Both the position numbers and the translations under genes were made by a program. Below the pieces are notes generated by a model, which saw only the letters and a program-made list of their open reading frames with translations, had not been told where the DNA came from and searched no databases. Shown here piece after piece: positions 1 to 50,355 of a stretch of DNA of 50,355 nt; positions within the stretch are counted from its first letter, which is position 1, and every line of letters starts with the position of its first letter. The stretch is taken from the NCBI GenBank assembly GCA_948466255.1, contig CAOJZV010000008.1, forward strand, positions 1 through 50,355. The letters are read 5' to 3'. Origin of the DNA: an uncultured Bacillota bacterium (lineage in GTDB: Bacteria > Bacillota_I > Bacilli_A > RF39 > UBA660).

Positions 1-40
1 CACCCCCCCTCGCCCCCCCCGCCCCCCCCGACACCCTATA
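1..40. other. C-rich low-complexity window edge
   Basis: The first 40 bases are almost pure C runs broken by single bases. This is foreign to the AT-rich surroundings and sits where the copy of the promoter module at 20144-20176 continues into a coding region. On the minus strand it would be the start of a gene read off the window. It is most simply a low-quality contig end extended through a poly-G tract, and I would not interpret its bases. Confidence 0.55.
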
Positions 41-62
41 CCCCCTACTTTATTTTAAGTAT

Positions 63-91
63 ATTATACCCCCCCCCCCTGGTTTTGGCAA
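63..91 (-). promoter_or_regulatory. Promoter with 11-G spacer tract (candidate phase-variable promoter, copy 1)
   Basis: On the minus strand a -35 box TTGCCA (86-91) and a perfect -10 box TATAAT (63-68) are separated by 17 nt, of which 11 (69-79) are an unbroken G run. The module reads leftward out of the window. The flanks match copy 2 at 20144-20176 closely, both upstream (the CTGGTTTTGGCAAGTATTTT side on the plus strand) and downstream, where the TTTA/AAAGTAGG leader is shared. With 17 nt the spacing is optimal, so this copy should be ON. The gene it drives is lost at the window edge; by analogy it may be a surface protein. Confidence 0.7.
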
Positions 92-138
92 GTATTTTTA
101 AGGTTAAAATCGATGTTTTTACATTTAATGTACAAAAA

Positions 139-165
139 AAATAAATACTTTTTGTATTTATCTTT
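139..165 (-). terminator. Rho-independent terminator after the 158-1015 gene
   Basis: On the minus strand the stem ATAAATAC / GTATTTAT with an AAAAA loop is followed by a run of eight T. It lies at the stop codon of the gene. Confidence 0.75.
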
Positions 166-1015
166 TTTTAGATTGACCTTCTATGTCAAAAAATAATGAA
201 TCATCAAAAAGTGCCATTTGGTTTGGTAATTGTTTTTTTGCTTTTTTAGATTTCTTATCTAAAATTTTTATAATATCAAGATTTATAGGTGAAATTGAAT
301 TATCATGCATTTCTTCTATTCTTTCTTCTCTTTCATATTCTATTCTATCTTGAGGTGACCATATTTTTTCTCTTGTTATTTCATATAAAATGTCTTCTAG
401 TTTATTTTTAGTCATGAAATATCCACGAAGATTATGATAATGTGAAATTGCCTCTATAAAGGTCTCTTTTGCTTTTACACTATCCATTAAATCTTTTTCT
501 TTTAATTTATTTAATGTTTTAATTAGATCTAGACCAAAATATCTATTTTTATAATCTGTCATAAACATTCTATATTCTGCTTGGAACATTCCAGCAGTCC
601 AGTTTCTAACTATTTCACTTTGAAATTCATTTGTATATGGAGTGCCAAGAGCGAAATATTCTTTAATTTCATTATGGTTTATAAAATCTATTAATTCTTC
701 TTGGTCACTATATAAAACTTGGTGATTACCATTAAATTCACCTTTACCTCTATATTCTATACTAATATGAAATTCATCATAATTTGTATTTGGAAGACTT
801 ACTAAGTTATTTTGGACTGCGTAATCTAAAAGTTCTTTTTCGTTTTGAAACCTTGTAGTAAAGGCATCTATTGCCATTTGATATGTTTCTTTACCGCCTA
901 CTGTTTTTCTTTCTATTCCTCTTTTGGTCTCTGGAATAGTTATTATTTTTTTAATTTTTGGATTTTGAACTATTAAACTAAATTTATCTGGTTGCATACT
1001 ATCTTTTTTTGCCAT
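158..1015 (-). CDS. Hypothetical protein with C-terminal clamp-binding-like motif
   Basis: This 285-residue soluble, charged protein is not recognised. No signal peptide or membrane segment is visible. Much of it looks helical, with a basic KKSKKAKK stretch near residues 252-262. The C-terminus carries QMALFDD (about 266-272), which fits the loose QxxLF consensus used by many proteins to bind the DNA polymerase III beta clamp; this is an inference from pattern only. The start is supported by AGGAAGTGA upstream and a promoter at 1036-1063. It follows topA but has its own promoter, and the topA terminator lies between them. Confidence 0.8.
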   Translation of the reverse strand: MAKKDSMQPDKFSLIVQNPKIKKIITIPETKRGIERKTVGGKETYQMAIDAFTTRFQNEKELLDYAVQNNLVSLPNTNYDEFHISIEYRGKGEFNGNHQVLYSDQEELIDFINHNEIKEYFALGTPYTNEFQSEIVRNWTAGMFQAEYRMFMTDYKNRYFGLDLIKTLNKLKEKDLMDSVKAKETFIEAISHYHNLRGYFMTKNKLEDILYEITREKIWSPQDRIEYEREERIEEMHDNSISPINLDIIKILDKKSKKAKKQLPNQMALFDDSLFFDIEGQSKKR

Positions 1016-1035
1016 AGAATCACTTCCTTATTTGT

Positions 1036-1063
1036 ATTATACCTTATTTCTTTGTTTTGTCAA
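1036..1063 (-). promoter_or_regulatory. Vegetative promoter for the 158-1015 gene
   Basis: TTGACA (1058-1063), a 16-nt spacer and TATAAT (1036-1041) on the minus strand. The -35 box is contiguous with the T-run of the topA terminator, so terminator and promoter share bases. Confidence 0.8.
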
Positions 1064-1100
1064 AAAAAAGTAGCTACTACTTTGTAAAGTCGCAGCTACT
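1061..1100 (-). terminator. topA terminator
   Basis: An imperfect inverted repeat with arms AGTAGCT...AGCTACT (1069-1100) contains the topA stop codon. It is followed on the minus strand by eight T, which run into the -35 box of the next gene. Confidence 0.75.
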
Positions 1101-3107
1101 GCATTTTATTTTATCTTTTTTTTCGGTAAGCATACTTCCACATTCTGGACATTTTTCATCTATTGGTTTATCCCAATAAGCTGTCTTACATTTAGGATAG
1201 TTATTGCATCCATAGAAAATTTTTCCTCTTCTACTTTTTTTCTCTACTATTTTCCCATCTTTACAGTTTGGACAATCGCAGATAATTGTTTCTTCTTTTG
1301 GCTCTTGTTTTATATATTTACATGCTGGAAAATTTGAGCAAGCAACAAACTCACCATATTTACCTTTTCTAATAACTAAAGGGTGTCCACATTCTGGGCA
1401 CATTTCCCCTGTTTGTTCTGCTTCTTTTTTAGGCATCTTTTCTAAAGCTTCTTCTAGCTTAGGCTCAAATTCTTTAAAGAAGTTATCTAGCACTTTATAC
1501 CAAATTTCTTTACCTTCAGCTACTTTATCTAAGTCAGTTTCCATATTAGCTGTATATTCTACATTTATAATATGGTTAAAATATTCTTGTAATTTATCAG
1601 TTACTTCAAAACCAATTTCGGTTGGAACAAATTTCTTTTCTACTAAATTTACATATCCCCTATTTTTAATATTATCCATAATAGTGGCATATGTTGAAGG
1701 TCTTCCAATTCCAAGTTCATCCATTTCTTTAATTAATTTTGCTTCTGTATATCTAGCTGGTGGCTGAGTGAAATGTTGGTCCTTAGTTATATCATTTGAA
1801 ACAATTACTTTTGACTGATATGTATCTAGTGGTGGAAGAACTGTATCTTTTGTATCTTCGTAATCACTATATACTTTTAAATATCCATCAAAAACGATGA
1901 TTTGACCGGTTGCTTTAAACTGGTAATCATTGTTATTTAAGATAGCAGTAGTACCTTCTACTTTAGCTTCTTTCATTAAACTAGCTAAAGCTCTATAGTA
2001 AATTAAACGATATAATTTAAATTCATCGTCTTTTAAATATGGTTTTACACTTTCTGGTGTTCTGGTAATGCTGGTTGGTCTAATTGCTTCGTGTCCATCT
2101 TGAACATTATCTGTTTTTTTAGACACTTTTACTCTACCTATATATTCTTTTCCATACTTTGTTTCAATAAAATTATATGTTTCTCTTACAAATTCATCAG
2201 CAAGTCTAATTGAATCTGTACGCATATAGGTAATTAATCCGACTGTTTCATTTTCTAAATCAATACCTTCGTATAATTTTTGGGCAACTGACATAGTTTT
2301 TTTAGCACCAAATCTAAGTTTACTAGATGCTTCTTGTTGCATAGTACTAGTTGTAAAAGGTGCTTTTGATGCTTTTTGTTTTTCTTTTTTATCTACGCTT
2401 TCAATTTCAAAAGTATTATTTAATTTATCTAATATTTCATTAGCTTCTAATTCGTTTTTTATTTCTATTTTTTTATGTTTATACTGAAATAAATCAGCAT
2501 TAAATTCTTTGAATTTAGCAGTTATGGTCCAATATTCTTCTGGAATAAAAGCCTGGATTTCTCTTTCTTTATCAACAATTAGTTTTAAGGCAACACTTTG
2601 AACTCTACCAGCACTGGTTCCATCTGTTTTTGATTTAATTAATTTTGATAATCTAAAACCAATTATTCTATCTAGGATTCTTCTTGTTTCTTGACTGTTT
2701 ACTAGGTTTTTATCAATTTTACCTGCGTTTTTTATTCCTTCAGTTACTCCTTTTTTAGTAATCTCTGGGAATAATACACGGCTATAATGATTATCATCTA
2801 AACCTAAGACATCGTAAATGTGCCATGCGATAGCTTCCCCTTCACGGTCGGGGTCGGTTGCAAGAATAACATTATCAACATTTTTAGCTTCTTTTTTTAG
2901 TTCATCTATAACCTTTTTCTTCTCACTTATTGTTTTATAGTCTGGTTTAAAATTATTTTCAATATCAACACCTAATCCGAATTTACCTTTGGTTGATAAA
3001 TCTCTAATATGTCCTTTACTTGATGTAACTGTGTAGTCAGGTCCAAGATATTTACTAATCGATTTTACTTTTGTTGGAGATTCCACTATAACTAAGTTTT
3101 TTGCCAT
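1077..3107 (-). CDS. topA: DNA topoisomerase I
   Basis: Type IA topoisomerase that relaxes negative supercoils through a 5'-phosphotyrosine intermediate. The N-terminal Toprim domain has VIVESPTK (E9) and the acidic triad TDPDREGEA (D85, D87, E89). The active-site tyrosine is in GLITYMRTDS (Y294). After the core there are three four-Cys zinc-ribbon repeats starting CPECG, CDCPNC and CPECG (about residues 570-676), the usual C-terminal DNA-binding module in Firmicutes. Length 676 is normal. The last zinc ribbon runs into the terminator hairpin. It is probably transcribed alone. Confidence 0.97.
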   Translation of the reverse strand: MAKNLVIVESPTKVKSISKYLGPDYTVTSSKGHIRDLSTKGKFGLGVDIENNFKPDYKTISEKKKVIDELKKEAKNVDNVILATDPDREGEAIAWHIYDVLGLDDNHYSRVLFPEITKKGVTEGIKNAGKIDKNLVNSQETRRILDRIIGFRLSKLIKSKTDGTSAGRVQSVALKLIVDKEREIQAFIPEEYWTITAKFKEFNADLFQYKHKKIEIKNELEANEILDKLNNTFEIESVDKKEKQKASKAPFTTSTMQQEASSKLRFGAKKTMSVAQKLYEGIDLENETVGLITYMRTDSIRLADEFVRETYNFIETKYGKEYIGRVKVSKKTDNVQDGHEAIRPTSITRTPESVKPYLKDDEFKLYRLIYYRALASLMKEAKVEGTTAILNNNDYQFKATGQIIVFDGYLKVYSDYEDTKDTVLPPLDTYQSKVIVSNDITKDQHFTQPPARYTEAKLIKEMDELGIGRPSTYATIMDNIKNRGYVNLVEKKFVPTEIGFEVTDKLQEYFNHIINVEYTANMETDLDKVAEGKEIWYKVLDNFFKEFEPKLEEALEKMPKKEAEQTGEMCPECGHPLVIRKGKYGEFVACSNFPACKYIKQEPKEETIICDCPNCKDGKIVEKKSRRGKIFYGCNNYPKCKTAYWDKPIDEKCPECGSMLTEKKDKIKCSSCDFTK

Positions 3108-3202
3108 AATCCACTTCCTTTTCGTTAATATATTTTATACACCATTATTGTTTTTATGTCAAATACTTTTTATTTCATTATAAAAGTATCCTTATTGGAT
3201 AC

Positions 3203-4138
3203 TTAAAATTTTCCACATTTACTTCCCCATGAATCTACTAGTTCATTATTTCTATATATTTTTAATAATTCACAGTTATTTGAACATCTATTACATTCTA
3301 TAGCCTTTGTATCAAACGTTATATCCTCAAGTTCTAATGAATAAGTTTTACCTATTTTATTTTTTCTGGCAAGTACAGCTATCCCTATAGCACCCATTAA
3401 GTGACTATTTTCATCTACTATAATATCTTCATTTAATACTTCTTTAAAATATTTAACTACGCCTTCATTTTTAGAAACACCACCTTGGAAAATAATTGGA
3501 GCTTCTATTTTTTTTCCTTTGCCTACGTTGTTTAAATAATTTAAAACTACACTTTTACAAAGCCCTGCTATAATATCTTCTTTAGGATAACCTACCTGGG
3601 CTTTATGAACTAAATCGGATTCAGCAAACACGGTACATCTAGCGGCTATTTTAACAGGATTTTTTGATTTTAAAGCATATTTACCAAATTCTTCTGGCTG
3701 TAATCCTAACCTTTTAGCTTGGCTTGAAAGAAATGATCCTGTTCCAGCAGCACACAATGTATTCATGGCATAGTTTGTTATTATCCCATTTTTTATTAAG
3801 ATTATTTTTGAATCTTGGCCTCCTATTTCTAGGATTGTTCTAACATTTGGATAGTATGTAAGTGTTCCTACGGCATGCGCGGTTATTTCGTTTTTAACGA
3901 TGTTAGCTTTTAACATTAAACCGATTAATTTTCTAGCACTTCCTGTTGTGCCTATTCCTTTTATAATACATTTTTTAGGTAAGTTTTGTTTTAATATTTT
4001 TATTAATTTCCTTACAGCATTTACTGGATTACCTTCAGTCCATATATATTCCTTAGCAATTATTTTATTATCGTCATCAATGATTACTCCTTTGGTTGAT
4101 ATTGAACCGATATCAATTCCTAAATAACACTCTTTCAT
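3203..4138 (-). CDS. BadF/BadG/BcrA/BcrD-type ATPase, 2-hydroxyacyl-CoA dehydratase activase-like
   Basis: ASKHA-fold ATPase of the family that activates 2-hydroxyacyl-CoA dehydratases by ATP-driven electron transfer. It shows the phosphate loop GIDIGSISTK (7-16), EIGGQDSK (104-111), and the two cysteines that hold the bridging [4Fe-4S] cluster in HgdC-like activases: C129 in LCAAGTGSF and C168 in ARCTVFAES. A short C-terminal Cys-rich tail (CNRCSNNC ... CGKF) follows. It is the last gene of a three-gene operon; its ATG overlaps the end of the upstream gene by 4 bases. The physiological substrate is unknown; it may be a redox enzyme unrelated to amino-acid fermentation. Confidence 0.88.
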   Translation of the reverse strand: MKECYLGIDIGSISTKGVIIDDDNKIIAKEYIWTEGNPVNAVRKLIKILKQNLPKKCIIKGIGTTGSARKLIGLMLKANIVKNEITAHAVGTLTYYPNVRTILEIGGQDSKIILIKNGIITNYAMNTLCAAGTGSFLSSQAKRLGLQPEEFGKYALKSKNPVKIAARCTVFAESDLVHKAQVGYPKEDIIAGLCKSVVLNYLNNVGKGKKIEAPIIFQGGVSKNEGVVKYFKEVLNEDIIVDENSHLMGAIGIAVLARKNKIGKTYSLELEDITFDTKAIECNRCSNNCELLKIYRNNELVDSWGSKCGKF

Positions 4139-5196
4139 TTTCTCTTCCTCATTTCTAACATGTCGTAAAAGGCTTCTAATCTTGTTTTTATTCCGGTTTC
4201 TGATGTGTTAGCATCGAAGCTAAAAAATAAAACTGGAACTTCATATTCACTTGCAATTTTATTTATAATTGGCATTGCTCCTATTTCTGGTGTACAAAAG
4301 GCTGATTTTATATGAATGATTCCATCATATCCTTCTTCACAAAGATATTTTGTTCTGGCAATATTGTCAGCGGCATCGGCCCCCATTTGGTATTTGATAT
4401 ATTCTTTTACGTACTTTAAATAGTGTTTTATGGATTTCCCTTTTTCAAATAATAAATAATTTACATTAGTAAATCTTTTTATTTCTAATTTGTTTTTAGC
4501 TAATTCTTTTTCTAAAAAATAGTTTGAAAATGGTTCCATAATTGTATAAAGTTCACCTATTATTCCAATTTTTAAACAGTCATCTGGTTTATGTATTTTT
4601 AATTCTGTAAATCCCTTTGTATATTTTCTGTAAAGTTGTTTTAATTCTTTATAATTTTTTACTTTACTAAAATCCCTTAGACATTTTTCTTTTAAGTATT
4701 CAAATGAACCTTCTTCTATTTCAAAGCCAACATTTTCTCTTATATATTCATCTATAGTGTCCATGTATTTAACCATTTTAATAGTTATAAATCCATAATA
4801 CAAAGCTTTTATTTTACTGAATTTTGGATCTATTTGCTTTATTAATCTATAAATTCTTTTTATGCTTGTTTTTCCTTTAGTTACTAAGTTTACTAATTTA
4901 ATATCATAACCTAGATTTTTTAGTATTTCTTCTTGAACTTCAGCATAATAACCATATCTACATCCTCCACCCATTTGAATTAGGGTATTGGCTCCTTTTT
5001 CTATAGATTCTATCATTGTTCCTAATGTATATTTAAATGGTGTACAAACAAATTCTGGACTATATTTTGAACCTATTTCTATTGTCCTTGCGGTTATTGG
5101 TGGGGGCGAAATAATTTCAGCGTGTAAAACATTTTTTAATAAATAGTTCGCAGGTACATGATAATCGCCCATAAGTGGGAATGATATTTTAGTCAT
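4135..5196 (-). CDS. 2-hydroxyacyl-CoA dehydratase (HgdB)-family subunit
   Basis: 353 residues with features of the CoA-dehydratase D-component fold: an early conserved Cys (FVCTPFK), MGGGCRYGYYAE, and a late segment HIKSAFCTPEIGAMP followed by PVLFFSFDANTSETGIKTRLEAF, which recurs in the upstream gene as VLDDTSSFTGTETRLESF. The cysteines are candidate iron-sulfur ligands. It overlaps the next upstream gene by 8 bases and the downstream activase by 4, so translation is likely coupled. In many Firmicutes these three parts are fused in a single protein of over 1000 residues; here they are separate. Function beyond a CoA-dehydratase-like redox protein cannot be read from sequence. Confidence 0.8.
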   Translation of the reverse strand: MTKISFPLMGDYHVPANYLLKNVLHAEIISPPPITARTIEIGSKYSPEFVCTPFKYTLGTMIESIEKGANTLIQMGGGCRYGYYAEVQEEILKNLGYDIKLVNLVTKGKTSIKRIYRLIKQIDPKFSKIKALYYGFITIKMVKYMDTIDEYIRENVGFEIEEGSFEYLKEKCLRDFSKVKNYKELKQLYRKYTKGFTELKIHKPDDCLKIGIIGELYTIMEPFSNYFLEKELAKNKLEIKRFTNVNYLLFEKGKSIKHYLKYVKEYIKYQMGADAADNIARTKYLCEEGYDGIIHIKSAFCTPEIGAMPIINKIASEYEVPVLFFSFDANTSETGIKTRLEAFYDMLEMRKRK

Positions 5197-6091
5197 TAAA
5201 TCCCCCCTTCAACATATCTATAAAACTTTCTAGCCTGGTTTCGGTTCCGGTAAATGATGATGTGTCATCTAAAACTAAATTTATATATGGAATATTTATT
5301 TTACGCATTACAAGTTCATTTACTAAAGAGTCTGGTCCACATGGAAAAGCCGATAGAAATATGATCCCATCTATTTTATCTTTAGAATATATTATAGAGC
5401 CAATATTATCTTTAGAATATTTAAAATACAAATCTTTTGAAAGTTTTTCGCTTAATTTGTTAGTGATTTTCTCATCAAATTTATCACTAAATATTATTTC
5501 TATATTTTCTTTTTCTAAATATTTTATTATTTCTTTTCCGATTAAATCATCATAAGTATTATAAGGATGACTTACTAATAGTATTTTGGTTTTTGTCCCG
5601 TTTAATTTATTTGTATTTATTGTTATTTCTCTTGATCTTTTTTCTTTATATTTATTTATGGCATATTTGTAGGCTTTTTTACTTTCATGTTTTGTTTTAC
5701 TTAAGTTTATACCTATTTTAATAAGTCCTTTTTTTAAGGTTTCATTATTATCTAAATTTATATTATAATTTAAAATTTTTACATCAAAAATATTATTAAT
5801 TATATCGTAAGCACTTAAAAAATTTGTGCATGTTTGATTTTCTAAACCATAATTATCTATTCTTGGAATTAATAAATAATCACATTTATCTTTAAGGTAC
5901 GCACAATGACCAATATATGTTTTTAAAGCCAAACACATTTCATCATTAGAATATTTTAAGCCCATATCCATAATTTCTTTATTGGTGTTTGGGCTTATAA
6001 TATATGGGATTTTTAAGTAATCAAAAAAGTTTTTCCATATATCTCCATAATAATAGTAAAATATACTTCTTGGAATACCTATCTTGTCCAT
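5189..6091 (-). CDS. DUF2229 / CoA-dehydratase-related protein
   Basis: 300 residues, first gene of the three-gene operon. The N-terminus (GIPRSIFYYYYGDIWKNFF) matches the opening of the DUF2229 region found in fused dehydratase-activase proteins. Cysteines occur at MCLALK, GHCAYLKDKC, TCTNF and AFPCGPDSLV, and the C-terminal TGTETRLESFIDML parallels the ending of the next protein. This suggests the two are diverged paralogues forming a heterodimer, as in known dehydratases. The start is supported by GGTGATAAT ahead of the ATG. Substrate unknown. Confidence 0.75.
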   Translation of the reverse strand: MDKIGIPRSIFYYYYGDIWKNFFDYLKIPYIISPNTNKEIMDMGLKYSNDEMCLALKTYIGHCAYLKDKCDYLLIPRIDNYGLENQTCTNFLSAYDIINNIFDVKILNYNINLDNNETLKKGLIKIGINLSKTKHESKKAYKYAINKYKEKRSREITINTNKLNGTKTKILLVSHPYNTYDDLIGKEIIKYLEKENIEIIFSDKFDEKITNKLSEKLSKDLYFKYSKDNIGSIIYSKDKIDGIIFLSAFPCGPDSLVNELVMRKINIPYINLVLDDTSSFTGTETRLESFIDMLKGGFND

Positions 6092-6181
6092 ATTATCACC
6101 ATTATAAATATATTAAGGCTTATCTTTTTTTATGAATATTTTATATTTTTTGTTTGATAATATTAATGGAGGATGGTATTT

Positions 6182-6337
6182 ATGGATAATTCTAGAATTA
6201 AATGTACAGTTAAGGACTGTAAGCACCATGATGGTGATTGCAGATGTAAATTAAATGAAATTAAAGTATGTCACTCTGAGGATTCTAAGAAAAAAGAAGC
6301 TACTATGTGTGATAGCTATAAGAAACTAGATAAATAA
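6182..6337 (+). CDS. DUF1540-type Cys-rich small protein
   Basis: A 51-residue protein with six cysteines (8, 13, 20, 22, 30, 43) in the spacing typical of DUF1540: a CTVxxCxxH opening, a CxC centre and a late C-D-S-Y. Members are common in spore-forming Firmicutes and are presumed to bind metal. The start has AATGGAGGATGG upstream at good spacing. A GATAAT element lies 8-20 bases further up. It is divergent from the dehydratase operon and ends in its own terminator. Confidence 0.85.
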   Translation: MDNSRIKCTVKDCKHHDGDCRCKLNEIKVCHSEDSKKKEATMCDSYKKLDK

Positions 6338-6360
6338 GCCTAATTAATAGCTTATTTTTT
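6332..6360 (+). terminator. Terminator of the DUF1540 gene
   Basis: AAATAAGC / GCTTATTT stem overlapping the stop codon, followed by a T-run. Confidence 0.75.
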
Positions 6361-6367
6361 TATAATG

Positions 6368-6376
6368 TGGTATAAT
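6368..6376 (+). promoter_or_regulatory. Extended -10 promoter of the FemAB gene
   Basis: TGG-TATAAT forms an extended -10 element; no convincing -35 box is seen at the right distance. Transcription would begin near 6383, after the upstream in-frame ATG at 6375, which decides the start at 6414. Confidence 0.65.
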
Positions 6377-6413
6377 GATGGGGTGGAAAACTTTTGAAAG
6401 GAGGTGCGGATAT

Positions 6414-7667
6414 ATGCAGCTAAAACAGCTTACAAATGAGGAGTTTAGAACTTTTAGTAAACAATTTAGACCTTCCTCTATCTTCCAAACTACTGAGTAT
6501 GCTTTTACGATGAATGAAGAAGATTTTGATACTTTCTTTTTAGGTCTTGTTGACGATGGAGTTATTAAGGCTGCTAGTTTAATATTAATTAGAAAAATTA
6601 ATGGTTTTAAATATGCTTTCGCACCTCGTGGATTTTTAGTTAATTATAATGATTTTTCATTAGTGGAATCTTTTACTAAACAAGTTAAAAAATTTTTAGG
6701 AAAACGTGATGTTGTAGCTATTAAAATTAGCCCTTTAATTGTTAAAAAAGTTTATGATGCTGATTATAATGTTGTAGGTATAAATCCTAATTATGATAGT
6801 ATCTTTAACAATCTTAAAAAGCTAGGTTTTTATCATCTTGGTTATAACAATTATTTTGAGGCCTTAAAACCTAGATATGAAGCTATTGTAAATATTGATT
6901 TACCATATACTAAAATGTTTGCGAATATTAAAAAGCCTTTCAGAACTAAAATCAGAAAGGCTACTAAAGATGGGATTAAAGTATATCATGGTAATATTAA
7001 TAATTTGGATTATTTGTATGAACATACCAAAAATAAATATCCTAGGGATTTAAAATATTTTAAGGAATTATATAGATTTTTTGATAAAGAAAATATGATT
7101 GATTTTTATTATAGTATGTTAGATACTACTGACTATTTAAAAATTACTCAAGAATTATATAGTAAATATGAAAAATTAAGTTTTGATTTAAATAAGCAAC
7201 TTATGAATAATCCTAATAATAGTGATAAAATCATTAACCGTAAAATGAAAATAGATCAAAGATTTGAAGAATATAAAAAACAGCTTGTTATCGCGACTAA
7301 TTATTTAAGAGAACATCCTCATGGAATTATTTTATCTTCAGCTTTAGTAATTAAATGGAATGATGAAGTTCATTTGGTTATTGACGGATATGATAATGAT
7401 TATAAAAGTTTTAATGCAAAACATTTATTACTTTGGAAATTAATGGGAAGATATTCTAAATTAGGTTTTAAGAAATTTAATTTAGGTGGAATTAGTAATA
7501 TTAATGTTAATAATCCAGCATATAAAGGATTAAATGAATTTAAAATGAGTTTTAATGCGAAAGCTACTGAATATGCAGGTGACTTTGAATTAATAACTAA
7601 TTCTCCTTTATACTTTATGTATCGTAAAACGTCTAACATTAGTAATATGTGGAAAACAGGAAAGTAA
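6414..7667 (+). CDS. FemAB/FemX-family aminoacyltransferase (peptidoglycan cross-bridge)
   Basis: 417-residue member of the Fem family, which transfers amino acids from aminoacyl-tRNA to the peptidoglycan stem peptide at the membrane. Two GNAT-like halves can be seen. A lysine-rich KKPFRTKIRKATKDGIKV loop (about 175-192) is typical, and a helical insertion (about 235-300, Lys/Glu-rich) corresponds to the coiled-coil arm of these enzymes. The C-terminal half has YDNDYKSFNAKHLLLWKLM and FNLGGIS. AAAGGAGG lies 8 bases before the ATG at 6414. The 13 in-frame codons upstream are excluded by the promoter position. The cross-bridge amino acid cannot be predicted. Confidence 0.88.
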   Translation: MQLKQLTNEEFRTFSKQFRPSSIFQTTEYAFTMNEEDFDTFFLGLVDDGVIKAASLILIRKINGFKYAFAPRGFLVNYNDFSLVESFTKQVKKFLGKRDVVAIKISPLIVKKVYDADYNVVGINPNYDSIFNNLKKLGFYHLGYNNYFEALKPRYEAIVNIDLPYTKMFANIKKPFRTKIRKATKDGIKVYHGNINNLDYLYEHTKNKYPRDLKYFKELYRFFDKENMIDFYYSMLDTTDYLKITQELYSKYEKLSFDLNKQLMNNPNNSDKIINRKMKIDQRFEEYKKQLVIATNYLREHPHGIILSSALVIKWNDEVHLVIDGYDNDYKSFNAKHLLLWKLMGRYSKLGFKKFNLGGISNINVNNPAYKGLNEFKMSFNAKATEYAGDFELITNSPLYFMYRKTSNISNMWKTGK

Positions 7668-7684
7668 AACGACTTTCCTGTTTT
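7653..7684 (+). terminator. Terminator of the FemAB gene
   Basis: Perfect 12-bp stem AAAACAGGAAAG / CTTTCCTGTTTT overlapping the stop codon, with T-rich 3' side. Confidence 0.85.
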
Positions 7685-7694
7685 TACACAAAAA

Positions 7695-7720
7695 AACCAG
7701 CTATTTTGAAATAGTTGGTT
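7695..7720 (-). terminator. Terminator of a small minus-strand transcript
   Basis: AACCAACTATTT / AAATAGCTGGTT stem with one wobble, followed on the minus strand by seven T. It lies just after the micro-ORF at 7730-7756. Confidence 0.7.
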
Positions 7721-7729
7721 ATAGGGAAA

Positions 7730-7756
7730 TTAGCAAGTTCCTATACTTTTATCCAT
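7730..7756 (-). CDS. Possible 8-codon micro-ORF (MDKSIGTC)
   Basis: An ATG preceded by a strong AGGAGGG (7762-7768) opens a frame of only eight codons, MDKSIGTC, then TAA. It has its own upstream promoter (7775-7803) and a terminator directly after, forming an isolated transcription unit of about 75-80 bases between tuf and the convergent FemAB gene. Whether the peptide matters or the RNA is the product is unknown. No downstream gene is available for an attenuation role. Confidence 0.35.
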   Translation of the reverse strand: MDKSIGTC

Positions 7757-7774
7757 AATATCCCTCCTATTTAT

Positions 7775-7803
7775 ATTATATTATATTATATTAAAATAAT
7801 CAA
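7775..7803 (-). promoter_or_regulatory. Promoter of the micro-ORF transcript
   Basis: TTGATT (7798-7803), 17 nt, TATAAT (7775-7780) on the minus strand, within a TATAT-rich repeat. An overlapping TTGTTG/TAATAT pair is an alternative. The predicted start falls at or just before the Shine-Dalgarno site, so the leader would be nearly absent. Confidence 0.5.
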
Positions 7804-7807
7804 CAAG

Positions 7808-7833
7808 AAAAAACTGCAGGTAAATGCAGTTTT
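7808..7833 (-). terminator. tuf terminator
   Basis: AAAACTGCA / TGCAGTTTT stem with a T-run, about 10 bases after the tuf stop codon. Confidence 0.85.
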
Positions 7834-7842
7834 GTTTTTCTA

Positions 7843-9027
7843 TTATTCGATAACTTCTGAAATGTTACCTGAACCAACTGTTCTACCACCTTCACGGATT
7901 GAAAATTTAGTTCCAGCTTCAATAGCGATTGGAGCGATTAATTCAACAGTCATTTCAACGTTGTCACCTGGCATTACCATTTCAACACCTTCTGGTAATT
8001 CGATAACACCTGTAACGTCAGTTGTACGGAAGTAAAATTGTGGACGGTAGTTACTGAAGAATGGAGTATGTCTTCCACCTTCTTCTTTACTTAATACATA
8101 AACTTGAGCTTTAAATTTAGTATGTGGAGTAACACTACCTGGTTTAGCGATAACTTGACCACGTTCGATTTGTTCACGTGAAATACCACGTAATAATAAT
8201 CCAGCGTTGTCTCCTGCTTCAGCGTAATCTAATTGTTTTCTGAACATTTCGATACCAGTTACTACTGATTTTTGAGTTTCTTTTAAACCAACGATTTCAA
8301 CTTCGTCGTTAAGTTTTAATTGTCCTCTTTCAACACGTCCAGTTGCAACTGTACCACGACCAGTAATTGTGAATACGTCTTCTACTGGCATTAAGAATGG
8401 TTTATCAGCATCTCTATCTGGAGATTCAATCCATTCGTCAACTGCATCCATAAGTTCCATAATTTTTTCTTCGTATGCAGCATCTCCTTCAAGAGCTTTT
8501 AATGCAGAACCTCTGATGATTGGAGTATTATCACCATCATAACCATATTCAGTTAATAGTTCTCTAACTTCCATTTCAACTAGGTCTAATAATTCTTCAT
8601 CATCAACCATATCACATTTGTTTAAGAATACAACCATACGAGGTACTCCAACTTGACGTGATAATAAGATGTGTTCACGAGTTTGTGCCATTGGACCATC
8701 TGTAGCAGCAATAACTAAGATAGCACCATCCATTTGAGCAGCACCAGTGATCATGTTTTTAACATAGTCGGCATGCCCTGGGCAGTCTACGTGAGCATAG
8801 TGTCTTTTTTCTGTTTCGTATTCGATATGTGCAGTATTGATTGTAATACCACGTTCTCTTTCTTCTGGAGCTTTATCGATATTAGCGAAATCAGTAAGTT
8901 CAGCTAATCCTTTCTTTGATAATACGCTACTAATTGCAGCACTTAATGTAGTTTTACCGTGGTCCACGTGTCCGATTGTACCAATGTTAACGTGGGCTTT
9001 GGAACGGTCATATTTTTCTTTTGCCAT
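7843..9027 (-). CDS. tuf: Elongation factor Tu
   Basis: GTPase that delivers aminoacyl-tRNA to the ribosome. The G1 motif [10 protein letters not shown]3 DCPGHADY, G4 NKCD and the switch I sequence [13 protein letters not shown] are intact. Length 394 is the family norm. It is the last gene of the str operon, about 70 bases after fusA with a strong hairpin between. The start has AGGAGGAAAATAAA before the ATG. Codon use is richer in GC and more biased than in neighbouring genes, as expected for very high expression. Confidence 0.99.
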
Positions 9028-9072
9028 TTTATTTTCCTCCTCTATTTGTTTACATCTAACATTTTAGCAGGG

Positions 9073-9103
9073 CTAAGCTAAAAATGCAAGTGTTTTAGCT
9101 TAG
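9073..9103 (-). other. Hairpin between fusA and tuf
   Basis: A perfect 11-bp inverted repeat (CTAAGCTAAAA / TTTTAGCTTAG) overlaps the fusA stop codon. It lacks a T-run on its 3' side, so it may be a processing, stability or partial-attenuation site rather than a full terminator. Confidence 0.6.
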
Positions 9104-11172
9104 TTTCCGCCATTTTTTTTGATTATTTCTTCTGAAATGTTTCTTGGAACTTCTTCATAGTGATCAAATACCATTGTGTAGTTTCCACGACCTTGAGTAT
9201 TTGAACGTAAAGTAGTTACATAACCAAACATTTCTGAAAGTGGTACCATAGCATCAATTGATAAAGAATTTCCTTTACTTTCTTGACCTAGTGGGCGTCC
9301 ACGACGAGCGGTAATGTCTCCCATAACTGCTCCTAGATATTCGTCAGGTACTCTAACATTTACTTTCATGATTGGTTCAAGTAAAACTGGTTTACATTTA
9401 TTTTTAGCCTCTTTAAGCGCTAATGAAGCAGCAACTTTGAAAGCCATTTCTGATGAGTCAACATCGTGGTAAGAACCATCATATAATGTTGCTTTTATAT
9501 CAACCATTGGATATCCAGCAAGGACACCTGTTTGTAATGCTTCTTGAAGTCCTTTATCTACTACTGGGATGTATTCTCTTGGAACGACACCACCAACGAT
9601 TGCGTCAACGAATTCATATCCTTTATCTGGATTTGGTTCAAATTTGATCCATACGTGTCCGTATTGTCCACGTCCACCAGATTGTTTAATATGTTTACCT
9701 TCACACTCACCCATTTGTGAGATTGTTTCTCTGTATGAAACTTGAGGCTGTCCGATATTTGCTTCAATACCGAATTCTCTTTTCATTCTATCAACGATGA
9801 TGTCTAAGTGTAATTCACCAACACCAGCGATAATAGTTTGACCTGTTTCAGGGTTAGTTGAAGCTCTAAATGTTGGGTCTTCTTCTGATAATTTTTGAAG
9901 AGCAAGACCCATTTTATCTTGGTCACCTTTTGATTTAGGTTCAATTGCAAGTTCGATAACTGGTTCTGGGAATTCCATACTTTCTAGAATACAAGCATGT
10001 TTCTCATCACATAGTGTATCTCCTGTTGTTGTATCTTTAAGACCAACTGCAGCAGCAATATCTCCTGTATATACTTCGCTAATTTCTGTACGGTCATTAG
10101 CGTGCATTTGTAAGATACGACCAATTCTTTCTTTTTTGTTTTTAGAAGCGTTTAAGATATATGAACCACTTGAAAGATGTCCAGAATAAACTCTAAAGAA
10201 TGTAAGTTTTCCAACGAATGGATCTGTCATTACTTTGAAAGCTAATGAACTAAATGGTTCACTATCACTTGGATGTCTTTCAATTTCATTTTCATTAAGG
10301 TCAAAACCTTTAATTGCTTCAATATCTGTAGGTGCTGGCATGTAGTCGATAACAGCGTCTAATAATAATTTAACACCTTTATTTCCTAATGCAGTACCGC
10401 ACATTACTGGGAAGAATTCAACTGAAAGTGTTCCTTTTCTGATTGCTTTTTTGATTAAATCAACAGAAATTTCTTCCCCTTCTAAATATTTATTCATTAA
10501 ATCATCATCGAATTCCGCAATTGCTTCAATTAATTCATTTCTCTTTTCTTCAGCTAAATCTTTTAAATCAGCAGGAATTTCGATTTCTGTAGGTTCTTCT
10601 TCAGGTTTACCATCGTAATGATAAGCTTTCATTGTTACTAAGTCGATAATACCATCAAAATCACTTTCAGCACCGATTGGCCATTGGATTGCTTTGGCAT
10701 TAACACCTAATAATTTGTCGATAGTTCCTAAAGTATATTCGAAACTAGCACCCATTTTGTCCATTTTATTGGCAAAAATCATACGAGGTACTTTATAGTC
10801 GTCTGCTTGACGCCATACAGTTTCACTTTGTGGTTCTACTCCGGCTTGTGCATCTAAGATAGTTACAGCACCATCTAATACACGTAAGCTTCTTTGAACT
10901 TCAACTGTAAAGTCTACGTGTCCTGGAGTATCAATAATGTTTAATTTATATTGTTTCCAGTATGCAGTAGTAGCAGCTGAAGTGATAGTAATACCACGTT
11001 CTTGTTCTTGTTCCATCCAGTCCATTTGTGATTCACCATCGTGTGTTTCACCAATTTTATGGATTTTACCAGTGTGGAATAAAACTCTTTCGGTACAAGT
11101 TGTTTTACCTGCATCAATGTGAGCCATGATTCCGATATTACGAATATGATCTAAACTATATTCACGAGCCAT
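9100..11172 (-). CDS. fusA: Elongation factor G
   Basis: Ribosomal translocase, 690 residues. G1 [10 protein letters not shown]3 DTPGHVDF and G4 NKMD are present near the N-terminus. Later domains include [12 protein letters not shown] and [14 protein letters not shown] of domain IV, whose tip enters the decoding site. Length and order are typical. It lies 18 bases after rpsG and shares the str promoter. No fusidic-acid-type change can be judged by eye. Confidence 0.99.
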
Positions 11173-11190
11173 ATTTTATTTCCTTTCTTA

Positions 11191-11658
11191 TTACCATCTA
11201 TAATGAGCGAATGCTTTATTTGCTTCGGCCATTTTGTGAGTATCTTCACGTTTTTTAACTGCAGCTCCAACTCCATTTGAAGCATCGATTATTTCGTTTG
11301 CTAAATTTTCAGCCATTGTATGTCCACCTCTTAGGCGAGCATATTGTACTAACCAACGAAGTCCTAGTGCTTGACTTCTATCAGCTTTAACTTCGATTGG
11401 TACTTGGTAGTTAGCTCCACCAACACGTCTTGATTTAACTTCTAATGCTGGTTTGATGTTTTCCATAGCTTTTTCAAAAATTACCATTGGATCTTCACCA
11501 GTTTTTTCTTTAACCATATCGAAAGCGTTATAAAGGATTGTTTGTGCAGTTCCTTTTTTACCATCTAACATGATTTGGTTAATTAGTTTTGTAACTAATT
11601 TTGAATTGTAAATTGGATCTGCAAGAACATCTCTTTTTGTTGCACGTCTTTTACGCAT
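11191..11658 (-). CDS. rpsG: 30S ribosomal protein S7
   Basis: 155-residue primary 16S rRNA-binding protein that starts assembly of the 30S head. The N-terminus [20 protein letters not shown] and the segment [14 protein letters not shown] are diagnostic. AAGGAGGATTAAG precedes the ATG. It is the second gene of the str operon. Confidence 0.99.
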
Positions 11659-11698
11659 CTTAATCCTCCTTCCATATTATTTGTTAATTTATGTAAAA

Positions 11699-12118
11699 TT
11701 ATTTACTTGCTTTTGGTTTTTTTGTACCGTATTTTGAACGTCCTTGACGACGAGCGTCAACTCCAGCTGTATCCATTGTTCCACGGATGATGTGATAACG
11801 TACACCGATAAGGTCTTTAACACGTCCACCACGAACTAATACAACGCTGTGTTCTTGTAAGTTGTGTCCTTCTCCTGGAATGTAAGCATCTACTTCTTTT
11901 CCGTTTGAAAGTCTTACACGAGCATATTTACGAAGAGCTGAGTTTGGTTTCTTTGGTGTTTTAGTTCCAACACGAGTACATACACCACGTTTTTGTGGAG
12001 AATTAGTTTTAGTAGCTTTGTTATCTTTACTGTTTAATCCTACTCCTAACATTGGAGATTTACTCTTTTTGGTTTTGTTTTTTCTTCCTTTTCTTACTAG
12101 TTGATTGATAGTTGGCAT
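11699..12118 (-). CDS. rpsL: 30S ribosomal protein S12
   Basis: Decoding-centre protein of 139 residues. The conserved core includes [20 protein letters not shown] and [17 protein letters not shown]. Lys is kept at the TPKKPNS and the GRVKD positions, the sites where streptomycin-resistance changes arise, so the sequence looks drug-sensitive at those residues. The start at 12118 is chosen because GAAAGGAGGAATAAT lies directly upstream and [11 protein letters not shown] is the universal N-terminus; the in-frame ATG at 12157 is not needed. First gene of the str operon. Confidence 0.98.
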
Positions 12119-12174
12119 ATTATTCCTCCTTTCATTACACATACCCAGGTGTTTCATTTTTCATCTTAATTAAA

Positions 12175-12192
12175 GATTTACCTAAGTAAATC
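12175..12192 (-). other. Hairpin in the str operon leader
   Basis: GATTTAC / GTAAATC perfect 7-bp stem with TTAG-type loop in the roughly 85-base 5' untranslated region of rpsL. A role in autoregulation is possible but not shown. Confidence 0.5.
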
Positions 12193-12210
12193 CAAATTAA
12201 ATGCATTAAT

Positions 12211-12239
12211 AATATACCACCTTATTATATGTTTGTCAA
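12211..12239 (-). promoter_or_regulatory. str operon promoter
   Basis: TTGACA (12234-12239), 17 nt, TATATT (12211-12216) on the minus strand: a near-consensus strong promoter, as expected for ribosomal genes. Confidence 0.88.
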
Positions 12240-12282
12240 CAAGTTTTTATGTACATTTTTTTACGGTTTACATTAAGAAAAA

Positions 12283-12302
12283 AGAAGGGTTAATTTCCTT
12301 CT
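12283..12302 (-). terminator. Terminator after the 12329-12892 gene
   Basis: AGAAGG / CCTTCT stem followed by TTTTTT on the minus strand. Confidence 0.75.
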
Positions 12303-12328
12303 TATAAAGTGTATATTTTTATTTTTAT

Positions 12329-12892
12329 CTAACTTTTTTGCATTTTTAATTCTAGTCTTTTTCCTGCGTCTTTTTTAATGCTCTTTTCATCTATATCTGC
12401 ATAATAATAAATATTATTTAAATCTTTTGGACTTAATGAATATATATATTCTATTAATATTTCTTCTCTTTTATCCTTTGAAATATTTTCGTCTATTTCG
12501 CCTTTTATTTCAGCTTCTTCTACTAAATCCATTTGTTCGTTTAATGTAATGGTTTGTTCAGGCAATTGTTGGCTTTTTGGTACGTTTCCTTTTGCAACAA
12601 CATAAGTGATTTCTTCAGATAATTGTTCTAATTCTTCTTTCGACAATGATTGAATATAGGCTGTCGTAACATCTAAATTTTCATTATAAGTAGTGAGTTG
12701 CGCTTCTGTGGATGCATTAGACACTAAGAAAGTCCCGGAACTAGCAGTTGATGCTCCTAGTAGTACTGCTAGTAGTTCCTCTTTAGCATCATCTGGTGAG
12801 AACGATAATCCTGGCGAAAATGCGATGATACTTCCTCCAATCATACTTGGAATCCCTATTAATACACCTAAGGCTCCTAAACTTGTGTTCAT
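12329..12892 (-). CDS. Hypothetical membrane-associated protein
   Basis: 187 residues, not recognised. The N-terminal 60 residues are hydrophobic and small-residue-rich (GALGVLIGIPSMIGGSIIAF, then LLAVLLGASTASSGTFLVS), suggesting two membrane segments or a leader. The remainder is acidic and helical, with the similar sentences QSLSKEELEQLSEEI (about 83-97) and YSLSPKDLNNIYYYADI (about 151-167), which may be an internal repeat. It sits 32 bases behind the next gene, also a membrane protein, and is probably cotranscribed with it. Confidence 0.7.
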   Translation of the reverse strand: MNTSLGALGVLIGIPSMIGGSIIAFSPGLSFSPDDAKEELLAVLLGASTASSGTFLVSNASTEAQLTTYNENLDVTTAYIQSLSKEELEQLSEEITYVVAKGNVPKSQQLPEQTITLNEQMDLVEEAEIKGEIDENISKDKREEILIEYIYSLSPKDLNNIYYYADIDEKSIKKDAGKRLELKMQKS

Positions 12893-12924
12893 AATTTATA
12901 CCTTCTTTCTAATTTTTTTGTTTT

Positions 12925-13701
12925 TTATAAACCCATTACTTTTGCTTGCCCTTTTTGTTCTTTATTAATTCCACGATAATTCATTTCTTGTTGAATTAAT
13001 TCTAATAATTGTTTGGCTTGCTCACTTGTACTAATGTTTTGAATAACATCTTCAACTTGAGGAATTTCCTCATTTTCTCTTAGAGTTTGACTTACTACAC
13101 TAGTAACTCCGCTATATTCTATAGCCTGTTTTGCAAACTTTTGTCTTTGTCTTTTATATGGCCCCTCAATATATCTATTTACTCTTTCTATATTATAGTT
13201 TTGAAGTAATACACAATTTGTATTAATAAATGTACTTATCGTTTCTGTAATTAATCCTAAAATAGATAAAATGCTTATGGATGTGGTTAAAGGACCAAAA
13301 CCTATTATATTGCTTCCTATTAACAAAGCAATTAATATTGGGAATTTAATTAAATTCTTTTTTAGCCCCCTTTTATGGACTTGCTTATTGTAATCAAGCC
13401 AAAATAATGTTTTTTGTGGATTATTCATATCTAAGTGATAGTTCATATTTTCCCTGCGGTGTTTTTCTTTTTTTATTTCTAAGGTTTGGGTTTTTGCTGA
13501 TTCAATTAACATTGCCCTTTCCTCTTCTGTTTCGGCTATTTCTAACTGACGTTTTAAAATTTTTTTTCTTCTTTTTTCTAAATATTCATCATAATTTGGA
13601 AAAAGTTTGTCAATTATTTTAAATTTAATACCTTCTAGTTGAAATACCTTTTTTTGAAAACATCTCATCCATTTTTTCTGTATAGTTCCCTTTTTTTTCA
13701 T
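12925..13701 (-). CDS. Hypothetical two-segment membrane protein with charged N-terminal coiled coil
   Basis: 258 residues, not recognised. A very basic and acidic N-terminal half (residues about 30-95, KRRKKILKRQLEIAETEEERAM type) looks coiled-coil. Two hydrophobic segments lie around 118-165 (LIKFPILIALLIGSNIIGF, ISILSILGLITETISTFI). The tail is helical and Gln/Glu-rich. The start at 13701 is preferred over an ATG at 13764: it has GGGGGGAAAAC just upstream, and the -35 box of the gene's own promoter covers 13759-13764. Likely in an operon with the 12329-12892 gene. Confidence 0.72.
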   Translation of the reverse strand: MKKKGTIQKKWMRCFQKKVFQLEGIKFKIIDKLFPNYDEYLEKRRKKILKRQLEIAETEEERAMLIESAKTQTLEIKKEKHRRENMNYHLDMNNPQKTLFWLDYNKQVHKRGLKKNLIKFPILIALLIGSNIIGFGPLTTSISILSILGLITETISTFINTNCVLLQNYNIERVNRYIEGPYKRQRQKFAKQAIEYSGVTSVVSQTLRENEEIPQVEDVIQNISTSEQAKQLLELIQQEMNYRGINKEQKGQAKVMGL

Positions 13702-13735
13702 GTTTTCCCCCCTTTTTTTCTTTAAAACAGGTATT

Positions 13736-13764
13736 ATAATAGCATATATTCTATGGCCTGTCAA
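13736..13764 (-). promoter_or_regulatory. Promoter of the 12329-13701 operon
   Basis: TTGACA (13759-13764), 17 nt, TATTAT (13736-13741) on the minus strand. The T-run of the upstream terminator flows into the -35 box. Confidence 0.75.
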
Positions 13765-13786
13765 AAAAAAACGCCCTACTCGGCGT
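13763..13786 (-). terminator. Terminator of the 13776-14198 gene
   Basis: ACGCC / GGCGT stem containing the stop codon, followed by nine T on the minus strand; the T-run abuts the next -35 box. Confidence 0.8.
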
Positions 13787-14198
13787 CATAGTTTGCATTA
13801 TATCCTTTTGTATGATAATTATTTCCACATTTTATATATGGGTTGTATGTGATTTCGTTGTTTCTCATTTTAAAATCAACATATCCTGTACATGTAGTAT
13901 CTTTATCTTTTGGGTCAATTATTATGTCTAAAATGCCTTCATCTTGAAGTGTTTCTATTGTAACAGTGTCTTTATCCCCATTTTCCATATTTCTTCTATT
14001 ATGATTAAATGTATATTCTTCAGCTGCTTTTGATATTTTATCTTCAGTATCTTTATAGGTTAAACCATTCATTTCAGTTCCACCAAATATATCCTTTACA
14101 GTTTTATTATACATAATCATGGTAATTAAAATACATAGGCACATTATTGCAATAAAAAGAAATACTTGCTTTAGTTCTAGTGCACCTTTATTATTCAT
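13776..14198 (-). CDS. Pilin-like small secreted/membrane protein
   Basis: 140 residues. MNNKG then ALELKQVFLFIAIMCLCILI gives a short basic leader ending in Gly and a hydrophobic helix. This resembles a type IV prepilin cleavage site, although the +1 residue is Ala and the Glu falls at +3 rather than +5. The extracellular part has two Cys (CTGY, IKCGNN) that could form a disulfide. AAAGGAGA lies 8-9 bases before the ATG at 14198; the ATG at 14207 is inside that ribosome-binding region. It overlaps the end of the NrtR-like gene by 8 bases. No pilus assembly genes are nearby. Confidence 0.65.
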   Translation of the reverse strand: MNNKGALELKQVFLFIAIMCLCILITMIMYNKTVKDIFGGTEMNGLTYKDTEDKISKAAEEYTFNHNRRNMENGDKDTVTIETLQDEGILDIIIDPKDKDTTCTGYVDFKMRNNEITYNPYIKCGNNYHTKGYNANYDAE

Positions 14199-14829
14199 TT
14201 GGACCATCTCCTTTATTGAACATATATAATTTGCTTGGTCTTCCAGCGGTGTTTACTTTTTCACCAGTTTCTAAAACTATTTTACTGTCAATTAGTTTTT
14301 TTCTAAAGTTTCTACGGTCAAGTTCCCTACCTGTTATATATTCAAAAAAATGTTGTAACTCTGATAACGTAAAATCATTAGGAAATAATTTTAATAAAAT
14401 ATTATTTTGATTAATCATAATTTGTCTTTTTAATTCTTTAATATTTTCTTTAGCTATTATTTCATGATCATAGGCCATTTTTGGTAATTCGTTAACTTCA
14501 AACCACTGCATTTCTGAATTGTTAGTAAGTGATTTTAGTGTTACTGATGTAAATGTACAAGCAATAATTCTTTCTAGTGGATCACGGTCTAAATTACTAA
14601 ACGTTTTTCCTTGAATTAAAAACATACTAGGAAAATTAGTTGAATTTATTACGGTATCTTCTGCACCTTCTTCTAATGTTTGATTATTAGGTACAATATT
14701 ACCTGGTAAAAGCCAATAACCTTTATAAGGATCATTTTTTTTATGTCTTAAAAATATTTTTAATTTCCCATCATCTACGGCACAAATATTTACTAAAACT
14801 TCAATAACATTATAATATGATTTAGCCAT
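14191..14829 (-). CDS. NrtR-like regulator: degenerate Nudix domain plus winged helix
   Basis: 212 residues. Residues 5-140 form a Nudix-type domain, but the Nudix box starting at G43 has lost its catalytic residues: the REUxEE segment reads E-D-T-V-I-N (57-62). The C-terminal part (about 150-205, LSELQHFFEYITGRELDRRN, FRKKL, GRPSKLYMF) matches the DNA-binding winged helix of NrtR regulators. NrtR proteins sense ADP-ribose or related NAD metabolites and repress NAD genes. No NAD gene is adjacent, so the target is unknown. The ATG directly abuts the stop codon of the upstream gene, giving coupled translation. Confidence 0.8.
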   Translation of the reverse strand: MAKSYYNVIEVLVNICAVDDGKLKIFLRHKKNDPYKGYWLLPGNIVPNNQTLEEGAEDTVINSTNFPSMFLIQGKTFSNLDRDPLERIIACTFTSVTLKSLTNNSEMQWFEVNELPKMAYDHEIIAKENIKELKRQIMINQNNILLKLFPNDFTLSELQHFFEYITGRELDRRNFRKKLIDSKIVLETGEKVNTAGRPSKLYMFNKGDGPNE

Positions 14830-15267
14830 TTAACACATTCCTTTTCTATATTTTTCATAGGTTTTAGCAAATACAAGAAAAACTTTTTTATTGCTTTCTA
14901 TTAGAGATAATATTTCATCATAATCTTCTTTTTCTAATAAGTAGATTAGGTTTTCCTTTACATCATTACTTTTTATTAGTTCATTTATTATCTCATTGTC
15001 TCTATTAATAAGCATATTTTTCATTAAAATAAAATTTATTAATAGATGATTATGTTCTTTCTTAAAATAATCACTTAATAATTTTACTTGCTGTCGATAA
15101 TCGTTATCATTAGTTATAAATTTATATTTACCTTGTGAAATTGCGGTGATTAATTTTATTGTATCATTTTTTTTATATCCTTGTTTAATATTCATATAAT
15201 TAAGCATTTCATCAACAACTTCATACATGGTATTAGATAATTCACTTTTTAGTCTAATGTTTTCCAT
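14830..15267 (-). CDS. Hypothetical helical protein upstream of the NrtR-like gene
   Basis: 145 residues, soluble, mostly helical, rich in Lys, Asn and Ile, not recognised. No membrane segment or catalytic motif is visible. Its stop codon is immediately followed by the ATG of the NrtR-like regulator, so the two probably act together or share control. It has its own sigma-A-type promoter at 15298-15327 with an AT-rich sequence (TTAATCCGAATAAAAGATTAG) after the -10 that could hold an operator. Confidence 0.7.
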   Translation of the reverse strand: MENIRLKSELSNTMYEVVDEMLNYMNIKQGYKKNDTIKLITAISQGKYKFITNDNDYRQQVKLLSDYFKKEHNHLLINFILMKNMLINRDNEIINELIKSNDVKENLIYLLEKEDYDEILSLIESNKKVFLVFAKTYEKYRKGMC

Positions 15268-15297
15268 GATATCTCCCCTAATCTTTTATTCGGATTA

Positions 15298-15327
15298 ATT
15301 ATAACACTTTAGCATTTATTTAGTCAA
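15298..15327 (-). promoter_or_regulatory. Promoter of the 14830 / NrtR-like / pilin-like operon
   Basis: TTGACT (15322-15327), 18 nt, TATAAT (15298-15303) on the minus strand, directly after a terminator T-run. Confidence 0.75.
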
Positions 15328-15329
15328 TG

Positions 15330-15353
15330 AAAAAGACGGGTATTTCCGTCTTT
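15330..15353 (-). terminator. Terminator of the PadR/DUF1700 operon
   Basis: AAAGACGG / CCGTCTTT stem with a T-run, overlapping the stop codon of the DUF1700 gene. Confidence 0.85.
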
Positions 15354-16851
15354 AATTTGTTTTAATCATCTCTAATGTTTTTGGGTTAGCTGTGATAATT
15401 AATTGTGAATAATCTGAATCATAAACATTATAAAATTTATTATGTTTTAGGTCCTCAATAATGCGATTATAATCCTTTTTAAATTCATTAAATTCACTAT
15501 GACTTCTTTCATCATAAATGTTTATAAAGTAATATGTACTTTGTTTACATTCCTGATAATCTTCATATTCATCTTCGTATTCATCATATCTATCTATATA
15601 CATATAGTCACAATCATTCATAAGATAATTTTGATCTTCTTCTATTTTCATTAACTGATTTTCTTTATTATATTTTAAAGTTAGAGTAAATTTACCATCT
15701 GGCATATTTTCGTCTACTTGTTTATACATGTTATCATATAAACCTGAATAATGAATATAGGTTTTTTTTGTTGTTTCTAATGTTTTAGTTTCGGTTATTA
15801 TGTCTTTTTCATCTGGTTTTGTATCTATGACTTCAATATTCATTATCATGTCAACAAACATTATTGCACCTATTATCATCATTACGATAGAAATGATTAC
15901 TGGAATTATATTAGCTTTACCTTTTCCAAATAATAAACTAAATAGTAATTTTATTATATATGTAAATAGTCCTGACATACCAAGTAATAATAAAGCTAAA
16001 CCAAATAAATTAATTCCTTTAATTAAATATATTATTGAAAGAATAAATCCTAATATGGTAAAACTATCAATTACAATAAATGGAATTATAACATATATAA
16101 TTACAAATATTTTAACTATTAATAAGCATACATCTCCTAAAGAAGTACCTTTGTTTTTCTTTGGCTTTTTTACTGCCTTTTTATTTTCTTTATTATTTAT
16201 ATTTTTTGTTTTTGCTTCTTTATTTGTTTCTTTAGCTTTTTCTTCTTTAATTTCAAGAGTAATATTTTGGGTTTCATCTAGTTTAAAATATTTTTTAAAT
16301 AATGCGATAACCATTAATACGGCTACTAAAATGAAAATAGCAAACAGTAGTATATTCCAGAACAATGTAAATACTGATCCTATTGGGTCATAGAAATTAT
16401 CGAATATTACCTCACCTAAATTTTCAAATAAAGTGAATACCCATCTTAGAAGTAGTAATGCGATTAAAACTATAAATATTCTAATTATAATTTCTACTAT
16501 AAATTCTAAGCTAATATCTTTACTTGTTATATTACATTTTTTAGCGACTCTTCTTCCTAATCCTGATACTGCTTCTGCTCCTTGTTTTATTAAGTCTTCA
16601 CCTTTTTTACTGAAACTATCTTGCCCTTCTTCATAATTTGGATTTATCTTATAAGCAATTAAAATTTCTTTTACTAAATCATCTATATTACCAAAATCTT
16701 TAATAGCTTCTTCTTCAGTTTGACCTTGTTTTATTTTTTCATTAATTGTATCTGTATATTCGCTTATAATATCTTGTTTTTCATTATCTTCTAATACTGA
16801 TAGTTTTTTTTCTAACGAATTTAAAAATTCCTTTTTATTCACTATCATCAC
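15352..16851 (-). CDS. DUF1700/HAAS-domain membrane protein
   Basis: 499 residues. The N-terminus (about 1-70, KKEFLNSLEKKLSVLEDNEK then EEEAIKDFGNIDDLVKEIL) is the HAAS/DUF1700 signature that accompanies PadR regulators in Firmicutes. Hydrophobic segments follow at about 120-150, 162-190, 240-300 and 310-335, separated by a Lys/Glu-rich linker. A C-terminal extracellular domain has a Tyr/Asp/Glu-rich stretch and three Cys. Two ATGs are adjacent (16851 and 16848); either fits AAAGGAG. It overlaps the padR-like gene by 17 bases. In this family the membrane protein and PadR form an envelope-related regulatory pair; the signal is unknown. Confidence 0.8.
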   Translation of the reverse strand: MMIVNKKEFLNSLEKKLSVLEDNEKQDIISEYTDTINEKIKQGQTEEEAIKDFGNIDDLVKEILIAYKINPNYEEGQDSFSKKGEDLIKQGAEAVSGLGRRVAKKCNITSKDISLEFIVEIIIRIFIVLIALLLLRWVFTLFENLGEVIFDNFYDPIGSVFTLFWNILLFAIFILVAVLMVIALFKKYFKLDETQNITLEIKEEKAKETNKEAKTKNINNKENKKAVKKPKKNKGTSLGDVCLLIVKIFVIIYVIIPFIVIDSFTILGFILSIIYLIKGINLFGLALLLLGMSGLFTYIIKLLFSLLFGKGKANIIPVIISIVMMIIGAIMFVDMIMNIEVIDTKPDEKDIITETKTLETTKKTYIHYSGLYDNMYKQVDENMPDGKFTLTLKYNKENQLMKIEEDQNYLMNDCDYMYIDRYDEYEDEYEDYQECKQSTYYFINIYDERSHSEFNEFKKDYNRIIEDLKHNKFYNVYDSDYSQLIITANPKTLEMIKTN

Positions 16852-17158
16852 ACTCCTTTATAAATTTGTTTACAGAATCCGAAAATTCTTTCCACGAACT
16901 TTTTAATTCTTTTACTCTTTGTTTTCCTAGAACGGTTATTTTATAGTACTTTCTTGAAGGCCCTTCGTTTGATTCTACTAAGTATGTATCAAAATAACGT
17001 TCATTTGTTAACCTCTTTAACAATGGATAAACTGTTCCTTCATTGACATCTATGGCTTTTGATACTTCTGATATTAGTTCATAACCATACATATCTCTTT
17101 TACTTACTGATAGTAATACAATCAGTTCTAGTACACCTTTCTTAAATTGAGAGTTCAT
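16835..17158 (-). CDS. PadR-family transcriptional regulator
   Basis: 107-residue winged-helix repressor. LIVLLSVSKRDMYGYELI and DVNEGTVYPLLKRLTNE are the PadR core, and KYYKITVLGKQRVKEL forms the wing and linker. A short C-terminal dimer helix follows, typical of the PadR-s1 group. It is first in an operon with the DUF1700 membrane protein. The upstream region (17159-17240) has TTGACA with TATAAG 15 nt further on, and repeated ACTAT / ATAGT half-sites around 17186-17229 that could be its own operator. Confidence 0.9.
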   Translation of the reverse strand: MNSQFKKGVLELIVLLSVSKRDMYGYELISEVSKAIDVNEGTVYPLLKRLTNERYFDTYLVESNEGPSRKYYKITVLGKQRVKELKSSWKEFSDSVNKFIKECDDSE

Positions 17159-17246
17159 ATATCACCTCTTTGATATTATCTTATACCAACTACTATGTAT
17201 TGTCAAGTACTATTATTCAAAATATAGTGATTTTTTATTTTTTTAA

Positions 17247-17275
17247 TTGTAAATTTACATTTTATGTAGTATAAT
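17247..17275 (+). promoter_or_regulatory. Promoter of the 17301-17771 gene
   Basis: TTGTAA (17247-17252), 17 nt, TATAAT (17270-17275). Confidence 0.75.
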
Positions 17276-17300
17276 TTAATTAAATATAGGAGGCTTAAAT

Positions 17301-17771
17301 ATGAATTATGACTTCGAAAGTTTTAAAAAAATGTATGGGTTAGATGATAGCAAAAGTGATGATTCCAAAGATGATTTATCTGATGATTTTAGTGTGTTGG
17401 ATGAACTTGATAGTGGAAATAATTTATATGATGAACTAGTTCCATCTAATAACTTAAGCGAAGAAATTGTTCATGAAATTAAAGAAGAAAGCCCTACTCC
17501 TTCTAATGGTACCTTAAAAAACGAATTTGAAGATAAGCTTGAAAAAACTATGGAAATTGATTCTTTTGAACTTGAGCCAGAAATGATTGAAGTATTAGAG
17601 CCAATTCCTGTTAAAGAAATTAAGCCTAAAGAAAAAAAGAAGTTACTACCACTTACAGTAGCTAAAGATCATCATTTGGAATATGCTTTTGCTCATTGTG
17701 CGGTTTTAGGTTTTATTACAGCAGCTATGGGTTCAGGAATGCTTATATATATAATTAATCATATAATTTAA
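17301..17771 (+). CDS. Acidic tail-anchored hypothetical protein
   Basis: 156 residues, not recognised. The first 110 residues are strongly acidic and low in complexity (Asp, Ser, Glu), with repeats such as DSKSDDSKDDLSDDF, and are probably disordered. A basic KPKEKKKLLPL patch is followed by one hydrophobic segment at the extreme C-terminus (about 128-153, AHCAVLGFITAAMGSGMLIY). The topology is therefore tail-anchored, with an acidic cytoplasmic region. AGGAGG and a clear promoter support it. It is monocistronic and convergent with the sigK-like gene. Confidence 0.75.
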   Translation: MNYDFESFKKMYGLDDSKSDDSKDDLSDDFSVLDELDSGNNLYDELVPSNNLSEEIVHEIKEESPTPSNGTLKNEFEDKLEKTMEIDSFELEPEMIEVLEPIPVKEIKPKEKKKLLPLTVAKDHHLEYAFAHCAVLGFITAAMGSGMLIYIINHII

Positions 17772-17799
17772 AACACAGTTCAAAAGAACTGTGTTTTTT
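17772..17799. terminator. Bidirectional terminator
   Basis: Perfect 10-bp stem AACACAGTTC / GAACTGTGTT with an AAAA loop and T-runs on both strands. It serves the acidic protein gene and the convergent sigma gene. Confidence 0.9.
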
Positions 17800-18490
17800 A
17801 ATGCTTGTTATTTTTAATAAACTCCCTTAATATTTTTGTTAAAGCTCTCTTTTCTATTCTGGAAACATAACTTCTTGAAATTCCAAATTCTTTAGCAATT
17901 TCTTTTTGGGTTATTTCATCTTTACCATCTAATCCATAGCGTTTTATTATTATATCTTTTTCCCTTTCTGTTAAAACATTAAAATATTCTTTTAAAAGTT
18001 CTAAACTGTCTTGTTTGTAAAGATCTAAAGCAAAATCTGGTTTTGGAGTTTTTAGAATATCTAGAAATGTTATTACATTTCCTTCTTTATCAAATCCAAC
18101 ACTTTCATCGATACTTATATTTTTATTATTTTTTTTATCGCTTCTAAAATGCATAAGTATTTCATTTTCAATACATCTTGCACAATATGTGGTTAATCTT
18201 GTTTTATGTTTAAATGAATAACTATCTACACCTTTTATTAGCCCAATCGTTCCAATACTTATTAAATCATCTGCATCTTCTCTTCTATGATCATATTTTT
18301 TTACTATATGGGCAACTAATCTTAAATTATGTTCGATGAGTTTGCTTCTTGCTTCTTTATCTCCTAGATTTGCTTTTTCAATGTACATTTGCTCTTCTTC
18401 TTTGGTGAGCGGATCTGGAAATACATTGTTTGAATATGCAGCTGTTAAAATGTAAAAATCTTTAAGCAGCCATTTTAAAAAATTTTTCAT
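17798..18490 (-). CDS. sigK: SigK/SigE-type sporulation sigma factor
   Basis: 230-residue sigma-70 factor. Region 2 (LIEHNLRLVAHIVKKY, DADDLISIGTIGLIKGVDSY, CARCIENEILMHFR) and region 4 (LTEREKDIIIKRYGLDGK, EIAKEFGISRSYVSRIEKR) closely follow mother-cell sigma factors SigK and SigE, SigK most. The first 20 or so residues (MKNFLKWLLKDFYILTAAYS) are hydrophobic and occupy the place of the SigK pro-peptide, so membrane-linked proteolytic activation is possible. I see no interruption by a skin element. This is the best single hint of sporulation in the organism, together with the ytaF-like and LysM-GH18 genes. Confidence 0.85.
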   Translation of the reverse strand: MKNFLKWLLKDFYILTAAYSNNVFPDPLTKEEEQMYIEKANLGDKEARSKLIEHNLRLVAHIVKKYDHRREDADDLISIGTIGLIKGVDSYSFKHKTRLTTYCARCIENEILMHFRSDKKNNKNISIDESVGFDKEGNVITFLDILKTPKPDFALDLYKQDSLELLKEYFNVLTEREKDIIIKRYGLDGKDEITQKEIAKEFGISRSYVSRIEKRALTKILREFIKNNKH

Positions 18491-18584
18491 ACATCACACC
18501 TCTAAATAAGTATATGTGAATATTTTTCTTTAAAAACTAGGGACAAATTATATTTTTTATTTTATAATATAGATGGTGATAAAT

Positions 18585-19148
18585 ATGAATAGACCTTTTA
18601 CAGCAGATTCTTTGTGGACTTATGAAAACGGAGTTTTAAAAAACAAGCTTAATATTAAGGATTCTATGGAACTTGATTTAAAAGAGAAAGAAATTGTTAA
18701 TAAAAAACTGCCTAATATTAAATTAAATAGTTTTAAGATGGAGGATTTTTTGCATTTACACAATTTATTATTTAATGAGTTATACGATTTTGCAGGAAAA
18801 CTTCGTGATGAAAATATTGTTATGGATGGAATTATGCTTTGTAAAGCCGGTGTTGTTGAATTATGTTTAACTGATTTATTTAATACTTTAAAAGATATTG
18901 AAATTAATTCTATAGATGGTTTATGTGAATTTTTAGCCTATTATTATAGTGAGTTTTCGGTTATTGCTCCATTTAGAGATGGAAATGAAGTAGTGATTAG
19001 AAAATTTTTAGAAGATTTTGTTAAGAAATTTGGTTATGACTTTTCTTTTGAAAAAATAAATAATGAAAAACTTAAGGAAGCAGTTATTTATTCTTTCTAT
19101 CATGATACAAGCAAGCTAATTAGTGTATTTAAAAACTATATGAAATAA
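18585..19148 (+). CDS. Fic-fold protein with degenerate active-site motif
   Basis: 187 residues. The N-terminus VLKNKLNIKDSMELDLKE and the middle LLFNELYDFAGKLRDENI match Fic/DOC proteins, which normally transfer AMP or other groups to target hydroxyls. The catalytic loop HPFxxGNGRxxR reads APFRDGNEVVIR (128-139): the base His is Ala, and the Gly and Arg that hold phosphates are Glu and Val. It is therefore probably not an AMP transferase and may be a pseudoenzyme or have another chemistry. The start at 18585 has GGTGAT upstream; the ATG at 18573 lacks a ribosome-binding site. No antitoxin gene is adjacent. Confidence 0.78.
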   Translation: MNRPFTADSLWTYENGVLKNKLNIKDSMELDLKEKEIVNKKLPNIKLNSFKMEDFLHLHNLLFNELYDFAGKLRDENIVMDGIMLCKAGVVELCLTDLFNTLKDIEINSIDGLCEFLAYYYSEFSVIAPFRDGNEVVIRKFLEDFVKKFGYDFSFEKINNEKLKEAVIYSFYHDTSKLISVFKNYMK

Positions 19149-19163
19149 TATCATATAGTTTTT
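19131..19163. terminator. Bidirectional terminator overlapping two stop codons
   Basis: Perfect 13-bp stem AAAAACTATATGA / TCATATAGTTTTT. It overlaps the stop codons of the Fic-like gene and of the convergent surface-protein gene. Confidence 0.88.
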
Positions 19164-20116
19164 ATTATATATGGTTTATCACTTGTTCCTTCTCCAGATA
19201 AAGTTATATTTGACGTAAGGTAAATTGCGGGTGAAACAGCATAGCTGTCACTACGATTTACACCTTCAATATTCATGTTACCATAATAAGATGCGTAAAT
19301 CATTGTATATGAATAGTTTTCTGAAGGTAATGAAATAGTCCATAAGTTTCCTGATTTTGGAATAAGGAAATTTGTGTCTCTACAGTTTGCCCTATTATCA
19401 TAATGTAATTTCATATTCCCACATTGTGCTATATCTGAATTCGCCCTAATTACATCACTTGCACTCATTAAAGCTATTTTGCCTTTCCATGTTATACTTT
19501 TTTCTGATTTTATTTGATTTGTTAAATCTGCATTATTAATTAAAACTGGTCCTATATCCCATATATGTTCTTGAATTAAATTTTTAGCTTCGTTGCTTAA
19601 AGTACTATAGTAATCATTATTTAAATATGTATTTAATGATGCGTCATTAGTTACTGTACCTGATAAATCATTATGCGCAAAATTACTATTAATTGCCCAT
19701 GCATTACATCCGTATTTACTTGCTTGTGTACAGTATGTACTTGTAGAACTATTTCTTGTATCTGGAGTATCCCATGCTTTAATACCTATGTTTTCATTCT
19801 TCATGATTTTTAATGTATTATCGGATTCAATAGATATAATACGCCATAAGTCATTATCCAATTTTATATAGTTATTAGGTTCCGATCCTTTATACACGTA
19901 TCTACCACTTTCATATGTATCATTATATAATCCATCTCCTGATGTTGTTACTTTAGTTTTTAGTTCATTTATTGTTATTACTTTTTCTAGAATATTTCCT
20001 TTGGCTGTTATATTTATATTTGTTTGAAATGCTGCATATCCTACTGTCATTATAAATAATAATGTTAGGCTTGATATGATTATTATTTTTCTTTGTTTTC
20101 TTCGTCTTCTTCTCAT
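19151..20116 (-). CDS. Membrane-anchored surface protein behind a poly-G-spacer promoter
   Basis: 321 residues. MRRRRRKQRK is followed by a hydrophobic signal/anchor segment (about 11-30, IIIISSLTLLFIMTVGYAAF), so the bulk is extracellular. It has six Cys. The fold resembles the DUF6273-type lectin-like domain seen in gut Firmicutes surface proteins: LDNDLWRIISIESDNTLKIM early, and YAVSPAIYLTSNITLSGEG near the end. This assignment is by pattern only. The ATG at 20116 has AGGTG six bases upstream; a GTG at 20125 overlaps that site. The promoter at 20144-20176 has a 15-G spacer, so expression is probably switched by tract length. Confidence 0.75.
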   Translation of the reverse strand: MRRRRRKQRKIIIISSLTLLFIMTVGYAAFQTNINITAKGNILEKVITINELKTKVTTSGDGLYNDTYESGRYVYKGSEPNNYIKLDNDLWRIISIESDNTLKIMKNENIGIKAWDTPDTRNSSTSTYCTQASKYGCNAWAINSNFAHNDLSGTVTNDASLNTYLNNDYYSTLSNEAKNLIQEHIWDIGPVLINNADLTNQIKSEKSITWKGKIALMSASDVIRANSDIAQCGNMKLHYDNRANCRDTNFLIPKSGNLWTISLPSENYSYTMIYASYYGNMNIEGVNRSDSYAVSPAIYLTSNITLSGEGTSDKPYIIKTI

Positions 20117-20143
20117 ATTTTTCACCTACTTTATCTTAAATAT

Positions 20144-20176
20144 ATTATACCCCCCCCCCCCCCCTGGTTTTGGCAA
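20144..20176 (-). promoter_or_regulatory. Promoter with 15-G spacer tract (candidate phase-variable promoter, copy 2)
   Basis: On the minus strand TTGCCA (20171-20176) and TATAAT (20144-20149) are 21 nt apart, and 15 of those (20150-20164) are G. The same module at 63-91 has 11 G and a 17-nt spacer. Because sigma-A promoters need about 16-18 nt, loss of four G would restore optimal spacing; in this assembly the copy would be OFF or weak. Homopolymer length may be misassembled, which would itself be expected in a mixed population. Confidence 0.75.
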
Positions 20177-20213
20177 GTATTTTAAAGGATAAAATATGTA
20201 AAATGGTGTATAT

Positions 20214-20240
20214 AAAAAAACAGAATTAATCTGTTTTTTT
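20214..20240 (-). terminator. Terminator of the M16 peptidase operon
   Basis: AAAAAACAGA / TCTGTTTTTTT stem with the stop codon in its loop. Confidence 0.8.
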
Positions 20241-21503
20241 AGTTACTATAGTTCTAGTATTATTAGTAAAATCTAAAGAATTAATAAATCTTACACATTC
20301 TTCATAATTTAAGTTTTTATAAATGTCATATAAATTATATAATGGATGACCATATTTTCTTACTTGATAGTCTATTGAACGATTTACTTTTGCCACATTT
20401 TCACTCATTAAAATAATATCTTTAATTATATTTTTATGAATTAAATCAAAATCTTCTTTACTAATTTTTTTATCATTTACATTATCATAAATCTGTTCAA
20501 ATATATCTTTAACCTCTATTACTTCAGTATCAAAATCAATAAATAAAAAATTATCTTTATGGTCTAACATATAACGAACTGGATTTAAAATATTTTTATC
20601 TTCAAAACATTTTTTATTAAAATTAGAAACCCCACCAAATTTAATAGTTAAATAAATATTAATGTATGTAAGTATTTTACACAAATCCATATCTATGTCT
20701 TTAATATTAATTTTGTAAGCATTTTCTAAAATATTATTTGTAACATCTTTATAAATAGTTTCTTCGGCCTTATTAACTTCATTGGGTTCATTATATTTTT
20801 TCGTTTCGATTTTAGGCATATTTGTATAATCTAGTTTATCGTAATAATCTTTTATAAACTTAATTGTTTCATCTGGATCTACATTACCTGTAATCGTTAA
20901 TATCATATTAGATGGATGATAGAAAGTATTGTAACAATCATATAAAACATCAGGATTTATTTCTTTTATTGTTTCACAGTATCCTCCTACTGGAAAGCGA
21001 TAAGGTAATTCTTTAAAAGTATTAAGTAAAGTTGTATAATAACCAGCCTCAAATGGATTATCAAATCCAGCTTTTAATTCTTGGTCAATAATGCCCATCT
21101 CTTTTTCAACATTTTCTTTCGTATAGTATGGCTGAGTAACTAAATCAAGTAAAAGATTCAAATTTTCAAAAAATTTACTTGGTGATGCAAAATAATAGCT
21201 AGTAACATGTGAAGAAGTAAAGGCATTACTTTGAGCCCCATTTTGCTGGAATAAACTCATAATATCTCTATTATCTTTTTTAGCAAACATTTTATGTTCC
21301 AAAAAGTGAGCAGTGCCTAAAGGAATTTTAATAAATTCTTCTTTTAAATGAGGTTTAAATTCTATCGTACTGGCACCATAATTAGTTGTCATTTTTGCAA
21401 ATACTTCATGTCTATCCATCGGACAAATAAATACTTTAAGGCCACAGGTCAATGTTTCTTCATAAACATCTAAATCTAATTTTTTATAAGTTTTCTTTTC
21501 CAT
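20226..21503 (-). CDS. ymfH: M16-family zinc metallopeptidase, YmfH-like
   Basis: 425-residue M16 (pitrilysin-like) peptidase half with the inverted zinc motif HFLEH (H66, E69, H70) and a downstream glutamate in the ENVEKEMGIIDQEL helix (about 137-150). It has the length and sequence style of YmfH, the catalytic partner in the Firmicutes YmfF/YmfH pair. That pair is often annotated as associated with elongation factor P modification, on thin evidence. It overlaps the upstream ymfF-like gene by 20 bases, so the two are cotranslated and probably form a heterodimer. Confidence 0.85.
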   Translation of the reverse strand: MEKKTYKKLDLDVYEETLTCGLKVFICPMDRHEVFAKMTTNYGASTIEFKPHLKEEFIKIPLGTAHFLEHKMFAKKDNRDIMSLFQQNGAQSNAFTSSHVTSYYFASPSKFFENLNLLLDLVTQPYYTKENVEKEMGIIDQELKAGFDNPFEAGYYTTLLNTFKELPYRFPVGGYCETIKEINPDVLYDCYNTFYHPSNMILTITGNVDPDETIKFIKDYYDKLDYTNMPKIETKKYNEPNEVNKAEETIYKDVTNNILENAYKINIKDIDMDLCKILTYINIYLTIKFGGVSNFNKKCFEDKNILNPVRYMLDHKDNFLFIDFDTEVIEVKDIFEQIYDNVNDKKISKEDFDLIHKNIIKDIILMSENVAKVNRSIDYQVRKYGHPLYNLYDIYKNLNYEECVRFINSLDFTNNTRTIVTKKTD

Positions 21504-22749
21504 TAGACCCTCCTTTTAGTAAATATATAACTTCTATTTTTACTTTTTTAGCAAGATTTTTAACATCATCTACTGTTACTTTTTCCATATTAATTTTTCT
21601 TTCGTGAATATCATCAGCATCAGTAAACACCTGTCCCATTACATTATTTAAAATTGAATTTTGACTATCTTCTATGGAAATTAAAGCATTATTATAAACA
21701 TCTTTAACTCTTCTAAGTTCTTCTTCACTCACGTTAGTCTTCATATTTTCTATTTGTTTTTTTATTAAATCTACAGTCTTATTATAATTATCCGCATCAA
21801 TACCAGAATAAATAAATGATATTCCAAAAGGTATCTTTCTAGTTGCATAAATATAATAACATAATGAATTTTCTTCTCTAACAACTTTATTTAATTTAGA
21901 ATTCCAGCCACCACCTAAAATATTATTGTAAGCTAGTGAAACATATTTACGTTCAAAGTCAGTTAGATCTTCATATCTAATTCCAATAGCTAATTTACTT
22001 TGTTCAGTATCAGATTCGTCAGTTACAACTTTAACCTTTTCAGCCTTTCTACTAATAAAACGATCTTTACCGCGTTTTTTAAAATCACCTTTAATTATAT
22101 TATTTAGGATATTAGTAATTTCTTCTTCATTAGTATCGCCGATGACAAAAATATCTAAACTATTTTCAGTAAATAAAGTTTGATAATATTTATATAAATC
22201 TTTTTCATTTAATGTTTCAGTAAAATCTATAGTCTCCTTAATATTAAACTCATCAAAAGGATATATTTCCATTTCTTCCCATATACGTTCTTTGCAATAA
22301 TTATCAGGATTATCCTTTATAGCCTTCATACCTTCTATAAACTCATGTTTTGCAATTTCAAAAACCTTTTTATCAAAAGCTCCATCTTTAACATAAGGAT
22401 CATATAAATGTGATAAAGCAAATTCAATGCTTTTCTTATTCATACCTTTTTCTGTATATTTTTCATTTACAAAAGTAGTATCTAAATAAATTATTCTATC
22501 TAAACCTGACTCTGAAGCTCCAATATTAACAACTGGATCATATATATTCATTCGAGCCCTACATAATTTATCCAAATCTGGATATTTTTTAGTCTCATGT
22601 AGTAATACTCTTTTTAGTAATGCACGATATACTTGGTCTTCTTTAGTAATCTCTTTCCCAAAATTAAAAGAAATTGTAATTGTTTTGAATTTTTTAGTTT
22701 TAATAAAATATATATTATAATTATCCATTTCCTTTTTGGTATATTTCAT
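21484..22749 (-). CDS. ymfF: M16-family peptidase homologue without zinc motif, YmfF-like
   Basis: 421 residues with M16 fold features (NILGGGWNSKLNKVVREENSLCY, then EELRRVKDVYNNALI). The position of the HxxEH motif reads RVLLHETKKYPDLDKLC, so the zinc ligands are absent. M16 proteins often act as pairs of one active and one inactive half; this is the inactive half, upstream of the ymfH-like gene. The start has AGAGGTGATATAA ahead of the ATG. Confidence 0.83.
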   Translation of the reverse strand: MKYTKKEMDNYNIYFIKTKKFKTITISFNFGKEITKEDQVYRALLKRVLLHETKKYPDLDKLCRARMNIYDPVVNIGASESGLDRIIYLDTTFVNEKYTEKGMNKKSIEFALSHLYDPYVKDGAFDKKVFEIAKHEFIEGMKAIKDNPDNYCKERIWEEMEIYPFDEFNIKETIDFTETLNEKDLYKYYQTLFTENSLDIFVIGDTNEEEITNILNNIIKGDFKKRGKDRFISRKAEKVKVVTDESDTEQSKLAIGIRYEDLTDFERKYVSLAYNNILGGGWNSKLNKVVREENSLCYYIYATRKIPFGISFIYSGIDADNYNKTVDLIKKQIENMKTNVSEEELRRVKDVYNNALISIEDSQNSILNNVMGQVFTDADDIHERKINMEKVTVDDVKNLAKKVKIEVIYLLKGGSNGKENL

Positions 22750-22784
22750 TTATATCACCTCTTTACTATTATATCTTTTTTTCT

Positions 22785-23492
22785 TTATTTTATAGCATCT
22801 AAAGCTAGTTTTATCATTGTATCTAGAGACTTTTCCCTTTGCTCACTGCTAATAACTTCATCAGTAAACTGTGAATCAACAACAGTAACTAAACAAGTGG
22901 CTTTTTTATTTAACATTTTAGCTAAATAGCACAAGGCAAAAGCTTCCATTTCTGAAGCTAAAGTACCTTCAGGTAAACTATCTAGATAAACATCGATATC
23001 TTTAACATAAGCATCAAAAACATCACCACTATTAGTTATACCGACGCGTAAATCTATTCCTTCTTTTTTAGCTACATTTATAATTTTTTCATTAAGTTCT
23101 AAGCTAGGTTCTACAAAATGACAATCATCATTATTAATATCTTTAGCAAAATTACTTGAGCTATAAGCTTTATTTGTTAAAACCACATCAAGCAATTTTA
23201 TAGATGGATCATTCGCCCCTGCTGAACCAATTCTAATAATTTCTTCGACATCGTAAAATTTAAATAATTCATAGGCATATATACCTATACTAGGGATTCC
23301 CATACCAGAACCCATAACTGTAATTTCAGTTCCTTCGTAAGTTCCAGTATATGCATACATTCCTCTTACTTTATTAACTAACTTAGCATCTTTTAAAAAT
23401 TTTTCAGCAATATATTTTGCTCTCATAGGATCACCAGGCATCAATACCTTTTTTGCAATCTCTCCTTTTTTAGCTTCATTATGTGGGGTCAT
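22785..23492 (-). CDS. deoD: Purine-nucleoside phosphorylase, DeoD type
   Basis: 235-residue hexameric-type phosphorylase that splits purine (deoxy)nucleosides with phosphate to base and (deoxy)ribose-1-phosphate. The opening KVLMPGDPMRAKYIAEKF has the phosphate-binding Gly-Asp and Arg. IRIGSAGA, SEMEAFAL and VVDSQFTDE complete the family signature. AAGGAGGAAAGATAAT precedes the ATG. It follows the yqeG gene by 14 bases, probably one operon. Confidence 0.95.
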   Translation of the reverse strand: MTPHNEAKKGEIAKKVLMPGDPMRAKYIAEKFLKDAKLVNKVRGMYAYTGTYEGTEITVMGSGMGIPSIGIYAYELFKFYDVEEIIRIGSAGANDPSIKLLDVVLTNKAYSSSNFAKDINNDDCHFVEPSLELNEKIINVAKKEGIDLRVGITNSGDVFDAYVKDIDVYLDSLPEGTLASEMEAFALCYLAKMLNKKATCLVTVVDSQFTDEVISSEQREKSLDTMIKLALDAIK

Positions 23493-23506
23493 ATTATCTT
23501 TCCTCC

Positions 23507-24088
23507 TTATTTTTTATAATAATTATTTCTCATAAATACTTTTCTTTTTTCTAATTTTTTAGTCATAATATTTTGAAGTATCCTACTAGTACCAGTTTTA
23601 ATATCATAACTATTACTTACAGGATCTACTAATATACTATAAATTCCATATTCATTCGCACCTTTAATATCTGTAAGCATTTGGTCCCCTATCATTGCCG
23701 TATTTTCTTTTTTGGCATCTAATGCCACTAATGCTTTATCAAAAGCACTGGCTTTAGGTTTATCAGCTTTAAACAAATAACCAGTCTCTAATTTATAAGC
23801 AACCGGAATAACCCTTTCTTTACTATTATTTGATACAATCAAAATATTAAAACCTTTTTTATCAAGTTGATTAAATAATTCTATTAAACTTTCAGGAATA
23901 TTTATTTCATTAACTGGCAATATCGTATTATCAATATCAAAAATCAAATTATATAATTTTTGTTTATGCAAAAAATCATAATCAATATTATATACATCTG
24001 GTGCATACATATCAGGTACAACTACGTTTTCATTTTTATCGGTCATTACTTTAAAAAAACATTTTAGCATTTCTGTATTTTTTCCCAT
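23507..24088 (-). CDS. yqeG: YqeG-family HAD IIIA phosphatase
   Basis: 193 residues. The HAD motif I is FDIDNTILP (D51, D53), motif II is VSNNSKER, and motif III/IV is ADKPKASAFDKAL ... MIGDQMLTDIKGAN. YqeG proteins are conserved in Firmicutes, usually beside the GTPase gene yqeH, and one homologue acts as a phosphatidylglycerophosphate phosphatase; the substrate here is not certain. It is the first gene of a small operon with deoD. Confidence 0.88.
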   Translation of the reverse strand: MGKNTEMLKCFFKVMTDKNENVVVPDMYAPDVYNIDYDFLHKQKLYNLIFDIDNTILPVNEINIPESLIELFNQLDKKGFNILIVSNNSKERVIPVAYKLETGYLFKADKPKASAFDKALVALDAKKENTAMIGDQMLTDIKGANEYGIYSILVDPVSNSYDIKTGTSRILQNIMTKKLEKRKVFMRNNYYKK

Positions 24089-24187
24089 TTTATACCACCC
24101 TTACTAAATAAAGTATATCATATTTAATAGTTAATTCTTTAAATTTAAATACATTATTTACACTTATTGGCATGTTATTACATGTAA

Positions 24188-24213
24188 AAAATAGATACTT
24201 TTGTATCTATTTT
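24188..24213 (-). terminator. Terminator of the RpoD-family sigma gene
   Basis: AAAATAGATAC / GTATCTATTTT stem with an AAAA loop and T-run on the minus strand. Confidence 0.85.
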
Positions 24214-24221
24214 AATAAAAT

Positions 24222-25667
24222 CTAAATTTTTTTATTTTTTGTTTTAGGACTTTCAAAATTTCTTCCTTTATTTATTTGCATGATTTGATAATTTTCTCTT
24301 AATCTTGTTAAAACAAAGTTTTCAATTTGTCTTATACGTTCCCTACTTACACCATACATGTCTCCAATTTCCTGAAGAGTTCTTGGGGTGTCATCTAATA
24401 AACCATAGCGCATACAGATTATTGTTTTTTCTTTTTTATTAAAATTATAATTTTCTAAAATACTAATGATTTGTTCCTTTTCAATAGCATTATGGACATT
24501 TTCAGTAAAATCAGCATGCTCATCAACTATAAAATCTCCTAACATACTATCTTCTTCTTCACCAATTGGTTTATCTAAACTGCTAGGCTGTAGATTTACA
24601 AGATTTTTTATTTTTTCTACTTCTTTAACATTTATTTTTAATTTTTCAGCAATTTGTTCATTTGTAGGATTTGTTTTTAATTCTTGGTATAATGTTTCCT
24701 CAGCTTTTCTTATTTTATTTATTAAATCTAAAATATGCACTGGTATTTTAATTGTGCGTTCTTTATCCTTGATATAACGACTAATACTTTGTCTTATCCA
24801 CCATAATGCATATGTAGAAAAATGACAATTTTTTTTAGGATCAAACTTTTCTATAGCTTTCATCATTCCAATAATACCTTCTTGAATTAGATCTATTGTT
24901 GGAGTTTTACTATATGTATAACGATAAGCCATTTTATAAACTAATTTAATATTTTTTTCAACAAATTCATCTCTTGTCTCTTTAGCAATCAATATAATTT
25001 CGTTTATGAGTTTGATTTTTTCAGTTTCACTAATATCTGAATATAGTTTTTCTTTTACCCATGGGTATACATCACAAAAATACTCTAGATATTGTTTTTT
25101 CTCTTCAGGCGTTGCTTCATTATAATATGACATTTTTATACTTTTTAACATGCGTCTTTGTTTTGCAGTTGTCATTTTTTTATATTCAGGAAATTTATTT
25201 ATAAAGTCCTTTTCTATATAATCTGTTACTTTTCCTTCTTTAAATTTTTCCTGCTCTTTTCTTTCAGAAACTGGTTTTACTTCGGCTATTATTGGATTAG
25301 CAGCCTTTAACTTTGTCTTCTTTTCTGCTTCTTCTTTTTTGGCTTTAGCGACTTTTTCTTTTTCAGCCTTAACTCTAGCAGCTTTTTCTTTTAAATATAA
25401 TGGATTAGATAAAGCCTTTTTTATTGTTTGATAAACTGCAACATTTAAACTACTTATCTCCTCATTAGTAAAACCGTTTATCTCTCTATGATTATCTAAA
25501 TTTTTGCCATATGCTCTTAAAACAAGATCCTGTTGCTTTTCGTCTAAAGAATTAACTGCTTTTTTAATTTCTTCTAAATCATAATTTTTATATAATTCAA
25601 TTAAATTATTAGGTTTACGACCAGGACGTTTATTTTTGAACACTACTTTTTTACCTATTCCCCCCAT
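24222..25667 (-). CDS. RpoD-family RNA polymerase sigma factor with extended N-terminus
   Basis: 481 residues. Region 2 (KNIKLVYKMAYRYT, TIDLIQEGIIGMMKAIEKFD, FSTYALWWIRQSISRYIKD), region 3 (RTIKIPVHILDLINKI) and region 4 (LQEIGDMYGVSRERIRQIE) are complete and of primary-sigma type. The first 230 residues replace usual region 1.1: a helical segment LDEKQQDLVLRAYGKNLD, a Lys/Glu/Ala coiled stretch (about 96-125), and a further helical domain. The start at 25667 is fixed by AGGAGGAG seven bases upstream, and because the ATG at 25688 lies upstream of the predicted transcription start. It could be the housekeeping sigma factor. Confidence 0.87.
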   Translation of the reverse strand: MGGIGKKVVFKNKRPGRKPNNLIELYKNYDLEEIKKAVNSLDEKQQDLVLRAYGKNLDNHREINGFTNEEISSLNVAVYQTIKKALSNPLYLKEKAARVKAEKEKVAKAKKEEAEKKTKLKAANPIIAEVKPVSERKEQEKFKEGKVTDYIEKDFINKFPEYKKMTTAKQRRMLKSIKMSYYNEATPEEKKQYLEYFCDVYPWVKEKLYSDISETEKIKLINEIILIAKETRDEFVEKNIKLVYKMAYRYTYSKTPTIDLIQEGIIGMMKAIEKFDPKKNCHFSTYALWWIRQSISRYIKDKERTIKIPVHILDLINKIRKAEETLYQELKTNPTNEQIAEKLKINVKEVEKIKNLVNLQPSSLDKPIGEEEDSMLGDFIVDEHADFTENVHNAIEKEQIISILENYNFNKKEKTIICMRYGLLDDTPRTLQEIGDMYGVSRERIRQIENFVLTRLRENYQIMQINKGRNFESPKTKNKKI

Positions 25668-25691
25668 AACATGTCTCCTCCTTGACAATTT

Positions 25692-25720
25692 AATATAACA
25701 GTTTATTTAAATATAGTCAA
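25692..25720 (-). promoter_or_regulatory. Promoter of the RpoD-family sigma gene
   Basis: TTGACT (25715-25720), 17 nt, TATATT (25692-25697) on the minus strand. Predicted start near 25685, giving a very short leader. Confidence 0.78.
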
Positions 25721-25751
25721 TATTTTTTATATTTTAAAATTTTAATATAGT

Positions 25752-28565
25752 TTATTTTAAATAAGGTTTTAAAAACTTACCAGTATAACTTTCTTTGATA
25801 TCTACTAATTCTTCAGGAGTTCCAGCAAACACAACTGTTCCTCCATTATCCCCACCTTCAGGTCCTAAATCGATAATATGGTCAGCCACTTTAATAACAT
25901 CTAAATTGTGTTCAATAACAAGTACGGTGTCACCATTATCAACAATTCTATTTAAAATAACAAGTAACTTTTTAATATCATCACTATGAAGTCCAGTAGT
26001 TGGTTCATCTAAAATGAACAAACTCTTACTGGTAGGTTTTTTCTGAAGTTCTTTCGCAAGTTTTACTCTAGCTGCTTCTCCTCCAGATAAAGTAGGCGCG
26101 CTTTGACCTAATTTAATATAAGAAAGTCCAACATCCATTAAAACTTGTAATTTATTTTTAACCTTAGGAACATTTTCAAAAAATTCTAAAGCTTCCTCTA
26201 CTGTCATTTCTAAAACATCATAAATATTTTTGCCTTTATATTTAATTTGTAAAGTTTCCGTATTATAACGAGTCCCATGACAAACCTCACAAGGTACATA
26301 GACATCAGGTAAAAAATGCATCTCGATTTTCTTAACACCATCACCCCAGCATGCTTCACATCTTCCGCCTTTAACATTAAATGAAAATCTGCCTTTATCA
26401 TACCCACGCATTTTAGCTTCTTTAGTACTAGCAAAAACATCACGAATATCATCAAATACACCTGTATAAGTAGCGGGATTACTTCTAGGAGTTCTTCCAA
26501 TTGGAGCTTGTGAAATATCTACTACTTTATCAATATTTTCTAAACCTTTAATAGATTTAAATTTACCAGGTTTAGTTTTAACTCTATATAAATTATTAGC
26601 TACTGCTTTATATAAAATTTCATTAACTAAAGTACTTTTTCCACTTCCACTTACTCCAGTTACACATATAAATTTACCAAGTGGAAATTTAACATTAACA
26701 TTCTTTAAATTGTTTTCAGAAGCTCCTTTAATCTCTAAATATTTTTTATTACCTTTTCTTCTTTTAGAAGGAACTTCAATTTTTTCTTCACCAGTTAAAT
26801 ATTTACCAGTTAAACTATTAGGATTTTTCATAACCTCTTCTGGTGTTCCTTCGGCTACAATATGACCACCATGAACACCAGCTTTAGGTCCAATATCTAC
26901 TAAATAATCAGCAGCCAGCATCGTATCAGTATCATGTTCAACAACGATTAAAGTATTACCTAAATCACGCATTTCTTTTAAAGAATCAATTAGTCTTTGA
27001 TTATCTCTTTGATGAAGTCCAATAGAAGGTTCATCTAAAACATATAAAACTCCAGTTAATCTAGATCCAATTTGGGTAGCAAGTCTAATACGCTGCGCTT
27101 CCCCACCTGACAAAGTTCCAGCTTCACGTGATAAAGTTAAATATTCAAGACCCACATTAATTAAAAATTCAAGTCTAGATCTAATTTCTTTAATAATAAG
27201 TTCTGATATTTCCCTCTCTTGTTTAGTTAACTTTAGTTTATCAAAAAATATCATAATATCTTTAATACTCATTTGTGTAAGTTCATAAATATTTTTCTTA
27301 CCAATTAGAACTGATAAAACCCTATTATTAAGCCTTGCCCCGTGACAAGTTGGGCATTCAAGTTCTGTCATGTAATTTTCAATCCATTCACGAATCCAAG
27401 TACTTTTAGTTTCCATATATCTACGTTCTAAATTAGTAATAATTCCTTCATAAACACCCTTACTAGTTCTGGTATTTCCAGCTTTAGAAGTATAATTAAA
27501 CGTTAAAATATCATTAGTACCGTATAAAACAATATTAAGTTCTTTTCTAGTTAGTTTACCTATAGGTTTATCCATATCAATATTATAATGTTCACATGCT
27601 GCCCTCAAATTTGTAAACATAATATTGTTATCATCACTATTATTAATAACCTTAATTGCCCCTTCATTAATACTAAGTTCCTTATCAGGAATAACTAAAT
27701 CCTCATCAATTTTATATTTAATTCCAAGGCCTTTACAATCAGGGCAAGCACCATAAGGAGCATTAAAAGAAAACATTCTAGGTTCAAGTTCAGATAGTGA
27801 AAAATCACATTCAGGACAAGCATAAGTTTCACTCATCAAAATCTTTTCCCCACCTATAACATCAATTAAAACTTTTCCTTTCCCAAGTTTAACTGCTATT
27901 TCAACAGCTTCATATAAACGACTTCTAATCTCATCCTTAATTACTAATCTATCAACAACAACTTCAATAGTATGTTTTTTATTTTTTTCTAAAACTATTT
28001 CTTCAGATAAATCATAATCTTCCTCATCAATAACTACTCTAACATAACCATCTTTACGCAAATTATCGAGTAAATCTTTATGAGTTCCTTTTTCTAAAGC
28101 AGCCACTGGACTTAAAACTCTAATTTTAGTCCCCTCTTCTAATCTCAAAATATCATTAACCATTTCTTCAACACTTTGCGAAGAAATTGGTATATGATGA
28201 TTAGGACAATAAGGAACTCCAATACGTGCATATAAAAGTCTTAAATAATCATATATTTCCGTAACTGTTCCAACAGTACTACGAGGATTTTTATGTGTAG
28301 TTTTTTGATCAATACTAATAGATGGGCTAAGTCCCTCTATACTATCAACTAAAGGTTTTTCGGAACCACCTAAAAACTGTCTAGCATAAGCACTTAAACT
28401 TTCAACATATCTCCTTTGACCTTCAGCATATATCGTATCAAAAGCTAAACTACTTTTACCACTTCCGCTAACCCCAGTCATAACAATTAATTTATCCTTA
28501 GGTAAAGTAATATCAATATTTTTTAAATTGTTTTCTCTAGCCCCTTTAACAATTATTTCGTCCAT
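25752..28565 (-). CDS. uvrA: Excinuclease ABC subunit A
   Basis: DNA damage-recognition ATPase of nucleotide excision repair, 937 residues. Two ABC modules are visible: Walker [10 protein letters not shown] (31-39) and GVSGSGKST (around 640), and signatures [12 protein letters not shown] and [12 protein letters not shown]. The zinc modules are CPEC...CPDC in the first half and CEAC...CEVC in the second. Length is normal. Its ATG overlaps the upstream DUF7666-like gene by 20 bases. No uvrB or uvrC is in the window. Confidence 0.98.
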
Positions 28566-29070
28566 TATATATCCCTCTTTTCTTTACAAAAGCATCTTTA
28601 TCATTTTCTTGATAATAACTAATAAAATTTAAAATATCTTCTTCGTTTCCATAAATAATTTTAAATATTTCTATTTCCTCTGCCGTAAGTTTAAAAGTTT
28701 TCAAAAAATTTTTAATTCTATAAGTATATAAATTAAGAGCCATATCAATAATCTCATCACGATTTAATATTTTTAAAATTTCCATACACTCACAAACATA
28801 CATGTCATAATAAGCATTGTATTCATCTTCGTAACATTGCATTTCACCAAAGCCTCTAACTAAAGCAAGTTCACAATTTTCACTATCAAAATATCGGAAA
28901 CAATTTTCAGGATATATACACATATGAAAACCATTACCATGAGTTCCCCACTTAATTTTCCCTTCAATCTGATAAATTTTTCCTATCTCAAATTTATCAC
29001 CATATCTATTAACTAAATCTCTATTGAATGCTTTGTAAGCAATGATTTCTTTATGTTCATTTTTTTTCAT
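28546..29070 (-). CDS. Hypothetical protein, DUF7666-like
   Basis: 174 residues. The opening [11 protein letters not shown] ... [11 protein letters not shown] ... [17 protein letters not shown] resembles the DUF7666 pattern (YKAF, IGK.Y, GFH.C, FxYF) found in phage and bacterial proteins of unknown role. The C-terminal half is helical. The ATG at 29070 follows GGTGG by four bases and is preferred over the ATG at 29088. It overlaps uvrA by 20 bases, so it is cotranscribed with a repair gene; any link to DNA damage is only inference. Confidence 0.7.
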
Positions 29071-29219
29071 AAAACCACCATATTTCATAAGTTATTATAT
29101 CATACATGTCAATACCTATTTTTTATAAAATTATTATACTATTACGAACATAGGTTTGTCAATGGATTTAACATCAAATTACCACAAAAATATCATAAAC
29201 TAACTATAGAGGCGATTAT

Positions 29220-29951
29220 ATGGCAATGTATTCATTTAGACATTTACTAATTATATTTACTTTTTTTATCATACCAATTTTATGGGCATTTAACCTTAAA
29301 AAAAGTAATAAAATATTAAAAGGTGGCCTTATAATGTTATTTTTTCTTGAAATGTTTAGAGTTGTCTATTTAATAATCACTGGCGATTTTAAATTAAATA
29401 GTGACTTATCATTCCAACTTTGTTTTTCTTATTCATTTATAGGTTTAATATATTTAGTCGCTAAAAAGAAATTTATTTTGGATTATTTAGGTCCGTTTGG
29501 AATTCTATTTGGTTTAGCTGCTATCTTTTTGACGGACCCTAATCCATTTCTAAGTTTTACAGTTATAGATTGTTATTTATACCACTCTATTTTATTATTT
29601 ATTGGGGTTTACATTATTAAACATTATAGACCAAAATTTTCATATAAAGGTATTATTATATTTTGGTTTCAAATTTTACTTGCTTTTATAGCTAATTCTA
29701 TAATTAAACATGGATCTAATTATGTATTTTTAAATACATTTTTAAATCCATCACACAAAATGAGCTATACAGCAAACATTGAGGCTTTTAATATCCCATT
29801 TTTTAATGGATTATCTATAAATGATATTCTTATGTTTTTAATTTATAATGTGGGTAATTTTTATTACAATTTATTATTAATAGCAATTATAACTATTTTT
29901 ATTACTATTTGGCTCTATATTTTTAGTAAGCACACGAAATTGACATTCTAA
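29220..29951 (+). CDS. YwaF/TIGR02206-family integral membrane protein
   Basis: 243 residues with about six or seven hydrophobic segments spread over the whole length. The conserved core LQLCxxSxxxG-type (SFQLCFSYSFIGLIYL), YLGPFGILFGLAAIFLTDPNP and DCYLYHSILLFIGVY matches the TIGR02206 (YwaF) family of unknown function. It is followed after 32 bases by the putative metalloprotease, so they are likely cotranscribed. The pair is divergent from the uvrA operon. Confidence 0.8.
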   Translation: MAMYSFRHLLIIFTFFIIPILWAFNLKKSNKILKGGLIMLFFLEMFRVVYLIITGDFKLNSDLSFQLCFSYSFIGLIYLVAKKKFILDYLGPFGILFGLAAIFLTDPNPFLSFTVIDCYLYHSILLFIGVYIIKHYRPKFSYKGIIIFWFQILLAFIANSIIKHGSNYVFLNTFLNPSHKMSYTANIEAFNIPFFNGLSINDILMFLIYNVGNFYYNLLLIAIITIFITIWLYIFSKHTKLTF

Positions 29952-29983
29952 TAAAAATCAATATAATATGCATTGGTGATTTT

Positions 29984-31036
29984 ATGAATTTATCATTCGG
30001 GCTTAGATTTTTATCTTCGTTAATAGCGAGCGGATATATAGACTATGACATTATTAAAATAAATAGAATAATTAAATTGATTGAACAAAGTGAAAAAGAA
30101 GCTGATGGAAATGCTTTTAATAATGAAAACCAATCGTGGAAAGAAATTTTAATGAAACTTATAAATAATTGGAATAATGGAGACTATACAATGTGCGATG
30201 AATTTTTATCGGAAATATTATATGGATGGGAAAACGATGTTTATTTCAAATTAAAAAAATACTTTCCTTCTAATAAACAAGAATATATAGAAATGATTTG
30301 TCTTCAAAATCATTATCCAGAACTTAACCCATTAATAGATAAACTAATAAAACATATTGAGCCTGAACATCTGACTAGATTAATGTTAAATATAGTTGAC
30401 TTACAAATAGAATACAAAAAAAAGAAAGGGTTTCAACTATTTTCTAATCTTTTAGGGGATTATGATGTAATAGCAAATATAATTTGTCTTTATAATGAAT
30501 CTCAGGATGTTTTATCACATGAATTTCTTCATATGGCTTCAACGATAGTAACCAAAGAGTCTTGTTATATAGGCTTTCGCATTGATAATGAAATGGGCAA
30601 ATTATTTAATGGTTTAAATGAAGGCTATACAGAATTATTGAATAAAAAAATTTTTAATGCTGAATTTATTGGTTATCAATTAAATTTTATAGCTTGTCAG
30701 TTATTAGAGACTATGTTTGATGATAAACAGGAATTAGAAATAGCTTATTTCAATAATGATATTGATGTTTTTATTAATAAATTTTTAAGTTATGGAACAA
30801 CTGAAGAATTAAATATTATCTTACAGGAATTAGATCATTTGATTATCCATCAACACACATTCGAAGTAGAAGAAGAATTGTTGGATATGATTTGTGAAAT
30901 TGTTGGCCGAAAACATGAGCCAGATAAAATATTAAGATGTAAAGAAATAAGACATGAAAACAAATGTAAAAAATCTGAAATTCCCATTAAAAAATTAGTT
31001 AAAAATTTAAAATTTCCGTTTTCAAATAATAAATAG
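29984..31036 (+). CDS. Putative zinc metalloprotease (HExxH ... NEGxTE)
   Basis: 350 residues, not assigned to a named family. It has a gluzincin-like zinc site: HEFLH (H179, E180, H183) and, about 30 residues later, NEGYTE (212-217), whose Glu could be the third ligand. No signal peptide is seen, so it probably acts in the cytoplasm or on the inner face of the membrane. The first 170 residues are helical. The C-terminus is basic. GGTGATTTT precedes the ATG. Its position after a YwaF-type membrane protein suggests, but does not prove, a functional pair. Confidence 0.72.
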   Translation: MNLSFGLRFLSSLIASGYIDYDIIKINRIIKLIEQSEKEADGNAFNNENQSWKEILMKLINNWNNGDYTMCDEFLSEILYGWENDVYFKLKKYFPSNKQEYIEMICLQNHYPELNPLIDKLIKHIEPEHLTRLMLNIVDLQIEYKKKKGFQLFSNLLGDYDVIANIICLYNESQDVLSHEFLHMASTIVTKESCYIGFRIDNEMGKLFNGLNEGYTELLNKKIFNAEFIGYQLNFIACQLLETMFDDKQELEIAYFNNDIDVFINKFLSYGTTEELNIILQELDHLIIHQHTFEVEEELLDMICEIVGRKHEPDKILRCKEIRHENKCKKSEIPIKKLVKNLKFPFSNNK

Positions 31037-31063
31037 GTTCCCTTTAAAAGGGGGCCTTTTTTT
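31036..31063 (+). terminator. Terminator of the YwaF/metalloprotease operon
   Basis: GG(TT)CCCTTT / AAGGGGGCC stem with a run of seven T, directly at the stop codon. Confidence 0.8.
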
Positions 31064-31079
31064 ATTTATACTATATAAA

Positions 31080-31115
31080 AAAAGAGAAAATTAATCATAT
31101 TTAATTCCCTCTTTT
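31080..31115 (-). terminator. Terminator of the 31142-31567 gene
   Basis: 15-bp near-perfect stem AAAAGAGGGAATTAA / TTAATTTTCTCTTTT with T-run on the minus strand. Confidence 0.85.
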
Positions 31116-31141
31116 GTTTATAATATAAAACTTATTAAAAA

Positions 31142-31567
31142 TTAAGCTATCTTTTTTTGTCTTACACAAATCATTTCCTTATTTGTTTCCATGTTACAAA
31201 TTATGTCTCCATAGGTAATGTTTTGAGCAGAAACATTACCATTTTTATCAATAACAATCGAACCGTTAGTTGGTCTTTTCCCTTTTTCTAGTAATTGTTT
31301 AGCAGCAATTTTTGTAGTATCTTCATATAAATCATACGTTTTATTTTGCCTAAATTGCATGGTAAAAGGTAAAACGACTTCTCTAGTTAAACTTAAATCT
31401 TGATATACGATTTGTGCAGCATCAACTAATTCTTCTGCACTTGTTTTTGCACCTGACACTTGTGATTTATAAAATATACCTTGTATTATTGGAGTTAAAA
31501 AACAAATAACAACTCCTAATAAAACAAAAATTATTACATTTTCCCAAATATTTTTTCCACCAGCCAT
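31142..31567 (-). CDS. Pilin-like membrane-anchored protein
   Basis: 141 residues. One N-terminal hydrophobic helix (about 10-32, NVIIFVLLGVVICFLTPIIQ) is followed by a helical then beta-rich outer domain ending DKNGNVSAQNITYGDIICNM with two Cys. The general plan is like the neighbouring true prepilin (31642-32073): KGR-type sentence, IVxDxNGxVS, then Tyr-Gly-Cys. But there is no Gly/Phe processing site. It has its own promoter (TTGAAT, 17 nt, TATCAT) and terminator. Possibly a diverged minor pseudopilin; function unknown. Confidence 0.68.
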   Translation of the reverse strand: MAGGKNIWENVIIFVLLGVVICFLTPIIQGIFYKSQVSGAKTSAEELVDAAQIVYQDLSLTREVVLPFTMQFRQNKTYDLYEDTTKIAAKQLLEKGKRPTNGSIVIDKNGNVSAQNITYGDIICNMETNKEMICVRQKKIA

Positions 31568-31618
31568 ATTATTCTATCCTTCCATTATTATGATAACATA
31601 AATGTAGTTAAAATTCAA

Positions 31619-31643
31619 TTAAAAAAGTAGGATTATCCTACTT
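31619..31643 (-). terminator. Terminator of the prepilin gene
   Basis: AAGTAGGA / TCCTACTT stem with TAA loop and T-run on the minus strand, overlapping the stop codon. Confidence 0.85.
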
Positions 31644-32073
31644 ATTTTTTACAACTTTGATCTTGTTCTGTATCGCAATTCATTGTATTACCATCTTTTG
31701 TTGTACAGTAATAATTTCCAAATTTTAGATTACAACATGTAATTGTTCCATCTTCCTGCATTGTAACAGTTCCTGCTTCAGGTTTATGCCCACTCATTTT
31801 AACTTCAGTTATACCGACTGATCCACCAACATTTCCAACTCTTGGAAAACTTACTTCAATTGGAAATGGAACTAAATCTTCATTATCTGATTGATCTTGC
31901 GCATATGCAACTTTTACAGCATCTATAGTTCCCCATGCTTTATCTTTAGCAGCATCTAATCTAGCTTTATTAACAACATTTAAAATAATTGGCGTTGTGA
32001 TTAAAGCAATAATAGCTAAAATAATGATAACTGCTAATAACTCTATTAAAGTAAAACCTTTGATATTTTTCAT
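31642..32073 (-). CDS. Type IV prepilin-like protein (class III signal peptide)
   Basis: 143 residues. MKNIKG then FTLIELLAVIIILAIIALI is a canonical prepilin leader: cleavage after Gly6, Phe +1 and Glu +5. The outer domain has a beta-strand-rich C-terminus with five Cys. The start at 32073 follows AAGGAGGAG and leaves the normal six-residue leader; the upstream in-frame ATG would add 20 residues. It is flanked by its own promoter and terminator. No prepilin peptidase, assembly ATPase or inner-membrane platform gene is in the window, so export must rely on genes elsewhere. Confidence 0.88.
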   Translation of the reverse strand: MKNIKGFTLIELLAVIIILAIIALITTPIILNVVNKARLDAAKDKAWGTIDAVKVAYAQDQSDNEDLVPFPIEVSFPRVGNVGGSVGITEVKMSGHKPEAGTVTMQEDGTITCCNLKFGNYYCTTKDGNTMNCDTEQDQSCKK

Positions 32074-32104
32074 TTTTCTCCTCCTTATTCTCGCTATTAT
32101 ATTA

Positions 32105-32133
32105 AATATATCATATTTGGTCGTAAATTGCAA
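32105..32133 (-). promoter_or_regulatory. Promoter of the prepilin gene
   Basis: TTGCAA (32128-32133), 17 nt, TATATT (32105-32110) on the minus strand, starting two bases after the valS stop codon. Confidence 0.7.
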
Positions 32134-32134
32134 T

Positions 32135-34654
32135 CTAATTTTTTAGTTTACTTTCGATATTTTCTAATTCTCTTTTTTCTTTTTCTAACAATGTTTTTTC
32201 ATTTGCAACAACTTCTTTTGGAGCTTTATTTACATAGTTTTCATTTGAAAGTAATTTTTCTCGTCTTTGAATAGATAATACTACTCTTTCTTTTTCTTTA
32301 TATAATTTATCTAACTCTTGCTGTTTATTTTGTGTACCATCATAATAAAGGTATACATTATCACCTTGGAAGTTAAGTGTAACTTTATCTGGTCCTTTTA
32401 CATCACTTAGTTTTAATAGTTTATCTAAAATTATTTTATTTTGTTTTAAAATTTCGTTATTGTATTCTAATGAAATTTCTTTTACATTTTCGGTTAATTT
32501 AAATCTTCTAACTTTAGTTATTAGTTCAATAATTTCATCCATATTATTTGTTTCTTTAAATATAAATTCCTTATTTACTTTTGGATATTTAGAAAGCATA
32601 ATTGATTCTTCTGTGTTTGAAAGTTTTGTATAAATTTCTTCTGTAACAAATGGCATAAATGGATGAAGCATTTTTAAAATTGCTTTTAAAGTATAAATTA
32701 AGATTGTTTTTGAGGTATCATTCATATTTATTTTTGATAATTCAATATACCAATCGCAGAAATCATTCCAAATGAAATTATAAATTTGTGATCCAACTAA
32801 ATTGAATTCATATTTATCCATATGTTTTGTTACTTCTTCAATAGTTTTATTTAATTTTGTTAAAATCCATTTATCTGGAAGTGTTAAATTTTCAAATGTT
32901 TCTTCATAATTTTCTGTATTCATTAATACATATCTTGATGCATTCCATAATTTATTTATAAAATTCCATGTAGATTTAACTTTTTCCATATCAAATCTTA
33001 AATCTGTACCAGCAGCTGCTGATGTTGATAAATAAAACCTTAAAGCGTCTGCTCCATATTCATCAATGACATCCATAGGATCGATTCCATTTCCTAAAGA
33101 CTTACTCATTTTTCTTCCCTCTTTATCTCTAATAAGTCCATGGATTAAGCAATCTTTAAATGGTGTTGTATTAGTAAATTCTAATCCTTGGAATACCATT
33201 CTGTTTACCCAGAAAGGAATTATATCATAACCAGTGACTAATACATTATTTGGGTAGTATCTTTCAAGCATTTCAGTATTTTCAGGCCATCCCATTGTAC
33301 TAAAAGGCCAAAGAGCTGATGAAAACCAAGTGTCAAGAACATCTTCATCTTGAATCCATCCTTCTTCTTTTGGGGCTTCTAAACCAACGTATACTTCATC
33401 ACCTTTATACCAAGCAGGTATTCTATGCCCCCACCATAGTTGTCTTGAAATGCACCAATCATAAGTTATTTCCATCCAATGTTTCATTGTTTTTTCATAG
33501 CGTTCTGGAACAAAGTTTACTTTTTCATCTTTTTGATTTTGAACTTCTAATACTCTATCAGCAAGTGGACGCATTTTAACAAACCATTGTTTTGAAAGGT
33601 ATGGTTCTACTACTGCATTACTTCTTTCTGAATGCCCAACTGAATGAGTAATTTCTTCTATATCTATTAAGATTCCATCTTCTTTTAAATCTTCTACTAA
33701 TTTTTCGCGGCATTCAAATCTATTTAGGCCTTGATATTTACCACATTTTTCATTCATAGTTGCATCTTTATTCATGATGATTATTTTTTCTAGATTATGT
33801 CTTTCTCCTACTTCAAAATCGTTTGGATCATGAGCAGGAGTTATTTTTACGACACCTGTTCCTTTTTCCATGTCTGCGTGTTCGTCAGCTACTATTGGAA
33901 TTAATTTATTTAAAACAGGTAGAATAGCATTTTTACCAATATATTTTTTGTATCTTTCATCATTTGGGTTAACAGCTACAGCAGTATCACCGAATAGTGT
34001 TTCTGGTCTTGTAGTAGCTACATCTAGATATTCGTTTGTTCCTTCAATAAAATATTTTAAATGATAGAAAGCACCTTTTTCATCACTATAAATTACTTCT
34101 TCATTTGACAAAGCTGTCATTTGTGCAGGATCCCAGTTTATTATTCTTTCTCCTCTATAGATTAAACCTTTGTTATAAAGAGTTACAAATACATGTTTTA
34201 CGGCATCTGAAAGTCCTTTGTCTAAGGTGAATCTTTCTTTTGAATAGTCTAAAGCAAGACCTAGTTTGGCCCATTGTTTATGAATATTATCTGCATATTC
34301 CTCTTTCCATGCCCAAGCAGCTTTTGTCCATTCTTCTCTATCCATTTCTCTTGGATTGATGCCCTGTTCCCTTAATCTTTTATCTACTTTTGATTGAGTA
34401 GCGATTCCAGCATGATCCATTCCTGGAAGCCATAATGCATCATATCCTTGCATCTTTTTAAATCTTGTCATTATATCTTGCAAAGTTGTATCCCAAGCAT
34501 GACCTAGGTGTAATTTACCTGTTACATTTGGTGGAGGAATAACTATAGCATATGGCTTTAAAGTAGTATCACCACTCTCGAAATATCCTTTATTTTTCCA
34601 ATTTTCGTATTTTCCTTTTTCTACTTCATTATGGTTATATTTTTTATCTAACAT
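32135..34654 (-). CDS. valS: Valyl-tRNA synthetase
   Basis: Class Ia synthetase charging tRNA-Val, 839 residues. HIGH motif in PPNVTGKLHLGHAW (about 38-51), the editing domain with TTRPETLFGDTAV, and the KMSKS loop GRKMSKSLGNG. A C-terminal coiled coil (KLYKEKERVVLSIQRREKLL) is typical of ValRS. It is slightly shorter than many bacterial homologues. It overlaps the upstream HD-domain gene by 11 bases, and both lie behind a T-box leader, so valine starvation should raise their expression. Confidence 0.98.
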   Translation of the reverse strand: MLDKKYNHNEVEKGKYENWKNKGYFESGDTTLKPYAIVIPPPNVTGKLHLGHAWDTTLQDIMTRFKKMQGYDALWLPGMDHAGIATQSKVDKRLREQGINPREMDREEWTKAAWAWKEEYADNIHKQWAKLGLALDYSKERFTLDKGLSDAVKHVFVTLYNKGLIYRGERIINWDPAQMTALSNEEVIYSDEKGAFYHLKYFIEGTNEYLDVATTRPETLFGDTAVAVNPNDERYKKYIGKNAILPVLNKLIPIVADEHADMEKGTGVVKITPAHDPNDFEVGERHNLEKIIIMNKDATMNEKCGKYQGLNRFECREKLVEDLKEDGILIDIEEITHSVGHSERSNAVVEPYLSKQWFVKMRPLADRVLEVQNQKDEKVNFVPERYEKTMKHWMEITYDWCISRQLWWGHRIPAWYKGDEVYVGLEAPKEEGWIQDEDVLDTWFSSALWPFSTMGWPENTEMLERYYPNNVLVTGYDIIPFWVNRMVFQGLEFTNTTPFKDCLIHGLIRDKEGRKMSKSLGNGIDPMDVIDEYGADALRFYLSTSAAAGTDLRFDMEKVKSTWNFINKLWNASRYVLMNTENYEETFENLTLPDKWILTKLNKTIEEVTKHMDKYEFNLVGSQIYNFIWNDFCDWYIELSKINMNDTSKTILIYTLKAILKMLHPFMPFVTEEIYTKLSNTEESIMLSKYPKVNKEFIFKETNNMDEIIELITKVRRFKLTENVKEISLEYNNEILKQNKIILDKLLKLSDVKGPDKVTLNFQGDNVYLYYDGTQNKQQELDKLYKEKERVVLSIQRREKLLSNENYVNKAPKEVVANEKTLLEKEKRELENIESKLKN

Positions 34655-35375
34655 TTTTCTTCACCCTTTCTTCTATATGGCTATTTATCATTTCAAAATA
34701 TAATTTGAATTTTTCTTTATCTTTTATTAAGTTAAAATATTTTTCAATCATTTTATTATCATATAAATACTGAAATGAGTATTCATAGTTTAAATCAAAT
34801 AAATATGCGAGATGAGTAAGTATAATATCATTTGGATTTGTTATATCAGTTTTGTCTAATAATTGTTTTTTTTCAAAATCACTTTTTATTTTTGGCGTTA
34901 TTGAATCGTTTGTTTCTTGTATATTGGTACTATCTTTACCAAGTAAATAAAAATTATCAAGCTTATCTGCATCTCTAATTATTTTACACAGTGATTTACT
35001 ATATTCACTTAAATCATCTGGAATTTTATATTTATTGTGGTACTTAATAGCGTTACAAATTTCATCATAATCTTCTTCTTTGATCCAAAAGTTTTTTATT
35101 TGTTTTTTATTAAATAGAAGTTCGACAGCTAAATCCGCATGATCTATAGATTCATGGTCATTATACGTATGATATTTTTCCCATTGCGGAAATCTACCAT
35201 AATCATGTAATAATCCGATGATTTCAGCTATTTTAATATCTGCTTTATTAAATCCAGCGTTTTTTGAAATTAATTTGCATATATTCATTACTCTTAAAGA
35301 ATGATAATATTTTAATGCAATATTAGTATCATTCATATCAAATGTATCTACATATTTTTTGAATTGTTCTAACAT
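34644..35375 (-). CDS. HD-domain phosphohydrolase in the valS T-box operon
   Basis: 243-residue HD-superfamily protein. Metal ligands are apparent: H25 in YYHSLRV, the H57-D58 doublet in LLHDYGRF, a later His pair around 112-114 (KYHNKY), and RDADKLD (134-140). Such proteins hydrolyse phosphomonoesters, nucleotides or cyclic nucleotides; the substrate is not clear, and there is no partner synthetase domain to suggest (p)ppGpp. It is the first gene after the T-box and overlaps valS by 11 bases, so it is induced together with ValRS. The start has GGAG eight bases upstream. Confidence 0.83.
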   Translation of the reverse strand: MLEQFKKYVDTFDMNDTNIALKYYHSLRVMNICKLISKNAGFNKADIKIAEIIGLLHDYGRFPQWEKYHTYNDHESIDHADLAVELLFNKKQIKNFWIKEEDYDEICNAIKYHNKYKIPDDLSEYSKSLCKIIRDADKLDNFYLLGKDSTNIQETNDSITPKIKSDFEKKQLLDKTDITNPNDIILTHLAYLFDLNYEYSFQYLYDNKMIEKYFNLIKDKEKFKLYFEMINSHIEERVKKNVR

Positions 35376-35390
35376 ATTATCATCTCCAAT

Positions 35391-35616
35391 AAAAAAACGC
35401 CCTTAAAAATAAGGACGTGATTGAACGTGGTACCACCTTAATTTGTAAGCTTTACTTACCTTGATTATTTAACGCATATATACGGAATATCTTAACTATT
35501 CGGATATTCAGCTCCCAAGCTACCTTCAAATAATTTTCATTAGGGAAAACTCCCAGCCAATGGTTTTCCTTCTCTAATAATTACTAATTATTTTACTCCT
35601 CTTGTTCTTTGCTGTT
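35391..35616 (-). promoter_or_regulatory. T-box riboswitch leader (probable valine specifier)
   Basis: Minus-strand leader between promoter and the HD gene. It contains the T-box motif AAGGTGGTACCACG (35426-35439), an AGAGA element in stem I (near 35570), an apical GGAAAAC/GTTTTCC hairpin, and a terminator (35397-35418: ACGTCCTTA / TAAGGGCGT plus seven T). A GTA triplet at 35521-35523, followed by a purine on the 3' side of stem I, is the likely specifier codon, fitting valS downstream. Uncharged tRNA-Val would stabilise the antiterminator. Confidence 0.9.
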
Positions 35617-35622
35617 AAGTTA

Positions 35623-35650
35623 ATTATACTATAATTTCTTTGTTTGTCAA
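35623..35650 (-). promoter_or_regulatory. Promoter of the T-box operon
   Basis: TTGACA (35645-35650), 16 nt, TATAAT (35623-35628) on the minus strand: full consensus boxes. The -35 box overlaps the 3' end of the upstream LamG-like gene. Confidence 0.88.
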
Positions 35651-36486
35651 CTGGTTATATTATATCTTTGACTATTGGCTTCAAAATTTTTCTGAACATC
35701 ATCATATGTAAGTGCGGTATTATAAATTGTCACATTATAAAGATCAGCCTTCATCATATTTGTATCAGTAGCCGATGATTTCCCAATTATTAAATTACCA
35801 TTGTAGGGTTTTATATCTTGATTTGTTTCAATACCATCATAAGAGGTATCGTTGATATAAATTTCCATTCCTTTTTTATTATCTAATGTATTTCCCATTA
35901 CTACTGTTAACTGAATAACTTTATTTAAATAATTACCATAAATTTCTATACAAAGTGGCTCATTATTTGTTGTGTAATAACAAACATTTATTATTTTTTG
36001 ATTAACTGATGCATATTTTTCATCATCAGTATAGGCGTATATTCCTGCTTTACTAGACGTATCATAATATCCCCATAACCCTTTTTTCCCAGTTATGTCT
36101 TTTAATGAAACAACTATTGAATAAGTTATTGCGCTTCCTAAATCACTTTGCCTTATTCCTGTATTTAAATAAGAAGTACCATTAAAGTTTAAACGATGAT
36201 TTGAATAAGAACAGTTATATAGGGTTGCATCGTGTCCATTTCCACTTTGATCTGTCCATTTACCATTGGATGCGGTAAAGGTGGGTGCGGTAAAACTATC
36301 ATATAAAGCATAAATATTTTCTGTTTTAGCATACCCATATTCGATATCATTAAGGGCATTTTCTTTCAATTTATCCATTCCCAGTTTTTGGTTACCTAAA
36401 ATTGCAAGAGTACTTGTCATAATAACTAAGAAAAGTGCGAGCATTCCATATAAAAGTGCGGAACTAATAAATCCATTTTGTTTCAT
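35647..36486 (-). CDS. Pilin-like anchored protein with LamG-type (concanavalin-like) domain
   Basis: 279 residues. MKQNG then FISSALLYGMLALFLVIMTS is a prepilin-style leader with Gly/Phe at the cleavage point but without Glu at +5. Residues 70-275 form a jellyroll lectin-like domain of the LamG type: WTDQSGNGHDATLYNCSY, LNFNGTSYLNTG, MEIYINDTSYDG, NLIIGKSS and ADLYNVTIYNTALTYDDV are its usual strands. This suggests a surface glycan- or protein-binding module on a pseudopilin-like anchor. It has AGGAGGGG and a promoter TTGTGT-17-TATAAT just upstream. No sortase motif. Confidence 0.8.
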   Translation of the reverse strand: MKQNGFISSALLYGMLALFLVIMTSTLAILGNQKLGMDKLKENALNDIEYGYAKTENIYALYDSFTAPTFTASNGKWTDQSGNGHDATLYNCSYSNHRLNFNGTSYLNTGIRQSDLGSAITYSIVVSLKDITGKKGLWGYYDTSSKAGIYAYTDDEKYASVNQKIINVCYYTTNNEPLCIEIYGNYLNKVIQLTVVMGNTLDNKKGMEIYINDTSYDGIETNQDIKPYNGNLIIGKSSATDTNMMKADLYNVTIYNTALTYDDVQKNFEANSQRYNITS

Positions 36487-36576
36487 TGTATGCCCCTCCT
36501 ATCATTATTATCATTATACAATAAGAGATTTTTAAACACAAGGTTTTTATTTAATTATTTGTGATTTTTAAACAAA

Positions 36577-36602
36577 CCAAAAAAGCTGATTTAACAGCTT
36601 TT
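36577..36602 (-). terminator. Terminator of the P-type ATPase gene
   Basis: AAAAGCTG / CAGCTTTT stem with T-run on the minus strand. Confidence 0.85.
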
Positions 36603-36612
36603 CTTATATTTA

Positions 36613-38913
36613 TTATTTTATATTTTTAGTTAATTTATCACATATTGTATTATACATATTAAATAACATTACAGCTATCATTAATAAAATTGCTGCTAGT
36701 ATTATAAGATGTGGAGTTAAAAGTGTAAGCGAGAATAAGTCTCTTAATACTACTACTCCAAATATAAATAGTACAATCATTGAAATAAATAATACTCTTC
36801 TAAGTGTATTAAATGGAACGCTTATTTTATATAGAAGCATAAAGCCGGTAAAACCTGTTAGTAACACAGCTAAAGTTGAAACTTCCAGCTCTGTTAATCT
36901 AATTACTTCTGGCAGAATTGTAATGATAATTATATTTGTAACTATTGTAAGAGCTGTCGGTAGCGACTTTCTTAAAACATTTATAATTATTCTTCCGTTT
37001 ATTCGTTCATTATTTGGTTCTAGAGCAAGTATAAACGATGGTATTCCAATTGTAACCATACTTGTTAGAGTTAACTGAATTGGAATAAATGGATATGCTC
37101 TATTTAAAAATAAGAATATTACAGCAAGCAAAGTCGCGTATGTGGTTTTACATAAGAATAATGATGATGATCTTTGAATATTATTGATGCTTCTTCTTCC
37201 TTCACCTACTACTTTTGGCATTGATGAAAAATTGGAATCTAAAAGAACTAATTGTGATACATTTCTGGCAGCATCGCTTCCGCTATTCATAGCAATACTA
37301 CAGTCAGCTTCTTTTAAAGCTAAAACATCATTTACACCATCACCAGTCATGGCTACTGTATGACCTTGTTTTTGTAATTCTAAAATTAAAGCTTTTTTCT
37401 GATTTGGTTTTACTCTACCAAAAACGTTGTATTCACTTGCTAATTTATCGATTGGTAATTTTGTTTCGTTCATGTCGACATATTTAATGTTATCTAAACC
37501 AACTTTTTTAGCTACACCTGCTACGGTAATTGGATTATCTCCTGATATTAATTTTATATCTACGCCTTGCTGTTTAAAATATTCTAATGTCATTTTAGCG
37601 TCTGGCCTAATTTTATCGTTTATTAATATTAAAGCCATTGGTTTTATATCTTTTGGCAATTTTTTATTTAGTTTTGTGCTTGATTTTGCAAGTAGAACTA
37701 CTCTACTTTCTTTGGCATAATTATCTAATTCTTTTTTTATTTTTGTTGTATCTTTTAAAACTATTTCAGGAGCTCCTATAATATAGCTTTCTTTTTCAAA
37801 AGAAATTCCTGACCATTTTGTTTGCGATGAAAACGGAACGATTTCTAGTACTTTATAATCATTTTTTCTAGCGTATTTTTTATTTATAGCCTGCATTGTT
37901 TGATTATCTATTTCCATATGATAGCTCATTATTCCTAAGGCATCTGTTACATCACTCATTGGAGTTAAATCTAATGGAACAACTTTACTTACTACCATTT
38001 CCCCTTCAGTAAGAGTTCCTGTTTTATCTAAACAAATTGTATCTACTCTAGCTAATGTTTCAATACAATATAATTCTTGGACTAAAACTTTATATTTTGA
38101 TAATCTAATTACACTAATGGCCAGTACTGTACTTGTAAGTAAAACTAGTCCTTCTGGAATCATACCTATTAAAGCAGCTACAGTATTTACAACAGCTTCA
38201 TTAAAAGTATTTCCGTCTAAATTTAATTGATGCATAAACAATAGGATACCTACTGGTACAATAGCTATAGAAATATATTTTATTATTTTTTTTATGAAAT
38301 TCATTATTTCAGAATTGACTTTTTTAAGATATTTAGCTTCAGCTGATATTTTAGCTGTGTAATTATCTTTCCCAATATGAATTGTTTTGGCATAACAATG
38401 CCCTGATACAATAAAACTTCCTGATAGTAATTCATCACCTTTTGTTTTAGAAATTGGTTCTGATTCACCAGTTATTAATGATTCATTAACTAAAACTTCA
38501 CCTTCTATTATTGTACTATCGGTAACTATTTGATTACCTGGAGATAGTTTGGTAATTTCTCCTAATACAACTTTATGGATATCTATTTCTTCTTCTTTTC
38601 CATTTCTGATAACAGTTGTTTTGGGCTCATTTAATAGTGATAATTTATCTACTGTTAATTTACTTCTAATTTCTTGAACGGTACTGATAAAAGTATTACA
38701 AATTACGACACCTAAAAATAATAGGTTTTTATATTCGCCAACAAAAAAGATGGCAAGTCCTAAACCTAGGTTTAAAAAGTTAAAAAGTGTAAAGAAGTTT
38801 GTGGCTATTATTTGACCGATACTTTTGGTTTTAACATCGGTTTCATAATTAACTAAACCTTCTTTTGTAAGTTCATCTACTTGTCTTGTCGTTAGTCCTT
38901 TTATTTTTTCCAT
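36613..38913 (-). CDS. P-type cation-transporting ATPase (P2-like)
   Basis: 766 residues, membrane pump. The phosphorylation site is DKTGTLTEGEM (D296). The actuator motif is LITGESEPI (about 146-154), the nucleotide-binding KTKWSGISF and the hinge MTGDGVNDVLALKEADCSIAM. PEGL in transmembrane helix 4 (MIPEGLVLLTS) indicates a P2/CtpE-like type, with alkaline-earth or calcium transport likely; heavy-metal CPx and N-terminal metal-binding domains are absent. Ten membrane helices are consistent. It is monocistronic, flanked by a terminator and by the small-RNA locus. Confidence 0.93.
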   Translation of the reverse strand: MEKIKGLTTRQVDELTKEGLVNYETDVKTKSIGQIIATNFFTLFNFLNLGLGLAIFFVGEYKNLLFLGVVICNTFISTVQEIRSKLTVDKLSLLNEPKTTVIRNGKEEEIDIHKVVLGEITKLSPGNQIVTDSTIIEGEVLVNESLITGESEPISKTKGDELLSGSFIVSGHCYAKTIHIGKDNYTAKISAEAKYLKKVNSEIMNFIKKIIKYISIAIVPVGILLFMHQLNLDGNTFNEAVVNTVAALIGMIPEGLVLLTSTVLAISVIRLSKYKVLVQELYCIETLARVDTICLDKTGTLTEGEMVVSKVVPLDLTPMSDVTDALGIMSYHMEIDNQTMQAINKKYARKNDYKVLEIVPFSSQTKWSGISFEKESYIIGAPEIVLKDTTKIKKELDNYAKESRVVLLAKSSTKLNKKLPKDIKPMALILINDKIRPDAKMTLEYFKQQGVDIKLISGDNPITVAGVAKKVGLDNIKYVDMNETKLPIDKLASEYNVFGRVKPNQKKALILELQKQGHTVAMTGDGVNDVLALKEADCSIAMNSGSDAARNVSQLVLLDSNFSSMPKVVGEGRRSINNIQRSSSLFLCKTTYATLLAVIFLFLNRAYPFIPIQLTLTSMVTIGIPSFILALEPNNERINGRIIINVLRKSLPTALTIVTNIIIITILPEVIRLTELEVSTLAVLLTGFTGFMLLYKISVPFNTLRRVLFISMIVLFIFGVVVLRDLFSLTLLTPHLIILAAILLMIAVMLFNMYNTICDKLTKNIK

Positions 38914-39007
38914 ATTATTCCTTCTTCTTTTATAATTGTATCATATTTTTATTATTAGGTGTTAGTGTTTTTTTATTACATTTTTGTAAGGTATTTAATT
39001 TTAATAA

Positions 39008-39036
39008 TTGAATATTTTTAGGGAATGTGGTATAGT
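39008..39036 (+). promoter_or_regulatory. Promoter of the plus-strand small RNA
   Basis: TTGAAT (39008-39013), 17 nt, TATAGT (39031-39036), with TGTGG before the -10. The sequence is closely similar to the promoter at 39522-39549. Confidence 0.7.
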
Positions 39037-39066
39037 TTAATTAATGAGAGAAATCTCATAAAAAAA

Positions 39067-39090
39067 GGGAAACATTGTAACATATCAATG
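39067..39090 (+). repeat. Shared 5' element, copy 1 of 3
   Basis: GGAAACATTGTAAC plus eight further matching bases. The same 23-24 base element, with one difference, lies inverted at 39489-39512. The shorter core is inverted at 39291-39305. Confidence 0.8.
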
Positions 39091-39115
39091 TCTACCCTAA
39101 TGATTCATTAGAGAA

Positions 39116-39136
39116 GACACTCCGATTAGGGGTGTC
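39116..39136. terminator. Shared convergent terminator of small RNA and micro-peptide gene
   Basis: GACACTCC / GGGGTGTC stem with GATTA loop. T-rich on the plus side (TTTCTTT) and TTCTCT on the minus side, placed between two convergent transcripts. Confidence 0.75.
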
Positions 39137-39144
39137 TTTCTTTA

Positions 39145-39228
39145 TTAATTAAGACTCTTCCAAAGAAGAGTAACTAATAAAATGATAATTATAAGCAATA
39201 CTAGGATTAAAAAATCTTTTTTTGACAT
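39145..39228 (-). CDS. 27-residue hydrophobic micro-peptide, candidate type I toxin
   Basis: The peptide has MSKKDF, then 17 hydrophobic residues (LILVLLIIIILLVTLLW), then KSLN: a single membrane helix with charged ends, as in type I toxins and holin-like peptides. AAAGGAGGGG (39239-39248) lies ten bases before the ATG. A 7-bp hairpin TTTCAGG/CCTGAAA (39246-39265) abuts and partly covers this site and may limit translation. It has its own promoter (39316-39344). Its 3' end converges on an opposing small RNA with a shared terminator. Toxicity is inferred only. Confidence 0.6.
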   Translation of the reverse strand: MSKKDFLILVLLIIIILLVTLLWKSLN

Positions 39229-39290
39229 AAATTCCAAACCCCTCCTTTCAGGAAACCCCCTGAAAAAAATGAAAGGTAGACACCGATAGC

Positions 39291-39305
39291 GGTTACAATG
39301 TTTCC
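39291..39305 (-). repeat. Shared 5' element, copy 2 of 3 (micro-peptide leader)
   Basis: GGAAACATTGTAACC on the minus strand within a few bases of the predicted start of the micro-peptide mRNA. The similarity to copy 1 continues as TATC..TGTCTACC. Confidence 0.8.
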
Positions 39306-39315
39306 ACGAAAAGCT

Positions 39316-39344
39316 AATATATATTAATGTTTTTATCAAGTCAA
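39316..39344 (-). promoter_or_regulatory. Promoter of the micro-peptide gene
   Basis: TTGACT (39339-39344), 17 nt, TATATT (39316-39321) on the minus strand; predicted start near 39308. Confidence 0.75.
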
Positions 39345-39437
39345 TACTTTTTACGAACTTCCCTTTTTGGGAATTTTTTATGTGCAGATTTGGGAAATTT
39401 ATATGACTTTTTATGTAAAAAAGGAAAATTGGCAATT

Positions 39438-39515
39438 AAAAAAGGCACCTAAGTCCTAGACTTAAGTGCTTGAACACATTTGGACAAGCGTTGATATGTT
39501 ACAATGTTTCCCATT
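39438..39515 (-). ncRNA. Second small RNA of the micro-peptide locus
   Basis: A predicted transcript of about 75 bases upstream of, and in the same direction as, the micro-peptide gene. It begins with the shared element GGAAACATTGTAAC (within 39489-39512) and ends with an 11-bp stem terminator (39445-39469, GCACTTAAGTC / GACTTAGGTGC) plus six T. GCTTG/CAAGC (about 39466-39490) can form an alternative stem competing with the terminator. No ORF is apparent. Confidence 0.55.
39489..39512 (-). repeat. Shared 5' element, copy 3 of 3
   Basis: Inverted relative to copy 1 and nearly identical over 23-24 bases, at the 5' end of the second small RNA. Confidence 0.8.
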
Positions 39516-39521
39516 ACTTAA

Positions 39522-39549
39522 TTTATATCACATTTTGTTAAGTATTCAA
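39522..39549 (-). promoter_or_regulatory. Promoter of the second small RNA
   Basis: TTGAAT (39544-39549), 16 nt, TATAAA (39522-39527) on the minus strand, with ATGTGA ahead of the -10 as in the promoter at 39008-39036. Confidence 0.7.
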
Positions 39550-39599
39550 ACATATACATTTTTTTAACTTTATAAATTTTCCTATTAGAAAAATAGATA

Positions 39600-39628
39600 A
39601 TAAAAGAACTGCTAAATCATAGCAGTCC
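39600..39628 (-). terminator. Terminator of the 39643-40320 gene
   Basis: GGACTGCTA / TAGCAGTTC stem and T-rich 3' side on the minus strand. Confidence 0.8.
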
Positions 39629-39642
39629 TAAAATGTTTAAAT

Positions 39643-40320
39643 TTATTCAAAAGTATCTATTATATGCTGAGTTCCGTCTTTCTCTATTGCTATTACTTCA
39701 AAAGCATGATTGTTTCTACTTTGTACTATAGTTACTATATTTTTTAAATTTTTTACATTATTTTTTAATTCAACTTTACCTTCTAATAAATCTTCTCCCA
39801 TTATTGCAGATACAGTTCCGTCTGCTCTTATAATCATAATGCCTGCACCACCTACATCTTGACCAGTTTTAAAATCATAACCAGATACTGCATTATCTAT
39901 GTCTAGTTTTATGGATTTAATAATATCTCCATTTTCGCACCATTCTTTGTCATATTGTGAATCACCAGTAAGACAAATACCTTCAATGGTGTTATCTTGA
40001 TGCAATTGTTTTAATTTTTCCATAATATTTTTTTCATTTTCATCCGTGCCCATTAGGTCAGACAAATCATCAATCGCTAAAAATGCGTTTCCATCTTTTG
40101 TTATATATAAACTACCAAAAATGCTATTAAGTGCTTGAATTTCTGATTTATTATCTAAATTAAATCCTTCTTCAGTTTTAACTTCTGTTGTTTCTTTTTT
40201 GATAGGCTCTTCAGTTTCCTTACTTAAAACCTTATCATATGCAATATAGCCACCAAGTCCTAATACTGCTAAAACCAAAATAACTATTACAATAGTTTTC
40301 CCCTTACTTTTCTTCTCCAT
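39643..40320 (-). CDS. Hypothetical membrane-anchored extracytoplasmic protein
   Basis: 225 residues, not recognised. A basic start (MEKKSKGK) and one hydrophobic helix (8-28, TIVIVILVLAVLGLGGYIAY) anchor it. A Lys/Glu/Thr-rich linker (about 33-52) leads to an outer domain with two Cys (CLTGDSQYDKEWC) that may form a disulfide, and with the phrases IRADGTVSAIMGE and IEKDGTQHIIDTF. The general plan resembles the pilin-like proteins elsewhere in the window, but with no processing site. It has AGGAGG upstream. It is divergent from the ytrA-type operon and has its own terminator. Confidence 0.72.
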   Translation of the reverse strand: MEKKSKGKTIVIVILVLAVLGLGGYIAYDKVLSKETEEPIKKETTEVKTEEGFNLDNKSEIQALNSIFGSLYITKDGNAFLAIDDLSDLMGTDENEKNIMEKLKQLHQDNTIEGICLTGDSQYDKEWCENGDIIKSIKLDIDNAVSGYDFKTGQDVGGAGIMIIRADGTVSAIMGEDLLEGKVELKNNVKNLKNIVTIVQSRNNHAFEVIAIEKDGTQHIIDTFE

Positions 40321-40435
40321 AATTCTTTTCCTCCTATTTCCACCTTCATTATATCATAACTGCATAATAACACACTTATTTAAATGATTTTAACTTATAT
40401 TTCTTTACGTACTGTTTACAAATGCATATTAAAAA

Positions 40436-40492
40436 AGCAAGGGTTTAATAAACCTTTGCTGGAAAATGTAGGAGGAATTATAACTCCTACAT
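40436..40492. other. Two adjacent strong hairpins in an intergenic gap
   Basis: AGCAAGGGTTT / AAACCTTTGCT (40436-40460) and ATGTAGGAG / CTCCTACAT (about 40468-40491) sit between two divergent genes. A TTTACG-17-TATTAA pair upstream on the plus strand could start a transcript. On the minus strand the first hairpin is followed by TTTTTT and looks like a terminator. The origin and direction are not settled. Confidence 0.4.
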
Positions 40493-40532
40493 CTATATAT
40501 TGTGTATATTTTTTTATTTTATACATTTTTTA

Positions 40533-40561
40533 TTGACAAATTTTTATTTGTGTTATATCAT
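40533..40561 (+). promoter_or_regulatory. Promoter of the YtrA-type operon
   Basis: TTGACA (40533-40538), 17 nt, TATCAT (40556-40561). Confidence 0.8.
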
Positions 40562-40566
40562 ATTAT

Positions 40567-40586
40567 TGTATTAGTTCAGTAATACA
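40567..40586 (+). promoter_or_regulatory. Probable operator of the YtrA-type regulator
   Basis: Perfect inverted repeat TGTATTA-N6-TAATACA placed on the predicted transcription start. Its position fits autorepression by the GntR/YtrA protein encoded directly downstream. Confidence 0.65.
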
Positions 40587-40603
40587 GTTTGGAGTTGGTG
40601 AAT

Positions 40604-40966
40604 TTGAGATGGGAATTTGATAATGATAGACCAATTTATATTCAGTTAGTAGAAAAGCTGAAGTTATTTATTATATCTGGGCAGTATGAACCTGGAAGCA
40701 GGATGTTATCAGTTAGGGATTTAGCTTTGGAAGCTAAGGTTAATCCTAACACGATGCAGAAGGCTTTGGGTGAACTTGAAAATTTAGGTTTAATTTATAC
40801 TAAAAGAACTAGTGGTAAATATGTAACTGAGGATAAAAAATTAATTTCTAAATTTAAAGATGAGATGGCTCTTGAAAAGGTTCATGCTTATTTGAATGAT
40901 ATGAAAAGTATTGGTTTTTCTAAAAAGGAAGCTATGGATTATTTAAAAATGAGTAAGGAGGAATAA
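40604..40966 (+). CDS. GntR-family regulator, YtrA subfamily
   Basis: 120 residues. The N-terminal winged helix (RWEFDNDRPIYIQLVEKL, then LSVRDLALEAKVNPNTMQKA and LENLGLIYTKRTSGKYV) is the GntR DNA-binding domain. The short C-terminal helical tail (about 80-120) defines the YtrA subfamily, which regulates adjacent ABC transporters. A TTG start at 40604 is chosen: it is nine bases after GGAG and gives the usual M-R-W-E-F opening; GTG at 40598 and TTG at 40589 are in frame but badly spaced. First gene of a three-gene operon with the ABC transporter. Confidence 0.88.
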   Translation: MRWEFDNDRPIYIQLVEKLKLFIISGQYEPGSRMLSVRDLALEAKVNPNTMQKALGELENLGLIYTKRTSGKYVTEDKKLISKFKDEMALEKVHAYLNDMKSIGFSKKEAMDYLKMSKEE

Positions 40967-40967
40967 T

Positions 40968-41663
40968 ATGGCTTTGGTAAAATGTGATGGTGTGTGCAAA
41001 AGTTATGGGAAAAATTCTATTTTAAAAAATATTAATTTAGAAATTCCTAAAGGAAAAATTATTGGGCTTTTAGGTCCTAATGGAAGTGGTAAAACTACTT
41101 TGATTAAAATTATTAATGGTTTACTTGAAACTAATAGCGGAACTGTTTTAGTTAATGGTGAAAAGATTGGTATTAATAGTAAGAAGGTTATTTCTTATTT
41201 GCCTGAAAGACCTTATGTTAATTTTAATATGAGTGTTAAGGAACTTATTAATTATTTTAGTGATTTTTATGATAATTTTGATAGTGATACCGCTTATAAG
41301 TTGCTTGAAAAATTAAATTTAAATCCTAACGATAAATTAAATACGATGTCTAAAGGTATGAAAGAAAAAGTACAGCTTATTTTGGTTATGAGTCGTAAGG
41401 CTGATTTATACATTTTGGATGAACCGATTGGTGGTGTTGATCCTGCTACTCGTGATTATATTTTAGATACAATCTTAACTAATTTTAATGATGGTGCGAG
41501 CGTAATTATTTCTACGCATTTAATTAGTGATATTGAGAAGATTTTAGATGAGGTTATTTTCATTAAAGAAGGTTCTATTTATTTAACTGGTGATGCTGAT
41601 GAACTTAGAACATCTAAAGGTATGAGTATTGATGAAATTTTTAGGGAGGAATTTAAATGTTAG
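40968..41663 (+). CDS. ABC transporter ATP-binding protein
   Basis: 231 residues. Walker A GPNGSGKTT (about 34-42), a signature region MSKGMKEKVQL where the usual LSGGQ reads MSKGM, Walker B LYILDEPIGGVDP and the H-loop STHLISD. The MSKGM-type signature is common in YtrB/EcsA-like exporters. It starts one base after the regulator's stop codon and overlaps the permease gene by seven bases. In YtrA-type systems such transporters respond to cell-envelope stress; the cargo is unknown. Confidence 0.92.
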   Translation: MALVKCDGVCKSYGKNSILKNINLEIPKGKIIGLLGPNGSGKTTLIKIINGLLETNSGTVLVNGEKIGINSKKVISYLPERPYVNFNMSVKELINYFSDFYDNFDSDTAYKLLEKLNLNPNDKLNTMSKGMKEKVQLILVMSRKADLYILDEPIGGVDPATRDYILDTILTNFNDGASVIISTHLISDIEKILDEVIFIKEGSIYLTGDADELRTSKGMSIDEIFREEFKC

Positions 41664-42445
41664 GTAAAGTTTTAAAGTATGATTTGAAAAGTATGGGAAA
41701 ATCTTTATTTCCTTTATATGCTGGTTTAATTGTTTTAGCTTTAGTTTTGAAAGTTATAAGTTTCATTACTGATAGTGTTTCAGCTTTTAAATTTGTTTAT
41801 AATATTATGTTTATATTTTTTATCATTTTAGTTATTGGTGGTTTGTTTTATACTTTCTTAGTTTCAATTATGCGTTACTATAAGAATTTATATTCTGATG
41901 AGGGTTATTTAACTCATACCCTACCTGTGGGCACTAATAGTTTATTATTTTCAAAGGTGGTTTCTTCCCTTGTGTATATAGTATTGTCTGTTATTATATC
42001 TTTTATTTCTATTATTATTGTACTTGGGTATAATGATGTTGTTAGTGTTTTAAAAGAAGGATTAGAATTCTTTAGTTTATGTTTTGATATGAGTGTGTTT
42101 TCTATTGCTATGTGGGCCATTTTCTTCTTATTACTTAGTTATATTTGCTATGTATTAATGGTATATGCGGGTATTAGTCTTGGTAATATGCATAGTAAAA
42201 ATAAAATAGTTTTTAGTGTTATATATACAGTAGTTATTTATTACATTACACAAATGCTTGGAGTACTTCTAATTGGAATTATGTTCTTAGTTAATCCAGA
42301 TATTATGAGTCAACTTGATCAAGCTATACCGGATAAAGAGTATTTCATTTGGATTATGGGCTGCGGTATGGGTCTTAATTTAGTTTTATTATTTACTTGT
42401 TACTTTATTTGTTATAACCGTTTAAAACATTTAAATCTTAGTTAA
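41657..42445 (+). CDS. ABC transporter permease
   Basis: 262 residues with about six membrane segments: 15-37, 48-73, 95-125, 140-172, 180-210 and 228-255. LYSDEGYLTHTLPV between helices 2 and 3 is a motif frequent in YtrA-associated permeases. It overlaps the ATPase gene by seven bases; the operon ends at a perfect terminator 42446-42470. Confidence 0.85.
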   Translation: MLGKVLKYDLKSMGKSLFPLYAGLIVLALVLKVISFITDSVSAFKFVYNIMFIFFIILVIGGLFYTFLVSIMRYYKNLYSDEGYLTHTLPVGTNSLLFSKVVSSLVYIVLSVIISFISIIIVLGYNDVVSVLKEGLEFFSLCFDMSVFSIAMWAIFFLLLSYICYVLMVYAGISLGNMHSKNKIVFSVIYTVVIYYITQMLGVLLIGIMFLVNPDIMSQLDQAIPDKEYFIWIMGCGMGLNLVLLFTCYFICYNRLKHLNLS

Positions 42446-42470
42446 AGTACGAATTGTTCGTACTTTTTTT
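42446..42470 (+). terminator. Terminator of the YtrA-type operon
   Basis: AGTACGAA / TTCGTACT stem with a run of seven T. Confidence 0.9.
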
Positions 42471-42518
42471 CACGCTTTTTTATTATTTTAATAAAATAAT
42501 AAGAAAGAAGGTATTTGA

Positions 42519-43133
42519 ATGATTATTTATTTATCTTTGATTTTAGCTTTGTCATTGGATACTTTTATGGCGGCTTTATCTTATGAGGCTAATAAGATTA
42601 AAATTCCTATCAGTTCTAATTTGATTATTAGTTTTATATGTGCATTAGTTTTATTTATTTCTTTATTGTTAGGAAATGTACTTAGTATATTTATTCCTGA
42701 TTTTATTTTAGTTTTTATTTCTTTTGTTATTTTATTTAGTATTGGCCTTTTTAAAATTTTTGATAATCGGATTAAGAAATTTATTAAAAAAAGAAATTTT
42801 AAAAGTAAAAGTATCAATTTTTCTTTTTGTAATTTAAAGTTTATTTTACAGATTTATTCTGATTATGCTTATGCGGATATGGATAAATCTAAGTCTTTAT
42901 CCCCTATTGAAGCTATTTCTCTGGCGTTTGCTTTATCTATTGATGGTTTAAGTGCGGGGCTGGCTTTTAATACAGATATTATATTGGGATTATTTATTTT
43001 TATTATTTGTTTTGGGATAAATGTTTTATTTATTTTGTTTGCGAAGGGATTTAATAGTTTATTTAATAATAAAATTGATTTTTCTTTATTAGGAGGATTT
43101 ATATTTATTATTTTGGCTTTGTGCAAACTATAG
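42519..43133 (+). CDS. ytaF: YtaF-like (MntP-fold) sporulation-associated membrane protein
   Basis: 204 residues, six hydrophobic segments in two halves joined by a basic loop (about 85-125). The duplicated motifs ALSLDTFMAALSY (10-22) and ALSIDGLSAGLAF (137-149), with a buried Asp in each, are those of the MntP/YtaF superfamily. YtaF is found mostly in spore formers. A manganese- or cation-export role is possible from MntP homology. The next gene starts 14 bases later, so the pair is probably cotranscribed. Confidence 0.83.
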   Translation: MIIYLSLILALSLDTFMAALSYEANKIKIPISSNLIISFICALVLFISLLLGNVLSIFIPDFILVFISFVILFSIGLFKIFDNRIKKFIKKRNFKSKSINFSFCNLKFILQIYSDYAYADMDKSKSLSPIEAISLAFALSIDGLSAGLAFNTDIILGLFIFIICFGINVLFILFAKGFNSLFNNKIDFSLLGGFIFIILALCKL

Positions 43134-43146
43134 AAATGGGGTTTTT

Positions 43147-44265
43147 ATGAAAATACATAATGTTAAAAGTGGTGACAGTGTTTATAAGATTGCGGAAGAT
43201 AATGAGGTTTTAACTGAGCATATTATGGATGATAATCAGCTTTCTGGTTTATCTAATTTGACAATTGGTCAGCCACTAGTAATTAGGGATACTGGTAAAA
43301 GAAGTATTGTGGTTAATGGGTTTGCCTACCCTTTTACTGATTATGATACTTTATATGCAGCTTTACCTTTTTTAACTTTTTTAAGTTCTTTTAGTTATCA
43401 TGCCGGTGCGGATGGTAATCTTACTTTATTAAATGATGAAAATATTAGAAACATGGCTAAAAACCAAGGCGTAGGTACTTTAATGGTTGTAACTAACATG
43501 GGTACTGGTAGTTTTGATGATGAAATTGCTCATGCTATTTTAACTGATGAAAATATTCAGGATGTTTTTATTCAAAACATTTTAGATGTGGCTAAAGAAC
43601 GTGATTTTTATGGCGTAAATATTGATTTTGAATATATTAATCCTGAAGATAAGGATTTATATAATAATTTTATTAAGAAGTTATCTGAGGTTTTGCATTT
43701 AAATAATTTATTACTTTCTACATCTTTGGCTCCTAAAGTATATAAAGAACAACCTGGGGTTTTATACGAAGCTCATGATTATGAATTTCATGGTAAGTAT
43801 GCGGATTATGTTATTTTAATGACTTATGAATGGGGTTATTCTTACGGACCGCCAATGGCTGTAGCTCCTTTAAATCAGGTTGAAAGGGTTTTAAATTATG
43901 CGGTGACTGAAATACCTAGTGAAAAGATTTTAATGGGCATTCCTAATTATGGTTATGACTGGACTTTACCTTATGAAAAAGGTACAAGAGCTAGGAGTAT
44001 TTCTAACTCTGAAGCTATAGATGTTGCAAGATTTAAGGGAGCAACTATAGAGTTTGATAATATTGCAATGGCTCCCTACTTTAACTATACAGATGAAAAC
44101 GGAAAAGAGCATGTTGTTTGGTTTGAAGATGCTAGAAGTATAGAAGCTAAACTTAAATTAGTAGAAAAATATAATTTAGGCGGAGTTAGTTATTGGAATA
44201 TTAATAAAATGTTTAATCAAAATTGGATTGTTTTGGATGATATGTATAGAATTGATAAGGTTTAA
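43147..44265 (+). CDS. LysM + GH18 peptidoglycan hydrolase (SleL/YaaH-like)
   Basis: 372 residues. One N-terminal LysM repeat (about 1-47, HNVKSGDSVYKIAEDNEV ... NLTIGQPLVI) binds glycan. A GH18 domain follows, with the catalytic strand YGVNIDFEY (E162) and later LMTYEWGY and GIPNYGYDW. This matches the spore cortex-lytic N-acetylglucosaminidase SleL/YaaH. No signal peptide is present, as in spore-coat-localised homologues. The first Asp of the DxxDxDxE motif is Tyr/Asn-like, but the catalytic Glu is kept. It is likely expressed with the ytaF-like gene. Confidence 0.88.
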   Translation: MKIHNVKSGDSVYKIAEDNEVLTEHIMDDNQLSGLSNLTIGQPLVIRDTGKRSIVVNGFAYPFTDYDTLYAALPFLTFLSSFSYHAGADGNLTLLNDENIRNMAKNQGVGTLMVVTNMGTGSFDDEIAHAILTDENIQDVFIQNILDVAKERDFYGVNIDFEYINPEDKDLYNNFIKKLSEVLHLNNLLLSTSLAPKVYKEQPGVLYEAHDYEFHGKYADYVILMTYEWGYSYGPPMAVAPLNQVERVLNYAVTEIPSEKILMGIPNYGYDWTLPYEKGTRARSISNSEAIDVARFKGATIEFDNIAMAPYFNYTDENGKEHVVWFEDARSIEAKLKLVEKYNLGGVSYWNINKMFNQNWIVLDDMYRIDKV

Positions 44266-44293
44266 AAAACAAGGAAAATTTTCCTTGTTTTTA
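44264..44293. terminator. Bidirectional terminator
   Basis: Perfect 26-base palindrome with arms AAAACAAGGAAAA / TTTTCCTTGTTTT between two convergent genes. Confidence 0.88.
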
Positions 44294-44723
44294 TAGTTTA
44301 ACTGTGTTATTGATTAATTTTTTCATATCTTCTTTTATCATTTCTTGATTATTAACAATTTTATCTATACATGTATATAAAACTCTTAGACGTAATTTAT
44401 CTGTTCCACTCATATTTACAAATTTTAAATTAATAGTGTGCCCCGAATACATATATAAATTAAGTTGTGATGAATCTTTACCAAATACAACTGATTGAGT
44501 AGAAATAGATTTATAGGGGATTGTATAGATTTGTTTAGAACTACTATCTTTATCAAACAATACTATTTTATTGTCTGTAAATACTCCATAATCTTTTTTT
44601 TGTTTTATAAGTGATTAATACTTGTTCATTTTTAATATATTGTTTTACGTACGCAGGTAAATCTTTTTGTTCAACAACTTTTGAAAAATGAAATTTTTTT
44701 GTAACGTTACTGAATTTTACCAT
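44291..44723 (-). pseudogene. PH-domain-like protein gene, split by a one-base frameshift in an A8 tract
   Basis: An ATG at 44723 after GAGGTGAT opens a frame giving MVKFSNVTKKFHFSKVVEQ ... QVLITYKTKK; it then reaches A8 (plus-strand T 44594-44601) and stops soon after as RLWSIYRQ. One frame over, the continuation reads DYGVFTDNKIVLFDKDS ... YTIPYKSISTQSVVFG ... FVNMSGTDKLRLRVLY to 44291. The joined 143-residue product matches bacterial PH-domain proteins of unknown role. With A7 it would be a single frame. This could be a mutation, a sequencing error, or a slippage-controlled gene. Confidence 0.75.
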
Positions 44724-44784
44724 ATTATCACCTCAATTTTTCAGAAATATTATAACTTATTTTTGATTATAATCAACATTATAT

Positions 44785-46092
44785 TTATTTTCTTTTAGAA
44801 AGAAGTTTAATAGTATCCTTCTCTTTAATAAACTCTATATTATAAAACTCTAATAATGATTTATACATATATAATACATCTTTAGTACCTATAGTTTCAT
44901 TAGCAGAGTGCATAGCTAATTGGGGTAAGCCTATATCTACAGAATCAATGGAAACATGTCTTTGGCTAAGTCCACCAAGTGTAGCTCCACATTTCATATC
45001 AGATCTACATGCAAAATCTTGATATGGAACCTCTGCTTTTTCACAAATACCCTTATATAAAGATGAGGTTAAAGCATCAGTTGTATAATTTATATGATGT
45101 TTAATAACAATGCCCTCATTTAATAAAATTTTATTTGTAGGGTCTGTCTTTGCTGCTGCATTAGGATGAGATGCATGAGCATTATCGGCACTAACAACAA
45201 AACTATTTTTTAGTGCAGTATATATATCAAAATCTGCTCCATTTGAAATTCTAATTAAAGTATCACTAAGGAAAGTAGAATCAGCCCCTTGCTGTGACAA
45301 GCTTCCTATTTCTTCATTATCAAAAGCACAAAATACATTTATAGAATCATCATTTGCTGAATTTATAAATGCCTCAGCAGCTGAATAAACACTTGCTAAA
45401 TCATCTAACCTTGGAGCTAAAATAAACTCATTATTCAAACCAACATATTTTGCTTTATCCCTATTATAAACAAATAAGTCATAATCACATATCTTATCAA
45501 TATTTGTTTTTTCTTCTAAATTGTCTCTAATAATATCTTCTAAACCTTTTCCATCTATTAATGATATAACTGGCAACATATCTATTTGGTGATTTAATGA
45601 ATTTTTACTATTAACATCATTATTTATATGAATAGCTTGACTAGGTATAATCATTAAATCCGTATCAACATTAACTAATTGTTTTTCATAAACACCATCA
45701 GTAAAAGTAATTACTCTACCAGCAAGTGAAAGCGGTCTATCTAACCACGAATAATTAATCATGCTTCCATAACCACTGGTGTTAAGTTTTAAATAATCAC
45801 CATCAAACATTTCAGCATTAGGCTTAACCATAAAACTTGGAGAATCATTATGTGCCGAAACAATATTAAAACCAATACTGTCTTTCTTCTCAGCCATTGT
45901 AAATGCAATTAATGAAGAATCATTTTTAATAACAAAATATTTTCCATCTTCACTTAAATTATTCCAATTTTCATTTTCATACAACTCAGTAAATCCATTT
46001 TCAATTAATAACTTACGTAAATTACTTACACAATAAAACGCATTGGGCGTTTCATTCACAAAATTTATTAATCTATTTTCTATCTTTTCCAT
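44785..46092 (-). CDS. M18-family aminopeptidase
   Basis: 435-residue dodecameric di-zinc aminopeptidase of the M18 (aspartyl aminopeptidase-like, ApeB) group, which releases N-terminal, often acidic, residues. Likely metal ligands occur in SAHNDSPSF, the central APRLDDLASV, the catalytic FDNEEIGSLSQQGADS, VSADNAHASHPN and the C-terminal LPQLAMHSANETIG. Length is normal. AGGAGGG precedes the ATG. It is monocistronic between the PH-domain gene and tRNA-Gly. Confidence 0.92.
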   Translation of the reverse strand: MEKIENRLINFVNETPNAFYCVSNLRKLLIENGFTELYENENWNNLSEDGKYFVIKNDSSLIAFTMAEKKDSIGFNIVSAHNDSPSFMVKPNAEMFDGDYLKLNTSGYGSMINYSWLDRPLSLAGRVITFTDGVYEKQLVNVDTDLMIIPSQAIHINNDVNSKNSLNHQIDMLPVISLIDGKGLEDIIRDNLEEKTNIDKICDYDLFVYNRDKAKYVGLNNEFILAPRLDDLASVYSAAEAFINSANDDSINVFCAFDNEEIGSLSQQGADSTFLSDTLIRISNGADFDIYTALKNSFVVSADNAHASHPNAAAKTDPTNKILLNEGIVIKHHINYTTDALTSSLYKGICEKAEVPYQDFACRSDMKCGATLGGLSQRHVSIDSVDIGLPQLAMHSANETIGTKDVLYMYKSLLEFYNIEFIKEKDTIKLLSKRK

Positions 46093-46158
46093 AAAACCCT
46101 CCTAAAGTTCTTTTATTATACAATAGGTTTTCATATTTTACAAGTTTTTATAAAATAA

Positions 46159-46181
46159 AACCCTTGAAAATCAAGGGTTAA
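46159..46181 (-). terminator. Terminator of the tRNA-Gly transcript
   Basis: AACCCTTGA / TCAAGGGTT stem and T-rich tail on the minus strand, eight or so bases after the tRNA 3' end. Confidence 0.85.
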
Positions 46182-46189
46182 TTTCATAA

Positions 46190-46264
46190 TGGAGCAAGTG
46201 ACCGGAATCGAACCGGCATCCTAGCCTTGGCAAGGCCATATACTAACCGTTGTACTACACCTGC
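46190..46264 (-). tRNA. tRNA-Gly (GCC), with encoded CCA
   Basis: On the minus strand a full cloverleaf: acceptor GCAGGTG / CACTTGC (one G-T), anticodon arm TGGCC-TTGCCAA-GGCTA with anticodon GCC, and T arm CCGGTTCGATTCCGG. The discriminator is T, and CCA is encoded. The promoter is at 46292-46320, overlapping the end of gltX. Confidence 0.95.
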
Positions 46265-46291
46265 ATAAAAGAACTTTTTGAGTTCTTTTTA

Positions 46292-46320
46292 ATTATATAA
46301 TAATTTAATTTTATTGTAAA
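46292..46320 (-). promoter_or_regulatory. Promoter of tRNA-Gly, lying across the gltX stop codon
   Basis: TTTACA (46315-46320), 17 nt, TATAAT (46292-46297) on the minus strand. The -35 box uses the last coding bases of gltX. The leader then holds an AAGAACT/AGTTCTT hairpin (about 46266-46288) that also looks like the gltX terminator. Confidence 0.65.
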
Positions 46321-47957
46321 GACATTTCTACTCTTTTTTTCATTCTATCAGTACCTAATAAACGCATAATATCATATAAATCAGGAGTCATTGATTTTGA
46401 TGTAAGAGCTACTCTTATAACCATACTTATGTCGGTAATATTTCCTTTATAATTATCTGGATTTTCTTTATAATCTTTCATATTACCAGCATAGCCTAGT
46501 TTTTCAGCAAGTTCTTTCATTTTATTAAACCATGTGTCTTTATCATCATTACTATCATAATATTCATTTAAGTACGTATTTAGAATTAATTCTATTTCTT
46601 TTTTAGCTTTTATATTCTGCCATTCATAACTTTCTGGTTTAAATAATTCATCATACATATACCATGTTTGATTTTTAGCATCACTAAAATAAGCAATGTC
46701 TTTTCTTGGTTTCTTTTGCTCTCTTTCGATATTAAATATTTGAATGCTATAATCTTTATATTGTTCTAATAATTTAGCAAATTCTTCATCATATGTTTTT
46801 GCATGTTCTAATGCTAAATCATAAACCTCAGTGGCTTTTAATTTGCTAATATAGTTTTTAGAAATGTTTATTAATTTATCATAATCAAACATAGTACCGC
46901 CAGTACTCATTTTTTTAAAGTCTAAAACAAATTCTTTTGGATCTTTATCTTTATTTTGTTCAAGCCACATTTCAAAATTTGAATTAGCAACTGTTTCTAA
47001 ATAAAGCATAACAGCCTTATTTGGAATACCTTTTTCGTGATAGAAACTAATTGCAGCTTCTGGATCTTTTCGTTTACTTATTTTTCTTCTAGTTCCATTA
47101 TCTTCTTTTAAAAGTGGCGAAATATGAGCATACTTAGGCACTTTAAAGCCTAACATAACAAATAACTGTGTATGTTTTGGAATACTTGGATACCACTCAT
47201 CCCCTCTAATAACATGAGTTGTATGCATTAGATGATCATCTACTGCATGTGCGAAATGATATGTTGGAAGTCCGTCTGATTTTATTATTGGAAAATCCAC
47301 ATCATTTTCTGGAAGTTCGGCTTTTCCTTTAATACAATCTTTAAAAGTAAATTTTTTATCAAAATTTCCATTTGATTTCAATCTTATTATGTATTTATCT
47401 CCGTTATTTATTCTTTGTATTACTTCTTCCATTGATAAATTTCTACATCTAGCCCACTTACCATAATATCCTATACGTTCTTTTTCTTTTTCTTGGTTTT
47501 CTTTATCTTTAGCACTTTCTTCTTCTGTGCAGAAACATGGATAGGCTTTATCTTCTATAATTAATTTTTTAGCATAAGCCTGATATATTTCTTTTCTTTC
47601 ACTTTGAGTATAAGGACCGTAATTACCATTATCTCCTTCTTTAGTCACACCTTCGTCAAATTTTATATCAAATTTAGATAAATCTTCTATTATGTTATTT
47701 ACACCATCATCAATACTTCTTTTTTGATCGGTATCTTCTATTCTTAAGAAAAAGACACCACCTGTTTGCCCCGCCATTTTACTTGAAATAAAAGCAGAAT
47801 ATAAGGCTCCTATGTGAATAAAACCTGTTGGGCTTGGTGCATATCGTGTTACTATAGCTCCTTCTTTTAAATCTCTTTCAGGATATAAATTTTCATAATA
47901 TTCTGTATCATGTTTTATATTTGGTAATAAAAAGTTAGCATATTCTTCTCTTGTCAT
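46311..47957 (-). CDS. gltX: Glutamyl-tRNA synthetase
   Basis: 548-residue class Ib synthetase. YAPSPTGFIHIGALYSAF carries the HIGH-type signature (HIGA), and RRKISKRKDPEAA the KMSKS-type loop. The insert TTHVIRGDEWYPSIPKHTQLF is typical. The GluRS/GlnRS distinction is by overall style and the Arg in EDTDQKRS; in Gram-positive bacteria such an enzyme is usually non-discriminating and charges both tRNA-Glu and tRNA-Gln, with GatCAB correction. It follows the LCP gene after a terminator. AAAGGAGGAATAACT precedes the ATG. Confidence 0.95.
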   Translation of the reverse strand: MTREEYANFLLPNIKHDTEYYENLYPERDLKEGAIVTRYAPSPTGFIHIGALYSAFISSKMAGQTGGVFFLRIEDTDQKRSIDDGVNNIIEDLSKFDIKFDEGVTKEGDNGNYGPYTQSERKEIYQAYAKKLIIEDKAYPCFCTEEESAKDKENQEKEKERIGYYGKWARCRNLSMEEVIQRINNGDKYIIRLKSNGNFDKKFTFKDCIKGKAELPENDVDFPIIKSDGLPTYHFAHAVDDHLMHTTHVIRGDEWYPSIPKHTQLFVMLGFKVPKYAHISPLLKEDNGTRRKISKRKDPEAAISFYHEKGIPNKAVMLYLETVANSNFEMWLEQNKDKDPKEFVLDFKKMSTGGTMFDYDKLINISKNYISKLKATEVYDLALEHAKTYDEEFAKLLEQYKDYSIQIFNIEREQKKPRKDIAYFSDAKNQTWYMYDELFKPESYEWQNIKAKKEIELILNTYLNEYYDSNDDKDTWFNKMKELAEKLGYAGNMKDYKENPDNYKGNITDISMVIRVALTSKSMTPDLYDIMRLLGTDRMKKRVEMSLQ

Positions 47958-48035
47958 AGTTATTCCTCCTTTTTATATTATCTAATATTTAGAAATAAAA
48001 ATCAATATTATTGATTTATTTAGTTTATAAAATTT

Positions 48036-48058
48036 AAAAAGCAACTAAATTAGTTGCT
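48036..48058 (-). terminator. Terminator of the LCP-PASTA gene
   Basis: AGCAACTA / TAGTTGCT stem with TTTTT on the minus strand, two bases from the stop codon. Confidence 0.85.
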
Positions 48059-48059
48059 A

Positions 48060-50072
48060 TTAAGATTGTGTTCCTGTATCTGTACCATTAAGTGAGCCAT
48101 CTATACCGGGATTTGGAGTTTGCGCCCCACTATTATCTTCATTTTTTTTGTCATCATCGTTTTTATCATCATTAGTGCTATCGTCTTCTTCATCTTTTGG
48201 ATTTTGTGTATTAGTTGTTTTATCCTGAGTTTCCGATGTTGTTTTACCACCTGAAATTGTGATTGTAATGCTCTTAATATCTTCTACATTAGCACCGGCA
48301 GGAACGCTTTGTGAAATAACATTTCCTGTACCACTACCATTAACATTTACCTTTATTCCATTAGCACTACAGAAGGAATTAACATAACTTACACTTTTCC
48401 CAACAAAACTTGGTAAAAGTGTAATCCCATCACCTTTTGTTTCATTTTTACCTATTACTTTTTCTTCATATGGTTTATTTATATTAAAGCTAAATTTCTT
48501 TATTACTTTTGCTTTTTTAAGACCTAAATTTTCTTTCATTGCATCAGATACTGCTTTTATACTACTATCATATAATACATAATTATACAATGATAAATTT
48601 GTTCCACCATAGTCAACGATTCTAGCATCATGACCATTCAAATATAATCTTTGCATGCCTATAAGTTCAGCCATATCTGTAGTATAACCACTCTTTGATG
48701 ACATTTGTTTAAATACATTATATAAAGATAAAATTTGTTCAGTACTCATATTAGTATTCATATTATTACTAATTGTATCTAATAATTTGTAAACTGTATC
48801 TAAATCTTTTACTGATTTGAATTTATTTAGTAATGCCATTACTATTTCTTGTTGATGCTGTCCTCTAATAAAATCATTACTTGTATAGTTGGTCCATTTT
48901 GCTGAACACATTCCAGGATTTGCGTGTCTATTACGAGCAAAAGCTAAAGCTTGTTCACCATTTAATTTTTGCTTACCTTGTTCAATATAAACTGTATTTT
49001 TGCCCCACTGGCGGTTACTATTTTGTTCACATAGATTATATGGAACATCTACATCTACACCACCTAAAGTATCTACTAATTGAACTACTCCTTTAAAATT
49101 GATTTTGACATAGTAATCAATATCAATATCTAAGAAATTCTCAATTGTTTGTTGCATACATTCTTCGCCTTTCCAAGCAGCATGTGTAATTTTATTTTTC
49201 CTTTGATTTGGGAAACATGCGATTGGAACGTATGAATCACGAGGAATACTTAAAATTGTTGTAGTCAATGTTTTTGGATTAAAGGTAATTACCATTAATG
49301 AGTCTCCATTAAATGAGCTGTTCCCTATTCCTTCGGTTTCTGAATCTACACCCATTAATAAAATTGTAAATGGTTCAGTTATTGGTTTTGTCTTATTATT
49401 ATTGCTTTTTTCTTTTTTTATTTTTTTAGTTTGAGTATAAATTATTTTTGTGGTTGTATCTAAGTCTTCATAACCTTCCATATTACCAAACATAATAACA
49501 TAATTTGTTGGTAAAAAGATATAATCAATTTTTTCTGCTTTTAAAGCATCAATCATTGAAATATAACTATCATAGCTTTCAGTTTTATTTGAAAGATCTT
49601 TATTCTTAATAACTTCTTTTGGAATAATTGAACCTTCAATACTTGTTTCATCTTCTAAAATACCTAGTTTTGCATCATCAATATCTTCAATCGAATCTAC
49701 ATCATTAGTTTTTAAAGTGATTAAACTAGCTGAATATGTTGTATATTCATCATGACTAGAAACTTTCTTTAATGAGCCATAAACTTTATTTATATTGTAT
49801 CCAATAAATAATTCGGCACCACCAAATATTAACATTAAAATAATTATTATCGCTATTTTAGGTTTTTTATATTTATTTAAGAATCTGATCCCTAAAATTA
49901 CTAAAATTAGGGCTATGATGATTAGCACAATTACAGCAAGTAATCTTAGTAAGTTTTCTATGTCTTTCAATAATGATAAATTATAAATTAAATAACTGGT
50001 TCCCCCTAATAAAATTAAAGTACTTATTAGTGTTATTATAAAAGCAAATTTATGTCTAGTTAATTTTTTCAT
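48060..50072 (-). CDS. LytR-CpsA-Psr (LCP) cell-wall glycopolymer ligase with PASTA domain
   Basis: 670 residues. Three membrane segments (8-32, 42-63, 72-92) precede an accessory extracellular domain (about 100-225). The LCP domain (about 235-470) has ILLMGVDSETEG, NGDSLMVITFNPKT, LSIPRDSYVPI and ALAFARNRHANPG, where Asp and Arg residues bind polyprenyl phosphate. A PASTA repeat (about 547-609, LPSFVGKSVSYVNSF ... VISQSVPAGANV) and a 60-residue Asp/Asn/Lys disordered tail follow. It probably attaches wall glycopolymers to peptidoglycan. The start at 50072 follows GGGGAGG; the ATG at 50123 lies inside the promoter. Confidence 0.92.
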   Translation of the reverse strand: MKKLTRHKFAFIITLISTLILLGGTSYLIYNLSLLKDIENLLRLLAVIVLIIIALILVILGIRFLNKYKKPKIAIIIILMLIFGGAELFIGYNINKVYGSLKKVSSHDEYTTYSASLITLKTNDVDSIEDIDDAKLGILEDETSIEGSIIPKEVIKNKDLSNKTESYDSYISMIDALKAEKIDYIFLPTNYVIMFGNMEGYEDLDTTTKIIYTQTKKIKKEKSNNNKTKPITEPFTILLMGVDSETEGIGNSSFNGDSLMVITFNPKTLTTTILSIPRDSYVPIACFPNQRKNKITHAAWKGEECMQQTIENFLDIDIDYYVKINFKGVVQLVDTLGGVDVDVPYNLCEQNSNRQWGKNTVYIEQGKQKLNGEQALAFARNRHANPGMCSAKWTNYTSNDFIRGQHQQEIVMALLNKFKSVKDLDTVYKLLDTISNNMNTNMSTEQILSLYNVFKQMSSKSGYTTDMAELIGMQRLYLNGHDARIVDYGGTNLSLYNYVLYDSSIKAVSDAMKENLGLKKAKVIKKFSFNINKPYEEKVIGKNETKGDGITLLPSFVGKSVSYVNSFCSANGIKVNVNGSGTGNVISQSVPAGANVEDIKSITITISGGKTTSETQDKTTNTQNPKDEEDDSTNDDKNDDDKKNEDNSGAQTPNPGIDGSLNGTDTGTQS

Positions 50073-50102
50073 GGATTTCCTCCCCTTAATACTGTCTAAA
50101 TA

Positions 50103-50131
50103 ATTATAAACCAATTTCGACAATTTAACAA
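50103..50131 (-). promoter_or_regulatory. Promoter of the LCP-PASTA gene
   Basis: TTGTTA (50126-50131), 17 nt, TATAAT (50103-50108) on the minus strand. Two TTGTCGA direct repeats, at 50118-50124 and 50138-50144, lie 20 bp apart across and above the -35 box and may be a regulator site. Confidence 0.7.
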
Positions 50132-50252
50132 GTATCTCGACAAAAGAATTTTAAATATATTTTGTTTATAACACATTTTCTATTTAAAAATAAAGGTTAT
50201 AGGCACATTTTATTTTTTAATAAATATAATATAATAAAATACATTATTATAA

Positions 50253-50281
50253 TTGACATTATTTTCATTTTATATTACAAT
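50253..50281 (+). promoter_or_regulatory. Promoter of tRNA-Cys
   Basis: TTGACA (50253-50258), 17 nt, TACAAT (50276-50281); start expected near 50288, about 16 bases before the tRNA. Confidence 0.8.
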
Positions 50282-50303
50282 TAAATTGCGTTATTTTTTA
50301 TAT

Positions 50304-50355
50304 GGGTCTATAGCCAAGTGGTAAGGCGTGGGACTGCAACTCCCTGATCGTTGGT
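50304..50355 (+). tRNA. tRNA-Cys (GCA), cut by the window end
   Basis: Acceptor 5' strand GGGTCTA, D arm GCCAAGTGGTAAGGC, and anticodon loop CTGCAAC with anticodon GCA on a GGGA/TCCC stem. Layout matches Gram-positive tRNA-Cys. The 3' part with the T arm and acceptor end lies beyond the window. Confidence 0.9.

Follow-up and report, generated by a model that had tools for sequence, protein, structure and literature searches.

Within the stretch of 50,355 nucleotides analysed here (the window), the minus-strand gene at 19151-20116 stands behind a promoter whose spacer consists mostly of G, and the locus raises the question of whether this homopolymer serves as a phase switch of a surface protein, as the first-pass annotation had suggested. 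The promoter was confirmed as TTGCCA-AAACCA-G15-TATAAT (20176-20144, minus strand), with the two boxes 21 nt apart and 15 of these positions being G, as had been described. It comprises the -35 box TTGCCA (20171-20176), which matches TTGACA at five of six positions, the conserved prefix AAACCA (20165-20170), which leads from the -35 box to the run and is common to the copies in the source genome, the G15 homopolymer proposed as the slippage switch (20150-20164), and the -10 box TATAAT (20144-20149). A ribosome-binding-site-like AGGTGA (20122-20127, minus strand), recognised by its letters, lies 5 nt upstream of the ATG at 20116. Slipped-strand phase-variable promoters are marked by a homopolymer that separates clear -35 and -10 boxes, and this arrangement was found here. 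The rarity ascribed to poly-G in such AT-rich DNA was borne out by calculation, as, at 28% GC, only ~6e-7 runs of G15 or C15 would be expected per window. The consensus scanner, whose spacers were limited to 16-18 nt, missed the promoter.

The M16 peptidase gene upstream is followed by a terminator-like stem-loop (20208-20246, minus strand; fold z -6.6 together with an inverted repeat), which the consensus scanner left unlisted because the stem is A+T-rich. The stem-loop lies between that gene and 19151-20116, so that the promoter is expected to drive a transcription unit of its own. An invertible promoter was rejected, since no inverted repeats flank the promoter; the search beside it returned only the terminator-like stem, and an 11-nt A+T-rich inverted pair 402 nt apart near the promoter is likely due to chance. 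On the other side, a gene for a Fic/DOC-family protein (window 18573-19148) is convergent with the surface-protein gene. A second promoter copy, TTGCCA-AAACCA-G11-TATAAT with a 17-nt spacer (63-91, minus strand), lies at the low-quality contig edge; the first 35 bases of the window are low-quality-looking poly-C and adjoin this copy (window 1-79).

The controlled gene and the proteins behind related promoters

The gene at 19151-20116 encodes a 321-aa protein for which Pfam, a paralog alignment and an AlphaFold model indicate an N-terminal membrane anchor and a DUF6273 ectodomain. The protein has a basic N-terminus and a single hydrophobic segment and matches DUF6273 (Pfam E 2e-6), and no LPXTG-type motif was visible in it; its earlier designation as an anchored surface protein fits the N-terminal anchor. 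For the AlphaFold model (pLDDT 85), only one fold match was significant, to part of structure 9qa6, an IgA peptidase of Thomasclavelia ramosa (E 6e-9; TM 0.48 on the query, rmsd 8.6), and it is no more than a weak lead.

Among the ORFs downstream of such promoters in the family, 127 of 133 carried an N-terminal hydrophobic segment, compared with 10 of the 40 window ORFs used as controls. Together with the domain matches, these counts indicated that the targets are surface determinants, as is the case for slipped-strand phase-variable promoters. The surface-protein families differed by genus: the family MRRRRKRRKQRK...GYAAFQTN was found behind the G-run promoters of the source genome, example targets in other genera carried LamG, BspA-type leucine-rich repeat or Gp10_C domains, and one target from another genus had a DUF7507 match below threshold. 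Within the genus, the paralog alignment indicated that the anchor was kept and the ectodomains were divergent. Type IV pilin-like proteins (GFTLIELLAVIVILA) were observed behind G-run promoters in five genera. In a subset of the source-genome loci, six in number, the G-run promoter was followed by a conserved leader (about CATTGAATAAAGTGTCATTATTCGTTAT), with the gene starting ~90-105 nt downstream; a known leader RNA was rejected, as no Rfam match was obtained in the seven loci searched.

Promoter copies and their spacing

The source genome (G000), of which the window is contig C8, is represented by an assembly of 1.05 Mb that is 68% complete. It contains 20 runs of at least 8 G, of which 16 abut TATAAT, one abuts TATAAA and one is split from TATAAT by CC, the remaining two being low-quality contig-end sequence. 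With a G7 copy added, GGGGGGGTATAAT was found 17 times vs 0.016 expected, and the reversed-pattern control gave 0 matches; the whole-genome motif search thus indicated that the promoter is not a one-off. Almost all copies read ACTTGCCAAAACCA-Gn-TATAAT, with n = 7 to 17 and ACTTGCCAAAACCA as the shared upstream piece, and nearly all carry TTGCCA or TTGTCA as the -35 hexamer. The core TTGNCAAAACNAG had 13 exact matches in this genome, 12 of them with the run, and TTGCCAAAACCA was essentially confined to G-run sites.

Comparison with related genomes revealed hundreds of copies of the same architecture, nearly always before exported surface-protein genes. Of the 193 family genomes sampled, 24 carried GGGGGGGTATAAT, with up to 76 copies; at genus level this motif was present in 11 of 44 species, and GGGGGGGGTATAAT was found in 29 of the 394 genomes examined from the class. 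The C-strand equivalent CCCCCCCTATAAT had just 2 matches in the 193 family genomes, which places the G on the coding strand. These counts in relatives are minima, as the form found in genome G005, TTGACAAACGT-G9 or G11-TGATATAAT, in which the run is set apart from the -10 box, escapes the motif. On contig C3 of G005 (18750-18780), which also bears intact G9 and G11 copies, one run is broken as G5-A-G5, and this promoter may possibly be a locked copy. In genome G216, runs recur ~every 1.05 kb in tandem gene arrays. Contigs of several relatives end at G runs, which indicates that assemblies break there. A scan of named-organism contigs returned two unrelated Reyranella matches, both without a promoter, and searches of viral contigs for variants of one locus that differ in run length yielded mostly chance matches without a -35 box. 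A phage-type gene (MAQAGNLRPF...) was seen behind a common flank, a run and TATAAT, with G10, G11 and G13 in the IMG/VR contigs L372, L381 and L405, respectively, and G10 in L253 from genome G470, and its promoter could be a run-length-variable one in phages or prophages.

Where the -35 box was unambiguous, the total -35/-10 spacing formed a symmetric peak at 19 nt (17 nt, 7 promoters; 18 nt, 20; 19 nt, 53; 20 nt, 19; 21 nt, 8), and 83% of 171 family promoters lay at 18-20 nt, in a count that broke ties in the -35 choice towards 18. Ordinary TTGACA-TATAAT promoters of the same genomes peaked at 17 nt (50 of 126). The non-G part and the G count of the spacer were 10+9 in G176, 9+10 in G190, 8+11 in G118, 7+12 in G249, and 6+14 or 5+13 in the source genome. 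The G count fell with prefix length (Spearman -0.56 over 56 groups), and the variance of the per-genome totals was smaller than under permutation (p 0.002). The G count therefore compensates for the non-G part, which indicates that the run works as a spacer, and the total spacing appears to be under selection. The earlier expectation that 11 G would give a 17-nt spacer was correct as arithmetic, but its assumption that 17 nt is the active state needs revision, because G-run promoters centre on 19 nt across genera. The 21-nt copy of the window, which had been expected to be weak or OFF, lies two above this family set-point and is probably so in the sampled population.

Run turnover and competing explanations

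Paralogous promoters of genome G030 with near-identical flanks and no flank indels carried G12, G14 and G11. When paralog pairs sharing at least 75% flank identity were compared, the run differed in 20 of 26 pairs in the source genome, 24 of 28 in G013 and 11 of 18 in G249, and in 0 of 24 in G176 and 5 of 194 in G216. Run lengths ranged from G7 to G17 in the source genome and G013 and were near constant in G176 (G9 in 11 of 11) and G216 (G9 in 29 of 30). Each genome is one assembly in which the G counts of long runs are possibly off by 1-2, and exact counts are uncertain in runs of at least 13. The orthologous site beside the M16 peptidase gene carried G15 in the source genome, T16 in the sister species G035 and a run-free promoter in a third species, G008. 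T16-T30 runs also stand ahead of other anchored-protein genes in G035, and in its 267 kb the runs of at least 13 were coding-strand T before anchored-protein genes, or the same motif at contig edges, with one other, A31, inside such a promoter region. Since the run base is exchangeable and its position is kept, slippage is favoured over a G-specific mechanism, and the homopolymer character, not G itself, seems to be under selection. Loss of mismatch repair was rejected as the driver, as MutS was found in 13 of 14 genomes checked, the source genome included. The exception, G013, in which PF01624 was not found (92% complete, absence uncertain) and runs span G7-G17, is suggestive only. With MutS present in the source genome, slippage would be moderate, as in porA.

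The proposed phase switch of a surface protein is supported by these comparative data on copies, gene class and spacing, and can be extended from one locus to a genome-wide promoter set; we consider it quite probable that the 20144-20176 promoter belongs to a set of promoters, spread over the genome, that vary in phase through slipped-strand mispairing. In each of them, a short conserved prefix and a homopolymer (G, or T in the sister species) would separate the -35 box from the -10 box, and the promoter would sit ~25-130 nt upstream of an anchored-surface-protein gene. Replication slippage would add or remove single bases in the run, and the altered -35/-10 distance would change the strength of that promoter alone, heritably and reversibly, so that cell lineages would each display their own combination of surface proteins. 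Selection would keep the total spacing at ~19 nt, an edge-of-range set-point near the upper limit of what a sigma-70-type polymerase tolerates, at which one or two slipped bases would have the largest effect; alternatively, the optimum may be shifted by the run itself. In E. coli, expression is high across 15-19 nt spacers and falls beyond (PMC8695583). For the 21-nt copy of the window, weak activity or an OFF state is predicted in most cells. We infer slippage in living cells, its reversibility and its effect on expression, which the apparent selection on total spacing supports indirectly; the ON length may be 17 or 19 nt, and the benefit would be evasion of immunity or phages, or a change of niche. 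Four points count against the phase-switch reading: the near-constant G9 in G176 and G216, which is not expected of a fast switch, the presence of MutS in most genomes including the source genome, the disagreement between the 19-nt mode and the 17-nt optimum published for other poly-G promoters (PMC7864442), and the possible error of 1-2 in the assembled G counts of long runs.

The near-invariance of G9 in G176 and G216 would suit a dedicated promoter class, in which a MerR-like DNA-distorting activator or an alternative sigma factor reads a 19-nt spacer with a rigid G run and the length is held constant. MerR-family regulators act on promoters with 19-20 bp spacers (PMC8113463), and long spacers were found here as well (family mode 19 nt; 21 nt in the 20144-20176 copy); the strong strand bias for G and the two sigma factors encoded in the window (17798-18490, by Pfam; 24222-25688, by sequence) also speak for this class. 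However, a MerR-type operator was rejected, as the spacer is made up of AAACCA and the G run, with no inverted repeat or palindrome there. The wide range of run lengths in the source genome and G013 also argues against such a class, as do the orthologous site, which has a T run in G035 and an ordinary spacer in G008, and the -35 boxes, which vary among genera yet stay near consensus; we regard the class as unlikely. A structural role of G, in which a coding-strand G run sets promoter strength through quadruplex-like or A-form-like DNA or an RNA-DNA structure without any switching, would explain why G lies nearly always on the coding strand, and a different rise of G-run DNA could be reflected in the 2-nt longer mode (19 vs 17). 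This role is very unlikely, as poly-T occupies the same place in G035, which weakens any reading by G chemistry only, and as a free-standing G structure would not need the one-for-one trade-off of run with prefix length. Finally, a base-calling or contig-end artefact, which the frequent stopping of contigs at or right after runs, the poly-C start of the window and the uncertain counts in runs of at least 13 might suggest, is scarcely credible, because many unrelated assemblies place the runs exactly between a -35 and a -10 box, compensation brings the totals to 19 nt, the genes concerned are of a consistent class, flanks vary among genera and most copies are contig-internal.

Beyond the phase-variable set itself, we propose tentatively, at somewhat less than even confidence, that tens of surface genes stand on hair-trigger promoters tuned to 19 nt, whether as a range edge or as a run-shifted optimum, with G and T exchangeable as the run base. 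Such a slippage switch would tune itself and operate on the scale of the genome, and it would have formed anew many times within one large uncultured family and, at lower density, within its class.

Known systems and biological meaning

The type of mechanism is known from porA, TP0126 and vlp. The vlp genes of Mycoplasma hyorhinis are clustered at one locus. They resemble the present set in that the promoter region of each family member contains a homopolymer and each gene switches independently (PMC10502178), but combine poly-A with lipoproteins, whereas poly-G or poly-T, dispersed genes, membrane anchors and many ectodomain types were found here. For porA of Neisseria meningitidis, surface expression is high with 11G, 2-fold lower with 10G and 13-fold lower with 9G, and variants arise at about 2e-5 (PMC3639595). 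This gene likewise carries poly-G within the promoter spacer of a surface-protein gene, but as one locus for one protein, whereas the G-run promoters number in the tens per genome and belong to a lineage that is distant at phylum level; its published optimum of 17 nt (PMC7864442) also differs from the 19-nt mode found here. Treponema pallidum TP0126 (an OmpW homolog) shares the poly-G between the boxes, the surface-protein gene and the dependence of expression on total spacing, but is a single gene of such geometry with an optimum of 17 nt, and the T. pallidum tpr genes have poly-G elsewhere in the promoter (PMC7864442). Switching has been measured in porA (PMC3639595), in TP0126 (PMC7864442) and in vlp (PMC10502178).

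Within open-access text, a switch of this kind was unreported for this group (e.g. RF39 phase variation), and for uncultured Bacilli-like bacteria its scale, the set-point at 19 nt and the exchange of G for T appear to be new. So far, promoter-spacer slippage has been described in a few pathogens, at individual loci or in small gene families. In the present group, which is large, mostly uncultured and small in genome size, entire surface repertoires seem to be built on it as a permanent arrangement. With the 19-nt compensation and the G/T swap, spacing as a selected trait becomes testable. Collectively, these bacteria probably switch their surface coat gene by gene through slippery DNA runs, and heavy surface bet-hedging is predicted for them.
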